From Stomorhina lunata (lineage: Eukaryota > Arthropoda > Insecta > Diptera > Rhiniidae), in contig OW121741.1 in NCBI GenBank assembly GCA_933228675.1, forward strand, positions 115,070,694 through 115,134,693: 64,000 bases of DNA, read 5' to 3'. The position numbers and the translations under genes were made by a program. Within the stretch, counting starts at the first letter, position 1; each line of letters begins with the position of its first letter. Positions 1 through 64,000 of this stretch are shown here, one piece after another. The notes below the pieces were generated by a model, which was given only the letters and a program-made list of their open reading frames with translations, was not told where the DNA came from and searched no databases.

Positions 1-345
1 AATTTTGGATAAAAAAATTTCTTATAAAAATTTTTATAAAAAAAATTCAGTGAAAAAATTTTTGATGAAATTATTTTCTATAAAAAATTTTTGATAAAAA
101 AATTTTTATGGAAAAATTTTTGATAAAAAAATTTTTATAGAAAAATTTTTGATAAAAAAATTTTTATAGAAAAATTTTTGATAAAAAAATTTTTATAGAA
201 TAATTTTTGATAAAAAAATTTTTATAGAATAATTTTTGATAAAAAAATTTTCTATGGAAAAATTTTCTATCAAAAATGTTTGATAAACAAATTTTCTATA
301 GAATAATTTTGGATAAAAAAATGTTCTATAGAGACAGACAGATAG
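1..345 (-). repeat. Satellite array, about 29-bp unit (cut by window edge)
   Basis: Tandem units reading 'gataaaaaaatttttatag' followed by 'aaaaattttt' repeat about every 29 bp. The array starts before the window and decays after about 300 into a short 'gacagacaga' run. Its reverse complement matches the unit of the array at 31545-32780 (there about 30 bp), so both belong to one family in opposite orientation. No coding content. Confidence 0.85.
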
Positions 346-941
346 AAAAAATTAAGACAGTTCTAAAATTTAGTTTTAGTAAATAAAATAAATTTATTTA
401 TTAAATTTATTAAAATTTATATATGGTCATTTTATAATCTTACTAAAATATTCTGTTAGTTTTTTCCTTTCAAAATTATTAAAACCCAAAATCAAATAAA
501 ACTTTTTTCTTACAAAAATTTTTTGCAGACACACAAAAACAAAATAATTTGTCAAAATCTTAGAAACATTAAGATAATCTAAATATTTTTATGTTCATTT
601 ATAATTTACTAACATCCATTTAAAAACAAAGAAAACTATTTGAAATGTCAAAGAATGATATAAATTATTAAATAAATTGAAAAATATTAAATAAAGCCAA
701 TAAAAACCAAATCAAAGAGATTTTATAAAATTGGCTTATAGAGATAAAGAAGAAAAGAAAAATAAATTTTAAATTTATATGAATATCATCTTACATAAAT
801 ACTTTATTTAGAATTAACTAATTATAAAAATGAAATAAGTGATTTCATTTATTATATCTTTAGAATGTTTTCATTTAATTAAAAATTTATGAAGTTAAAA
901 GATTCACTCCCACATAACAACATTAACATTATATGTATATA
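346..941. other. A+T-rich stretch, nothing recognised
   Basis: Non-repetitive A+T-rich sequence between the satellite and the ACTAGCT-start element. I see no reading frame of interest, no RNA gene and no terminal repeats. Confidence 0.6.
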
Positions 942-3900
942 CTAGCTTTATAACCCGCTACTTCGTTAGCGGCACCATTTGAATTGACAAAGTTACAAAA
1001 TTTACCAAAATAACTTTTTCACTTATTTATCAATTCCGATATAAATTAAATTAAATAATTATTGGTTCTTAAGTTACATATAGGACAAAATAAGTACCTA
1101 CCCTCTACATTTTCAAAAAAGTACTACACACGCCTCCCTTATTTTTGTAGCTGACCCAATTTTGATTGCTAACCCAATTTAAATCTTGTTCTTGTCGCTT
1201 TTGATTTTGAATATTTTACAAAAGTTTCCTTTTTTACCCGTTGTTTACCCCTGATCAGCCAAATTAAAAAAAAATCCGGAGACATGTCCTAATATTTTTA
1301 TTGCTGATCTTAACTCCATTTTTGTTAATTGAAAAAAATACCAAACACCTGTCACATATTTCTTCAATGTCAATAGAACAGTCCATAAATCATTGATTTA
1401 TTTATTATTTTATTGATTTAAACAACATGCACAGTTTAAAAGGAAAAAACCTATCTTTAAATTTTTGACCCGTTTTTGTTATTTTCGATTGCGGTATAAA
1501 TTTTGTTTCTATAATAATTGATTCAAAAATTATATATGGGTCAAAAAAGTACCAAAATTTAGTTTTTATCCTTTTTATTCCCCATTTTTAGCTCATTTAC
1601 GAAAAGTACCTACTAAAAACATGACTTTTTATTTTTCTATTCGATCTAAATCCAATTTAAATTTTTTTTCTGTCGATATTAGTATCAGAGATATAACTTT
1701 ACTAATGTTTTTATTTTCTATCCTATTTTAACCCCAAAACTGTTTAATTTGCAAAAAGTACTGAAAAGTCCCTTAATTTTTAGGGCTGATCTTAGACCAT
1801 TTTAGCGTTCGTTTCCATCCATTAGGTTTAGAAGATATAATGTTATCGATTTTTCCCTTTTTTACCCCTTTGATTGACACATCTCTAATTTATACTTCTG
1901 ACTTCATTAGCTTAAATGAATATTTTCCCGTTTTCACCTTTTAGAACCCCATTTATCGTTAAAGTACCAAGCACATGTTTAATATTTTGTTAACACTTAT
2001 TGATTGTGGCATAAAGTGAGTCTTTATGTTTATAAGTTCAAAAGATACGTATGGGTTAAAAAGAAGTACAAAAATATAGTTTTTACCCTTTTTGGCCCTT
2101 ATTAGTGCCATTTCCAAAAAAAAGTACAGAACACATGTCCCTTTCATTTTCTAGCCGATTATATGATTTATTCATTTTCTAGCCTGTTTTAACCATAAGC
2201 GGCCAAATTAAAAAAAAAATACCGAACCCGTGTCCTTTAATTTTTAATGCTGATCATAGACCAATTTAATCTTTGTTTCTATCACTTTTGATTTATGAGA
2301 TATTACGTTACCGATTTTCCCCCTTTTTACTCCAAAAATTAAAAAAAGGAATTAATCGTTTGTCTTATACTTCTGCAATGTGAATAGACCTGTCTGTAAA
2401 TTATACTTCTGGCTTTATTTGTTTAAATAATATTCATAGTTTTTACTCTTTTGTGCCTCATTTATCGTAAAAGCGCGAAGCACCTTCTTAATTTTTGTTA
2501 GTCCTTATCAATTGTGATGTAAATAGAGTATTTATGTTTATTAGTTCAAGAGATACTTATAGGGTTAATAAAGTACCAAAATATAGTTTTTTCCTTTTTT
2601 CTCCCTTATTAGTTCCATTTCCAAAAAAGTACCAAACTCGTGTCCCTTTTTTTTGCAAGATGATCCAAATCCAATTTTTTACTTTTTTCAGTGTCAATTT
2701 ACCAGCCAATAAATTATGCTTCTGGCTTCATTAGCCGAAAAGATATTCTTAGCAAAAAGCAAAAAACCTACTCTTGAATATTTTCCCTTTTTTACCCTTT
2801 CGTCCCACATTAATCGCAAAAGTACCAAATACGTGTTTAATAGTTTTTTAATGCCTATCAGTTGCGATATAAATTATATTTCTATGTTTATTAGTTCAAA
2901 AGATATATATGGGTTAAAAAAGTACCAAAATATAGTTTTTACCATTTTTTATTCTTATTAGTGCCATTTTTGAAATAGTACCAAATACGTGACCATTTAT
3001 TTTTTTATCCGATTCAAATCCTATTTAAACTTCTTTGCATCGGTGTTAGTTTCGGAGATATGATGTTACTAATTTCTCCCTTTTCAACCCTGTTTTACCC
3101 TTTAAAAGGTCGAATTTCAAAAAAGTACCGAACACGTGTCCCTTAATTTTTAGTGCTGATCTCAGACTAATTTAGTTTTTGTTTCTATCACTTTTGATTT
3201 AGAAGATATATTTTTACCCCCAAAATTAAAAAAAGTACCAAAAATGTATTTTATTTTTTCTTTGTCAATCGACCAGTCAATAAATTATACTTCTGGCTTC
3301 ATTAGCCTAAAAGATATCCATAGCTAAAAACAAAAAACCTACCCTTAAATATTTTCCCTTTTTTACCATTTTGTACCCCATTAATCGCAAAAGTACCAAA
3401 TACGTATTTAATTGTTTTTTAATATCTATCTGTTGCGATATAAATTATGTTTCTATGTTTATTAGTTCAAAAGATACATATTAGTTGAAAAAAGTACCAA
3501 AATATAGTTTTTACCCTTTTTTATCCTTATTAATGTCATTCCCAAAAAAGTACCAAGCACGTGTCTCCTTATTTTCCTAGCCGATTCAAATCCAATTTCA
3601 ACTTTGTTTGCATCGATGTTGGTTTCGGAGATATGATGTTACTAATTTCTCCCTTTTCTACCCTGTTTTACCTTCTAAGAGGTTGAACTTAAAAAAAGTA
3701 CCGAACATGTGTTCCTTAATTTTAAGTGCCAATCTCAGACCAATTTAGTTTTTGTTTCTATCACTTTTGGTTTAGAAGATATACTTTACCGATTTTTACC
3801 CCCAAAATTAAAAAAAAAAGTACCAAACACGTAGCTTATTTCTTTTCAATGTAAATCTACCAGTCAATAAATTATACTTCTAACTTCATTAGCCTAAAAG

Positions 3901-5630
3901 ATATCCATGGCTAAAAAGCAAAAAACCTATCCTTGAATATATTCCCTTATTTACCCTTTTGTACCCCATTAATCGCAAAAGTGCCAAATACGTATTTAGT
4001 TCTTTTTTAAAATCTATCGGTTGCGATATAAAATATGTTTCTATGTTTATTAGTTCAAAAGATACATATGGGTTAAAAAAAGTACCAAAATATAGTTTTT
4101 ACCCTTTTTTATCCTTATTGGTGCCATTTTCAAAAAAGTACTAAACACGTGTCCCCTTATTTTTCTAGCCGATTTAAATCCAATTTCAACTTTGTTTCTA
4201 TCTGTATTGGTTTCGGAGATATGATGTTACTGATTTCTCCCTTTTCTACCCTGTTTTACCTTCTAGGAGGTTTAATTTCATAAAAGTACCGAACACGTGT
4301 CCCTTGGTTTTAAGTGCCGATCTCAGACCAATTTAGTTTTTGTTTCTATCACTTTTGGTTTAGAAGATATACTTTACAGATTTTTACCCCCAAAATTAAA
4401 AAAAAAGTACCAAACTCGTAGTTTATTTTTTTCAATGTCCATCGACCAGTCAATAAATTATACTTCTGGCTCCATTAGCCTTAAAGATATCCATGGCTAA
4501 AAACCAAAAAACCTATCCTTGAATATTTTTCCTTTTTTTACCCTTTTGTACCCCATTAATCGCAAAAGTACCAAATACGTATTTAGTTCTTTTTTAATAT
4601 CTATCGGTTGCGATATAAAATGTGTTTCTATGTTTATTAGTTCAAAAGATACATATGGGTTAAAAAAAGTACCAAAATATAGTTTTTACCCTTTTTTATC
4701 CTTATTAGTGCCATTTTCAAAAAAGTACCAAACACGTGTCCCCTTATTTTTGTAGGCGATTCAAATCCAATTTCAACTTTGTTTCTGTCTATGTTGGTTT
4801 CGGAGATATGATGTTACTAATTTCTCCCTTTTCTACCCTGTTTTGCCCGCTAGGCAGCCGATTTTCAAAAAAGTACCGAACACGTGTCCCTTAATTTTTA
4901 GTGCTAATCTCAAGCCAATTTAATTTTCGCTTCTATCGCTGTTGGTTAAGGAGATATAATGTTACCGATTTTTCCCTTTTTTACCCTTTTAATTGAAAAA
5001 AGTACCAAACACATATTTAATATTTTGTACTGGGCAATCGACCTCCCTATAAATTTTATTGGTAGCTTTATTGGTTCAAGTCAAATACAAAGAAAAAGAA
5101 AAATGGACCTACCCTAAATTTTTTTCCCCGCTTTTCCCCCTTTTTGAACCCTGAATCAAAAAAGTACCAAACACGTGTCTAATATTTTTTTCTTGTTTAC
5201 CGGCTCCGTTTTGAATTTTGTTACTCTGTTGATTGGTTCAAAAGATACACATGGGTTTAAAAAAGTACCAACATTTTATTTTTACCCTTTTTACCCCCTA
5301 TTTGTCCCATCTGCCAAAAAGTACCAAACACGTGTCTACTTATTTTTGCAGCTGATCCCAACGCAATTTCAATTTTGGGCCTATGACGTTTACTTCCGGA
5401 GATACAGTATTACTAATTTTTCCCTTTTTTACCCCTTTTTACCCCCTTAGAGGCCGAATTTCAAAAAATCCCGTCTTAGTGGATCTATACTTTGAAAAAG
5501 GTACTCGCTGTCAAAATTTCAGCTCTCTAGCTTTAGCCGTTTGGGCTGTGCGATGATGAGTCAGTCAGTCAGTCAGTCAGTCAGTCAGTCACGTTAGAGT
5601 TTTATATATATAGATAGATAGATGTATGTA
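942..5630 (+). mobile_element. ACTAGCT-start element filled with higher-order tandem repeats
   Basis: The left end reads 'actagctttataacccgct' then 'acttcgttagcgg', a start seen in a very common class of insect dispersed repeats. The right end reads 'gctctctagctttagccg', then 'tttgggctgtgcgatgatg', an (AGTC)n run and 'tatatatagatagatagat'. Between them are about 30 blocks of roughly 145 bp, most carrying 'aaaagtaccaaacacgtgt' (with the hexamer CACGTG) and a later 'ggagatatgatgttac'. Blocks are grouped: the anchor TAATCGCAAA recurs at 2811, 3382, 3970 and 4557, giving a ~587-bp higher-order unit. Open frames here are short by-products of the T-rich repeats. The superfamily is uncertain; a Helitron-related or non-LTR-derived non-autonomous element is possible. 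Confidence 0.65.
5553..5592. repeat. (AGTC)n microsatellite
   Basis: About ten tandem 'agtc' units next to the right end of the element that starts near 942. The position suggests it is part of that element's 3' tail rather than a chance microsatellite. Confidence 0.9.
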
Positions 5631-6350
5631 TGTATTTTGTTAGTACTTTAAGTGGCATTTACAATACAAAACGTTAGCCTGCAACACCCACATTTAAATA
5701 CATTAATTGAATTTCCTTTCTTTTTTGTTTAATCTCACATTTATTTTAAAGTCTTAAACACATTTTACTTTGCTTTTAAATTTTTTTTTTTGAATTTAAT
5801 TTACCTCAATATTTATATGTATAAACTCTTTCATATGGAAAACCTTGTTAAGTTAAGTTAAGATCAAAGTCATGACAAGAGTAAGAGTAACATAGAGTTA
5901 AAGCTAAAACTTGTTGCATTTATTTTAAATAAAATAGTTAAAAGAAAACTACATAGTATTTGTTCTTTATAAATTTGCTGGTAACTTCAAACTGTTGCAA
6001 CAAGATGTTTAAACAAGACAACCACTTTTTGTTGCTTCTTGCTAAAACAAAAGACCACCACCGTCTGACTGACTCCAACGCCTTGTTGCAACACTATTAT
6101 CACCAACGCCACTGATTCTTCGTATTTAAAGTACTTTAATAGTATTTATAGGTAAGATTTGGAGTAAAGCTCAAGTAAAAGAGGCTATACAAGAAAACAG
6201 AGAATTTGAAGGCCTTATAAAATATTTTAACTTTTCTTTAAGTCACTTTATAGAAGCAAGGGCAAAATCGACGCATTCAATATCGATCGAAATGTAAGAT
6301 ACATATTTTAGAAATATTTGTGAAGCATACTTTTAGGATAATCTAAATAA
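5631..6350. other. Unassigned stretch
   Basis: Mostly A+T-rich. A slightly more complex patch near 6000-6120 has several 'gttgc' and 'ccaacgcc' words. No open frame or RNA signature supports a gene. Confidence 0.5.
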
Positions 6351-6567
6351 GCTCTGTGGCAATAAATAGTAATGGCTTAAGTCGAAATTTCGTATTTTGA
6401 GACATTAAGTGTTTTGTCTAAAAGATATAAGACTTTTGTATAGAAAAGCTAAACTGTAAATACTTATAGTATTATTAATAATAAAATTGAATACTTTGAT
6501 AAGAATATATGATAAAATTTAAAAGCACTTATATCAACTTAAGCCATTATCATATATAGTCGCAGAT
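6351..6567. mobile_element. MITE of the CTGTGGCAAT family, short copy
   Basis: The left end 'ctctgtggcaataaatagt' plus 'aatggcttaagtcga' is matched, as a reverse complement, by the right end 'tcaacttaagccattatc' plus 'atatatagtcgcagat'. The inverted ends share the words GGCTTAAGT and (t)ctgtg/gcagat. Length is about 217 bp with no coding capacity. Two longer relatives lie at 7069-7846 and 53029-53628. Confidence 0.65.
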
Positions 6568-7068
6568 ATATAACATATAAGGTGCCTGATGGTATTTTAT
6601 ATAAACAAAATGTTTTGACAAACTAAACGATATGTTTAGAGATCCAATTTTATTCAACTTTTTTCAAAATAAATTATTCTAAAAATCCCTAAGGTATGTT
6701 GCACAATATTTGCTTATATATCTGAGTTAAAGGTAAAGGTCTATTTGAGACCTTGAGTTGGCTTTTTGATTGCCTATATAATAGGGTGTTTTGTAAGAAG
6801 CCAATATATGATTTCTTCTTCTGGTCCAAAATGAAGATTATCTTGAATTTCAAGTATGTATTGTGAGGTATTTATTGGCTGGAATGAAAGTGGAATCAAC
6901 ATTTTTAACTAGTCCTTGTGATAATTTAAAATTCCGTTAGAAAGTTTAAGGATTTCGAAAAATGTATGGCAATAATTTTTACCTCAATATTTAGTCGGTT
7001 ATATTATTTAGTCGGTTAACCCCAATCACTGAGGTCAAATGTAGTCCAATAGTCTATATATCTATATA
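6568..7068. other. Unassigned stretch
   Basis: A+T-rich, with a tiny direct repeat of 'atttagtcggtta' near 6990-7020. Nothing else recognised. Confidence 0.5.
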
Positions 7069-7846
7069 TCTGTGGCAATATGAAAGAGTAGCTTAAGTCG
7101 ACATAAGAGAGTTGAGTTACGGCATTTAGTGCATTACAGAAGAAGACGCTTAAATGTGTTTAGTCCGTTTAAAAAATTCTATTTTTTATCAATGTTATGT
7201 AAGTTTACTTTTAAGCTTAAGTTTTTTTAATCAATAATGTATTGATCAAAACGACTTATGTACACATATTTTTGTTTACATATGTGACAGCGCATAGATC
7301 TTCCTGACAGCGCATAGATCTTCCTGACAGCGCATAGATCTTCCTGACGTCATAAGATGTGTCGCTTTCAAATGAGACCAATACCAATACGCTCAGTGAT
7401 GGTACACCAAAGATACACGTATTTAAATCTTTCCTTTTCTATTTAGAGCGCCACATATTCAGATTTTTCGTTCATAATATAAAGATATCGCTTAACTTCA
7501 CATAAGCCGTATCAATGTTGACCTTGCAAAAATAAAGTCACTATATTCAAACAACTTATGTTTACATAAAACTGCACAATATATACTTTTTATTTAAACA
7601 AAACCGCTAAAAGTTCAACGCAAATTTCAGTTTTGAAAAAGCGCTTAAGTAGAAAAAGCGTAAGATCTTCAGGATTTAACAATATTTTTTTTATATTCAT
7701 TCTCTTTTTTAATAAATAAACATGTTACCAATATATTAATAAATAAATTATTCTCAGAAATCAAGCAGAAGAAAAATTACACAAAATTAATGATATCTCA
7801 AAACTTCAATCTTCGACTTAAGCTTACTTACTGAAATGACGTATAT
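7069..7846. mobile_element. MITE of the CTGTGGCAAT family, long copy with internal insertion
   Basis: Starts 'tctgtggcaatatgaaag' plus 'agtagcttaagtcgacat' and runs collinear with the reverse complement of 53029-53628 over nearly its whole length. Shared blocks include 'cttaaatgtgtttagtccg', 'caatgttatgta' and 'aacttatgtttacataaaac'. The right end ('cgacttaagcttacttac') is diverged. It differs from the 53-kb copy mainly by a 169-bp insertion at 7284-7452. Confidence 0.75.
7284..7452. mobile_element. Nested insertion with a tripled 20-bp repeat
   Basis: This segment is absent from the sister copy at 53029-53628 and is flanked by ACATAT at 7278-7283 and 7453-7458, a likely 6-bp target duplication. 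Its left part is three exact tandem copies of 'tgacagcgcatagatcttcc' (7285-7344). Its ends, 'gtgacagcgc' and 'gagcgcca', are weakly inverted. Family unknown. Confidence 0.6.
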
Positions 7847-8329
7847 TTACTACCTCTAAGTCAAATTCCAAGCATATTTTAGAAATCCATGCGCTTCGAT
7901 GTTGTGTAGATGAAAGATTTTTCTCTATTTGATTTTTTCATCGAAGTTTCGGAAGTTCTCTTTTAACATAAGGGCCGCCGTTTTTATTCTAATTTTGTCT
8001 TTCTCATAGTAATTATTTTTTATAATAGTGGGTTACTAGCCCGTTGTCCTAACCCATATTTTTATAGTTCTTGTGGATGAAATAATATGTTAACTCACTG
8101 TTTGGGTGATACCACGTGGAGGTCAGTATCTACAGTTAAAATAAAGGATAACCAAGATAAGTCTGGACTTACCAAGATGCGACCAATCAGAACCGTTTTT
8201 TTCTATCCTACATCACACTTAAATATTGGCTCGGAACACAAAATTTTCGTTTCCGGGAATTTTAAATCGTTAATCCCTAGAGAATTTTCAAAAATGATAT
8301 CATAACTTAAAAATTAACGTCCGATCGAA
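7847..8329. other. Unassigned stretch
   Basis: A+T-rich sequence with a short 72-codon frame (8087-8305) that shows no domain, no splice context and no repeat support. I do not call it a gene. Confidence 0.5.
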
Positions 8330-8900
8330 ATTGTAGAAAAATTTTAAAATTTCAGTAGAAAAGGAAATACAAAAAAATTTTGTAGTCGGTTAAGTTCGAA
8401 TAAATATATGTTCCCCAAATATCAATATAGTTTAAACCAAGGGACATTTCTGCTTCCTATAGGGACTTTTATGCTTTTAAACCAATTTCTAACAATTTAT
8501 GTCAATGGAATAGGGAAGCGGTAGAAAATGGTTTAAAAAGTAAAATACAGAAGAAGGTTTTATAGTCAGTCAAGATCGACTATATGTGAACAGAATGTCA
8601 ATTTATATTATAATTTTCTTAAATCAAATGACATTTTAATCGCTATTGGGGCTTATATGATTCTGAACCATATTGCAATAATTTATCTAAATAGAACAAG
8701 TTAGTGGTAGAAGTGAGTTAAAAGTAAATGAAGTAGAAAAGAATTATAGTTCGTAGACCGAGTGTCAATGTAGTTCATTACATAATATTTTTTTTTTCCT
8801 AGGGACTTATATGCCTGCTAAATAGGGTAGTGGTAGAAAATGGGTTAAAGAGTATAACACATAGGAAAATATTATAGTAGATCAAGCTGAACCATGTGTG
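8330..8900. repeat. Diverged tandem repeat, about 183 bp
   Basis: The motif 'tagtcggttaagttcga' and its variants recur at about 8378, 8560, 8743 and 8872. Each is followed by 'atgtg-aac-gaatgtc-a' and later by 'gggact-tatatgc' and 'ggtagtggtagaaaatgg'. Spacing is 182, 183 and 129 bp. The 'tagtcggtcaag' word also occurs at the tails of the DINE-like elements here, so this may be an old internal expansion of such an element. Confidence 0.6.
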
Positions 8901-9204
8901 AACTAAATGTCGAAATAATATATATTACAATTTTCTTAATAATTTGGATATTTCTGTACAAATGTTATTACTACAGAGACTTGTAACGTAATTGGAGTCA
9001 AATTAGGCAATTGACATACAATTTTTCATATTTAACTCATATATTAAAAGTTTCAGCTTAAAACTGTCATTTGAATTTTTAAGTTATAGGGTAGTTGAAA
9101 AGCTTTTAAGAGTAAGTTTTTAATAGGAGATCTTAAACTAGATATTCTACTTTATTCGTTAACAAAAAATAAAGTTATAATAAGGTTTTAAATGAAATTC
9201 TGCA

Positions 9205-9676
9205 TATAAATATATATATATATATAATATTTTTATGATTACTAAGTTGGTATGACCAAGTTCTGACAGGTCGCTCCACTGAAAATTGCTTAAAGTTAAT
9301 TAAATCGTAAACTGTACATTTGATTACGCTATGATCTTTAGCAAAGTTGTGGCGCATGAGCGGACGAAGGTGTCCAAGATAGTATGACCAATTTTCGGCT
9401 GGTGGCGCCACTGAACATCACTTATAATGCATTTAATCGTAAACTGTGATTTGGTGCGATTAGTTGAATCATAAACTTAACATATAATTTTGTAATGATC
9501 TTAAACAAAGTGGTTGTGCTTATGATGTCAAAGGTTTATAAGTTCGACAGATGGCGCCACTGAATATTAATAAAAAATAATTAAATCGTAAACAATGCAT
9601 TTTATTCTGGAAAAAATCAATAAAATGATTCAAACTTATTTTAGTTGGTGGAGTAGCAATGCGCGCAGGGTACAGC
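9205..9676 (-). mobile_element. ACTAGCT-type element, minus strand, with internal repeats
   Basis: Read on the minus strand it begins 'actagctgtaccctgcgcgc' plus 'attgctactccacc', matching the start style of the element at 942. It ends near an (AT)n run at 9208-9225. Inside, the block 'ggcgccactgaa' plus 'aattaaatcgtaaac' (plus-strand text) occurs three times, at about 9270, 9400 and 9550, giving diverged units of roughly 130-150 bp. No coding capacity. Confidence 0.6.
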
Positions 9677-9929
9677 TAGTTTATGAATAAAATATAAACC
9701 GATTTCTACAAAGTTTATTTTTTGGGTTATATTTTTAGTCTTTCACTTTTATATACTTACATATTTTAAGACTGATTTGATTATGTTCTCTTTCAAGGAG
9801 GTCGAATTAACAAATAGCCTATGGTTGGTTTATTATAATAATTTTGGAATATAAATGATCCAGCTACGACACAACCTTTGGTGAAGACGATGGTAAAAAC
9901 AGCTTTCTTTATATAAATTTAAAGTAAAA

Positions 9930-10330
9930 GAGTTTTCTAACGAAAATGTACCAGGAAGGTTCTTTTCCCTAAAAAGATTGTATCTATAGAAATGTTGGCA
10001 TAGTTTTTTATAGCAAACAAACGTTTTCTAAAGGAACGTTAAAGTAAATTATTTACTAAAGATAAAAAGTAAAAGTTTTCTTTAGAAATAATGGAAGCTA
10101 TCGATAGCCAAAAAGAAATAATATTTTTTTAAAAAATGATGAAAGTAAGAAAGTTTTCTACAGAAAGATTTAAAATGTTAAGTTTATTCCAAAAATATAC
10201 TTAACATTAGAAATTTCAAAGTGAAAAGTTTTTCTAAATATGAAAACAGTTTTCTTTGATATAGAAAAATTATAACCAAAAGCATATTCTAGAGACAAAT
10301 TAAAAGCTTTCTAAATTATCAGGCCTTAAT
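9930..10330. repeat. Relic of a 'gttttcta-aga' repeat
   Basis: Words such as 'agttttcta', 'aaagttttctttagaaa' and 'gaaagttttctacagaaag' recur irregularly. They look like a decayed relative of the 'ttttctatagaaaa' satellites elsewhere in the window, but no clean period remains. Confidence 0.4.
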
Positions 10331-11326
10331 CATGTTCCCTTTAGGTAATATTCAAAGGTTTTGTGTAGGCGTTTGCTATGTAGTTTCCTAAGTACAATAT
10401 ATAACTTTGTATAAACTCAATATCCTCCAACATGTACGAATACAATCTGAAAATGTGTGTCTTTTGGTAACAAAAGTTTATTTAAAGTATACCATTACCA
10501 ACACACACACACACACATATATCTTTACCTATTTATTTACATTTACCTTTTACATTTTACACTTTATAGTTGAATGTTTTGTAGATACATTTTACTGGAT
10601 ATATTTTCATAGACGTTTGCTTTAGCCTAAGTAAATTGTAATTAAATTTAATGTTCTGTTACAAGTTTATCCTTCTTAAAACAAAAGTCATAGACCAGAA
10701 ATACTTAACAGGAAGGTAAGTATCTTGATTATTACAATATATAGGAGTATACAAATATTTTGTAGTTTTGGTATAAACTAAAAATTTATTGGAACTAAAG
10801 AACAGGATATGACTTTAAGTAATAACAAGATTTATTGATAGGAATCAGGAAATTTGAAACTGATGTAATTTAAGTAATTGTATTGAATTGCAACAAATAA
10901 ACTATTAATCAAAATGAAAAAAGTTTGTGAAAAGTTTTTCGTTTCGTTAAAGGAAATGCAGACAGATAGAGAATTTGGCCTTAAGATTATTATAACAAAG
11001 AATGATATATATAACTTTGTTTGTTTTGGGGTGTTTTTAATTGGTATTTGTTTTTAGTTTGGTTTAAAATTTAAATTGAAACTTAAACTTGAATTTGTTT
11101 AATTAATGTTAACAGATAAAAACTGAAGTTTGATACTAAAATTGAGTTTGTGAAATCGATATTTAGAGCAAAATATAATTTTTGATATTTTCATGTTTGA
11201 AAGCTCTGTTGTATGGGCATAATTTAATTTAGATACAAATAGTTATTTAGTTTTGGTACTTGCCTAGAAATGTTAGTACCTTTTTAGTGAGTACTTAAAC
11301 TAGTTGTAAGGCAAAAAAAAAAACAC
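10331..11326. other. Unassigned stretch with (AC)n
   Basis: Contains a short (CA)n run at about 10500-10517. Otherwise A+T-rich unique-looking sequence with no supported gene or RNA. Confidence 0.5.
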
Positions 11327-12066
11327 AAGTAAGAAAAGCTATAGTCGGTCAAGCCCGACAATATCATACCCTTCACTACTAGGGTCAAATATCTACAAAC
11401 AATTAAAGAGTTTTCCTTAAGTCTTAGAGGCATACATACATATACTATGTGCTATTTTTTCAAAATTTTGAGATATGTGTCATTTCCGGCTAAGGACCTG
11501 ATATGGGAGCTAGGGGCAATTGTGAACCGATTGTTACTAAATTTTGGTTATTGGTTTATATTTACAAAATATTTATCTGTGCAAAGTTTAAGTAATCAAA
11601 TGTATTTATCTTCGGAGTTATTAACGTTTTTGTGCATTTATGTGTATATAAACGTCTTTTGAGAATGTGTCTTGTATGGGAGGTATGGTCAAATATGGGC
11701 CGATTTCTACAAAATTAGGTACACTGATTAACGTTATGATAATAAATATTTGTGCTGAATATTATTAAAATACAGCTAAACTTGTGGCTGTAAGGGACCA
11801 AAAACTTCATTCCGGGAAGGCATTCCTATGGGAGGTACCCGAAATAGTAATCCGATTTAACCCAAAATATGAACCTGTGCCAAATTTCATCAAATTATCT
11901 TTACCAGCCTGCCAGACAGCCGGACCGACATCGTTAAAACAACTCAGAAAGTGATTCTAAGTCTATTGGTATACTAAAAGGTGGGTCTCGGACTAATATT
12001 TCTATGCGTTACAAACATCAGCACAAACCCAATATTACCTTTCCACCTATGGTGGTAAAATATATA
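11327..12066 (-). mobile_element. DINE-1/INE-1-like element (copy A)
   Basis: The minus-strand tail 'aagtaagaaaagctatagtc' plus 'ggtcaagcccgac' is followed by 'atacccttcactac'. The other end carries 'gccagacagccggaccgac', then 'cagaaagtgattctaag', 'ggtgggtctcgg', 'tatgcgttacaaacatcag' and the terminal hairpin arm 'cctttccacctatggtgg'. Order and wording match the copies at 34525-35266 and 60812-62578. This is the layout of DINE-1/INE-1/mini-me elements, non-autonomous and Helitron-related in Diptera. Short frames inside are not genes. Confidence 0.75.
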
Positions 12067-12879
12067 AAAATTGTGGTACCAGAGTAATTATACTCTTTCA
12101 TAGACTAAAACTTCTAATAGCCTAATTTAAAATCTTTCTTAGTAATGAAACTCTTACTTAATGACATAACTCTTGTTTGGTATCAAAGAGTGCCTTTTTG
12201 GATTTCATACTCCCTTTACTCCAAAATATCTATTTAAGTACTTTTAGGTTTAAATCATTTACTGTCAAAATCTTCAACAGTTTTACAAACAAAAATCCCG
12301 TATAGACCCCTTAGTCCTACACAGTCATTAGCATTATTTTTATATTAAGAGACAAGTTTGTTCATTAATATAAAAAAATCCATCACAATTTTTTTATATC
12401 ATTTTACATAACTCAAAGTAATAGTTGCTGCTGTTATTTTTATTTACTTTTTTCACTTTGAAGCCAGAACCTTTATATGATGTATCTTGAAAATCAATCA
12501 ATTAATTTTCCATTGACATCTGGTTTGTTTACCGCTGTGATAGCCTGTCACTAACAGACTGATATTTTTTTCGCATCAATTTTTCTTATTTTTTTTGCTT
12601 TTTTCCATGATGCACTTACTAATATATTTTTATTTTCATAAATAAATTAGGTTGCGAATGAAGTCTATCTTTAGTGTCTGAGTGGTACATTGTGTGTATT
12701 TTTTGTTATAATTTAATATAAATTTGAATTTAAATGGTTTTTCGGAGAAAACAATTTTTGAAAATGAAAAGAAAAAGAAAATGTATGAAAAGAAAATTTT
12801 TCATATGATCTGGTTAATAATTTAGTAGATAGCTTTCAAGAAAACGGAAAACTTTCAATAATGTTGATTGAATATTAGT
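12067..12879. other. Unassigned stretch
   Basis: Unique-looking, slightly more complex sequence (for example near 12410-12660) between a DINE-like element and a satellite. No exon, RNA gene or terminal repeats recognised. Confidence 0.5.
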
Positions 12880-15740
12880 AAATTTTTTTTAAATTAAAAA
12901 TTTGTAATCGCATTTTTATATTGAAATTTTACTCGCAAACATTTTTTTATTTAAAAATTTTCCAATTGAAAATTTTCTATTAAAAAATTGTTCAAAAATT
13001 TTCTACTAAAATATTTCAAAAATTTTCTATTTAAAAAATTTTTTAAAAATTTTCTTTTAAAATATCAAAAATTTTGTATTGAAAATTTTTTTAACAATTT
13101 TCTATCAAAAAATTTTTTTAAAATTTCTATAGAAAATTTTTTAAAAATTCTATTGAAAAATTTTTCAAAAAATTCCTATTCAAAAATTTTTCAACAATTT
13201 TCTATTTAAAATTTTTACTTGCAAATCTTTTTTTTTTTTTTCTATTGAAAAAAATTACATTTAAAATTTTCTATTGAAAAAATTTTCAAAAAATTTCTAA
13301 TAAAAATTTTTTTTTAAATTTTCTACAGAAATTTTTTTTTAAATTTTCTATTAAAAAATTTTACAAAAATTTTTTATTTTTCAAAAACCTTATATTAAAA
13401 ATTTTTTCACTCATTTTTATTTTTTTTGAAAAATTCTTCAAAAATTTCAATAAAAAATTTATTTAAAAAATTTTCTATTTAAAATTTTTACTTGCATAAA
13501 TTTTTATTTTCTATTGTAAAATTTTACATTTAAAATTATTGTATTAACAAATTATTCCACATTAAATATCTTTCATTTAAAAAATTTTACATTAAATAAT
13601 TCTATAAATTTAACAATTTCTATTAAAAATATTCTAACAAAAATTTTTGTATTGAAACATTTTTTTTGCAAAAACTTTTCAAAAATTGTTTATTTAAAAT
13701 TTGTACTTGCAGAAGTATTTTTGCTATTAAAATATTTGACATAAAAAATTGTATTGTGAAAATATTTTTCTTTTAAAAATTTTATATCGATAAGATTTCT
13801 ATTCAAAATTTTACATTTAATTTAATTTCTATTTAAAATATTATATTAAAAAATTTTCTACTTAAAAATTTTTCAGACAACAAATTTCCATTGATATAAA
13901 ATTTAAAAAAAAAATTACACTTATAATTTTTTTCTTTTAGTAAATTTTGAATCAAATATTGTTCAAAGCAAGCATTTTTTTTAATTATATTGAAGTTTTT
14001 TCTATAAAAAAATTTTATACCATCATTTTTTTTCTTTTAGAAAAATATAAAATTTAGACCATTTAAATCCAAAAATCTTCTATTGAAAAAATTACATTGA
14101 TAAATATTCTTTTAAATAATTTGACATCAAATATTTTTCTTCAAAAAAAGCGAAGATTATTGTATCAAAATTTTTTTCCATTAAAATATTTTGAAAAAAA
14201 AAAAAAATTGAAATTTTAGAATGAAAATTTGTCTATTTTAAAATTTTACTCAAGAATTTTTATAATTAAAACTTTACCTTAAAATTTTTCTATTGAAACA
14301 TTTTACATTGAAAAATTGTTATTCTTTTGAGAAATTTTATCTCAAACATTTTTTTAAAAATTTTTTATTGAAAAGTCATGAATCGAAAATTTTTCTATTA
14401 AAAAATTTTACTTTGTAATTTTTCATTTAAAATTTTTAAATTAAAAATTTTTGATTTAAAATTTTTAAATTAAAAATTTTTCCATTGAAAAGTTTTCTTT
14501 TAAAAAATTATACATCAGATGTGGTAAAAAAAAAATATTTTTTTTTGTTAAAAAATTTGGCAGAAAAATTTTGTTTCCTATTAGAAAATTTAATTTTGAA
14601 AATTTTCCTATTGCCAAATTTTTAATAAAAAATTTGTGTATTGAAAATTTTTACTAAGAAATATTATTTTAAAAAATTTTGCATTAAACTTTTCTATTGA
14701 AAAATTTATCTTTGATGAATTTTCTTTTAAGAAATTTTTGATCCAAAATTGTTCTATTGAAAAATTTTATATTGACAATTTTTCTTTTAAGAAATTTTAC
14801 ATCAAACATTGTTCTATACAAAAAATTTTCCATTGCAAATTTATCTTTCGAAAAATTTTGCAGAAAATTTTTTTATTGTTTTGTTTTAAAATTTTAGAAT
14901 GAAGATTTTTCCATTGAAAAATTTTACAACGAAAATTTTTATTTTAAAAAAATTAACAACGAAAATTTTTATTTTGAAAAATTTAACATTTAAAATTTTT
15001 CTATTGAAAGATTTTACATTTAAAATTTGAAAAATTTTATTTTTATAATTTTTCTCTAAAAAATTTTACATCAAAAATTGTTTCATTAGAAAATTTACAT
15101 TTTTTTTTTTAAATATTACATTAAATTTTTTTTTTATATAGAAATAGTTTTGTTTTAAACAATTTTCAAGCAAAAACTTTTCTTCTGTTTGATAATTTTA
15201 AAATTTTAGATTGAATGTTTTTTAACGAAAAAAATTTACTTACGAAAAAAACTTTCTATATAAAAAACGTTTACATCTCGAAAAATTTTCTGTAAAAAAT
15301 TGTATGCAAAAAATTTTCTATTGCAAAGTTTTGAATCAAAAATATTTGTTTTGAAAAATTTTACTTTGGTAATTTTTCTCTTAAAAAAATTTACATCAAA
15401 AATTGTTTCATTGAAAAATTTTACATTGACAATTTTTCTTTTATAAATTTTACATCAAATTTCGTTATATAGAAAAAGTTTTCTGTTGAAGAACTTTGCA
15501 ACAATTATTATTTTTTTTTTCTATTAAATAGAAAATTTAATAATTTTAGATTGTATTTTCTATTGAAAAATTTTACTTAGAAAATTTGTGTTTTAAAAAT
15601 TTTTATATTGAAATTTTTCAATTGAAATATTTTACATTGAAAAATTTTATCTCGAAACATTAAAAAAAAAAATTGTATCCAAAAAAGTTTCTATTAAAAA
15701 GTTTTGAATCAAAAAAAATTTCTAAAAAGTTTAACTTTAG
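12880..15740. repeat. Degenerate A+T satellite
   Basis: Almost 3 kb of irregular units alternating 'aaaattttctattgaaaa', 'aaattttacattgaaaa' and 'atttttcttttaaaaa'. The spacing is roughly 20-45 bp, with no clean period. It resembles the other 'ttttcta-aaaa' arrays but is much more diverged. The short frames it yields are F/K/N-rich translations of the repeat. Confidence 0.8.
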
Positions 15741-16048
15741 TGTATTGCACTAAGATCCTAATTTATTACAATTATTTATTATTGTTATAAATAGTTTTTT
15801 GATAAAACCAAAAAATGTTTGTTGCGGAAACCTTTCCTCGACGCGTTTCGATGGTTGGTTAGGCCATCTCATCAGGGGGATTATCCCTACTTCTAGACAG
15901 AACAAAAACCACACATTATATGTTTCTTTCGGGACAGAATAAATAAGAATTATTGCGTATAACAATTATCAACATAAAGTGAAGATTATGATTTGAACAG
16001 AAACACATTTTTAAGATTTATCTTTTCTTTAACACTTTTGTTGGCGAC
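15741..16048 (-). mobile_element. Penelope-like element fragment inserted in satellite
   Basis: The degenerate satellite stops near 15740 and resumes near 16049. The interposed sequence is more complex and holds, on the minus strand, 'ctgatgagatggcc' followed by 'catcgaaacgcgtcgag'. Motifs of the form CTGATGA-stem-GAAACGCGT are characteristic of the terminal regions of Penelope-like retroelements, which carry hammerhead ribozymes. No reverse transcriptase or GIY-YIG coding region is present, so this is only a terminal fragment. Assignment rests on the ribozyme-like motif alone. Confidence 0.5.
15835..15881 (-). ncRNA. Hammerhead ribozyme motif (type I, minimal helix III)
   Basis: Minus strand, in order: CTGATGA (15875-15869); helix II GATGG (15868-15864) pairing perfectly with CCATC (15854-15850) across a 9-nt loop; GAAA (15849-15846); a two-pair helix III (A-U, C-G) closing a 2-nt loop; and cleavage-site GTC ending at 15840. 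Helix I is short: CCCC+T (15876-15880) against G-A-G-G-A (15839-15835), four pairs with one C/A mismatch. All core residues of the hammerhead are present. A very short helix III is typical of Penelope-associated hammerheads. Activity is not shown. Confidence 0.6.
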
Positions 16049-16275
16049 TAAAAAATTTTACTTTGATAATTTTTCTTTTAAAAAATTTTACATAAAAAAT
16101 TGTTCTATTATAAAATTTTACATTGATATTTTTTTTTTTTGTTTTAAATTTTTCTTCCGTTTTTTCGAAAAATTTTCTTCCGTTAAAATATTTTTACATT
16201 TTCGATTAAGTATTTTTCTATTAAAAAATTTAAGATTGGAAATTTTTCTATTAAAATATTTTACATTAAAAAATT
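16049..16275. repeat. Degenerate A+T satellite, continuation
   Basis: Same unit style as 12880-15740 ('aaaaaattttactttgataa', 'atttttctattaaaa'). It resumes after the Penelope-like insertion, so the two stretches were once a single array. Confidence 0.75.
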
Positions 16276-16440
16276 GTAATTGCACTGTAAGCGTGTAATT
16301 CCCGCTTACATTAAAGCACTCTATCTACTTTCGTGCCGGTTCCGTAAAACCGATTTAAGCGGATCTCAACGTAATTAAGTCTCTAGGGCCGGATGGCATT
16401 TTGCTCTGGTATTTCTAAAAGGGTGTATGTATGTATCTTA
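16276..16440. other. Unidentified higher-GC patch
   Basis: A short block clearly richer in G+C than its surroundings ('cgtgccggttccgtaaaacc', 'gcggatctcaacg', 'ctctagggccggatggc') directly at the edge of the satellite. It contains a small inverted pair 'aagcg-tgtaattcccgctt'. It may be the end of a transposable element, but I cannot name a family. Confidence 0.4.
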
Positions 16441-17685
16441 CTCCATCTTATCTATTTACTATTTGAACCATTTATTTAGAATAAGGAATACAAGTCTCAT
16501 GTATGGGCCGGTGCTTTAAAGTCTATTTTAAGCTTAACGTCAGAATATTTTTATAATCATTACAATATGTTAAGTAAGTTGTTTATGGTGTATGTGTGAA
16601 GGCAGAATTTATGTTTCTATAATATACAAGATTTTTGTATGCTTTTGCATATTTGTCCTGTTTACCTTACTTTCGTGAATAGCCTTATTGTTTTATCTTT
16701 TCTTATAAAAACAAAGTTGTGTTGAAAAATTTACTTACAAATAATTTACTTTTAGACATATACATTTTTAATCTAGGATTTTCATTTTCTCACTTTTTTT
16801 TATTAATGTGCTCAAACATTCCCCAAGCAGTTTTCATTAAGGCCACCTCTTAAGTCATAAATTTCATGCTGGCAAGTAATAAGTGTAATATTAATTTTTT
16901 CTTAAATCACATATGATGTAAAATTGTAAAATAGAGATTTCTTTTGACTCAAGGTAGGTACAAAGAAGATTATGAACAAATATAAAGAAACATAAATGAA
17001 TTTCTTGTGTTGTACAAAAGCCTGTTACATGTTAAATGTAAAAATGTAAAATATCGAAACAAAAATTTGAGGGAGCTTAAAGCAACATGGAACACATTTA
17101 AGGGATTTTAAGATATATTAAAAGTTTCTTTTTTGGAAAAGTTAAATGTCTAAGGAACATTTGAAATTTATGGGTCAGAATATTTTTGTTTTCATATTAA
17201 AGTATAAAATGATTCCAACCCCATATGACTTTGTTTAATAAGAAGAATTGTGTTTTTTTATAAGTTTAGAAATTAGCTTTCTTTTGTATTTAAAAAAATA
17301 TTTTAGTAACACAGTGATAGAAACAAATTGCAATTCTGCTTAGTTAGGGTCTATGAATATGCTTAAAGTATTACTTAAAGCTTTTTTGTATTTTATAAAA
17401 AGCCTTTACGTTTACTTCGTACTTTTACCAAAAACAAAAACATAAAGGAAAAAACTATGGTGGATAAGTTCGTCTAACTGAATCGATCATAGGTGAAATA
17501 GAAATGAGTGTTAACATAATTCTCGTTTTCCATTTCGCTTAAGAATTCAGTTAAATAGATGATCTTAACTACTGGCATCTAACAGCTGGTGACACAGTGT
17601 ACTGATGAAGTCCGTAGCGCGACAGAAAATGCAGCATTCCACACTGCTAAGTGTCACATAGTTTTTTCAGTATTCCTAAAAAGTA
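16441..17685. other. Unassigned stretch
   Basis: Unique-looking A+T-rich sequence; no gene, RNA or repeat structure recognised. Confidence 0.5.
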
Positions 17686-19190
17686 CACTCTGATACAGTG
17701 AAAATACACTCGGAACGAAACCAAGCTCAACCAGTAGAACTCGGTTAGAAGATCATTTTACCATTTTTAAAATTTTCGATATACCCTCAAAATCCAAAGT
17801 TATCGATAAAAAACGATTTTTTTGGACTTAGCGGAGAAAAGAAGGCTTAACTGAGTCATTTTTACATCGATTTTAAATTTTAAAATGTGTTTCGACAGAA
17901 AACAAAATAGGCTTTCACTTCGTAAAGACATTTTATTAACATGACCAACTTATCATAAAAATATTTTCCGCTGAAGTTAAAATTTTATTTTTTTTTCGAT
18001 TTTTTCAACTTCGGAAGCTTTTTTTCGTAAAATTTATCAGAAGACCTAATATATTTTGACTTAAAAAAAAAAAATCATGGTTACCATTTTGTAAAACAAG
18101 AGTACTTTAATTAAAATCGGAAACATATTAACGGAGATATAACAATTTTAGTAAAAAAGGTGAATTCAGTATTATTTGTATATTAGAAAATTTTCTATAC
18201 AATACTACGTTAGAATATTTTTTCAACTTTTTTCGAAAGTAGAGAAATGGCGGTCGGATTATTATGGCATTCGGTGAGAAACTTCAAATAACAAAATTTA
18301 AGCCAAATCGGACTAGGCCCAGGCCATGAAGTTGAAAATTGCGTTTATAAGAAAAAATATGGCCAATTTTTTAGTTCTTGCAAAATTTAACTTTTTTAGT
18401 AAACATTTTAACAAAGTGTAAATATTAATTCAAAATGTAGACTCAATTAGCTTTCTATCTACGTAAGTAGCATATAAATAGGCTAAGGATTTTTTGAGTT
18501 ATCGGAAATTTTCATAGAAATTTTGGGTCCTTGAAGACATCTATTTGATTTTATGATATTTGTTGATGGAAAGAAAATTGGGTCTAAATTACAAATTAAC
18601 ATTCAGAGTTTGTCAAAAAGTTAACCTTATAGGTCAAAATTTAACTTCATTCATAAGTGCGTATAAATATAAGTACTTATACGTATATTGTACGTTAATT
18701 AAACTGGCCCTTTTACAAAAAAACTTATATTTTTTTTAATTCGCTGTTAATTTAAATTTAAATAATCTAGGTTCACAAAATATTTAATGCACTTTTCAAG
18801 TAAATATAAAAAAGTTTGGCATTCCTAACAAAATATTGCGGAAAACGGCGTCCCAATGTGAAAAAATCGAAAAAAAAATAAAAATTTAAATTTGTTTGAA
18901 AATATTTTTGTGATAATTTGATGAAATAAAATTTTTTTTTTAACAAGAAGAAAGCCTGATGTCTTGTCTGTCTCAAACCGTTTTAAAATTTCAAATCGAT
19001 AAACAAATGACATAGCTAGCCCTATTTTTGTTCGAGAAGACCAAAAAAATCGTTTTTTATCGATAACTTTCGATTTTGAGGGTATATCGAAATTTCTAAA
19101 AATGACAAACTGATACACTCAATAAGGCCTATCGTTTGATATAGGTTTCCTTAAAAGTGTATTTCTTTTTCCTCAAAATGTATCAGTGTG
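17686..19190. mobile_element. Foldback (long-TIR) element, about 1.5 kb
   Basis: The left arm (about 17758-17925) and the right arm (about 18945-19110) are inverted copies. Both, in inward orientation, read 'cgatataccctcaaaatc', 'aaagttatcgataaaaaac', 'gatttttttgg' and later 'aggcttt'. Outer tips read 'cactctgatacag' (left) and 'cacactgatacat' (right, reverse complement). The middle has no coding capacity; frames on the minus strand at 18773-19118 come from the right arm. Target duplication not clear, superfamily unknown. Confidence 0.75.
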
Positions 19191-19217
19191 TTATTAATCT
19201 AATTTAAAAACCATAAA

Positions 19218-19290
19218 ATTATTAAAAAAAATTTAATTTATTATATGAACCTGAGCCCGGACTCGAACCCACAACCTCTTGGACAGAAAT
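19218..19290 (-). mobile_element. tRNA-derived SINE fragment
   Basis: On the minus strand 'gttgtgggttcgagtccggg' contains a perfect RNA polymerase III B box, GGTTCGAGTCC (19269-19259). An A+T tail rich in T and A runs follows. I see no convincing A box upstream, so it is truncated or decayed at its 5' end. It lies just beyond the right tip of the foldback element. Confidence 0.5.
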
Positions 19291-20763
19291 AATTTTAATA
19301 ATAGTAATATAATTTAGTTTTTAGACTATTTTAGCATCAAGTTTGTTATTTTAGTTATTCGAACTATTAGTTTTGGTACCACCCATTTGACTGCTCGGAA
19401 TAGAAGATTTAGCTCTTTATAACCTCAAATTTATTTGTATTTTAAAGAGGAAGTCTATCAGGGTAACAACTCTTAGAAGTTCTATAAATTCCCCTAAAAT
19501 CACAAAAGCATTTATATATCTAAAGATAATTGAAGTTTTGTCAGCAAAAATTCGAACCCTTTAATTTAAACTATTTTTTAAATACTGCGATACATCAAGC
19601 CATGAGGACAACTATCCACATGTCTATTTCGTTTCAAATGTCAGTAATTTTTTATAATTACCAACATGAAAGTGGTTCAATTGCCAATTGTGGATTGAAA
19701 GAAATAAATTCAGAAATGAAATTATTATTATAACAATCATTTAAGTTTTAACAAAAATATTTTTTCTGTTGTAAAAAAACCTATTTAAATATTTATTGTC
19801 ATTATTGAGGGGACAACTTTTTTTAATAGTTGCTTTTTATTTTTAGCAATGAATGTCATATAAATACATCAATTTTCCTAATAAATCAGGGATGGTAAGC
19901 CGAGACCTTGAAAATTAAATTTAAGAATTCAGATTCAGTATTAATAACTTGCTAGTATTCGTGATAACAGGTATTATTACGGAAAGATGAGCAAGCAATA
20001 AAATGGTCAGAGGCGGAGCTCTTTTCAAATATAAAAACATGCACAGAGAAACTTATATCTCGGCTAACTTACCCATAGAAAACCAAATTGACCATATCGA
20101 GCCCTTTGATTAAAATGATCGCAATCGACAGGAAAAATATTGATCTTAAGCTACAAAAAATCTTAATTAAACAAAAAAACGGGGAATGTTTTGGGGCATA
20201 ACATTTTTGTTCTTTGTTAACATGCTACGTTCGACAAACTAATTAAATTGTTTTCCCAATGGTTTAGAAGTTATGGTGCAAAGTATTGTCTGTAAAGTTT
20301 TTTGGGTTTACTTCAATAACTTCTAAGCGACCAATTTTTAAACCAATTTTTAGCACAGTGGCCTCTACACTGAGCGCGATTGTATGTAAAACCTATTGAT
20401 CCATATAACATTCGTAAATATAAACCTATCGAAAAGATTTTTACACTACTTAAGAATGAAAGAAAAAATATGGTTACTTTACTAAGTTATCTCTAATAGT
20501 TTAAGAGATATTTAAATTCGATGTAGTGAAAAAAAAAATTCAAGCAGATTTGTATATTCCATCCATTTCTACAAAAAACGAAGAACCATAATGACTTATT
20601 TCGGATCACTATTTTAAAAAATTGTTATATGGAATCGCTATAGAAATCTCAACACAAAACAGCCTAAGAGTGAGCTGAGTTTCGGCAAGGTCCCACAAAA
20701 GCTCTTTCAAATTTTATCTCCGTAGATAAGATGATAAAGTGCCACAAAAGAATAAGCAAGGGC
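19291..20763. other. Unassigned stretch with one orphan hAT-like tip
   Basis: At 19887 the text 'cagggatggtaag' resembles the left tip of the hAT-like MITE at 21186, but I find no partner right end that is not already used. The rest is unrecognised. Confidence 0.4.
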
Positions 20764-20835
20764 AGTAGTGGCTCTGTTGAGGCCCTATGCTCCACTGGGA
20801 GTCAAGGATAACAGAAGAAGAAGTAGTGGCTCTGT
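20764..20835 (+). mobile_element. 5'-truncated retroposon with 14-bp target duplication
   Basis: AGTAGTGGCTCTGT at 20764-20777 is repeated exactly at 20822-20835. The 44 bp between them read 'gaggccctatgctccactgg' then 'gagtcaagg' and end in 'agaagaaga'. A sister insertion with the same core lies at 53951-54017, also with a 14-bp duplication. Long duplications, a constant 3' end and extreme 5' truncation indicate LINE-type target-primed insertion of a SINE or LINE 3' end. Confidence 0.8.
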
Positions 20836-21185
20836 GCGTAAGCTAACCATAGCTAAATTAGAAAAAAAAACTAAGTCACTGGAAACAGTAATAGATTCTT
20901 AATAACATATTTGTATATGAAGAGCTTCTGACAAAAACGCCAATAAGATACCAAAATAATAACTGCTAGTCCAAGCATTTCAGCAATTGTGTACACTTTT
21001 AAGGCACTAAAGGCCAATTAAGATAAAAAACTTACTATCTAGCATTGGAACTTCTGAAGGTAGGCCACTTATACATAAATTTCGGACAATTGAAATGCTG
21101 CCAAATGAGCTAAAAATATACTGTTTCTCTTCTTCCAAAATATGGTAACGCAGTGTTAGAACTGGAGAAGAATAACTCTATTAAT
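20836..21185. other. Unassigned stretch
   Basis: Unique-looking A+T-rich sequence; nothing recognised. Confidence 0.5.
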
Positions 21186-21971
21186 CAGGGATGGCAAAGT
21201 TCAATTGTTCAATTGTACGTTTTTGATACATTTTTAACATAGTTGGTACCGTGGTACTATCGCGACCTACTTGATACAATTTTCAATTCTTTGTTTTTAA
21301 AGTTTTCGAAAGACTGTTTTTCATAAGTAGCTACAAGGCGCAATTAACTTTCAATCCTGTTGGTCTGATTTTTATAACATATAGAAATGGGTTTAAGACA
21401 GACTTATAGTATTCCGATTGACTCTAAATTGATTTTAAGTTCAAGTGCAATTTTAAAGACATTTCTATTGAAATCGAGTTAGATAGGTTGATTATTTCAG
21501 AAACTTACATAGGACCGGAACCCTATAATTCAGATGTGGGCTCATGACCGCCAAAATTTTTTGGAATTTCAAAAAATGTATGCAATAATATATAAATCGT
21601 CGCTGTATGTGACAGTATCATAGTTTGTTTGAAATGCTTCGAATTTGATCAAACCTCACATTTGAGATCTTTATTTTAAAATCACTTTCCAGGGACAAGC
21701 GGTATATACTGCAAGATGTTTTTTAAGCATTACAAAATCTTCTCAATATGAAGACAATCGTTCATCGGACTATTGATGTAAAGGGTACCACAATATTTCC
21801 ATTACATGCTTTTGTCAATTGAAAGATATTAGTACTAATTTTCACGTTTCAAATGAGATCCATTCTATAGCTTAGCATTTGTTATCCATCAAATAAGTCA
21901 ATTATCCATCAAATAAGTACAATTTGTTTTTATATTTGGTACATAATGAAGAAAGCCATTTTTCATCCCTG
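21186..21971. mobile_element. hAT-like MITE, about 786 bp
   Basis: The left tip CAGGGATGGCAAA and the right tip (reverse complement) CAGGGATGAAAAA form terminal inverted repeats with 11 of 13 positions matching. CAGGGATGGCAAA-type tips are typical of hAT transposons. The expected 8-bp target duplication is only partly visible (ctattaat versus atctcaat, 5 of 8), consistent with age. No transposase frame, so it is non-autonomous. Confidence 0.55.
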
Positions 21972-22384
21972 ATCTCAATGTGTCTAAATAAGTATAATAA
22001 ATAACATATGGAGCAACTTTACTGTTCTCAAAGTAGACATGACGTGCAGTAACAGTGTTGAATTATATAGAAAGCCTTATCGCTCCTTTTCACCTCTCTA
22101 CTATCCCCTTTCCAAAGAAAGTAACCAAATTCGTAAATACAATTGTATAGGTAGTATTTTACCGAGTGTTGCTTTTCTTTAAAAAAGGATAACTATCGAG
22201 ACGGAAAATTTCTAGAAATTACGGGCCGAGTCTATTTTAAGAACACTGAAGTTGAGCCATTTATTTTCATTTAAAGGCATTGTTGTTATACATTCAATTT
22301 TATTTTTTTGCATCGACGGCGTGTTATTGTTGTTTGCTTACCGTAGACTGAGGATGCTTAAGTAATTAATAATTTTAATACAAA
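21972..22384. other. Unassigned stretch
   Basis: Nothing recognised apart from simple A+T-rich sequence. Confidence 0.5.
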
Positions 22385-22465
22385 AATTTATATTCTGGCG
22401 ACTGTGGTTTGAACCAAGGCAGAATATGATATTTTATGCTCTCAGCACTCTCAGCAGTGAAGTAT
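22385..22465 (-). mobile_element. tRNA-related SINE fragment
   Basis: On the minus strand 'gctgagagtgctgagagc' (possible decayed A-box region) is followed about 30 nt later by 'ccttggttcaaaccacag', with a near-consensus B box GGTTCAAACC (22415-22406), then an A+T-rich tail. The spacing suits a tRNA-derived SINE head. No clear target duplication. Confidence 0.4.
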
Positions 22466-24285
22466 CATCTACTGAAACAGTAAATCAGAGATGATATAAA
22501 TTTCTGCATCAGAAAAGGATAATTTACCCAGATCAATAAAGTCTGACGGTCAGAATACATTTATAAGCACTCCAAGAAGCTCGCAATATTTGATGGTAAT
22601 GTAAATTATTTCATTCTTTATGTTTATAAACCGTCTAAGGCAAATGTTACCCCTATTTCGGCTCAACATCATATTCAAGAATTGATCATTTGTCAAAAAA
22701 AAAAAAAAAATACTGAGGACACAGTCTCCGAGAAAATAAGAGAAAGTGTTAAAATATAGAGGAGACAGATAAAATTTGACTGCCTAGCAGCAAGTGTATG
22801 CGATGTTTAACAAAAATATAAGTGTGTATGTATGAACCAATCCTTAACATCTTTATTAGGGCCCTAGGTTCCACTTAGAAATTATGGGAATAAAATAAGA
22901 AAAAATAATAACAAACCCACTTCCATTTATGGTAACGTCAGCAGTGGTACATTTTTTAAACGAAAATGTTTTCTCTAAAATGATTTCCAAAAACAATAAA
23001 TGCTTAAGATTGTACGTTCAAAATTTCAACTGGATTAAAAAAAGTATAAAAAGTATTCATTGAAATGTAAAGTCCGCAACATTGAATTTGTTCATGATGA
23101 AAACGATAAACCATTGCAATAACCAACCCTGGCTTAAATATATGCTCTTATATATGTGTGTGTAAAATTATTGTATTATTAATTTATTAAGGGAAATATA
23201 TGCATATGTATAAATTAAGGCATTACCCTACCAATCATTTATTTCTTTTTTTTATTCTTCATCAAACATTTTTTTAGCTAAATCAAAAGGCTTTACAAAC
23301 AATAACCCCCAGAGTAAGGGTAACACCATTCTCAAATTTTTGTCACTTGACTCCTGGGTTGCAAAAAAAGAAAAAAATAAGCGAAACGAGTAATAAAATA
23401 TGAACAATACGAGACTTTTTAACATTTAACCACATTTAAGTGAAATAACAATTTATGGCTGTTTTTATATGCAAAAAGGCTTTAGGCAATTTTCATTTAA
23501 TTTCTGCTGCTACAGTCGCGTCGCTGCTGTTATTAACATAACTATAGCAAATAAAATATTTAACAGCATTTGGCTGAGAAGAAAAACAAACCCTTGATAA
23601 AGAAAAAAGTATAGACAGACCTTTTTATTGCTATATATGTATGATATACAAAAGGGATGTATTTTTTTGATGGCTTAGCTGAGATACATTAAAAATAAAT
23701 GTCTAGCGACTATTAAAGCAAATTATGGGTTTAATAATAATAAATATAAATTGCAAAAAATAATAAATGTTAGAAAGCAAAAATATTCATATCGAAAGGA
23801 AATTTCCTATTTAACAATTTATAATTGAAAAATTTCTTTTGATTGCTGCAAATTTATTTTTAGTGGTGGTGAAACACTTGACTGAATTGATGAAGCCTTT
23901 TTAAAAAAGGGTGTTTAAGGGTTTTCAAATGTTACCCCTTTCATAATTTAATAAATTGTTTTATGATTTTATTGGAATTATTGCAAAACTTGAAATATTT
24001 TTTGAAAATTTTGCACTTGCTAAAATATTTTTATTTTTTTTTTTTTAGTATTTATATAAGTGTTTGTTACTTTGGTGTATTGTCTTAAAATCTCTAGAGT
24101 TTCATTTATTTGCCTTTGGTGGCAAACAAAAGGCAAATAAATATTTGTATTTATTCTTACTGTTAATGCATTTTGGTAAAAAAAAAGTTTGTTTATTTTT
24201 AGTTACACACTTTCTCGAAATTGGGTAAGTGAAAAGGGAATTTATAAAAAATTAGTTACAAAAATTAAAAAATTAATAATACTTT
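22466..24285. other. Unassigned stretch
   Basis: Unique-looking sequence. A patch near 22858 ('agggccctaggttccactt') faintly resembles the truncated retroposon at 20778. No gene, RNA or strong repeat. Confidence 0.45.
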
Positions 24286-27240
24286 TAGAGCAATAAAATT
24301 TTTTAAAGAAATTTACATTCAAAAAATTTTCTATAAAAAAAAATTCATTTAAAATTTCTATGAAAAAATTTTCATATGAAAAATTTCTTTTAAAATATTT
24401 TATATAAAAATTTTTTATGAAAAAATTTTAATATAAAAAATTTTACATGATAAACTTTCTTTAAAAAAATGTTCATATGAAAAATTTTCTATAAAAAAAT
24501 TTTCAAATGAAAAATTTTCTATAAAGAAAATTTTCATCTAAAAAAAAATTTCATATGAATTTTTTATTTTTTTTAAAACTTCTAATGAAACATTTTTATA
24601 TGAAAAAATTTCATTTAAAAAATTTTCTTTTGAAAAATTTTTTATTACTATTTAATAAAAAAATTTTATAAAAAAAAAACTTTATTTTTATAATTTTTTT
24701 TTTTTCTAAAAATGTTCATATGAAAATTTTCTATTAAAAAATTTCCAAATGAAAAACTTTTTGTAAAAAAATTTTCTTATGAAAAACTTTCTTATGAAAA
24801 ATTTTTTATAAAAAAATTTATATGAAAAAATTTTATTTAAAAAATTTCTTACTATTTCATATTCAATTTTTTATACGAAAAATTTTCTATTCACTAATTT
24901 TGATATGTAAAATGTTCATATAATGAATTTTCTACAATAAAATTTTTATACGAAAAATTTTACTTTAAAGAAATTTTCGTAAGAAAAATTGTTTGAAAAT
25001 TTATAATTCAAACTTTTCATACGAAAAATTTTCTAGTAAAAAATTTCCATATCAAAAATTTTCTATTAAAAACTTTTCATAAATTCTTTTTTATAATATT
25101 TATATGAAAAAATTTCTATTAAAAAATTTTTTATGAAAAATGTTCTTTTACGAAAAATTTTCTGTTAAAAAATTTTTATATAAAAAATTTTGTATGAAAA
25201 ACTTTCTATTAAAAAATTTTCATATGAAACATTTTCTATTTAAAAATTTGCTGTTACAAAATTTTCATACGAAAAATTTTCTATTAAAAAATTTTCATAT
25301 GAAAAATTTTCTATTAAAAAAATTTTATATGTAAAATTTTCTATTCAAAAATATTCATATGAATTTTCTATTAATTTTTGATATAAAATTTTTTATATAA
25401 AAAATTTTTTATATAAAATATTTTCTATTAAAAAAATTTTGCATAAAAAATTTTCTAATAAAAAGTATTTACATATAAAAATCATATGAAAAATTTTCTA
25501 TTTACAAATTTTTTTATGAAAAATTTTTTTTCTATTACAAATTTTTTTTTATGAAAAACTTTCTATTACAAACTTTTTTTTATGAAAAATTTTGAAAGAA
25601 TTTTCATATAAAAAATTTACTATTAAAAAATTTTCATATGAAAAATATTCTTTAAAAAATTGTCTAATAAAAATTTTTCATATAAAAAATTTTGCAATAA
25701 AAAATTTCCATATAAAAAATTTTCTTTTAAAAATTTTATGTGAAAAATTTTCAATTTAAAAATTTCATAAGAAAAATTTTCTATTAAAAAATTTTTATGT
25801 AAACAATTTTTTATGAAGAAATTTTCATATAAACTATTATCTTTTAAAAAATCTTCATATGAAAATTTTCTATTAAAAAATTTTTGTATGAAAACTTTTC
25901 TATTAAAAAATTTTCATATGAAAATTTTCTGTTCTAAAATTTTCATATGGAAAGTTTTATACTAAAAATTTTTCATATGAAAAATTTTTTATTAAAAAAT
26001 TTTCATATGAAAAATTTTCCATTAAAAAATTTCATATGAAAAATTTTCTATTAAAAAATTTTTATTTGAAAAATTTCATATGAAAAATTTTGACATATGA
26101 AAAATTTTCTATTAACAAATTTTCATAAAAAAATTATCTATTCAAAAATTCCATACGAAAAATATTCTTTTTAAAAATTTTTACATAAAAAATTTCTATT
26201 AAAAAAATTTCATATAAAAAATTTTCTATTAAAAATCTTCATATGAAACATTTTCTATTAAAAAATTTTCATATAAAAAATTTTCATGTGAAAAATTTTC
26301 ATATGAAAAATTTTCTATCAAGAAATTTTCATATGAACTATTTTCTATTAAAAAATTTTTATTTAAAAAAATTATCATATGAAAACTTATCTATAAAAAA
26401 ATTTTCATAGGAAAATTTTCTATTCTAAAATATTCATATGAAAACTTTTCCATGAAAATTTTCTATTCAAAAATTTTCTTATAAAAATTTTCTATTAAAA
26501 AATTTTCATATGAAAAATTTTCTATTAAAAAATTTTCATATCAAAAATTTTTTATTAAAAAATTTTTTATATGAAAAATTATTTATTAAAAAATTTTCAT
26601 ATGAAAACTTTAATATTAAAAAATTTCATATAACAGTTTTTTTAATAAAAAATTTCATATGAAAAATTTTTTCTTAAAAAACTTTCATATGAAAAATTGT
26701 TAATAAAAAAATTTTCTAATGAAACATTTTTATATTAAAAAAATTGTATATGGAAAAATTTTATTTGAAGAATTTTCTTACAATTTCATATACAAATTTT
26801 TATATGAAAAACTTTCTATTAAAAAATTTTCTATTGAAAAATTTGTACATATAAAATTTTCATATGAAAAATTTTGTATTAAAATTTTCTATTAAAATGT
26901 TTTCATATGAAAAATTTTCTATTTAAAACTTTTAATATGAAAAATTTTCTATTAAAAAATTTTCTTTTAAAAAAATTTCATATGAAAAATTTTCTTAAAA
27001 AAAATTTTCTTTTTAAAAGTTTTTAACGGAAAATTTTTTGTAAAATAATTTTCATGTAAAAAAACTAAAATTGATAAATAAAAGTTTTCTATGATAAAAA
27101 TTTCATATTGAAAATTTTGTATTTTGTTTTCATGTTGAAAATATTTTAGAAAATTTTTGTGTAGAAATTTTGTATTCAGTGAAAAAATTTTCATATTAAC
27201 AAGTTTCTAAAAAAAAAAAAATTCCAAATTTCATTAAAAA
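24286..27240. repeat. 30-bp CATATG satellite
   Basis: Nearly 3 kb of units reading 'catatgaaaaattttctatt' then 'aaaaaatttt', period about 30 bp, roughly 95 units. CATATG lies at the centre of a palindrome (ttttcatatgaaaa). The best-preserved units are around 25260-26050 and 26480-26620; both flanks are eroded. Frames across it are K/N/F-rich repeat translations. Confidence 0.9.
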
Positions 27241-28559
27241 AATAGTTTTTAAAACGAAGTAATTTTTAGTTAATTGGTTTGCATAAAAATCATTTGGCAC
27301 AAACGAATTTTATTTTATATCAAAGAAATATTTTTTGCTTTTACCTAAGAAAAGTAAAGACAGAAATTTTCCATAAATCTTACGGAAGTTGTTTGCATTT
27401 CGGCACATGCTTTTACTATACTTTTCATTTTTGTTTCTGTTTTTTTTTTTCAAATTGCTTTCAAATTTGTACACAAATTTCTGGTTTCTTTTTCTGTTCA
27501 TTTTACAAAAACAATAATTCAATATTTGCAGTTTTTCTTTAGCTAAATTCTTAAGTAAAGTAACACGAATTCGTTCTCCTTATTGGCTTATAATTTATTA
27601 TTTGCTATTTTTGGTGTTTAGTTTTGTTTTTTTCTATTTTTCTCAAAAACAACTCAAAAAATTTAAAAGTTTGAAGTTATTTCAATTTTTGTACGTTTTT
27701 AGTTTTCAGCCTTTGAAGTCTGAAACTTAGCAAAAACAAAAAAAAAGATTTTGTAATTCTTATTAAATACGTGATTATTATTACACTTCAACTGTTTCCT
27801 TAAAATTCTTAAAACTTTTGTGTTATTTCTTTAAAATAAAAGACTCAAATAAAAAATGAAAGCAGGAAATTAAAATAATCTAAATAGAAATTATTTAGAG
27901 TTTTTGTTATTAAGATTTTTTGTTGTGTAATAAATATGAAATAAATAGCATATCGAAAAATTTTCATTTTTTTAATGCAAAACGTTATGAAGTTTTTAAT
28001 TAAAGAAAGAAAAAATCTGTTGAAGTAAAATTTGATTATAAACAAATTTAAAACACCTGAAGCGTGGGACGAAGGAAGGGCGCTGACGTAGAAAAGTTCA
28101 TTACCGACCAGAGCTAACAGGCTATTAAAGGATTATTTAATGCAGAATTTTCTTAAGTTGTTGAGATTTTTTAGTTATTGCTTAAATGAACAACAAGTTA
28201 AGGAGGGGTAAAAGGGCTATTAATGTTAATTTTTCGAAAGATTTAGTTTTGTAGGTTTTTTTTTAATTAATGATGCTTGCTTTGCTTTAAATACCGAGAA
28301 CTCTTAAGTACTCCTTAATATAATTTATTTCATTTATTTATATTATAATTTCTAAGGGTACAATAAAGGGTACACAAAGGTACTAAAATGCTTTTAAAAA
28401 ATTTTAAAGTCATTTCATAATTTTGGATACCTTTTACAGAACTACCTTTTCGGACTAAACCTTTTGACCCTTTACTGGCACAATTTACTTTTATTAAAAA
28501 AAAGGTTTAAAAATTATTGTGCATCAAATTTTATTCATATCGACCACAATTTGGCCATA
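27241..28559. other. Unassigned stretch
   Basis: Low-complexity T-rich sequence; overlapping short frames on both strands (27279-27542) are compositional. Nothing supported. Confidence 0.5.
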
Positions 28560-30080
28560 AACCCCGATTTTAGCCTTGGTTTGAGTATGCAGAAGAAAAT
28601 AACTTAATCTCGTATATAGTTAAGGAGATATCAGGAAATCAAAAAAGCTACACAGTTTTAATCTTAATGTCGATTTAATAAAGATAAGAACCTTGATTTG
28701 AGTCTGCAGAAGAAAATAGCATAATCTCGTATATAGTTTAGGAGATATTAGGAAATCAAAAAAGCTCTATATAATGCAGAGTTTTCGTGTTTCTTTAGAC
28801 AAAAACTAAGTTATCTCGTTTTTTTTGGTGCTCCCACCATAACCACATGAAAGGCGAAAGTCTCTTCTTTAGATTGAAAGAAAAAAATTTATCAAAATTA
28901 GAAAACTTCAATTTTTTTTTTAAAGTCATGTAAACTGTTACGCATAATTTAAGCAAAAAGTGTTGCAGACGTTTAGGCTTAACTTTTTAATAAAATTTCA
29001 TTTAAGTGTAAGTCCAAGGCAGGTACCGCAAGGAGTAAACGGATTTCAACCAAAATTAGTAAAGCTCTTTTTTGGGTCAACTAATAGACGTGTGCCGAAT
29101 TTCATGAAATTCTATTGAGAATTGGGGCTTATATATTAATAACAAAAATAAGTGAACAAATAGGGGTCCAAAGCAGGTACTCCAAGGAGTCGAGGGACTC
29201 CAACCAAAATTAGTAGAGCTCTTCGTTGGATAAACTAATAGACGTTGAGAAATCCGGCTTATACATTGAGAACAAAAATAAGTGAAAACGGGTTTCCAAT
29301 GCAGGTACCCCTCAAAGAATCAAGGGATTTCAATTAATGGATCAATTAATAGATGTATGCAGAATTTTTTAAATTCTGTTGAGAAATACGGCTTTTACAA
29401 TAAAAAGTAAAATATTTGTGAAAAAATGGGGTCCTAGGCTGGGTACCTGTATAAACTGATTTCAACCAAAATTAGTAAAGCGTTTTTAGATCAACTTATA
29501 GACGTGTATCGAATTTTATTAAGTTCTGTTGAGAACTGCGGATTGTACAATAAGAAGAAAATAGGTGGAAAATGGGGGTTCAATATAGGTACCCTTAGGA
29601 GTCTACTAATTTCAAACAAAATTAGTGGAACAGTTTTTTTTTATTAATTAATAGACGTATGTCGAATTTTATCAAATTCTATTCAGAATTGCGGCTTGTA
29701 TATTGATAAAAATAGGAGATCAAATGTGGTCCATGGCAGATATCCCAAGGGAACGACGAATTTCATTAAATTCCGTTGAGAATTACGGCTTGTATATTGA
29801 AAAGAATAGGAGACAAATGGGGATCCAAGACAGGTACCCCAAGGGAACGACAAATTTCACTCAAAATTAATGAACCTCTTATTTGAATTAAGTAATAGAC
29901 GTGTGTTGAATTTTATCAAGTCCTGTTTAGAATTGCGATTTGTACATTGAAAAGAAAAATAGGTAAAAAATTGGATTCAAAGCTGGTACCAGAAGGAAGC
30001 ATACAAAATTTTGTCGTTGTAGGATCACTCCTTATATTTTCTGCACTTCGATGTAAGAAGAAATACCAGCGTTAGCCAGT
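28560..30080 (+). mobile_element. Dispersed element with ~145-bp internal tandem repeats (copy 1)
   Basis: The head region ('tcgtatatagtttaggagat', 'caaaaactaagttatctcg', 'gttacgcataatttaagc', 'gtgttgcagacgtttaggc') is followed by about eight units. These are anchored on 'ccaaggcaggtacc' at about 29011, 29168, 29294, 29429, 29577, 29727, 29825 and 29965. The tail is 'gtcgttgtaggatcac' plus 'gcacttcgatgtaag'. Head and tail recur in the same order at 49746-50905. A roughly 106-bp part of the head is itself duplicated (about 28590 and 28695). No coding capacity; family not recognised. Confidence 0.75.
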
Positions 30081-30970
30081 CCTACATCATTAATACTCCT
30101 TCGATGTAAAAAAGCTCAACTTTTACATAAAATAGACATGAAGTAATAAACCTTTTAAGACTTTAAAACATGACAAAACCAATGATGCCCAATTATATTT
30201 CCACAGAGTTGCTTAAATAATATGTTTTCAACTGTCATAAACAGCATTTTATTATTTTTTCAACTTTTTACACGTTTTTCCCTATTACACTCCACGTGAA
30301 ACCCTTTCATAATATTAATTTCAGCTCATAGGAAACTTTCTAGCAAAATTTTTACTTGAACCCACGTTTTAATATTTAGAAACTTTTTTCTTTCATTTTT
30401 TTTTTGAATTTTAAGTAACTTTGTTATAATTTCCTCTTATAATTGTTTAAATATTTTTTTCTTCCAGATTATTTAAGCGGTGCAGTCAACTTGGTCGTTT
30501 ACTTTCATACATCTACCTTTTTTTATATATGTATGTATGTAATATATACATACAATACATTCATACATAATTCTTAAAGCTTTTAAATTATTTTAAGAGT
30601 ACTTTAGAAAACAACAACAACAAAAATATAAATTTTTTAAAACATAAAAACGTTTAGCATTTTAAAAAAGACTTGAAGTTCGTGAAGAAAAAAAAATTTT
30701 ACGACAACAGGAACTTTTTATTTGAAATTGTATTCAAAAAAACAGGCAGTTCGTCACTCTTTAATGTAGAAAAATGAAAAACGAAGAAAAAAAAAAAAAA
30801 CAATAGTGAAATTCAAACCACGCAATTTCGTGTTTTAGCAGCTAAGAATTTTGTTAAAGATTTAATGTTGATATGCCCTACACTAAGACAATTGGTATAT
30901 TAAGTTTTAGCTAATATATGTCGCAACCAGAAATATGTAGAATTAAACTCAAAGTAAGAGATGATCTATA
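30081..30970. other. Unassigned stretch
   Basis: Includes a 'tatgtatgtatgt' / 'acatacatac' imperfect palindrome at about 30525-30570. No gene or RNA recognised. Confidence 0.5.
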
Positions 30971-31190
30971 AATGATTTTCTCTGTGTGACTTAAAAATTT
31001 TCTACAGAAAATTTTTTGAGTGATTTCCTATAGAAAATTTTGTCTGTGCAATTTTTAATTAAAAGGTTTTTTATCGAAATTTTTTTCTTTAGGAGATTTT
31101 CTAAAGAAAACTTTGTCTCTGATATATTTTCTAGAAAAAATTTTATCTGTTAGACATTTTCTATAAAAAATTTGCTCTGTGCTGCAGAGT
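30971..31190. repeat. Short cluster of 'ttttctatagaaaa' units
   Basis: About six irregular units such as 'attttctacagaaaatttt' and 'tttcctatagaaaattttg', several joined by 'gtctgtg'. It is related to the larger satellites by its palindromic core. Confidence 0.6.
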
Positions 31191-31207
31191 TCTTTTCTTT
31201 GCTCTAT

Positions 31208-31525
31208 GAAACTGAGTAATTATTGTATACCCTCCATCAAAAAGAATGGGGGTATAATTAAATTGTCATTCCGTTCGTAGTTTCCCTAATAGTGGCTCAA
31301 TAGCCAAAAGGGATATACATTAATATTAATAGTTCTTCAAAATTTTATAATAATCAGTACAGATCCGACTATAGCTCCTATCTACTACACTTTTATAAAT
31401 TTTATAAGAATTGATCTATATTAGACCTTAGCTTTCATATAAATCCACACCCTAAATGAGAGGTCGGCAACAAAGAACAGAACAAAAAGATTGTCGGCAG
31501 AGTTGCCGTTTGTTATACTTTTAAC
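31208..31525 (+). mobile_element. DINE-like element fragment (copy B)
   Basis: 'gtataccctccatcaaaaag' plus 'aatgggggtataat' and 'attgtcattccgttcgtag' match the start of the element at 47650 ('cattccgtttgc'). Only the first few hundred bases are present, without the (GTCY)n microsatellite. The 30-bp satellite at 31545 begins immediately downstream. Confidence 0.55.
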
Positions 31526-31544
31526 TAAAATAGGTATTTTTTTC

Positions 31545-32780
31545 AATGTGTATTTTTGATGTTTTGAAAAAAAAAATTTTCTACTCCATATTTTTTTTTT
31601 TAATTTTCATAACAAAATTTTCTATAGAAAATTTTTTTATCAAATTTTTTTTTATATAAAATTATTTTATTAAAATTTTTTCTATAGACAATTTTTTATC
31701 AAAGATTTGTCTGTAGAAATTTTTTTTTTTTTTTTTTTAATTTTTCTGTAGAAATATTTTTATTGAAAATTTTTTTATCAAAAATTTTCTATACAAAATT
31801 TTTTTACCTAAAATTTTTTATAAAAAACTTTCTACAGAAAAATATATCTAAGAAAAATATTTCTATCGAAAACTTTTCTTTAGAAAAAAATTTAATAATG
31901 AAAATTTTACTATAGAAAATTTTTTATTAAAATTTTTTCTATAGAACATTTTCTTATTAAAAATTTTCAATTGAACATTTTTTTATCAAAATTTTTTCTA
32001 TAGAAAATTTTTTTATTAAAAATTCTTCTATAGAAAATTTTTTTTATCAAAAATTTTTCTGTAATTTTTTTTTATCAAAAATTTTTCTGTAGAAATACCA
32101 TTTATCAAATATTTTTCAATTGAAAATTTTTTTATTAAAAATTTTTCTATAAAAATATAAAAATTTTCAATTGAACATTTTTTTATCAACATTTTTTCTA
32201 TAGAAAATTTTTTTATTAAAAATTCTTCTGTAGAAATTTTTTTTATCAAAAATTTTTCTGTAGAAATACCATTTATCAAATATTTTTCTATTGAAAATTT
32301 TTTTATCAAAAATTTTTCTGTAATTATTTTTTTTTATCAAAAATTTTTCTATAAAATACAATTTATCAAAACTTTTTCTATAGAAATTTTTTATCAAAAC
32401 TTTTTCTATAGAAATTTTTTATCAAAAGTTTTTCTATAGAAAATTAAGTTAATCTAAAATTTTTTATCAAAATTTTCTACAGAAAAATATTTTTATCGAA
32501 AATTGTTCTAAATTTTATGAAATTTTATGAAAATTGTTCTTTAGAAAAAAATTGTTATCGGAAAATTTTCTAAAGAAATTTTTTTTTTTTAAGAAAATTT
32601 TTTAATAGTAAAATATTTGTATCTAAAATTTTCCCAGAAAAATATTTTTATAGAAAAATTTTGTATAAAACATAATCTTTATCGAAAAATTTTCCAAAGA
32701 AAAGTATTTTTACCAAAAATTTTTCTATTTAAGAATGTTTGTATCGAAAATATCTTAAAAATTTTTTTTGTCTAAAAAAT
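31545..32780 (+). repeat. Satellite array, about 30-bp unit
   Basis: Units of 'aaaaatttttctatagaaaa' followed by 'tttttttatc', roughly 40 copies with many indels. The unit is the reverse complement, with one extra base, of the array at 1-345. The reverse-strand frames here spell IEKFLIKK-type repeats, which are translations of the satellite. Confidence 0.85.
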
Positions 32781-34524
32781 TATAAAATTTTAAAATTGTT
32801 TAGCATTAGAATTTATATCAAATATCTTGAAAAAAAAAAAAAATGAATCGAGACTTATGTATTTTGCTACAAGGTCTAGGCAATATGTACCATTGTCAAA
32901 AAAATGGGCGACATTGGACCACTGCCACTGAAAAGTCATTTATCTACGATATATTACGCTTATATATAACAAATTTGGCAAAATTTTTGCATTTTCTTAT
33001 TTTATAACAAGTGCTCTTCAATATTTCATCATAAAAATATTTACCCAAATTGAAACTCAAAAAACGACTTGTCCAGCTGGATTAGCAAAATCTTACACTA
33101 CGCTACGCCTGCTTATAATTGATCTTATTTGAATAAAACTGTAGGATGTTTTACTTTATACAGTGTAATAGGGTATCTAATGGTCGTTTTCACCAAGTTT
33201 TCATTACTTGCTTGTTTTTTGTTTTTAACTAAAGACCAATTTGTCTAAGGGCTAACTTTCTACTTGAAGTCATACTTGATTGCTTTAATTATGTTGATTT
33301 AGCGTGCCGTCATACAAACAACAAATACACTTCAATCCTTAAGTACATTTTTTTCTTGATATTTAAATTTTTTTATAATTTCATTTGTTTATATTTCAAA
33401 AATTCTCCACTTAACTTTTTTGCATATAATTTTTTTAAGATTTTACTTACTCCAAGACTCTTTCTATTGCAACAATTCTTTTGAACTTTAATTCTTTTTT
33501 ATTCGTTTAATATATCCCCTACCTAAGAGCATTTTTCTTCTTTTACATTTTTAAATATTCTTTAAAACTTAACGTCTTCTCAAGTGTCCTTTTTTATCGC
33601 TCTAAGTGTCTGTCCTTGAGTATGTCTCTGGACGAGTGTAGGTGTGTGAGACATTTAAGTCTTGCAATTTGAAGTCTTTGCATAAATATTTAGACGAATA
33701 TCCTCCTACTTCCTTTTTAATTCATTTCCCTTGTCATTGTTGTTATTATTTGAATGTTAATGTTTTTTTTATAGACTCAATCTATTAAATGGCTTTTAAG
33801 TCCAACACATTGTAGTTACATTCAAGACCTGGTCCCTTAAGATTTCTTTTATATTCCAGTTGAATGTTTTGTTGCCTTTACTGTCGCCTGTGTCCAAGGC
33901 ATCAAGTGTCAGAGCAATGTGTTAGTGCTAATGATGACGATTTATTTCTTGATTATTTACCTGTAAAGAGCAGAAGAAGTTAAAAAGAACAATTAGTATT
34001 TGAATAAGATGAAAAAAATGGATAATAAAGGAAATATTTTAAAGAAAATAATGAGACGATTAAGAAAATAAATAGTAAAAAATATTAAATATCCTGTTGA
34101 AGGACTACTGAAACTATGCTGAAGAACTTAATTTTTAAAGTGAACTTTCTCTGAATTTAATATAAAAACAAATGTCGGAATATGTTAAAAAAATTTTCAT
34201 AAATATTTGGATATCCGAGTTCTGAGCTGAGTTAATTATTCACAATTTTACACTGGAGTCATCCGAGTGGACAGCATGTAAACCGACTCAAAAGTGTCGA
34301 AAGACTAAATAATTTAAATTTCAACAATTCTACTACTCCACACTAAAAATTACAGTCAATTAAAACTATATTTTGTATGTGCTATGGTCAACTAAGTACA
34401 AAAACGCATAAATATTAAAATTCTGTGCACCAGTTTTTTGTGTTTTTTTTTTAATTTGGGGTTTTGAAAAGCCTGTCCTACATATTTTACCATATCGTGA
34501 ACAAAAGTTGCTCAATTTTACTAA
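32781..34524. other. Unique-looking stretch, possible intron sequence
   Basis: Less repetitive and somewhat less A+T-rich than average, particularly 33590-33960. It holds the recursive-splice-like site at 33961/33960 (separate entry). No plausible protein-coding exon seen. Confidence 0.5.
33945..34000 (-). other. Candidate recursive splice site (ratchet point)
   Basis: On the minus strand the text runs 'attgttctttttaac', 'ttcttctgctctttacag', then 'gtaaataatc'. The 3' splice site (polypyrimidine tract, then CAG at 33963-33961) is thus directly fused to a 5' splice site (GTAAAT from 33960). A branch-point-like TTTTTAAC lies about 20 nt upstream. A juxtaposed acceptor and donor is the signature of zero-length-exon recursive splicing in long fly introns. 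Use in vivo is inference. Confidence 0.45.
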
Positions 34525-35266
34525 AAAACAAGTAAGAAAGTGCTATAGTCGGTCAAGACCGACCATACGATACCCTTCACCACTAAGGCCAAAGGTGTTA
34601 TTTTTCCTGTATAAAGAAAAATAATTGCAAAATTTTGCCATCATACAAACATTTTCTCACAACTTATATATTTTGGCAAATGAAATACAGTTGTTACAAA
34701 AATTATATGTGCAAAAAATTAACTTAAAATTCTCATTATCTTTAGATTTACGAGAGTTTTAGTGTTTTTTTCATCATATTTAGTGCGTTTTTAAAGAACA
34801 GTTTGTGTGGGAGCTATGGTCAAATGAGGACCGATTTCAACGAAATTTGGTAAAGTGATTTTGGTTACATAAGCAGTATTTATTTCAAATTTTATGAAAA
34901 AATATTGATATTTGTGGCCAATATATCAATTTCGGGAAATGGGACCTATGGGAGGTACCATAAATAATGGACCGATTTTAACGAATTTCAATAGCCATGG
35001 TCCCTTTTGTGAAGAAATTGATCTGTGCCAAATTTCATCAAATTATCTTTAGAATTGAGACCTGTAATTCGATTACAAAGTTTATATGGGGCCCAGCCAG
35101 CCAGACGGACGTACGGACATCGCTAAAGCGACTCAGAAAGTGATTATAAGCCTATTGGTATTCTAAAAGGTGGGTCTTAGACAAATATTTCTATGCGTTA
35201 CATACATCAGCACAAACTTATAATACCCTTTCCACCTATGGTGGTGAAGGGTATAATAAACAGATG
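34525..35266 (-). mobile_element. DINE-1/INE-1-like element (copy C), near complete
   Basis: Starts 'aacaagtaagaaagtgctat' plus 'agtcggtcaagaccgacc' and 'gatacccttcaccacta'. The far end has 'ccagccagacggacgtacgg', 'acatcgctaaagcg', 'tatgcgttacatacatcag' and the hairpin 'cctttccacctatggtgg' plus 'tgaagggtata'. It is a good reference for the intact hairpin that is interrupted in the copy at 60812-62578. Length about 740 bp, non-coding. Confidence 0.8.
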
Positions 35267-35274
35267 GAATAAGA

Positions 35275-35665
35275 ACAAAATTGATTTTAAGCCTTGCTAA
35301 CACAAGTTTTTTGATGATCGACGGTTTCGGAGATATTCACATCGAAATACAAACAAATGGTTTTTTTTGTACTAAATCAAAAAATTTTAATTTTTTAAAA
35401 AAATCACAAAAAATCGAAAAAGGCAAAAGGGTACGTACCATCGTTACTCGACGATCGTAAATTTATGAAAGCTCTTAACAATATAAGCCTAATATTATGA
35501 AAATCCATCGATAATACTGGTCAACAAGGAATTACTTTGAAGTCTAACTATTTCATTTCGATGTATTATGGCTCCATAAGAACAAAAAATTCCAAAATTT
35601 AAAATTCTTGGCAAATTTTTTTGAATTTTTTTTTTTCTAAAATTACGAATTTTCAAAGAGGTCGT
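35275..35665. repeat. TGGTCAACAAG repeat, copy 1
   Basis: Shares two blocks with 47155-47640: 'atactggtcaacaag' plus 'ttactttgaagtctaacta' and 'aagcctaat-ttatg-aaa'. Here the second block directly precedes the first; in the other copy the order is reversed, as expected for out-of-phase pieces of one tandem array. No coding content. Confidence 0.6.
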
Positions 35666-36640
35666 TCCATTGATTTCCGAAAAAATTTCCTACAAATAGT
35701 CAATTTTCGAAAAATTTCCTAAAAATAGTCAATTTTCAAAAAATTTCCTCAAAATAGTCAATTTTCGAAAAATTTCCTAAAAATAGTCAATTTTCGCAAA
35801 ATTTTCAATAAATAGTCAATTTTCGAAAAATTTTCAATAAATAGTCAATTTTCGAAAAATTTCCTAAAAATAGTCAATTTTCGAAAAATTTCCTAAAAAT
35901 AGTCAATTTTCGAAATATTTCCTATAAATAGTTAATTTTCGAAATATTTCCTATAAATAGTTAATTTTCGAAAAATTTCCTATAAATAGTCAATTTTCGA
36001 AAAATTTCCTATAAATAGTTCCTATAAAAAGTCAATTTTCGAAAAATAGTTTGTTTTCGAAAAATTTTCTATAAAAAGACAATTTTCCAAAAATTTCCTT
36101 AAAATAGTCAATTTTCAAAAAATTCATTATAAATAGTCAATTTTCGAAAAATTTCCTAAAAATAGTCAATTTTCGAAAAATTTCCTGAAAATAGTTAATT
36201 TTCGAAAAATGTCCTATAAACATTTCCTATAAATAGTAGATTTTCAAAAAATTTCCTAAAAATAGTCAATTTTCAAAAAATTTCCTCACAATAGTCAATT
36301 TTCGGAAAATTTCATAAAAATAGTCAATATTCGAAAAATAGTCAATTTTCGAAAAATTTCCTATAAATAGTCAATTTTTGAAAAATTTCCTAAAAATAGA
36401 CAATTTTCGAAAATTTTCCTAAAAATAGTCAATTTTCGAAAAATTTCCTCAAAATAGTCAATTTTTGGAAAAATTTCCTAAAGATAGTAAATTTTCGAAA
36501 AATTTCCTATGAATAGTCAAATTTCGAAAAATTTCCTATGAATAGTCAATTTTTGAAAAATTTCCTATAAATAGTCAATTTTCGAAAAATTTCCTATAAA
36601 TAGTCAATTTTCGGAAAATTTCCTATAAATAGTCAATATA
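35660..36640 (+). repeat. 30-bp 'tagtcaattttcgaaaaatt' satellite
   Basis: About 33 units of 'tagtcaattttcgaaaaatt' followed by 'tcctataaa' or 'tcctaaaaa', period about 30 bp, with occasional partial units near 36010-36060 and 36210. It grows directly out of the end of the TGGTCAACAAG repeat at 35640-35670. Confidence 0.9.
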
Positions 36641-38045
36641 TTGAGACTTGCATTGCATCGTTTACTTTTTTGTTCACAAAATCACTATTTATAATGGAGT
36701 TTTATTTAATTTGAAACATTCACAGTTTTGTGACCATGTAATGAAAATGGTATATTTTTATCATCTTCAATTTTTTATAAATTTTTAAAAAATAAAAAAA
36801 TTTAAATTTAAAGAAAAAAGAAAAAAATTACAATGATAATCTGAAAAGCACTTAAAGATATTTGAATTTGTTATTCTATTCTATAATTTTCAACAAAATA
36901 GAACAACACGTTTTAAAGATATAATAAAATTGGAAATTTTATAAAAAAAAGTTTTTTAAATAATGTATCCATAGAATTGTAAATCTCGTCCGTTTTTATA
37001 ATTAGGAGATCACAGCAAATAAAAAAGTATAGTGGTCGTCAATTGTAACGCAAAATGTTTCATTTTATAGAGTAGTGTTATTTTAATTCTAGTGAATTTT
37101 TAGGGATGGGAGTTATAAGGGGACATAATCAAATATACCAACTTAAATAGAAAATTTTTTAAAGAAAATCGTTAAATTAAAAAAAAAATCTTTATTAAAT
37201 AAAATTGACATGATAAAATGTGTGTCACTATTTCAATTAAAAATTTAAACCATTTGCATATTTAAATAAACGCAATTTTCATATGATCTAATATTCTAAA
37301 ACAATTAATATCCAATTTAAATAATTTATTAAATATATGAAAAATCACTTTTAGAGTTAAAATAATAAAATTTGTGTCACTATCTAAATTAGAAAAATAT
37401 TTGAATATTTAATCAATAGAAAAAAGAAAATGTTATTAAAATTATGACTGACCAACAGTAAAAATATAATAAAGAATAAAACTAAAAAATTTTTACAATT
37501 TGGCTATAAACTAGATAATATTTTAATAAGTCATAAAAACATATATATTAACCCTAAAATATAGAGCAAAATATTTATTTTACCAAAAACCCTTACATTT
37601 ATGGTTTAAATTTCAATTATTTTGCAAGGTTAAAGTTTTGAATAAAACACAAAAAATCCATATTAAGCCACAATATTCTACATATAACTTCACTCTAAAT
37701 AAAACATAAATATTTAAATAAAACCCAAATTTGTCTGAAATGATAAACAACAAAAAAAAAATCTGCCAATTTTGTTGCAAAACACGAAAACTAAACAAAT
37801 TTCACACCTGAATTCACTGAAAATTGAAACGTTTTAATTTATTATTTTTAAAGTGAAAATATAGAAAAAAAAAATAACTATTTACAAAATTTATTAAGAG
37901 GAAAAAAAGTAGCAAAATTTTATTATTTCACTAAGCTTCAAAAATAAACCATTTTGTATAACTTTTATATGTTTCAGAAAAAAAAAATCTGAAAGTAAAG
38001 GGTTCCCAAATATTTTATGGAAATTTTTTTTTAAGAAAATTATTT
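36641..38045. other. Unassigned A+T-rich stretch
   Basis: No periodicity, gene or RNA recognised; short reverse-strand frame 37613-37798 has no support. Confidence 0.5.
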
Positions 38046-39632
38046 TCTTACTTTTTTATAGAAAATGATTCTCATTCATCGAAAAATATTCTAAAGAAAA
38101 TGATTCTCATTCATCCAAAAATATTCTAAAGAAAATGATTCTCATTCATCGAAAAATTTTCTATAGAAAATTATTCTATTTCATCGAAAAACATTCTATA
38201 GAAAATTATTCTCTTTCATCGAAAAATTTTCTATAGAAAATTATTCTCTTTCATCGAAAAATTTTCTATAGAAAATTATTCTCTTTCATCGAAAAATTTT
38301 CTATAGAAAATTATTCTCTTTCATCGAAAAATTTTCTATAGAGAATTATTCTCTTTCATCGAAAAATTTTCTATAGAGAATTATTCTCTTTCATCGAAAA
38401 ATTTTCTATAGAGAATTATTCTCTTTCATCGAAAAATTTTCTATAGAAAATTATTCTCTTTCATCGAAAAATTTTCTATAGAAAATTTTTCTCTTTCATC
38501 GAAAAATTTTCTATAGAAAATTATTCTCTTTCATCGAAAAATTTTCTATAGAAAATTATTCTCTTTCATCGAAAAATTTTCTATAGAAAATTATTCTCTT
38601 TCATCGAAAAATTTTCTATAGAAAATTATTCTATTTCATCGAAAAATTTTCTATAGAAAATTATTCTATTTCATCGAAAAATTTTCTATAGAAAATTATT
38701 CTCTTCCATCGAAAAATTTTCTATAGAAAATTATTCTCTTTCATCGAAAAATTTTCTATAGAAAATTATTCTCTTTCATCGAAAAATTTTCTATAGAAAA
38801 TTATTCTCTTTCATCGAAAAATTTTCTATAGAGAATTATTCTCTTTCATCGAAAAATTTTCTATAGAGAATTATTCTCTTTCATCGAAAAATTTTCTATA
38901 GAAAATTATTCTCTTTCATCGATAAATTTTCTATAGAAAATTATTCTCTTTCTTTCATCGACAAATTGTCTATAGAAAATTCTTCTCTTTCATCGAAAAA
39001 TTGTCTATAGAAAATTATTCTCTTTCATCGAAAAATTTTCTATAGAAAATTCTTCTCTTTCATCGAAAAATTTTTTATAGAAAATTCTTCTCTTTCATCG
39101 AAAAATTTTCTATAGAAAATTCTTCTCTTTCATCGAAAAATTTTCTATAGAAAATTCTTCTCTTTCATCGAAAAATTTTCTATAGAAAATTCTTCTCTTT
39201 TATCGAAAAATTTTCTGTAGAAAATTCTTCTCTTTCATCGAAAAATTTTCTATAGAAAATTCTTCTCTTTCATCGAAAAATTTTCTATAGAAAATTCTTC
39301 TCTTTCATCGAAAAATTTTCTATAGAAAATTCTTCTCTTTCATCGAAAAATTTTCTATAGAGAATTATTCTCTTTCATCGAAAAATTTTCTATTGAAAAT
39401 TATTCTCTTTCATCGATAAATTTTCTATAGAAAATTATTCTCTTTCATCGAAAAATTTTATATAGAAAATTCTTCTCTCTCATCGAAAAATTTTCTATAG
39501 AAAATTCTTCTCTCTCATCGAAAAATTTTCTATAGAAAATTATTCTCTTTCATCGATAAATGTATACAAAATTTTTCTCTATCACTAAAAAATTTTCGTT
39601 AGAAAACTGTTGTCTTTCATCGAAAAATTTAT
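38046..39632 (-). repeat. 35-bp CGATGAAAG satellite, array 1 (minus orientation)
   Basis: About 44 units of 'tctttcatcgaaaaattttc' followed by 'tatagaaaattattc'. Each unit contains the palindrome AAATTTTCTATAGAAAATTT and the word TCATCGA. Units at 38060-38150 and after 39540 are diverged, while the middle is nearly uniform, with local sub-types ('ttattc' versus 'ttcttc'). It is the reverse complement of the arrays at 41991 and 57690. Confidence 0.95.
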
Positions 39633-40235
39633 AGCTCTAAATTGGTGAACCTGTTTGGAATCTCTGACCAATCAAATAGACATTCATTTAGACCTACATA
39701 TTCGTTAGGTGGAAAAAATCGTAAAATAAGAAGAAAAAAAAATAGTTTAGCGGAAAAAATGGAAATGATATTAAACAAAAAACAAATAAAAAATAACACT
39801 TTTGCCAAACAATCAACTAAATTATTAAGTTTTTTTTTATGTTTGTATTATATTTTTCTCTACGTGTTGGGTAGAAAAGCAACGAACTAAAAATTATAGT
39901 CTAACGGCGTGTGAAAATTAAATCCTGTTAAAATTTTTTTTTTTTAAACAAATCTTTTAAATTTTTTCAGATGAATAAAGAAATAAATCGTGGCAAAAAA
40001 AATGTACAATTTTATTCAATTGAAATAAAAGTGTGGTTAATTCAAAATTGTTCAGACAGACTTACATAAAACACACGTTTTATTTGATTAGTAGTGAAAA
40101 CTTTGGAAAGGGGGCAAATAACTTAATATAAATAATAATTAAGTTTGAAATCGATTTTGAATGGTGAAAATTCTATGGAGTGTAAACCTGAACGGGAGGT
40201 CCAGATATAAAATTCTTTACTAAAATTATTTATAC
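39633..40235. other. Unassigned stretch
   Basis: Contains an 82-codon K/N-rich frame (39642-39890) with no domain or conservation cue. Not called a gene. Confidence 0.5.
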
Positions 40236-40715
40236 AAGTTATTAGGGTAGTCAATGTAGAACAATTGTAGATTCTAACTACGTAGGAGCAATACTAAATG
40301 TACATATAAATCTTTTTGATTGTATAAAAAGGGGATGTTATAAATGTATACACTAGCTGGTATTTGTCAAAAATTTAGTGTCTATAGCTATCATAGTTTA
40401 TAAGTTAATAGGACTTTACTGTGCTTTTAAATGGTTTTCGGGAGTGGTTTTATAAGAAAGCTATAAATATGAACCGATTTCAATAAAATTTGATATGCTG
40501 ACAAATAGTTGCATAAAACTTCTCTGTTCTAAATTTAGTCGTCAAGCTATTACAATTGTGAACCCATTTCACCCATTTTCAGTACACAACTTTCTCAAGA
40601 TATTGAAAATACTTTTGTGAAATTTTGTCCTTCTAGCTCTTCTTTTAGTGCTTTCATTTGATGGACAGACGGACCCAAATCTTTATCTTTTTGGTATTCT
40701 TGTGTTTCCGTAAGC
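40236..40715 (-). mobile_element. DINE-like element fragment (copy G)
   Basis: Collinear with the middle of the elements at 52503 and 55985: 'tttttgattgtataaaaagg' plus 'ggatgttata', 'agttgcataaaacttctctg', 'cacaactttctcaagatat' and 'tttttggtattcttgtgttt'. A short 'gatggacagacggaccc' is present. Copy G breaks off at 'ccgtaagctttttt', where a ~30-bp satellite begins; the sister copies continue there with 'atatgggagctatgg'. Confidence 0.7.
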
Positions 40716-41020
40716 TTTTTTCAAAATTTTCATATTTTTATAAGTAACTTTATAAAAAGTCGTATTTTTATAAGAAATTTTTCAAAAATTTCTTTTTTAA
40801 AAAATTTTTAAAAAATTTCTTGATTTTATAAGAAATTTTTGGAAAATTTCTGATTTTTATAGGAAATTTTTTAAAAAATTTTTATTTTTATAGGAAATTT
40901 TTCAAAAGTTTCTTATTTTTAAAGGAAATGTTTCAAACATTTTTATAGGAAATTTTTCAAAAATTTCTTATTTTCATAGGAAATTTTTCAAAATAATTTT
41001 ATTTTTAGAGGAAATTTTAA
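40716..41020. repeat. Short ~30-bp satellite, 'ataggaaatttttcaaaaat'
   Basis: About nine to ten units of 'tttttataggaaatttttc' plus 'aaaaatttctta'. It starts exactly where copy G of the DINE-like element is interrupted. Confidence 0.8.
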
Positions 41021-41990
41021 TAGTTTAAAAATGGTATCGAAAAATGATATCAACCCTTTAATCGCTATATCGTTGTTCTATATTAAGATATGAGTTTTTT
41101 AACCCAACTGTTGTTTACTTTAATTTCGATATTAAAATTCTTTACAACTCACAAATTTCGTGTTGCAAATTTATGCAAAAATTTAATAAAATAATGTTAA
41201 TAGACCAACTAAATTAGCCCTAAATAAATATATTGGATAATTTAACACTTTTTAGGTGTCGGCATTAACGCTAAGGACAATATCCGTAACCGGGTAATAA
41301 AAAAGAAAAATAGCAAATAAAACTTCATTGCTAAATTCTTAAAAGAATATTTTTAAAATAATAGACAAAAACAATTTTTTAACACATAACATCCGCTAAA
41401 ATTGTTATTATCGCTTCTTTTTTTTTTCAACTCAAGTATTCAGCTAAAATAGTTTTGCTCATTTTCTTTGCTAATATATTTTCATTTTACCAGGTAATAA
41501 CGTGACCAAAAAGACTCTCCCACATAATAGAAAAGTTTTTATTTTCTCAATACAAAGGAATTTCAGAGTCCACTCACTTGCATGCCGTGGGCATTGCTTT
41601 ACCTGTTGATGATGAGGATATAGCTTAAACAATTTTCCTCTAATAATGAAAGAAGAAAAAAAGTGGAAAATATTAAAAGAAACAACAGCAAATGACGGGA
41701 AAAATAAATAAAAATTCTTTAGTGCAGCCATTTGCCTTTTTTCCAAGTGGAGGATAAATATTTAAAAGCGTTTTTAAGTTAAACTATGCATTTGCCACAA
41801 AAGAAAGAATCTTCGTATAGTAAATATTTTTATAATCTATCAAAAAGGGTCGGTCGGTTTCTTTATCATAATAATATGGACTTTAAGGTTTTATTTGGCT
41901 AATAGTAAAGAATAATAAAAATGTTGCTTAGTTTTGGAAATATTTAAGTCTCACGCTATACTGTCATGAGCGATGAAGGTGCGCTCCAAG
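41021..41990. other. Unique-looking stretch, possible intron sequence
   Basis: Moderately complex around 41560-41760. Holds a weak minus-strand splice-like pair (separate entry). The 91-codon minus-strand frame here has no recognisable domain. Confidence 0.45.
41572..41640 (-). other. Weak candidate recursive splice site with 25-nt exon
   Basis: The minus strand reads 'tatatcctcatcatcaacag' then 'gtaaagcaatgcccacgg' and 'catgcaa', followed by the strong donor 'gtgagtgg'. A CAG|GTAAAG junction lies at 41603/41602 and a downstream GTGAGT at 41577-41572, giving a 25-nt (41602-41578) optional exon. The pyrimidine tract is poorer than at the other two sites. Confidence 0.25.
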
Positions 41991-43226
41991 AAAAATGTTA
42001 GTAAAAACTTTCAACAAAAGTGAAAAATTTTCCACAGAAAATGTTTCGATGAAAGTGAAAAATTTTCTATAGAAAGTGAAAAATTTCACTTTCGTCGAAA
42101 ATTTTTCGATGAAAGTGAAAAATTTTCTATAGAAAATTTTTCGATGAAAGTGAAAAATTTTCTATAGAAAATTTTTCAATGAAAGTGAAAAATTTTCTAT
42201 AGAAAATTTTTCGATGAAAGTGAAAGTGAAAAATTTTCTATAGAAAATTTTTCGATGAAAGTGAAAAATTTTCTATAGAAAATTTTTCGATGAAAGTGAA
42301 AAATTTTCTATAGAAAATTTTTCGATGAAAGTGAAAAATTTTCTATAGAAAATTTTTCGATGAAAGTGAAAAATTTTCTATAGAAAATTTTTCGATGAAA
42401 GTGAAAAATTTTCTATGAAAGTGATGAAAGTGAAAAATTTTCTATAGAAAATTTTTCGATGAAAGTGAAAAATTTTCTATAGAAAATTTTTCGATGAAAG
42501 TGAAAAATTTTCTATAGAAAATTTTTCGATGAAAGTGAAAAATTTTCTATAGAAAATTTTTCGATGAAAGTGAAAAATTTTCTATAGAAAATTTTTCGAT
42601 GAAAGTGAAAAATTTTCTATAGAAAATTTTTCGATGAAAGTGAAAAATTTTCTATAGAAAATTTTTCGATGAAAGTGAAAAATTTTCTATAGAAAATTTT
42701 TCGATGAAAGTGAAAAATTTTCTATAGAAAATTTTTCGATGAAAGTGAAAAATTTTCTATAGAAAATTTTTCGATGAAAGTGAAAAATTTTCTATAGAAA
42801 ATTTTTCGATGAAAGTGAAAAATTTTCTATAGAAAATTTTTCGATGAAAGTGAAAAATTTTCTATAGAAAATTTTTCGATGAAAGTGAAAAATTTTCTAG
42901 AGAAAATTTTTCGATGAAAGTGAAAAATTTTCTATAGAAAATTTTTCGATGAAAGTGAAAAATTTTCTATAGAAAATTTTTCGATGAAAGTGAAAAATTT
43001 TCTATAGAAAATTTTTCGATGAAAGTGAAAAATTTTCTATAGAAAATTTTTCGATGAAAGTGAAAAATTTTCTATAGAAAATTTTTCGATGAAAGTGAAA
43101 AATTTTCTATAGAAAATTTTTCGATGAAAGTGAAAAATTTTCTATAGAAAATTTTTCGATGAAAGTGAAAAATTTTCTATAGAAAATTTTTCGATGAAAG
43201 TGAAAAATTTTCTATAGAAAATTTTT
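41991..43226 (+). repeat. 35-bp CGATGAAAG satellite, array 2
   Basis: About 35 units of 'tttttcgatgaaagtgaaaa' plus 'attttctatagaaaa'. Units are almost identical from 42230 on; a CTAGAG variant sits at 42897. The left edge is diverged and contains an inverted piece ('ttcactttcgtcgaaa', about 42087). The array ends at the DINE-like fragment starting near 43227. Confidence 0.95.
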
Positions 43227-43830
43227 TATTAATATTTTTTCATGAAATTTAAAATAAATACTGCTAATATAAATTAAAACCACTGTACCAAATTTCGTTG
43301 AAATTGGTCCACATTTTACCAAAGCTCCCATAAAAACTCTTCTATTGAAACGCACTAAATGAGACAAATGTCACTAAAACGCTAGTAACGCTAGCCAGCC
43401 GCGGCGGCCACATGCCCGAAATCATATTTAAACATTAATGGCATAAAATTATCCTTCCAATAAAGCCAAATTGATGGACATTAAAACGATTTTCTTGTGT
43501 TTTATTTCAATTCGAAGTTCTATACCTCTAAAAAAAACACCCGTTAAATATGAAGATAATGACAAATTAAAGTTTATTTTTGGTATACATAATTTTTGTA
43601 AAAACTGTAATTAATTTGCAAGATTTTAAGACCATCGGTCCACATTTGACCCTAGCCCTCATATTAGTCCAAATAACGGAAACAGCCTTAATATATAAGT
43701 CTTGAGAAAATGTTTGTATGATGATATAATTTAGTAAAATTTTTCTTTATGCACGAAAAAATGGTGAATGGTATCGTGTGGTATCGTATGGTCAGGCTTG
43801 ACCGACGATAGAACTGTTTCACTTGCCTTA
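43227..43830 (+). mobile_element. DINE-like element fragment (copy J)
   Basis: Matches the tail half of the copy at 60812-62578: 'tattttttcatgaaattta', 'ggtccacattttaccaaagc', 'gagaaaatgtttgtatgatg' and the terminal 'atggtcaggcttgaccgacg'. The front half, hairpin and (GTCY)n are missing and are replaced by the 35-bp satellite. About 150 bp (43393-43545) are foreign to the other copies. Confidence 0.7.
43393..43545 (+). mobile_element. Possible retroposed 3' end inside copy J
   Basis: Compared with copies C and H, copy J has extra sequence here. It opens with an unusually G+C-rich 'cagccgcggcggccacatg', includes AATAAAG (about 43460) and ends in an A8 run. That is the look of a 5'-truncated, reverse-transcribed transcript tail. 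The flanking duplication is unclear and AATAAA is rather far from the A run. It is repeated at about 45306-45458 by the large duplication. Confidence 0.35.
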
Positions 43831-44750
43831 TAGAAATTTATTTCTTTAGTGTTTGTTGATAAAATTTCTCCGAGTGTATTTTTGTTACTATTTCAATAAA
43901 GTTTTATATCTAAAATGTTTATTATCATGTTATAAACATTAAATTTTTACAATTTAATGTTTGTTAATTAAAATAATTTGTAAGTAAAGAGTTTTCCTGC
44001 AGATAAAAGGAAAATATACTAATACTATAAAAAACCGAATTTGGGTTACTTTCTAATTGCCAAGGTGTCCTGTCACTAGGAAAAAAGAGGCCATTTTTCA
44101 TATTTAGAGAAAGTAAGTTTTGCCAAAAGCAGCACGAATGACGCCAGTATGTATAAATATAAATTTGGTAGTGAATGTAAAAGTAGCTAAAAAAATCTTA
44201 CAAATTTTTGTACATGTTCATTCATATGCTATTTGTAAAGTCGCGTTAATAAATATCCATTTTGTTTGGGTTAAAAACATAAATCAAGATGGAAGACCAC
44301 AGAAGAGCGAAAGCCAAAAATGCAACAAAAATTAACTTGATTTTTTTTTGTTGTTTTTTTCTAGGTTTTAAGGTGGTGATTTTCTTCAATTTATTTACTT
44401 TTTTCCGGTTGCAAAACAGTTTCTATGTGGAGCGGACTCAAAACCCTTATTTCCCTAATATGATGTTATTACAATATTTTTTTCCTGTTGGCTATTTTTT
44501 TCATATTATTTGTTTTGCGTGTTTGTTTTGTCATCTTCATCACTGCCATCATATTAGATGGTTCGTTGGTTGGGTGTGAGAAAGAAATTTTCAAAAATGA
44601 AATTTCCTTTTTCAGAGACTTTAGCAAATTTAAAAATATAACCAAAAACTCAGAGCATTCAGCAAAAAGTTCGTTCCACTGATGTGATTTGTTTACTTCA
44701 GTCATGTTTCCCGTTGTTGAAACCTTTTATAAATTGGTTGATTTGCTTCT
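43831..44750. other. Non-repeat part of the duplicated segment, first copy
   Basis: Unique-looking apart from its duplicate. Overlapping short frames (up to 96 codons) occur on both strands, but the T-rich composition and the lack of any domain argue against coding. Their apparent conservation is only the recent duplication. Confidence 0.55.
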
Positions 44751-45139
44751 TTTTCGATGAAAGTGAAAAATTTTCTATAGAAAATTTTTCGATGAAAGTG
44801 AAAAATTTTCTAGAGAAAATTTTTCGATGAAAGTGAAAAATTTTCTATAGAAAATTTTTCGATGAAAGTGAAAAATTTTCTATAGAAAATTTTTCGATGA
44901 AAGTGAAAAATTTTCTATAGAAAATTTTTCGATGAAAGTGAAAAATTTTCTATAGAAAATTTTTCGATGAAAGTGAAAAATTTTCTATAGAAAATTTTTC
45001 GATGAAAGTGAAAAATTTTCTATAGAAAATTTTTCGATGAAAGTGAAAAATTTTCTATAGAAAATTTTTCGATGAAAGTGAAAAATTTTCTATAGAAAAT
45101 TTTTCGATGAAAGTGAAAAATTTTCTATAGAAAATTTTT
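44751..45139 (+). repeat. 35-bp CGATGAAAG satellite, array 2b
   Basis: Eleven units identical in type to the end of array 2, including the CTAGAG variant at 44810. Its separation from array 2 comes from the 1,913-bp duplication. Confidence 0.95.
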
Positions 45140-45743
45140 TATTAATATTTTTTCATGAAATTTAAAATAAATACTGCTAATATAAATTAAAACCACTGTA
45201 CCAAATTTCGTTGAAATTGGTCCACATTTTACCAAAGCTCCCATAAAAACTCTTCTATTGAAACGCACTAAATGAGACAAATGTCACTAAAACGCTAGTA
45301 ACGCTAGCCAGCCGCGGCGGCCACATGCCCGAAATCATATTTAAACATTAATGGCATAAAATTATCCTTCCAATAAAGCCAAATTGATGGACATTAAAAC
45401 GATTTTCTTGTGTTTTATTTCAATTCGAAGTTCTATACCTCTAAAAAAAACACCCGTTAAATATGAAGATAATGACAAATTAAAGTTTATTTTTGGTATA
45501 CATAATTTTTGTAAAAACTGTAATTAATTTGCAAGATTTTAAGACCATCGGTCCACATTTGACCCTAGCCCTCATATTAGTCCAAATAACGGAAACAGCC
45601 TTAATATATAAGTCTTGAGAAAATGTTTGTATGATGATATAATTTAGTAAAATTTTTCTTTATGCACGAAAAAATGGTGAATGGTATCGTGTGGTATCGT
45701 ATGGTCAGGCTTGACCGACGATAGAACTGTTTCACTTGCCTTA
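45140..45743 (+). mobile_element. DINE-like element fragment (duplicate of copy J)
   Basis: Exact-looking duplicate of 43227-43830, including the extra segment with AATAAAG and A8. Confidence 0.7.
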
Positions 45744-46663
45744 TAGAAATTTATTTCTTTAGTGTTTGTTGATAAAATTTCTCCGAGTGTATTTTTGTTA
45801 CTATTTCAATAAAGTTTTATATCTAAAATGTTTATTATCATGTTATAAACATTAAATTTTTACAATTTAATGTTTGTTAATTAAAATAATTTGTAAGTAA
45901 AGAGTTTTCCTGCAGATAAAAGGAAAATATACTAATACTATAAAAAACCGAATTTGGGTTACTTTCTAATTGCCAAGGTGTCCTGTCACTAGGAAAAAAG
46001 AGGCCATTTTTCATATTTAGAGAAAGTAAGTTTTGCCAAAAGCAGCACGAATGACGCCAGTATGTATAAATATAAATTTGGTAGTGAATGTAAAAGTAGC
46101 TAAAAAAATCTTACAAATTTTTGTACATGTTCATTCATATGCTATTTGTAAAGTCGCGTTAATAAATATCCATTTTGTTTGGGTTAAAAACATAAATCAA
46201 GATGGAAGACCACAGAAGAGCGAAAGCCAAAAATGCAACAAAAATTAACTTGATTTTTTTTTGTTGTTTTTTTCTAGGTTTTAAGGTGGTGATTTTCTTC
46301 AATTTATTTACTTTTTTCCGGTTGCAAAACAGTTTCTATGTGGAGCGGACTCAAAACCCTTATTTCCCTAATATGATGTTATTACAATATTTTTTTCCTG
46401 TTGGCTATTTTTTTCATATTATTTGTTTTGCGTGTTTGTTTTGTCATCTTCATCACTGCCATCATATTAGATGGTTCGTTGGTTGGGTGTGAGAAAGAAA
46501 TTTTCAAAAATGAAATTTCCTTTTTCAGAGACTTTAGCAAATTTAAAAATATAACCAAAAACTCAGAGCATTCAGCAAAAAGTTCGTTCCACTGATGTGA
46601 TTTGTTTACTTCAGTCATGTTTCCCGTTGTTGAAACCTTTTATAAATTGGTTGATTTGCTTCT

Positions 46664-47154
46664 AAGGGTAAAAAAATATGTTTTTAGATCATTATCTTGG
46701 TTGGCATGTAGCCGTCGAAGTACATAGTTGTGGCGGTAAAATGTTAAACACACAAACATACTATACTTGTACATTCATACATTGTAGTTGTTTGGTGATG
46801 GCATGTAGCAGTCGGTAACTTATGATTGGTTAACCCAAGATTGAGGGTAAGTGAGTTAAATGCAATTTTTCCTAACATATAACTACCCTTTACTTTATGT
46901 TGTATATGAAGATTGTAATCGAAATTTATGTTTTTCACCAAATAAATGTGATAGCAAAAAGCATACAGTGATTGAGATTTGTTTCTACTTTAATAATGTA
47001 TATAAAATGCTTGGCAACATGTTGCGAGTAAATGAAAAACATTGCTTATATACAATGTTTAGATACAAAAAGATCAGCAACATAGATAAAAATGTCTCAT
47101 TTGTCATGAGAATTTTATGGATGTGAAAAAAGCATAAGAAATTATTTGCACTCA
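46664..47154. other. Unassigned stretch
   Basis: Unique-looking, with two diverged 'ggcatgtagc-gtcg' words at about 46703 and 46800. A frame of 88 codons (46860-47126) has no recognisable features. Confidence 0.5.
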
Positions 47155-47640
47155 CAGATAACACTGGTCAACAAGAGAAATTACTTTGAAGTCTAACTAT
47201 TTAATTTTGATGTTTTATGGCCTCCTAAGAACAAAAACATCTAAAATTAAAAATGGATATGGATACCATTTTTTTTTATTTTCTAAAATTACGGATTTTC
47301 ACAGGGATCTTTTCATTGTTTTTAACATATCTTGGGAATGGCTGATCTAAATTCGTTTCAACTCAAAATTCTTTATGTTTTAATAAGACAATTTTTTTAT
47401 ATGGTTAATGGTTGTGGAGTTTTTAAAATATTTTTTTTTTGAAAAATCGAAAAATTTTTATTTTTTCAAAAATTTTTAAAAAATCGGAGATATCAAAAAC
47501 TTACCATTTTTATTTCACGGTATTAAAACTGTAAACATTATAAATAACAGAAGCCTAATTTTATGGAAAAACATGAATAATTGTAAATGCAAACATTTTT
47601 GATATGAAGAATCAAAAAATTTTTAAAAATAAGTAACGTA
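47155..47640. repeat. TGGTCAACAAG repeat, copy 2 (permuted)
   Basis: Opens with 'cactggtcaacaagagaaat' plus 'tactttgaagtctaacta' and closes with 'cagaagcctaattttatgg'. In copy 1 (35275-35665) these two blocks are adjacent in the opposite order. The middle contains a run of 'aaaatttttaaaaaatcgg'. Confidence 0.6.
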
Positions 47641-47649
47641 TACAATTTT

Positions 47650-49283
<1,634 letters not shown>

Positions 49284-49745
49284 GATTATGTTCGTTTTTA
49301 AATATTTTCGTTTTCAATAAAAAATTTAATTGAAAAGATTTAATTTTTTTTAAAGCAACAATTTTTATTTCGTTTATTAACACCGAATAAGAGAAAATTA
49401 TTTTAATATTTTAAAACACATAAATATATTTAAATCTGTTAAATGCAACATCAGAAATGTTTATAAGACTCATTGTAATAATAAATAAAATCAGCAAAAG
49501 CTAATTGTAAACGGTAAAGGTCGAACTAAAGGTATGGTATGTCACACTATGGAATTTCTGCTGCAAAAAAGTAATTTTTTGGCCACCGCTTTTGAAAAAC
49601 ATAATGATGCAGTTTTTTATAGAAGTCTCTAGATATTAAGGATCAACAATTGTTTTCAAGGAAAAGTAATATTATGTTTTATAAAAAAGGTATTAAAATA
49701 TGCTTACGAGTAATGTTCTAAAACAAAAAGTGATGCAATTTTTGA
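49284..49745. other. Unassigned stretch
   Basis: A+T-rich; the 111-codon minus-strand frame (49048-49383) crosses the end of copy D and is not a gene. Confidence 0.5.
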
Positions 49746-50905
49746 TCAAACTTAGTAGTTCATGTATCGAATTTAGTTTCACAACTTTGATCTTAATGTC
49801 AATTTAATTAAGACACAGAACCTTTAGTCTATAGAAGAAAATAACTTAATCTTATATATAGTTTAGGAGATATCTGGAAATCAAAAAAGCATTTGAAGAT
49901 TCACTATTTTCGTTTTTCATTGGACAAAAACTAAGTTGACTCGGCTTTGCTCAGCGATCCCACTATAACCATGTGAATGGTTAAAGTCTCTTCTTTAAAA
50001 TGAGCTAAAAAATATTACAAAAATTTACAGATCGTAAAACAAAGTTTAAAATTTTCTGAAAAAAGTCACATAAATTGTTACGCATAATTTAAGCAAAAAG
50101 TGTTGCAGTCGTTTAGGCGTAACTTTTTAATCAAATTGAATTTAAGTGAAAGTCCCCTAGGAGTCGAACTATTTCAACCAAAATTAGTAGAGATCTTTTT
50201 TGGACGATCCAATAAACGTATGCCGAATTTCATCAAATTCTGTTGAGAATTAAGGTTTATATTGAGAATAAAAATAAGTGAAAAAGGGGGGGGTCCAAAG
50301 CAGGTACCCCTAAGAAGTAAATGAATTTTAAACAAAATTGGTTGAGCTCTTTGCTGGATTAACTAATAGACGTGTAGTAAAGTTTTTAAAATTCTGTTAA
50401 GAATTTTGAGTTATACATTGAGAACAATAATAAGTGAAAAATGGTGTCCAAGGCAGGTACCTCAAAGAGTCAAGGGATCTCATAAAAAATTAACATAAGT
50501 CTTTCTTGCATTAATTAGACGGGTACCGAATTTTTTCAAATTCTGATGAGAATTGCTTCTTATACATTGAAAAAATAATTGGTGAAAAATGGGGGTCCAA
50601 GACAGGTACTCCAAGAAGTCGATGAATTTCAACCAAAATAAGCAGATCTCTTTTTTGAATTAATTATTAGACGTGTGTTGAATTTCACCAAATTCTATTT
50701 CGAATTGCGACTTGTACATTAAGAAGGAAAAAAAGCTGAAAAAATGAGGGCCCAAGGCAGATACCCAAAGGAGTCGACGGATTTCGGAAATTTGTTTAAT
50801 TATTTTAATCTATATAACTAAACTAGTTTGCAAAATTTCGTCATTGTAGGGTCACTATTTATATTTTTTGCACTTCGATGTATGAAGAAATACCACTGTG
50901 TGCCA
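49746..50905 (+). mobile_element. Dispersed element with ~145-bp internal tandem repeats (copy 2)
   Basis: Same head ('tatatatagtttaggagat', 'caaaaactaagttgactcg', 'gttacgcataatttaagc', 'gtgttgcagtcgtttaggc') and tail ('gtcattgtagggtcac', 'gcacttcgatgtatgaag') as 28560-30080. It has only about five internal units, spaced about 145-155 bp (for example at 50290, 50446, 50598 and 50747). The variable unit number between copies shows the array expands or contracts. Confidence 0.75.
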
Positions 50906-51369
50906 TTGAGTTGAGGATTATATGAGAGAGAGTCTAAAGTGATTCCTTACAAAAGCGATATAGTGATTTGAGACCACTTTAAACTTTTTGTGACTACAAC
51001 AACTTTTTATTTTGATTTTTATTAGCTTGAATAATTTAGTTTTCAATATTGTATATAATTTCAGCCACAACCAACAGATTTCGTCATTGTCATATAAAAT
51101 TAACTTCTGCCAAAACTCATGGTCTTCTATTTAAATTTTTCTTTGACAGCATGTGGCACGAGCTTTTGTTTTTTTAATCGACTCAAAATTTGTATTATCT
51201 GTATAACTTTTAACTGCTTAATGTGTCAGTATTACCACCTATGGGGATATAGGGCATTTAAACTGAAATACAATATCGTATATTTTATATATTTAAACAG
51301 CGACCAGATATAAACTGACCACACATATCCCCATCAATATTTGCATAAATCCATATATACATACATAAC
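50906..51369. other. Unassigned stretch
   Basis: Unique-looking sequence; the frames near 51119-51313 have no supporting features. Confidence 0.45.
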
Positions 51370-51660
51370 ACGCTGCGACAAAAAAATAAAATAAAAGTTT
51401 CTGGGATGTTATACCATTTTTCTGGAAGGTACTGTCGAGTAGAACAACATCTTCAAAAAACATAAAATCGGTGGGCATTTGTCTAAGTTACGGGGTGATA
51501 AGTGCATACGGGTATGAAAACCGATTTTTTACCCGTAACTCCAGATTTTGGGGGTGTTTTGAAAATTCCAAAAACAGAGTGTTATTCTACTCGACAGTAC
51601 CTGCCATAAAAATGGTATAACATCCCAAATACTTTTACTTCATTTTTTTGTCGCAGTGTG
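51370..51660. mobile_element. 291-bp MITE with ~80-bp terminal inverted repeats and TAA duplication
   Basis: The left arm 'cacgctgcgacaaaaaaat', 'gggatgttataccattttt' and 'ggtactgtcgagtagaa' is mirrored by the right arm, reverse complement 'cacactgcgacaaaaaaat', 'gggatgttataccattttt' and 'ggtactgtcgagtagaa'. TAA flanks both sides (51367-51369 and 51661-51663). A 3-bp TAA/TTA duplication suits PIF/Harbinger-type elements, although a TA-inserting family cannot be excluded. The arms are still close to identical, so it is fairly young. Confidence 0.85.
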
Positions 51661-51663
51661 TAA

Positions 51664-52502
51664 GTATTAAATTCATAAGTGCATGAGAAAGTTTCAAACA
51701 ATTAATCCTTCCTTCCTTCTTAAGAGACTCTGAAATTACTCGTTTATACAATTTGCAATAATTTACAATAAAACTTAAATCAAAGGGAAATTTAATTTCG
51801 GTTCAATATAATCTCCCGCTGATAGAATAAATATTTAATATAACGATAAATGTGATTGTGAGTGTTTAAAAATTTAAATTATCAGAAAATTTTTAATATT
51901 AAGGAAATTTTCAAATAATTAAAGCTTAAAAAATAAATATAAATAAATAAATTCTCAATAAAAATCTGTTTTTTTAATGAATGTATTTTTTTAACTATAA
52001 CGTACTTTTTTAACATTAAATCAGAACATATTTTTTTCTACATATTTTATTCTACAAACCATATTTTTGCAACTGAAATTACAGATTGTTTGTGGTTTTT
52101 ACAAAACCAAAATTTAATTTATGTTGGAATATTTAAAAATGTAGTTACTGCATTACCATAAACAGAGTATCTCTATCTGTCTCTATTAACCATATAATCA
52201 ATAAACAGTTTATATCTGCATCTATTGGCCTTGTGTGGCTGTAATATTTAATATGAAAAAAATTTGTTTAAAAATCTGGTTTAATTTTTTACTCGTTTAG
52301 TATTTAGTTAGTGGGTAATACAAAAAACTAGAAAAACTTGATAAAAAATTAATTAAGTTGCAAAGACCGATCGATTAGTAAAAAACTACAAATAAAATTT
52401 TTCTTATTACATTCCATAGAAACAGAAAAACAACAAGCAAATGATTTCACAATGGCTTAAGAAAATAAAAACAAATTATATAACCTTCAGCAAATGAACG
52501 GC
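51664..52502. other. Unassigned A+T-rich stretch
   Basis: Nothing recognised. Confidence 0.5.
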
Positions 52503-52737
52503 CAAATCTTATATACCCACCGTGAAAGTTGAATCTAGAAACATATCTCATATATCTACGAGGGTGCAGCTAATTCAAAATGTGAAACAAATTCGACAAA
52601 AATTGGTATTTTTGGATAAATCTTTGGACTAAATTCGGTTGCAGTAGCTTTATAGTTTAACACTTAAAAGTATCTAAGTGGTTTCCCTGTTATTTGCAAT
52701 TTTCAGAAAATTTGGTTTCATAATCGGGTAAAGTTTA

Positions 52738-52983
52738 ACCAAAGACATTATAATATAAAGATGTTGCACATCCATACATTGATTTTCCGTATGGTCATTT
52801 TGAAAACTCCATAAAAAAGAGAGTATACCGCTTTTACTATAGTTCGGAAATGACTAATGGAGACGACTATTCAATGAAAGAAAGCTAAGTCATACACACG
52901 TGCTCATGAAATGTGTGTTTGTTTGTGTTTTTATGAGATTTTCATTATTCTTTATCCACCTTAATTTCAACATTGTCTTTGGT
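52738..52983. mobile_element. 246-bp MITE nested in copy E
   Basis: Tips are ACCAAAGACA (left) and TGTCTTTGGT (right), perfect over 10 bp. TTTA flanks both sides (52734-52737 and 52984-52987). Copy F has uninterrupted 'atatagttttacattaat' at the matching place. Superfamily unknown. Confidence 0.7.
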
Positions 52984-53028
52984 TTTACATTAATAAGCTG
53001 TTAAATACTTTTCGTTGTGCTTAATATG

Positions 53029-53628
53029 TCTGTGGCAATATGGAAGAATAGCTTAAGTCAAAAATTGAAGTTTTGAGATATCATCAATTTTGTGTAATTT
53101 TTCTTCTGCTTGATTTCTGCGAATAATTTATGAATTAATATAACATCTTTATTAGAAAAGCAGGATGAATATTTAAAAAAAAATATTCTTAAAATTAGAA
53201 GTTTTTACGTTTTTTCTACTTGAGCCCTTTTGTGAAACCGAATTCTGCGTTGAACTGGATCTTAAGTAACTTTAAGCGGTTCTGTTTAAATAAAAAGTAT
53301 GAATTGTCTAGTTTTATGTAAACATAAGTTGTTTGAAAATAATTATTTATTGTTTCAACGTCAACATTTATGCAGCTTAAGTGAAATTAAACGAAATCAT
53401 TATATGATCAGAGAAAAATCTGAATATATGCACAAAAATATGTGTACTTAAGTTGTTTTGATCAATGCACTATTGATTCAAAAAACTTAAGCTAAAAAGT
53501 AAACATACATAACATTGACAAAAACCCGAATTTTTTAAAACGGACTAAACACATTTAAGCTCCTTTGCTTCGACTTAACTCAATTCTCTCTTATGTCGAC
53601 TTAAGCTACTCTTCTATATTGTCACAGA
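53029..53628. mobile_element. 600-bp MITE of the CTGTGGCAAT family nested in copy E
   Basis: Tips are TCTGTGGCAATATGGAAGA (left) and, reverse complement, TCTGTGACAATATAGAAGA (right), followed by 'tagcttaagtc' on both sides. Flanks show a possible 2-bp TG duplication. Copy F has the empty site 'gtgcttaatatgaagttaga'. Relatives lie at 6351-6567 and 7069-7846 (the latter in inverse orientation). Confidence 0.85.
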
Positions 53629-53950
53629 TGCAGTTAGGCCAAATACGTTGATAGTAATAAGGGAGGTCCATATATTTGGTTAGAAGTTCCTAATGCATCT
53701 ACCGCATATAAAGACTGGACTTAACATTGATTGATAGCTTCTTATTTCATTGAAGCAATCTTAATATGCTGAGTGTACCTTCAAATCTTTTTGATTATAG
53801 ATATAAAAAGGGGATGTTATATATGTAAGAACTATAACCAAATGCTGACCGATTTTATCAAAATTTTGTGCACTAACTGGTATTTATATAAAGCTTATTT
53901 ATGTAAAATTTAGTGGTCATAGCTGCCATAATTTATAATTTATTAGATTT

Positions 53951-54017
53951 AAACTGGCATTTGTGAGGCCCTATGCTCCACTGGGATTCAAGGGTAACTG
54001 AAGAAACTGGCGTTTGT
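53951..54017 (+). mobile_element. 5'-truncated retroposon with 14-bp target duplication
   Basis: AAACTGGCATTTGT (53951-53964) recurs with one change as AAACTGGCGTTTGT (54004-54017). The 39-bp insert is 'gaggccctatgctccactgg' then 'gattcaagggtaactgaag'. Same 3' end as the insertion at 20764-20835. Copy F is uninterrupted here ('ctgtcgtttgtggcatttt'). Confidence 0.85.
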
Positions 54018-54705
54018 AACATTTTAGTGGTTTTCGAGAGTTGTTTTTATATGAAAGATATAGTCAAATATAAACCGATTTCCATAAAATTATATATATT
54101 GACTAAAAGTTGCATAAAACTTCTCTGTTCTAAATTAAGTCGTCATAGCTATTACAATTGGATTCAATTTTCAGCATTAACGTGATTCCCGGGGCGGGAA
54201 GCTCTAATTAAATGTGAGCTAATTTCGCCCATTTTCAATACACAACTTTTTCAAGATATCGAAAATACTTTTGTTAAATTTTGTCTCTCTAGCTCCATTC
54301 GCTAAGGCGTTATCGGGCTTTCATTTGGGGGACAGATGGACACAAACCCTTTATCTTTTTGGTATTTTTTGTGTTTCCGTAAGTTTTATATGGGAGCTAT
54401 GGTTAAATGGTGACCGATTCTAACAAAATTTTGCACACTGCCTGGCATTGGCATAAGACTTGATAGTGCTGAATTAAGTGGCTATAGCTATTATAATTTA
54501 TCATATATAGGCACTTAAGTATATTCTAGCTGAAATTCAGGCTGTTTCCGTAAGTGTTTTGTATGGGACCTATGGGTAAATGTGAACTGATTTCGATGAA
54601 ATTTTATATACTGCCTATATATACTGCTTACTGTTTATATAAGACTTCTGTATACTTAATTTTATCGTCACACGTGTTATAATTTGTCATTTATAAGCAA
54701 ATAAG

Positions 54706-55029
54706 CAATTAGAAATTGTGAATCGCCGTAGTATAGCAGGTTAGTCACCCGCCTAGCATACCAGAGATCTCAGGTTCGATCCCTGGCCAGACCCATTTAA
54801 AAAAAAAAAATATTTATTAAACATAGCGGTTCACCTCATAACTTAGCTATCCAATGGTTATTGAGTATTAGGCTATGTAAAACTTCTCTAATGCATTTGC
54901 CGTTTGAAGCCAGAGTTGAAACGTAGGTCCCTTTCAATGTGTCTAAAAATAGAATGAGATGAAGCCTATTGTCTGAGAGAAGTTCCAATTGGAATGTTGT
55001 CGTGGAAATTATTATTATTAAACAATTAG
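54706..55029 (+). mobile_element. tRNA-derived SINE (310-bp body) with CAATTAG target duplication
   Basis: The body 54713-55022 begins with a tRNA-like head: 'gtagtatagcaggttagtca' (A-box region), then 'agatctcaggttcgatccct' with a perfect B box GGTTCGATCCC, about the right distance apart. An A-run and an unrelated body ('gtccctttcaatgtgtc', 'gagagaagttccaattgg') follow, ending with an (ATT)n tail. CAATTAG flanks both sides (54706-54712, 55023-55029). Copy F is empty at this site. It looks full length, and its pol III promoter boxes are intact. Confidence 0.9.
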
Positions 55030-55131
55030 CCTATGAGAGGTTATACGGAGCTATGGTCAAATGTAAACTGATTTTGCCCAATTTCAATACCAAAATTTTC
55101 CAAAAGTAAAGAATATTATTGCCAAATTTAG

Positions 55132-55222
<91 letters not shown>

Positions 55223-55250
55223 GGACGGACGGACGGACGGACGGACGGAC
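55132..55250. repeat. (GACA)n-(GACG)n microsatellite of copy E
   Basis: About 22 uninterrupted GACA units followed by about 7 GACG units, at the (GTCY)n position of the DINE-like element. The D-R-Q-T and S-V-C-L frames here are its translations. Confidence 0.95.
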
Positions 55251-55252
55251 AT

Positions 55253-55984
55253 AAACGGTTGGTATAAAAAGACCCATAAACTTATGAATTTTTCTATTTT
55301 CTTTATAATTAATTAGCAAACTTTTGATGAAAGTAATCCATCGCACAACAGGTGAAACAAAAGGTTTTCGAACCAATCAAAAGGAGTAAATAACTTTCAA
55401 CATTTTTTGAAAATTGTTGATGAACAAGTACAAAAAAGTACTTCGTTAATATGAAAGCGAAAAAAATTACAATGAATCCAAATTGTTGCCGCTTCAATTC
55501 CGCCTTTTTGTTACTTCTATTTAAATCTAATTACTTATGCTAAATTTAATACAATTAAGAGTCTACAAATTTAATTTAGCAAAAATATAAAAACGGCAGC
55601 AGGAGCGAAGTTATCATCAGAACCAAAATACAAATTTCTAAGAAAAATAATACATTGAGTAAAATAAACTTTGTGCTCCCACATTGCCTTCGCGTTTTAG
55701 GGATAATATATAAGTGTTTTTCTTGTAATTATATTAAATAAATTTTACTTAATTGTTTAAAATAAATACTTGAGGCTTGTAGTTACAAGCCTCATTATAC
55801 GTGATTTATCTTGGGAAAAATACTCAAATTGCTCTTTCGTCGTTTATCAATAAAAAAAGAGAAGTGTTTGTACTTAGTGTGTTAATTAATGTGTTTTCAG
55901 TGTCTCTTCAGTTGTCATTGTTAATAGCTTTTTGGGCAATATACAAAAAATAACTGCTTTGTATGAAGAAGAAATATTTTTAAA
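55253..55984. other. Unassigned stretch
   Basis: Unique-looking A+T-rich sequence; nothing supported. Confidence 0.5.
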
Positions 55985-57690
55985 AACAAGTAAGAGTGTT
56001 ATATTCGGCTGTGCCAAATCTTATATTACCACCATCAAGTTGTATTAAGTTTAGTACCATATCTTATATATCTACGAGGGTGCATCTAATTTAAAAAGTG
56101 GACCAAATTTGTAAAAATTTGTTCAGCTAATCACAAATCTTTGGACTAAAGTCGGTTACAGTAACTTTATAGTTCAATATTTAAAAGTATCTAAGAGGCT
56201 TCCTTAGTATTTACTTTGAACAAAATTCGGTCTGATAACCGGATATAGTTTTACATTAATAATTTGTTAAATACTTTTCGTTGTGCTTAATATGAAGTTA
56301 GACCAAACACTTTGATAGTAATACAGTAGGTCCATATAATTTTTTAGGAGTTCCTAATGCATCTACCGTATATAGAGTCTGGACTTAGCATTAATTGACA
56401 GCTATCTAACTTCGTAGGTGCTATCTTAATATACTGTCTGTACCTCCAATTCTTTTTGATTGTATATATAAAAATAGCATGTTATATATATAAGAACTAT
56501 AGGCAAATGTTGACCGATTGTCACAAAATTTCATACACTGGCTCGTATTTATAAAAGGCTTATTTATATGAAATTTGGTGGCCATAGCTGTCATAGTTTA
56601 TAATTTAATAGCTTTTAGCTGTCGTTTGTGGCATTTTAGTGGTTTCCGGATTAGTTATTATATGAAAGTTATAATCTAATATGGACCGATTACCATAAAA
56701 TTTATTTTTTTTTATTTATTATGTTATAAGCCTTTTTGGCCAAATCAATCCAGCTTTATCATATGGCAAATACAAATGAATCTTACAAAATAAATTTCTT
56801 ATCGAATTTATAAATTTGATATACTGACCAATAGTTGCATAAAACTTCTCTGTTCTTAATTATGTCGTAATACCTATTACAATTGTATTCAATTTATCAG
56901 CATTAATGTGATTCCCGGGGTTATATGGGAGCTCTAACTAAGTGTGAACCGATTTCGCCCATTTTCAATACACAACTTTTTCAAGACATCGAAAATACTT
57001 TTGTAAAATTTTGTCACTATAGCTCTTTTCGTAAAGGCGCTATCGCACTTTCATTTAAACCCTCTATCTTTTTGGTATTTTTGTGTTTCCGTAAGTTTTT
57101 ATATGGGAGATATTGTCAAATGGTGACCGATTGTGACAAAATTTTGCACAATGGCTAACATTGACATAAGACTTCCTTGAACTAAATTTAATAGCCATTG
57201 CTTATCATTCATTCGCATTTAAGTATATTTTAGTTGCAATTTGGGCTGTTTTCGGAAATGTTATATATGGGAGCTATGGTTAAATATAAACCGATTATGA
57301 TAAAATTTTAGACCCTGAATAACGATCGTGTAAAACTTCTCAGTGCTAAATTTAATATATCTGTTATAATTTGTTATTTATTAGTAAAAAAGCAATTGAC
57401 TTATGTGAGGTTATACGGGAGCTACGGTCAAGTGCAAACCGATTTTGCCCAATTTTGATTTTTCCAAAAAATGAGGAATATTTTTGCTAAATTTCAGTGA
57501 CCTAGCTCCTTTCGTTCAGGCTTTATCGTGCCGACAACAGATAGACATGCGGACAGACTTAAGGACAGACAGACGAACAGATACACGGACAGACAGACAG
57601 ACTGACATGCGCACAGACGTACGAATAGATAGAAAGACAGACAGATATCGCTCAATCGTTTCTTTTGATTTGTCCCTCAAAAGATTAAGA
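55985..57690 (-). mobile_element. DINE-like element (copy F)
   Basis: Starts with the full tail 'aacaagtaagagtgttatat' plus 'tcggctgtgccaaatctta' and runs collinear with copy E to 'cgtgccgacaacagatagac' and a decayed (GACA)n at 57550-57650. Then 'tatcgctcaatcgtttc' follows and the 35-bp satellite begins, so the hairpin end is missing. It serves as the empty-site reference for the four insertions in copy E. Itself interrupted at 56704-56811. Confidence 0.8.
56704..56811 (-). mobile_element. Truncated retroposon 3' end nested in copy F
   Basis: On the minus strand the insert ends 'ttggccaaaaaggcttataa' then 'cataataaataaaaaaaaat', a poly(A)-type tail with AATAAA. AAATTT flanks both sides. Copies E and G continue uninterrupted ('ttcaataaaatttgatatgc' in G). 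Probably a LINE or SINE 3' fragment. Confidence 0.65.
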
Positions 57691-59130
57691 TTTTCTTTAG
57701 AAATTTTCTTGATGAAAGAAAAATATTTTCTATAGAAATTTTTTCGATGAAAGTGAAGAATTTTCTATAGAAAATTTTTCGATGAAAGAGCAAAATTTTG
57801 TATAGAAAATTTTTCGATGAAGGAGAAGAATTTTCTATAGAAAATTTCTTGATAAAAGAAAAAAATTTTCTATGGAAAATTTTTCGATGAAAGAGAACAA
57901 TTTTGTATAGAAAATTTTTTGATGAAAGAGAAGAATTTTCTATAGAAAATTTTTCGATGAAAGAGAAAAATTTTCTATAGAATATTTTTCGACGAAAGAG
58001 TAGAATTTTCTATAGAATATTTTTCGATGAAACAGTAGAATTTTCTATAGAATATTTTTCGATGAAGCACTAGAATTTTCTGTAGAATATTTTTCGATGA
58101 AAGAGAAGAATTTTGTATACAAAATATTTCGTGAAAGAGAAGAATTTTCTATAGAAAATTTTTCGATGAAAGAGAAGAATTTTCAATAGAAAATTTTTCG
58201 ATGAAAGAGAAGAATTTTCAATAGAAAAGTTTTTGTTGAAAAAGAAGAATTTTCTAAAAAAAATTTTCGATGAAAGAGAACAATTTTCTATAGAAAATTT
58301 TTCGATGAAAGATAAAAATTTTCTATAGAAAATTTTTCGATAAAAGAGAACAATTTTCTATAGAAAATTTTTCAATGAAAGAGAACAATTTTCTATAGAA
58401 AATTTTTCGATGAATGAGAACAATTTTCTATAGAAAATTTTTCGATGAAAGAGAACAATTTTCTATAGAAAATTTTTCGATGAAAGAGAACAATTTTCTA
58501 TAGAAAATTTTTCGATGAAAGAGAACAATTTTCTATAGAAAATTTTTCGATGAAAGAGAACAATTTTTCGATGAAAGAGAACAATTTTCTATAGAAATTT
58601 TTTCGATGAAAGAGAACAATTTTCTATAGAAAATTTTTCGATGAAAGAGAACAATTTTCGATAGAAAATTTTTCGATGAAAGAGAACAATTTTCTACAGA
58701 AAATTTTTCGATGAAAGAGAACAATTTTTATAGAAAATTTTTCGATGAAAGTGAAAAATTTTTATATAAAATTTTTCGATGAAAGAGAACAATTTTCTAT
58801 AGAAAATTTTTCGATGAAAGAGAAGAATTTTCTTTAGAAAGTTTTGAACTGAAAGAAAAAAATTTTCTATAGAAAATTTTTCGATGAAAAAGAAGAATTT
58901 TCTATAGAAATTTTTTCAGTGAAAGAAAAGAATTTTCTATAGAAATTTTTTCAGTGAAAGAAAAAAATTTTCTATAGAAAATTTTTCTATGAAAGAGTAG
59001 AATTTTCAATAGAAAAGTTTTCGATGAAAAAGAAGAATTTTCTTTAGAAAATTTTTCGATAATTGATAACAAATTTCTATAGAAAATTTCGCGGTGAAGG
59101 ATTACAATTTTCTATATTAACTTTCTTTTT
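57690..59130 (+). repeat. 35-bp CGATGAAAG satellite, array 3
   Basis: About 41 units of 'tttttcgatgaaagagaaca' (or 'agaaga', 'aaaaa') plus 'attttctatagaaaa'. Units between 58340 and 58730 are the most uniform; both ends are diverged. One unit near 58560 lacks its palindrome half. Joined directly to DINE-like copy F on its left. Confidence 0.95.
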
Positions 59131-60811
59131 TTTGAAAAATATGATCGATTTTTCTTTTAATTATAAAAGTTTCTTGTAGAGTAGACCACTTCAATTTATG
59201 GTTAAATTTTTTCTCTTCTTTAATATAATTTCATGGATGAAAAGCTAGAGTGTCATTATAAGTAACAGCACAAAATCAACATGACTTTTGAAAGAACTTG
59301 TCAACTTTTCCATATACATAAAGAATATGTACTGTCCTGCTCCATGTAAAGTGTTGATGATAAATAAATACTGGGTTAAAGTAACGAAAAGCAGTAATGA
59401 ACTCCGTACTCGTACATCATGGACACGAATTACATAGTCAAGTCACTTAAACTTCGACACATTTTAAAAATGTCAACTAAAAGTTGAAAATACAAACTGA
59501 AGTTATTAAACCCTGAAGTAGCAGCTAAAAGGCTTGAGGGATTTTTCTTAAATTTTTTTTTGTTATGTTATGTTAAAAATATTTACTTGCCGTAATCAAA
59601 AACAAATTAAACAATATTTTTTTTACCTCATCTTTTCACTTAAATACGAGGGTAAGTACCACATACCTGTAATGAGAAAAAAATTGAGGGAAAATTAAAA
59701 TTTAATTGGTTTTGTTTCATTTTTATTTTACATGTAAAATATATATATTTTAATGTTTACATTACTTTGTTGTAATGTATTGGCATGGGCTTCGTATGCG
59801 GTTGCATGCATTTAATTGTTTAAATTTTTTGGTTTAAAAACTACTTAAATGTAATTGTTTTAAATTTTTCAAAAATAAAGTTTTTTTTTATAAATTTTAG
59901 TAGTGAATGTGCAATGAATGAATTTAAATTTTTCAGTCAAGGTTTTTTTTATGATTTAAGTATACATAGAAAATTTTACTATGAAATAGTATAATTTTCT
60001 ATTTTTATTTCTTGAAAGATAACAATTTTGTATAGAAAATTTCTATGTGACAGAGAACAATTTTCTATAGAATATTTCACGATGAAAGACAAAAATTTTT
60101 TATAGAAAATTTTCTATTTTTTTTTTTATTTGAATAATTCAAAAGATTTTGCATTAATTTTTTTCAGTGTCAAGGCATTTCATAATGTGTTGAAAACTTC
60201 CGACTTTATTTGTAACACCTGTCACTCCATTGTTTATTTATTATATTGTAGTTTTATGTCATTTTCTGAGCTTTCATTTTCTTTATTTTTTTTTTTAATT
60301 TTTGCTATTTATTTGTTTGATATTGTTTAGATTTTTCTTTTTAATTATTTCAACTTTGTCAGTTGATATTAAAGTGGACAATTGTCTTCTTTTAATTATA
60401 GTTCATCATCATTGAATAACACTGTGATACAGAATCAAAAAATATCGTATATAGAAATTTGCTAGTTTTACTGAAATCCATTTAAAAATTTTATTAAATA
60501 AAAAATTTAGCATTAAAGTTGAGATCGAGAATAACTATAACTCTTGCAGCACAGTGTAATTAAAACAACAGTTTAAGTCTACTTTTATACCAATCAGGTT
60601 TGGCTCATCAAGTCTTGAAGAACTAAAATTGATGCAAACCAGACCGAACTGTCAAGTTTACGAAAATTTTGAAAATTTGTATGAACTGATGAAGAAAATG
60701 TTCGTGTGTGAACCGGAATGCAGGTTCAACAGAAATTTGAAGAAAAACTTGTCAAGTAAACGTGATGTGTGTAAAATAGTACTAACTCTTGGATTTTCTT
60801 TCCTGAGCTTA
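59131..60811. other. Unique-looking stretch, possible intron sequence
   Basis: Holds the best recursive-splice-like site (59667/59666) and a small relic of satellite units at 59960-60120 ('attttctatagaatatttc'). Short frames are compositional. Confidence 0.5.
59625..59700 (-). other. Candidate recursive splice site (ratchet point), strongest in window
   Basis: The minus strand reads 'ttccctcaatttttttctc', 'attacag', then 'gtatgtggtacttacc': a good pyrimidine tract and CAG fused directly to GTATGT at 59667/59666. Forty nucleotides downstream 'gatgag|gtaaaa' (59627/59626) could serve as the donor of an alternative recursive exon. The same strand carries the similar site at 33961/33960. Interpretation as recursive splicing is inference. 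Confidence 0.5.
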
Positions 60812-62578
60812 ACATTTTTTATACCCTTCACCACCATAGCACGGTGGTAAAATACGGCCAAAAATCAATAACTTGTTTATTTCTTCATATTTTTGACTTA
60901 TTTTTTATTTGTCCATTATAATGTGGCCACCACCTATGTAAATGTATTGCCTATAGAATTTCCTTAAAAAAAGTATTGTTATATTGTTTTCAATCGAATT
61001 ATAGAAATTTGACTCAAAAACGTGTTGGCTAACAAAGTAGGCTGAAAAATGCAAACGCCACACCTAAATTTTCGATATACAGGCCATTTTATCTTACCGC
61101 AACTGCTTATATAATTTGTTATCGTAAATTGGTTCTTTCTTGGCAATTAATGTAAATATTGATCGAAGCATTAAAGAAATACTATTTATAGTTATTTTCA
61201 AGTATTTTATGAACTTTTTCTTACTAAATTGCAACCTGGTATAAAAATGTAAAAAAAATGAAGTTACTAAAAAGATTCTGGTAAATAGGGCGGCAAGAGA
61301 ATGCGGCTCAAATTTGAAATATATACTACAAGTACTCCAGAGTAGAAGATCCAATTTATGCGTAACCTCTTTTAGCTCCTTTTTCTTAGATATGGCCTTT
61401 CAAAATTTTGATTTTTATGATTTTCACTAGTTATTTAACTATCCCAAATTCACTTCAATTTTCGAAGAAACCAAACCACAAAAATTCCCAAAAACCACAC
61501 AAAATTATTCACTAACAACAATATTTAAAAAGTGTTTAAAAAATTTGAATAAAAACTTTGGTAGACAAATTATATCTGCTTTTATTCGGAGATATATTAA
61601 AATCAAATTTTTTAACTTTAAAATTGTACGCAAAAAAGTATAAACTTTGAGCTACTGTAAAAAATGAATCGGTTATCCGATAGTCAAAAATAAAATGAAA
61701 TTGGATACTTTAGAGTCATCATCAAAATTATAAAATTAAGGAAAATCATTTTTGGTCGCTTTTTACCACCGTGCATAGGTGGAAAGGGTACTATAAGTTG
61801 GTGCTGATGTATGTAACGCATGGAAATATTTGTCTTAGGCCCACCTTTTAGTATACCAATAGGCTTAGAATCACTTTCTGAGTCGATTTAGCGATGTCCG
61901 TCAGTCCGTCCGTCAGTCTGGCTGGCTGGCTGGACGGCTGGCTGGACCCCCATATAAACCTTGTAATCAAACAACAGGTCGTAATTCTAAAGAAAATTTG
62001 ATGAAATTTGGCACAGATCATTTTTTTGATAATATAAGCATGGCTATGGAAATTCGTCAAAATCGGTCCATTATTTATGGTACCTTCTATAGGTCCCACT
62101 TCCCGCAATTGATATATTGACCACAAATATCAATATTTTTTCATGAAATTTAAAGCAAATACGGCTTATGTAAACTTAAATCTCTGTACAAAATTTTGTT
62201 TAAATCAGTCCACATTTGATCATAGCTCCCATACAAACTCTTTAAAAACCCACTATTTAAATGAGACAAAAATCATTTAAACGTTCTTAAATCTAAAGAT
62301 AATAAGAATTACAAAATTATTTTTTGCACAAATAATTTTTGTAACAACTGTAATCAATTTGCCAAATTTCGAGATAATCGGTCCACATTTGACCCTAGCT
62401 CTCATATAAGTCCAAATGACGGAATAGCTTAAATATAAAAGTTTTGAGAAAATGTTTGTATGATGGCAAAATTTAACAAATATTTGTCTTTATACTGAAA
62501 AAATAACAGCTTTGACCTTAGTGGTGAAGGGTATCGTATGGTCAGGCTTGACCGACTATAGCACTTTCTTACTTGTTT
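60812..62578 (+). mobile_element. DINE-1/INE-1-like element (copy H), split by a Transib-like MITE
   Basis: The left hairpin arm 'atacccttcaccaccatag' (60821-60839) is separated from the right arm 'cataggtggaaagggta' (61774-61790) by an insertion. After the arm come 'gctgatgtatgtaacgcatg', 'ggcccaccttttagtatacc', 'gcgatgtccgtcagtccgtc', 'ctggctggctggctgg', repeated 'aatcggtcca' blocks and the tail 'gtcaggcttgaccgactata' plus 'gcactttcttacttgtttt'. Without the insert it is about 830 bp. Confidence 0.85.
60840..61773. mobile_element. Transib-like MITE, 934 bp, 5-bp target duplication
   Basis: Terminal inverted repeats start CACGGTGGTAAAA on both ends (13 bp perfect, then 'tacggccaaaaat' versus 'agcgaccaaaaat'; 26 bp with 3 mismatches). 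CATAG lies on both flanks (60835-60839 and 61774-61778), and the intact hairpin in copy C contains it once. A 5-bp duplication and tips starting CAC-n-n-TGG are hallmarks of Transib transposons, the group related to RAG1. No transposase frame. Assignment is by tips and duplication only. Confidence 0.65.
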
Positions 62579-64000
62579 TGTTTAAACTTGTCCATAAAAT
62601 TTTAAATTTGTATGAGTTTTATTTATCTTGATTTAAATTGTTATACCAATTTAAAACACTGTGTGAGGAAGTAAATATTATAACAGCATTTAAATTTAAT
62701 TTAGGCACAAGTTTTACTTCTTTATGAAATTTTTTACTTATAATTAGTGTGAAAATTTACACAACGTAATTTTAGAGACTCACGAAACTAAATGATGGGA
62801 TTTCGTTTTTTTTTTTTTTTTTTGTTTAAAACTAAAGTTGCTGTTTAATGTTGAAGTTTAACTTACGAACTGATGAAATAAAATAGTTAAAATGAACGTT
62901 AAAGAAGTAAATTTTTCAAATAAAATTTACCTCTCAAAAAGACAAAAGAGTCTATAAATTTTTCTTTTTTAAACCAAATATTTTTCAGAGATAATGTCTA
63001 TTTTGATTATTATGATTTTTATACAGAAAATTTCTCTGCCAAAAAGAATAATTTTCTTTAAAAAATGTCTATCAAAGATATTAATTTTCTTTACAAAATT
63101 TATCTGTCAAAAAGTATAATTATTTGTTCTATAGAAAATATCTTTATCAAAAAAGGGGAGTTGAATTTTCTATCGATTTCTTTACAAAAAAGAGCAATAT
63201 CTCTGCAATAGTTCCTTTAAATAAAAAATTAAAACCAAATTTTTTCTAGTTTTCCATCCAAATTTCTTTGATTTGATTTCGTTTGATTATTGCAATATAC
63301 AAGAGCTCTTCAAAATATAATGGAGTATTTTCACTTCAAACGTCATTGAGTGAAAAAAAAAACAGTAAATGTAATAAAAATTTTAATAAAAATTGTAAAA
63401 AAGCGTAAAATAAAAATTTCATAAGATTCTAAAGTACAAGTTACTGTTAACAGTTTAGACGAATGTGTAAAATTTATAAAGCTTTTATTTGGAGCAAACG
63501 ATTTTTTTTCTATGACATCAAGTGGCAAGCGAATGACGGACAACTTTTTGCATATATGTTTGTATGTATATAATACACGAAAGTAAATTTTATATTTACA
63601 CTTGGATGAATTTTAAAAAGTTTTAAAAATTTAAGAGTTTAACACAACAGAGTTAAATATCGTAAATAAAATAATGTTAAATTTAATTTTAAATGACATT
63701 TTAAGTTAGTAAATAAGTTTTAGAGTGGTTTTAATTAAGGATCCAAAACAATATAAATTTTATGTCATATTTCCTTTTTGATTCCTGTTAAAAAAAACAA
63801 TATCCTTAACAAATCAGTAAATTGATAAACAATAAAAAACTGAATAGACTTTAAATCAATATTGACAGCTGACAGGTGAATTGAAATAGTAAAAAAAATT
63901 TGAGATAAAAGTAATTGATGAAAACACAAACTCAATAAACATTTATCTCTAGAATTTATAACTAGCAGGAAAAAATATTGTACAATATCTAGAATGATAA
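62579..64000. other. Unassigned A+T-rich stretch to window end
   Basis: Contains a T17-type run near 62803-62823 and a small set of 'aaaatttctctgtcaaaaag' style repeats at about 63020-63170, faintly like the satellites. No gene or RNA recognised. Confidence 0.5.

What the first reader, a model, noticed from the sequence alone, without database searches (positions are those of the whole stretch)
15835..15881. Complete hammerhead-ribozyme core in a Penelope-like remnant embedded in a satellite
The minus strand has every conserved core element in order: CTGATGA, a perfect 5-bp helix II, GAAA, a two-pair helix III and a GTC cleavage site. A plausible helix I has one mismatch. Hammerheads with minimal helix III are known from Penelope-like elements. 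Here the motif sits in about 300 bp that interrupts an A+T satellite, with no reverse transcriptase nearby, so it could be transcribed with the array or be a retrozyme-like relic.
Basis: partly seen in the sequence, partly recalled or inferred. Interest (0 to 1): 0.75.

Follow-up and report, generated by a model that had tools for sequence, protein, structure and literature searches.

The report
Fly hammerhead retroelement with Penelope-type ends
The spot is an old, shortened copy of a small mobile element with a self-cutting-RNA (hammerhead) motif, present thousands of times in this probably fly genome, whose copies end and pair up like those of Penelope-like elements, suggesting that Penelope enzymes move it.

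Summary
The hammerhead core is really at 15835-15881 (minus strand): a descriptor scan finds one site in the window against 0.16 expected. The exact core occurs 3,144 times in the genome (reversed control 0). It belongs to a non-coding 484-488 bp element in at least two families, which share the ribozyme (50 of 55 columns) far more than the rest (276 of 461). Young copies form tandem arrays of up to 13 full units. Copies end at one of two sites about 34-40 nt apart. Two-armed insertions point their 3' ends outward, 13 of 13. Penelope-like elements (PLEs) in this genome do likewise: two end sites 34 nt apart in one family, 25 of 25 opposite endonuclease pairs outward. So this is a retrozyme-like element, most likely moved by PLE enzymes. 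The window copy (about 15722-16053) is one 5'-truncated relic with a private helix-I mismatch, probably a poor ribozyme. Helix III (ACGCGU) is palindromic, suggesting cleavage as dimers. Cleavage, circular RNA and the helper are inferred, not shown; Rfam models and single-strand folding do not support the hammerhead.

The parts
15722..16053 (-). one 5'-truncated copy of the hammerhead element (family 1); 3' end at the proximal end site A (CTTTTTA); ends approximate
   Evidence: alignment to a young unit, 325 of 361 aligned bases identical, gaps not counted; 87-90% identity to the seven next best copies
15876..15880 (-). helix I, 5' strand TCCCC (TCCTC in 33 of 40 copies; TCCCC in this one alone)
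15869..15875 (-). core CUGAUGA
15850..15868 (-). helix II GATGG/CCATC with 9-nt loop CCTAACCAA
15846..15849 (-). core GAAA
15840..15845 (-). CGCGUC: with the preceding A, palindrome ACGCGU (two pairs as monomer, six as dimer), then C17; predicted cut after 15840
   Evidence: dimer pairing is inference
15835..15839 (-). helix I, 3' strand GAGGA
15765..15788 (-). hairpin downstream of the ribozyme; kept in family 2 with changed bases on both sides
   Evidence: sequence; family comparison and folds
14574..15649 (.). A+T repeat arrays on one side (target region)
   Evidence: Tandem Repeats Finder
16049..16139 (.). A+T repeat array on the other side

Best explanation
The site is a decayed copy of a non-autonomous retroelement of the animal non-LTR retrozyme kind, mobilised in trans by Penelope-like reverse transcriptase/endonuclease. 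Model: tandem 488-bp arrays are transcribed; neighbouring hammerheads pair through the palindrome ACGCGU and cut at GUC|GAGG (inferred); unit RNAs are rejoined into circles, or uncut multimers are used (inferred, because genomic copies run across the cut site). A PLE protein nicks A+T-rich DNA and starts reverse transcription at one of two internal sites, about 118 or 156-163 nt past the cut (end positions shown; enzyme inferred). Going round a circle or along a multimer gives tandem units; starting on both DNA strands gives two arms with 3' ends outward (structures shown, process inferred). The window copy is 5'-truncated, single and mutated in helix I, so it is probably inactive or weak.
For: Copy number and exact core: 3,144 exact matches, reversed control 0. 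Ribozyme conserved between two families, 50 of 55 columns against 276 of 461 elsewhere; in 40 copies CTGANGA is kept in 32, N7 being T in 18 and A in 14. Two 3'-end clusters: 26 rows at 113-133, 19 at 156-170, one at 143; in 53 arms of 40 young insertions, 38 end at 487-488 and 14 at 449-462, one elsewhere. PLE copies of the L074 family: 2 of 9 at 62-65, 7 of 9 at 95-98. Outward arms: 13 of 13 and 25 of 25 opposite PLE endonuclease pairs. Published: a PLE starts reverse transcription at two adjacent internal sites, which fits an optional 30-40 bp tail, cuts A+T-rich DNA and extends both strands (PMC11167929, parts 1-2 of 4). The three hammerhead-to-hammerhead units of one two-armed insertion are identical. 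A 12-base string AAATCGATTTAT stands at both of its ends, though part may belong to the element. Satellite words in 13 left and 14 right flanks of 20 young insertions against 25% of random window stretches.
Against: No PLE that I sampled shares the element's own sequence, so the helper is not identified. Most target-site duplications are unclear because targets are repetitive A+T DNA. Unit 488 bp exceeds the 170-400 nt given for animal retrozyme RNAs. Folds of the window copy and of three other copies do not favour the hammerhead. Rfam finds no hammerhead above threshold. Helix I pairing across families is only modestly specific: own partners 3 to 5 of 5, crossed mean 3.2. The PLE family used as end control has a degenerate hammerhead, so its zero point is assumed. 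No RNA data. In vitro the published PLE did not need its hammerhead for insertion (PMC11167929), so the ribozyme's role is open.
Confidence: 0.75

Rival explanations
1. It is the leftover pLTR of a true Penelope-like element whose ORF was deleted, and the thousands of copies are solo pLTRs of that PLE family.
For: Same layout as PLE pLTRs: hammerhead, hairpin, then 3' end; PLEs abundant in the genome. Only part of the PLEs was read, so such a family may have been missed.
Against: No ORF-bearing PLE with this hammerhead in the loci read; units join end to beginning without an ORF, up to 13 in a row. L066 has the hammerhead 0.8 kb from a PLE but outside the part matching L074/L075.
Confidence: 0.15
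2. The arrays are ordinary satellite DNA spread by DNA-level amplification (unequal exchange, rolling circle of extrachromosomal DNA); the hammerhead is incidental.
For: Long arrays of near-identical units; satellites are common in this window.
Against: The 40 young insertions lie on C1, C2, C7, C10, C11 and C26, end at two fixed sites and, where two-armed, point outward; many copies are 5'-truncated; the ribozyme is the best conserved part compared.
Confidence: 0.07
3. The motif is a chance hammerhead look-alike with no catalytic history.
For: Sub-threshold Rfam scores; minimum-energy fold not a hammerhead.
Against: 0.16 expected per window; conservation between families; much of the core variation falls on the permitted N7 position.
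Confidence: 0.03

Closest known systems
Animal non-LTR retrozymes (Cervera and de la Pena 2020, PMC7229834, parts 1-2 of 6 and passages)
   Same: non-coding, A+T-rich, dimers to multimers in tandem, type I hammerhead, thousands of copies; the paper names PLEs as a strong candidate for mobilising them
   Different: unit 484-488 bp against about 170-400 nt; palindromic minimal helix III, whereas most invertebrate motifs are said to form a stable helix III (PMC7761336, passages); two-armed insertions and two end sites are not described in the parts I saw
Penelope-like elements and their minimal type I hammerheads (PMC11167929, parts 1-2 of 4; PMC7761336, passages)
   Same: two adjacent 3' end sites downstream of the hammerhead, tandem copies, A+T targets, very short helix III
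   Different: no ORF; CUGANGA followed directly by helix II, whereas the seven PLE sequences compared here have one extra nucleotide; little other sequence shared
Newt and salamander satellite hammerheads (PMC6155905 and PMC7229834, passages)
   Same: tandem repeats with weak helix III shown to cleave better as dimers
   Different: no sequence or insertion-end comparison was made here

Membership tests
Type I hammerhead ribozyme | core CUGANGA ... GAAA ... NUH in order | tested here: met
   window copy; CTGANGA in 32 of 40 copies and GAAACGCGTC in 32 of 40. The 11 others were chosen because they match.
Type I hammerhead ribozyme | helices I and II | tested here: met
   helix II 5 of 5; helix I 5 of 5 in the four other element copies compared, 4 of 5 in the window copy
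Type I hammerhead ribozyme | stable helix III as monomer | tested here: not met
   two pairs closing a 2-nt loop; ACGCGU palindrome
Type I hammerhead ribozyme | covariance-model match (Rfam) | tested here: not met
   the models also listed none of the PLE hammerheads in the loci
Type I hammerhead ribozyme | self-cleavage | not testable with these tools
   needs transcription assay
Type I hammerhead ribozyme | loop I - loop II tertiary contact | not tested
   possible internal loop in helix I and a 9-nt loop II, no test made
Non-LTR retrozyme | type I hammerhead in dimers to multimers of a short unit | tested here: met
   13 of 40 young insertions have two or more full units, up to 13
Non-LTR retrozyme | non-coding, low G+C | tested here: met
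   G+C 0.31 in the 308-bp fragment and in a young unit; no frame of 100 aa or more in L080
Non-LTR retrozyme | unit about 170-400 nt | tested here: not met
   484-488 bp
Non-LTR retrozyme | target-site duplications longer than 4 bp | tested here: inconclusive
   12-base string at both ends of one insertion; 20 others not readable with confidence
Non-LTR retrozyme | circular RNA expressed | not testable with these tools
   no RNA data
Penelope-like element | RT plus GIY-YIG ORF | tested here: not met
   no PLE protein match in the window, no long frame in the young array L080
Penelope-like element | two adjacent 3' end sites 30-40 nt apart | tested here: met
   PLE control

The most novel reading that the evidence does not exclude
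Retrozymes are parasites of Penelope-like elements: a hammerhead-made circular RNA is reverse transcribed by PLE protein from both strands of one DNA break, the two arms tending to start at different sites (A on one, B on the other), and going round the circle builds tandem units. Observed: one arm at each site in 11 of 13 two-armed young insertions, one with B on both, one unresolved. The search favoured insertions with a B end, and the published PLE showed no difference in start site between strands (PMC11167929), so this A/B rule is only suggestive.
Probability: 0.35. Interest if true: 0.8.

Novelty: new member of a known kind. Interest (0 to 1): 0.6.

Why it matters
Which enzyme moves animal retrozymes is open; the 2020 paper proposes PLEs from coexistence, tandem copies and shared hammerheads (PMC7229834, passages). 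Here retrozyme-like and PLE copies in one genome share an unusual double end site and outward two-armed insertions, which is more specific evidence and makes the idea testable with a published in vitro PLE assay. It also ties a hammerhead with a palindromic helix III to a tandem-unit element, where dimers would form naturally.

Tried and rejected
Rfam searches gave no hammerhead above threshold and were not decisive. Folding did not favour the hammerhead. The first idea that L066 links this hammerhead to a PLE was dropped after comparison with L074/L075. Exact core searches of viral and prokaryote collections found nothing. The 120-aa window frame found no relatives. Target-site duplications could not be read reliably in A+T repeats. 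I expected inverted junctions to start at the ribozyme cut; they vary. The MAFFT alignment A1 mis-registers helices I and III between element and PLE sequences, so pairs were counted by script instead. Rows dropped: six in-array rows, one at a locus edge and two family-2 rows (one family-2-like row, L036 at 162, was kept), one truncated row, the reference itself, and rows with identical sequence. In one search the script failed to place one edge in two of 20 insertions (C1:40969536, C26:15952).

Full report
What is there. The minus strand at 15880-15835 carries a full hammerhead core with a five-pair helix II, a two-pair helix III and a helix I with one mismatch. A scan for CTGANGA, helix II, GAA, helix III and UH with helix I found this site alone in the window; first-order Markov sequence gives 0.16 per window and 0.0004 per 308 bp.

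Copies in the genome. The window lies in an unnamed 728 Mb genome. The 308-bp fragment has 42 matches there; 2,569 first-look candidates, 40 scored. The 35-base core, with N7 and two Y open, occurs 1,574 times forward and 1,570 reverse, with 0 for the reversed pattern. The closest named relatives of a PLE protein from this genome are from Musca, Eurosta, Drosophila, Lucilia and Haematobia; the six best are unnamed. So the host is probably a fly; this is inference.

The unit. L002 shows head-to-tail units of 484 bp; a young array has 488 bp. In L080-L083 three hammerheads on one strand face two on the other; the two units between hammerheads on one strand and the one on the other are identical. 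The best matches to that unit (40 scored of 2,479 candidates, 129 matches) fall into 40 insertions, 13 with two or more full units; one on C7 has 13 full units in a row. Equal BLAST scores suggest but do not prove identical units there. Two families differ widely outside the ribozyme: 50 of 55 columns agree in the hammerhead against 276 of 461 elsewhere, comparing one copy of each. In 40 copies CTGANGA is kept in 32, with T at N7 in 18 and A in 14; helix I 5' strand is TCCTC in 33, and the window's TCCCC is seen in no other.

Ends. Change-point scoring of L001-L040, L077, L080 and L083 puts 3' ends at 113-133 nt past the cut (26 rows), 143 (1) and 156-170 (19), after dropping nine rows; chance matches in A+T flanks lengthen these a little. 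In young insertions 38 of 53 arms end at unit position 487-488 and 14 at 449-462. The query was cut to end at site B and insertions were ranked by match to it, so the first number is partly fixed by design. Site A reads AAAACTTTTTAA and site B AAACCTTTTTAA in several junctions. In 13 insertions with two arms, the 3' ends point outward in all 13.

Comparison with PLEs. A GIY-YIG search led to a PLE fragment, and its protein to 150 scored matches, several in open frames of 830-864 aa. L074 has an 832-aa open frame with a reverse transcriptase domain. Nine distinct copies of its family end at 62-65 nt (2) or 95-98 nt (7) after its hammerhead-like motif, which is degenerate (TTGAAAA for CUGANGA). 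Of 45 neighbouring endonuclease matches within 6 kb, 25 pairs lie in opposite directions and all 25 point outward; some matches are pieces of one copy. Seven PLE sequences that keep CUGANGA have an extra nucleotide after it, palindromic ACGU or AUAU in place of helix III, and cut triplets GUC, GUA, GUU or AUU. Distinct helix-II arms pair 5 of 5 with their own partners and 2.9 when crossed; helix I is less specific, 3 to 5 of 5 against 3.2.

Literature. Animal non-LTR retrozymes are tandem repeats with type I hammerheads, and PLEs were proposed as their movers (PMC7229834, parts 1-2 of 6 and passages; PMC7761336, passages). A purified PLE starts reverse transcription at two adjacent internal sites, which fits an optional 30-40 bp tail, prefers A+T DNA and extends both strands; its hammerhead was not needed for insertion in vitro (PMC11167929, parts 1-2 of 4). 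Dimer cleavage with weak helix III is known in newts (PMC6155905, passages). The 2014 PLE hammerhead paper was not held and I know it only as cited. Searches listed no title on a fly retrozyme with PLE ends; PMC7936874 reports type III hammerheads in dipterans (passages).

Reading. The element is built like a retrozyme and inserts like a PLE. It is not a PLE by content, since it has no ORF. Because copies cross the ribozyme cut, the template was uncut, multimeric or circular. Identical units within an array fit one circular template but also a copied homogeneous array. A+T satellite flanks are frequent in 20 young insertions fetched of the 40 (12 of 13 two-armed, 8 of 27 others): 13 left and 14 right flanks of 20 against 25% in the window; the excess is weaker in older copies (15 of 40 against 11 of 80).

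Limits. No RNA evidence, no named helper, no unbiased sample of ends, and target duplications mostly unreadable.

Noticed in passing
L074, left inverted arm: The inverted arm of this PLE copy ends about at the predicted hammerhead cut rather than at the usual end sites; a single case.
   Followed up: no
G000:C11:74119079-74125413: Three PLE endonuclease matches in direct tandem, 2,977 bp apart, two in 846-aa open frames.
   Followed up: no
L056-L064, L074, L075, L087, L091: PLE copies sit against A+T repeat DNA of the CTATAGAAAATTTTT type.
   Followed up: partly
window 38052-39630, 42057-43226, 44750-45139, 57690-59116: 35-bp satellite arrays of similar unit; they give sub-threshold microRNA-model hits that look like chance.
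   Followed up: no
window 47887-48034 and 55132-55251: TCTG and GACA tetranucleotide arrays.
   Followed up: no
L083 2565-3035, minus strand: A 157-aa open frame in the flank of the young array that looks like a LINE-type reverse transcriptase end (label recalled).
   Followed up: no
L084-L086, L090, L091: Downstream of most of these PLE hammerheads a GACC...GGTC pairing recurs that could frame the reverse transcription start; the element has a similar TTGGGA...TCCCAA pairing. Seen by eye only.
   Followed up: no
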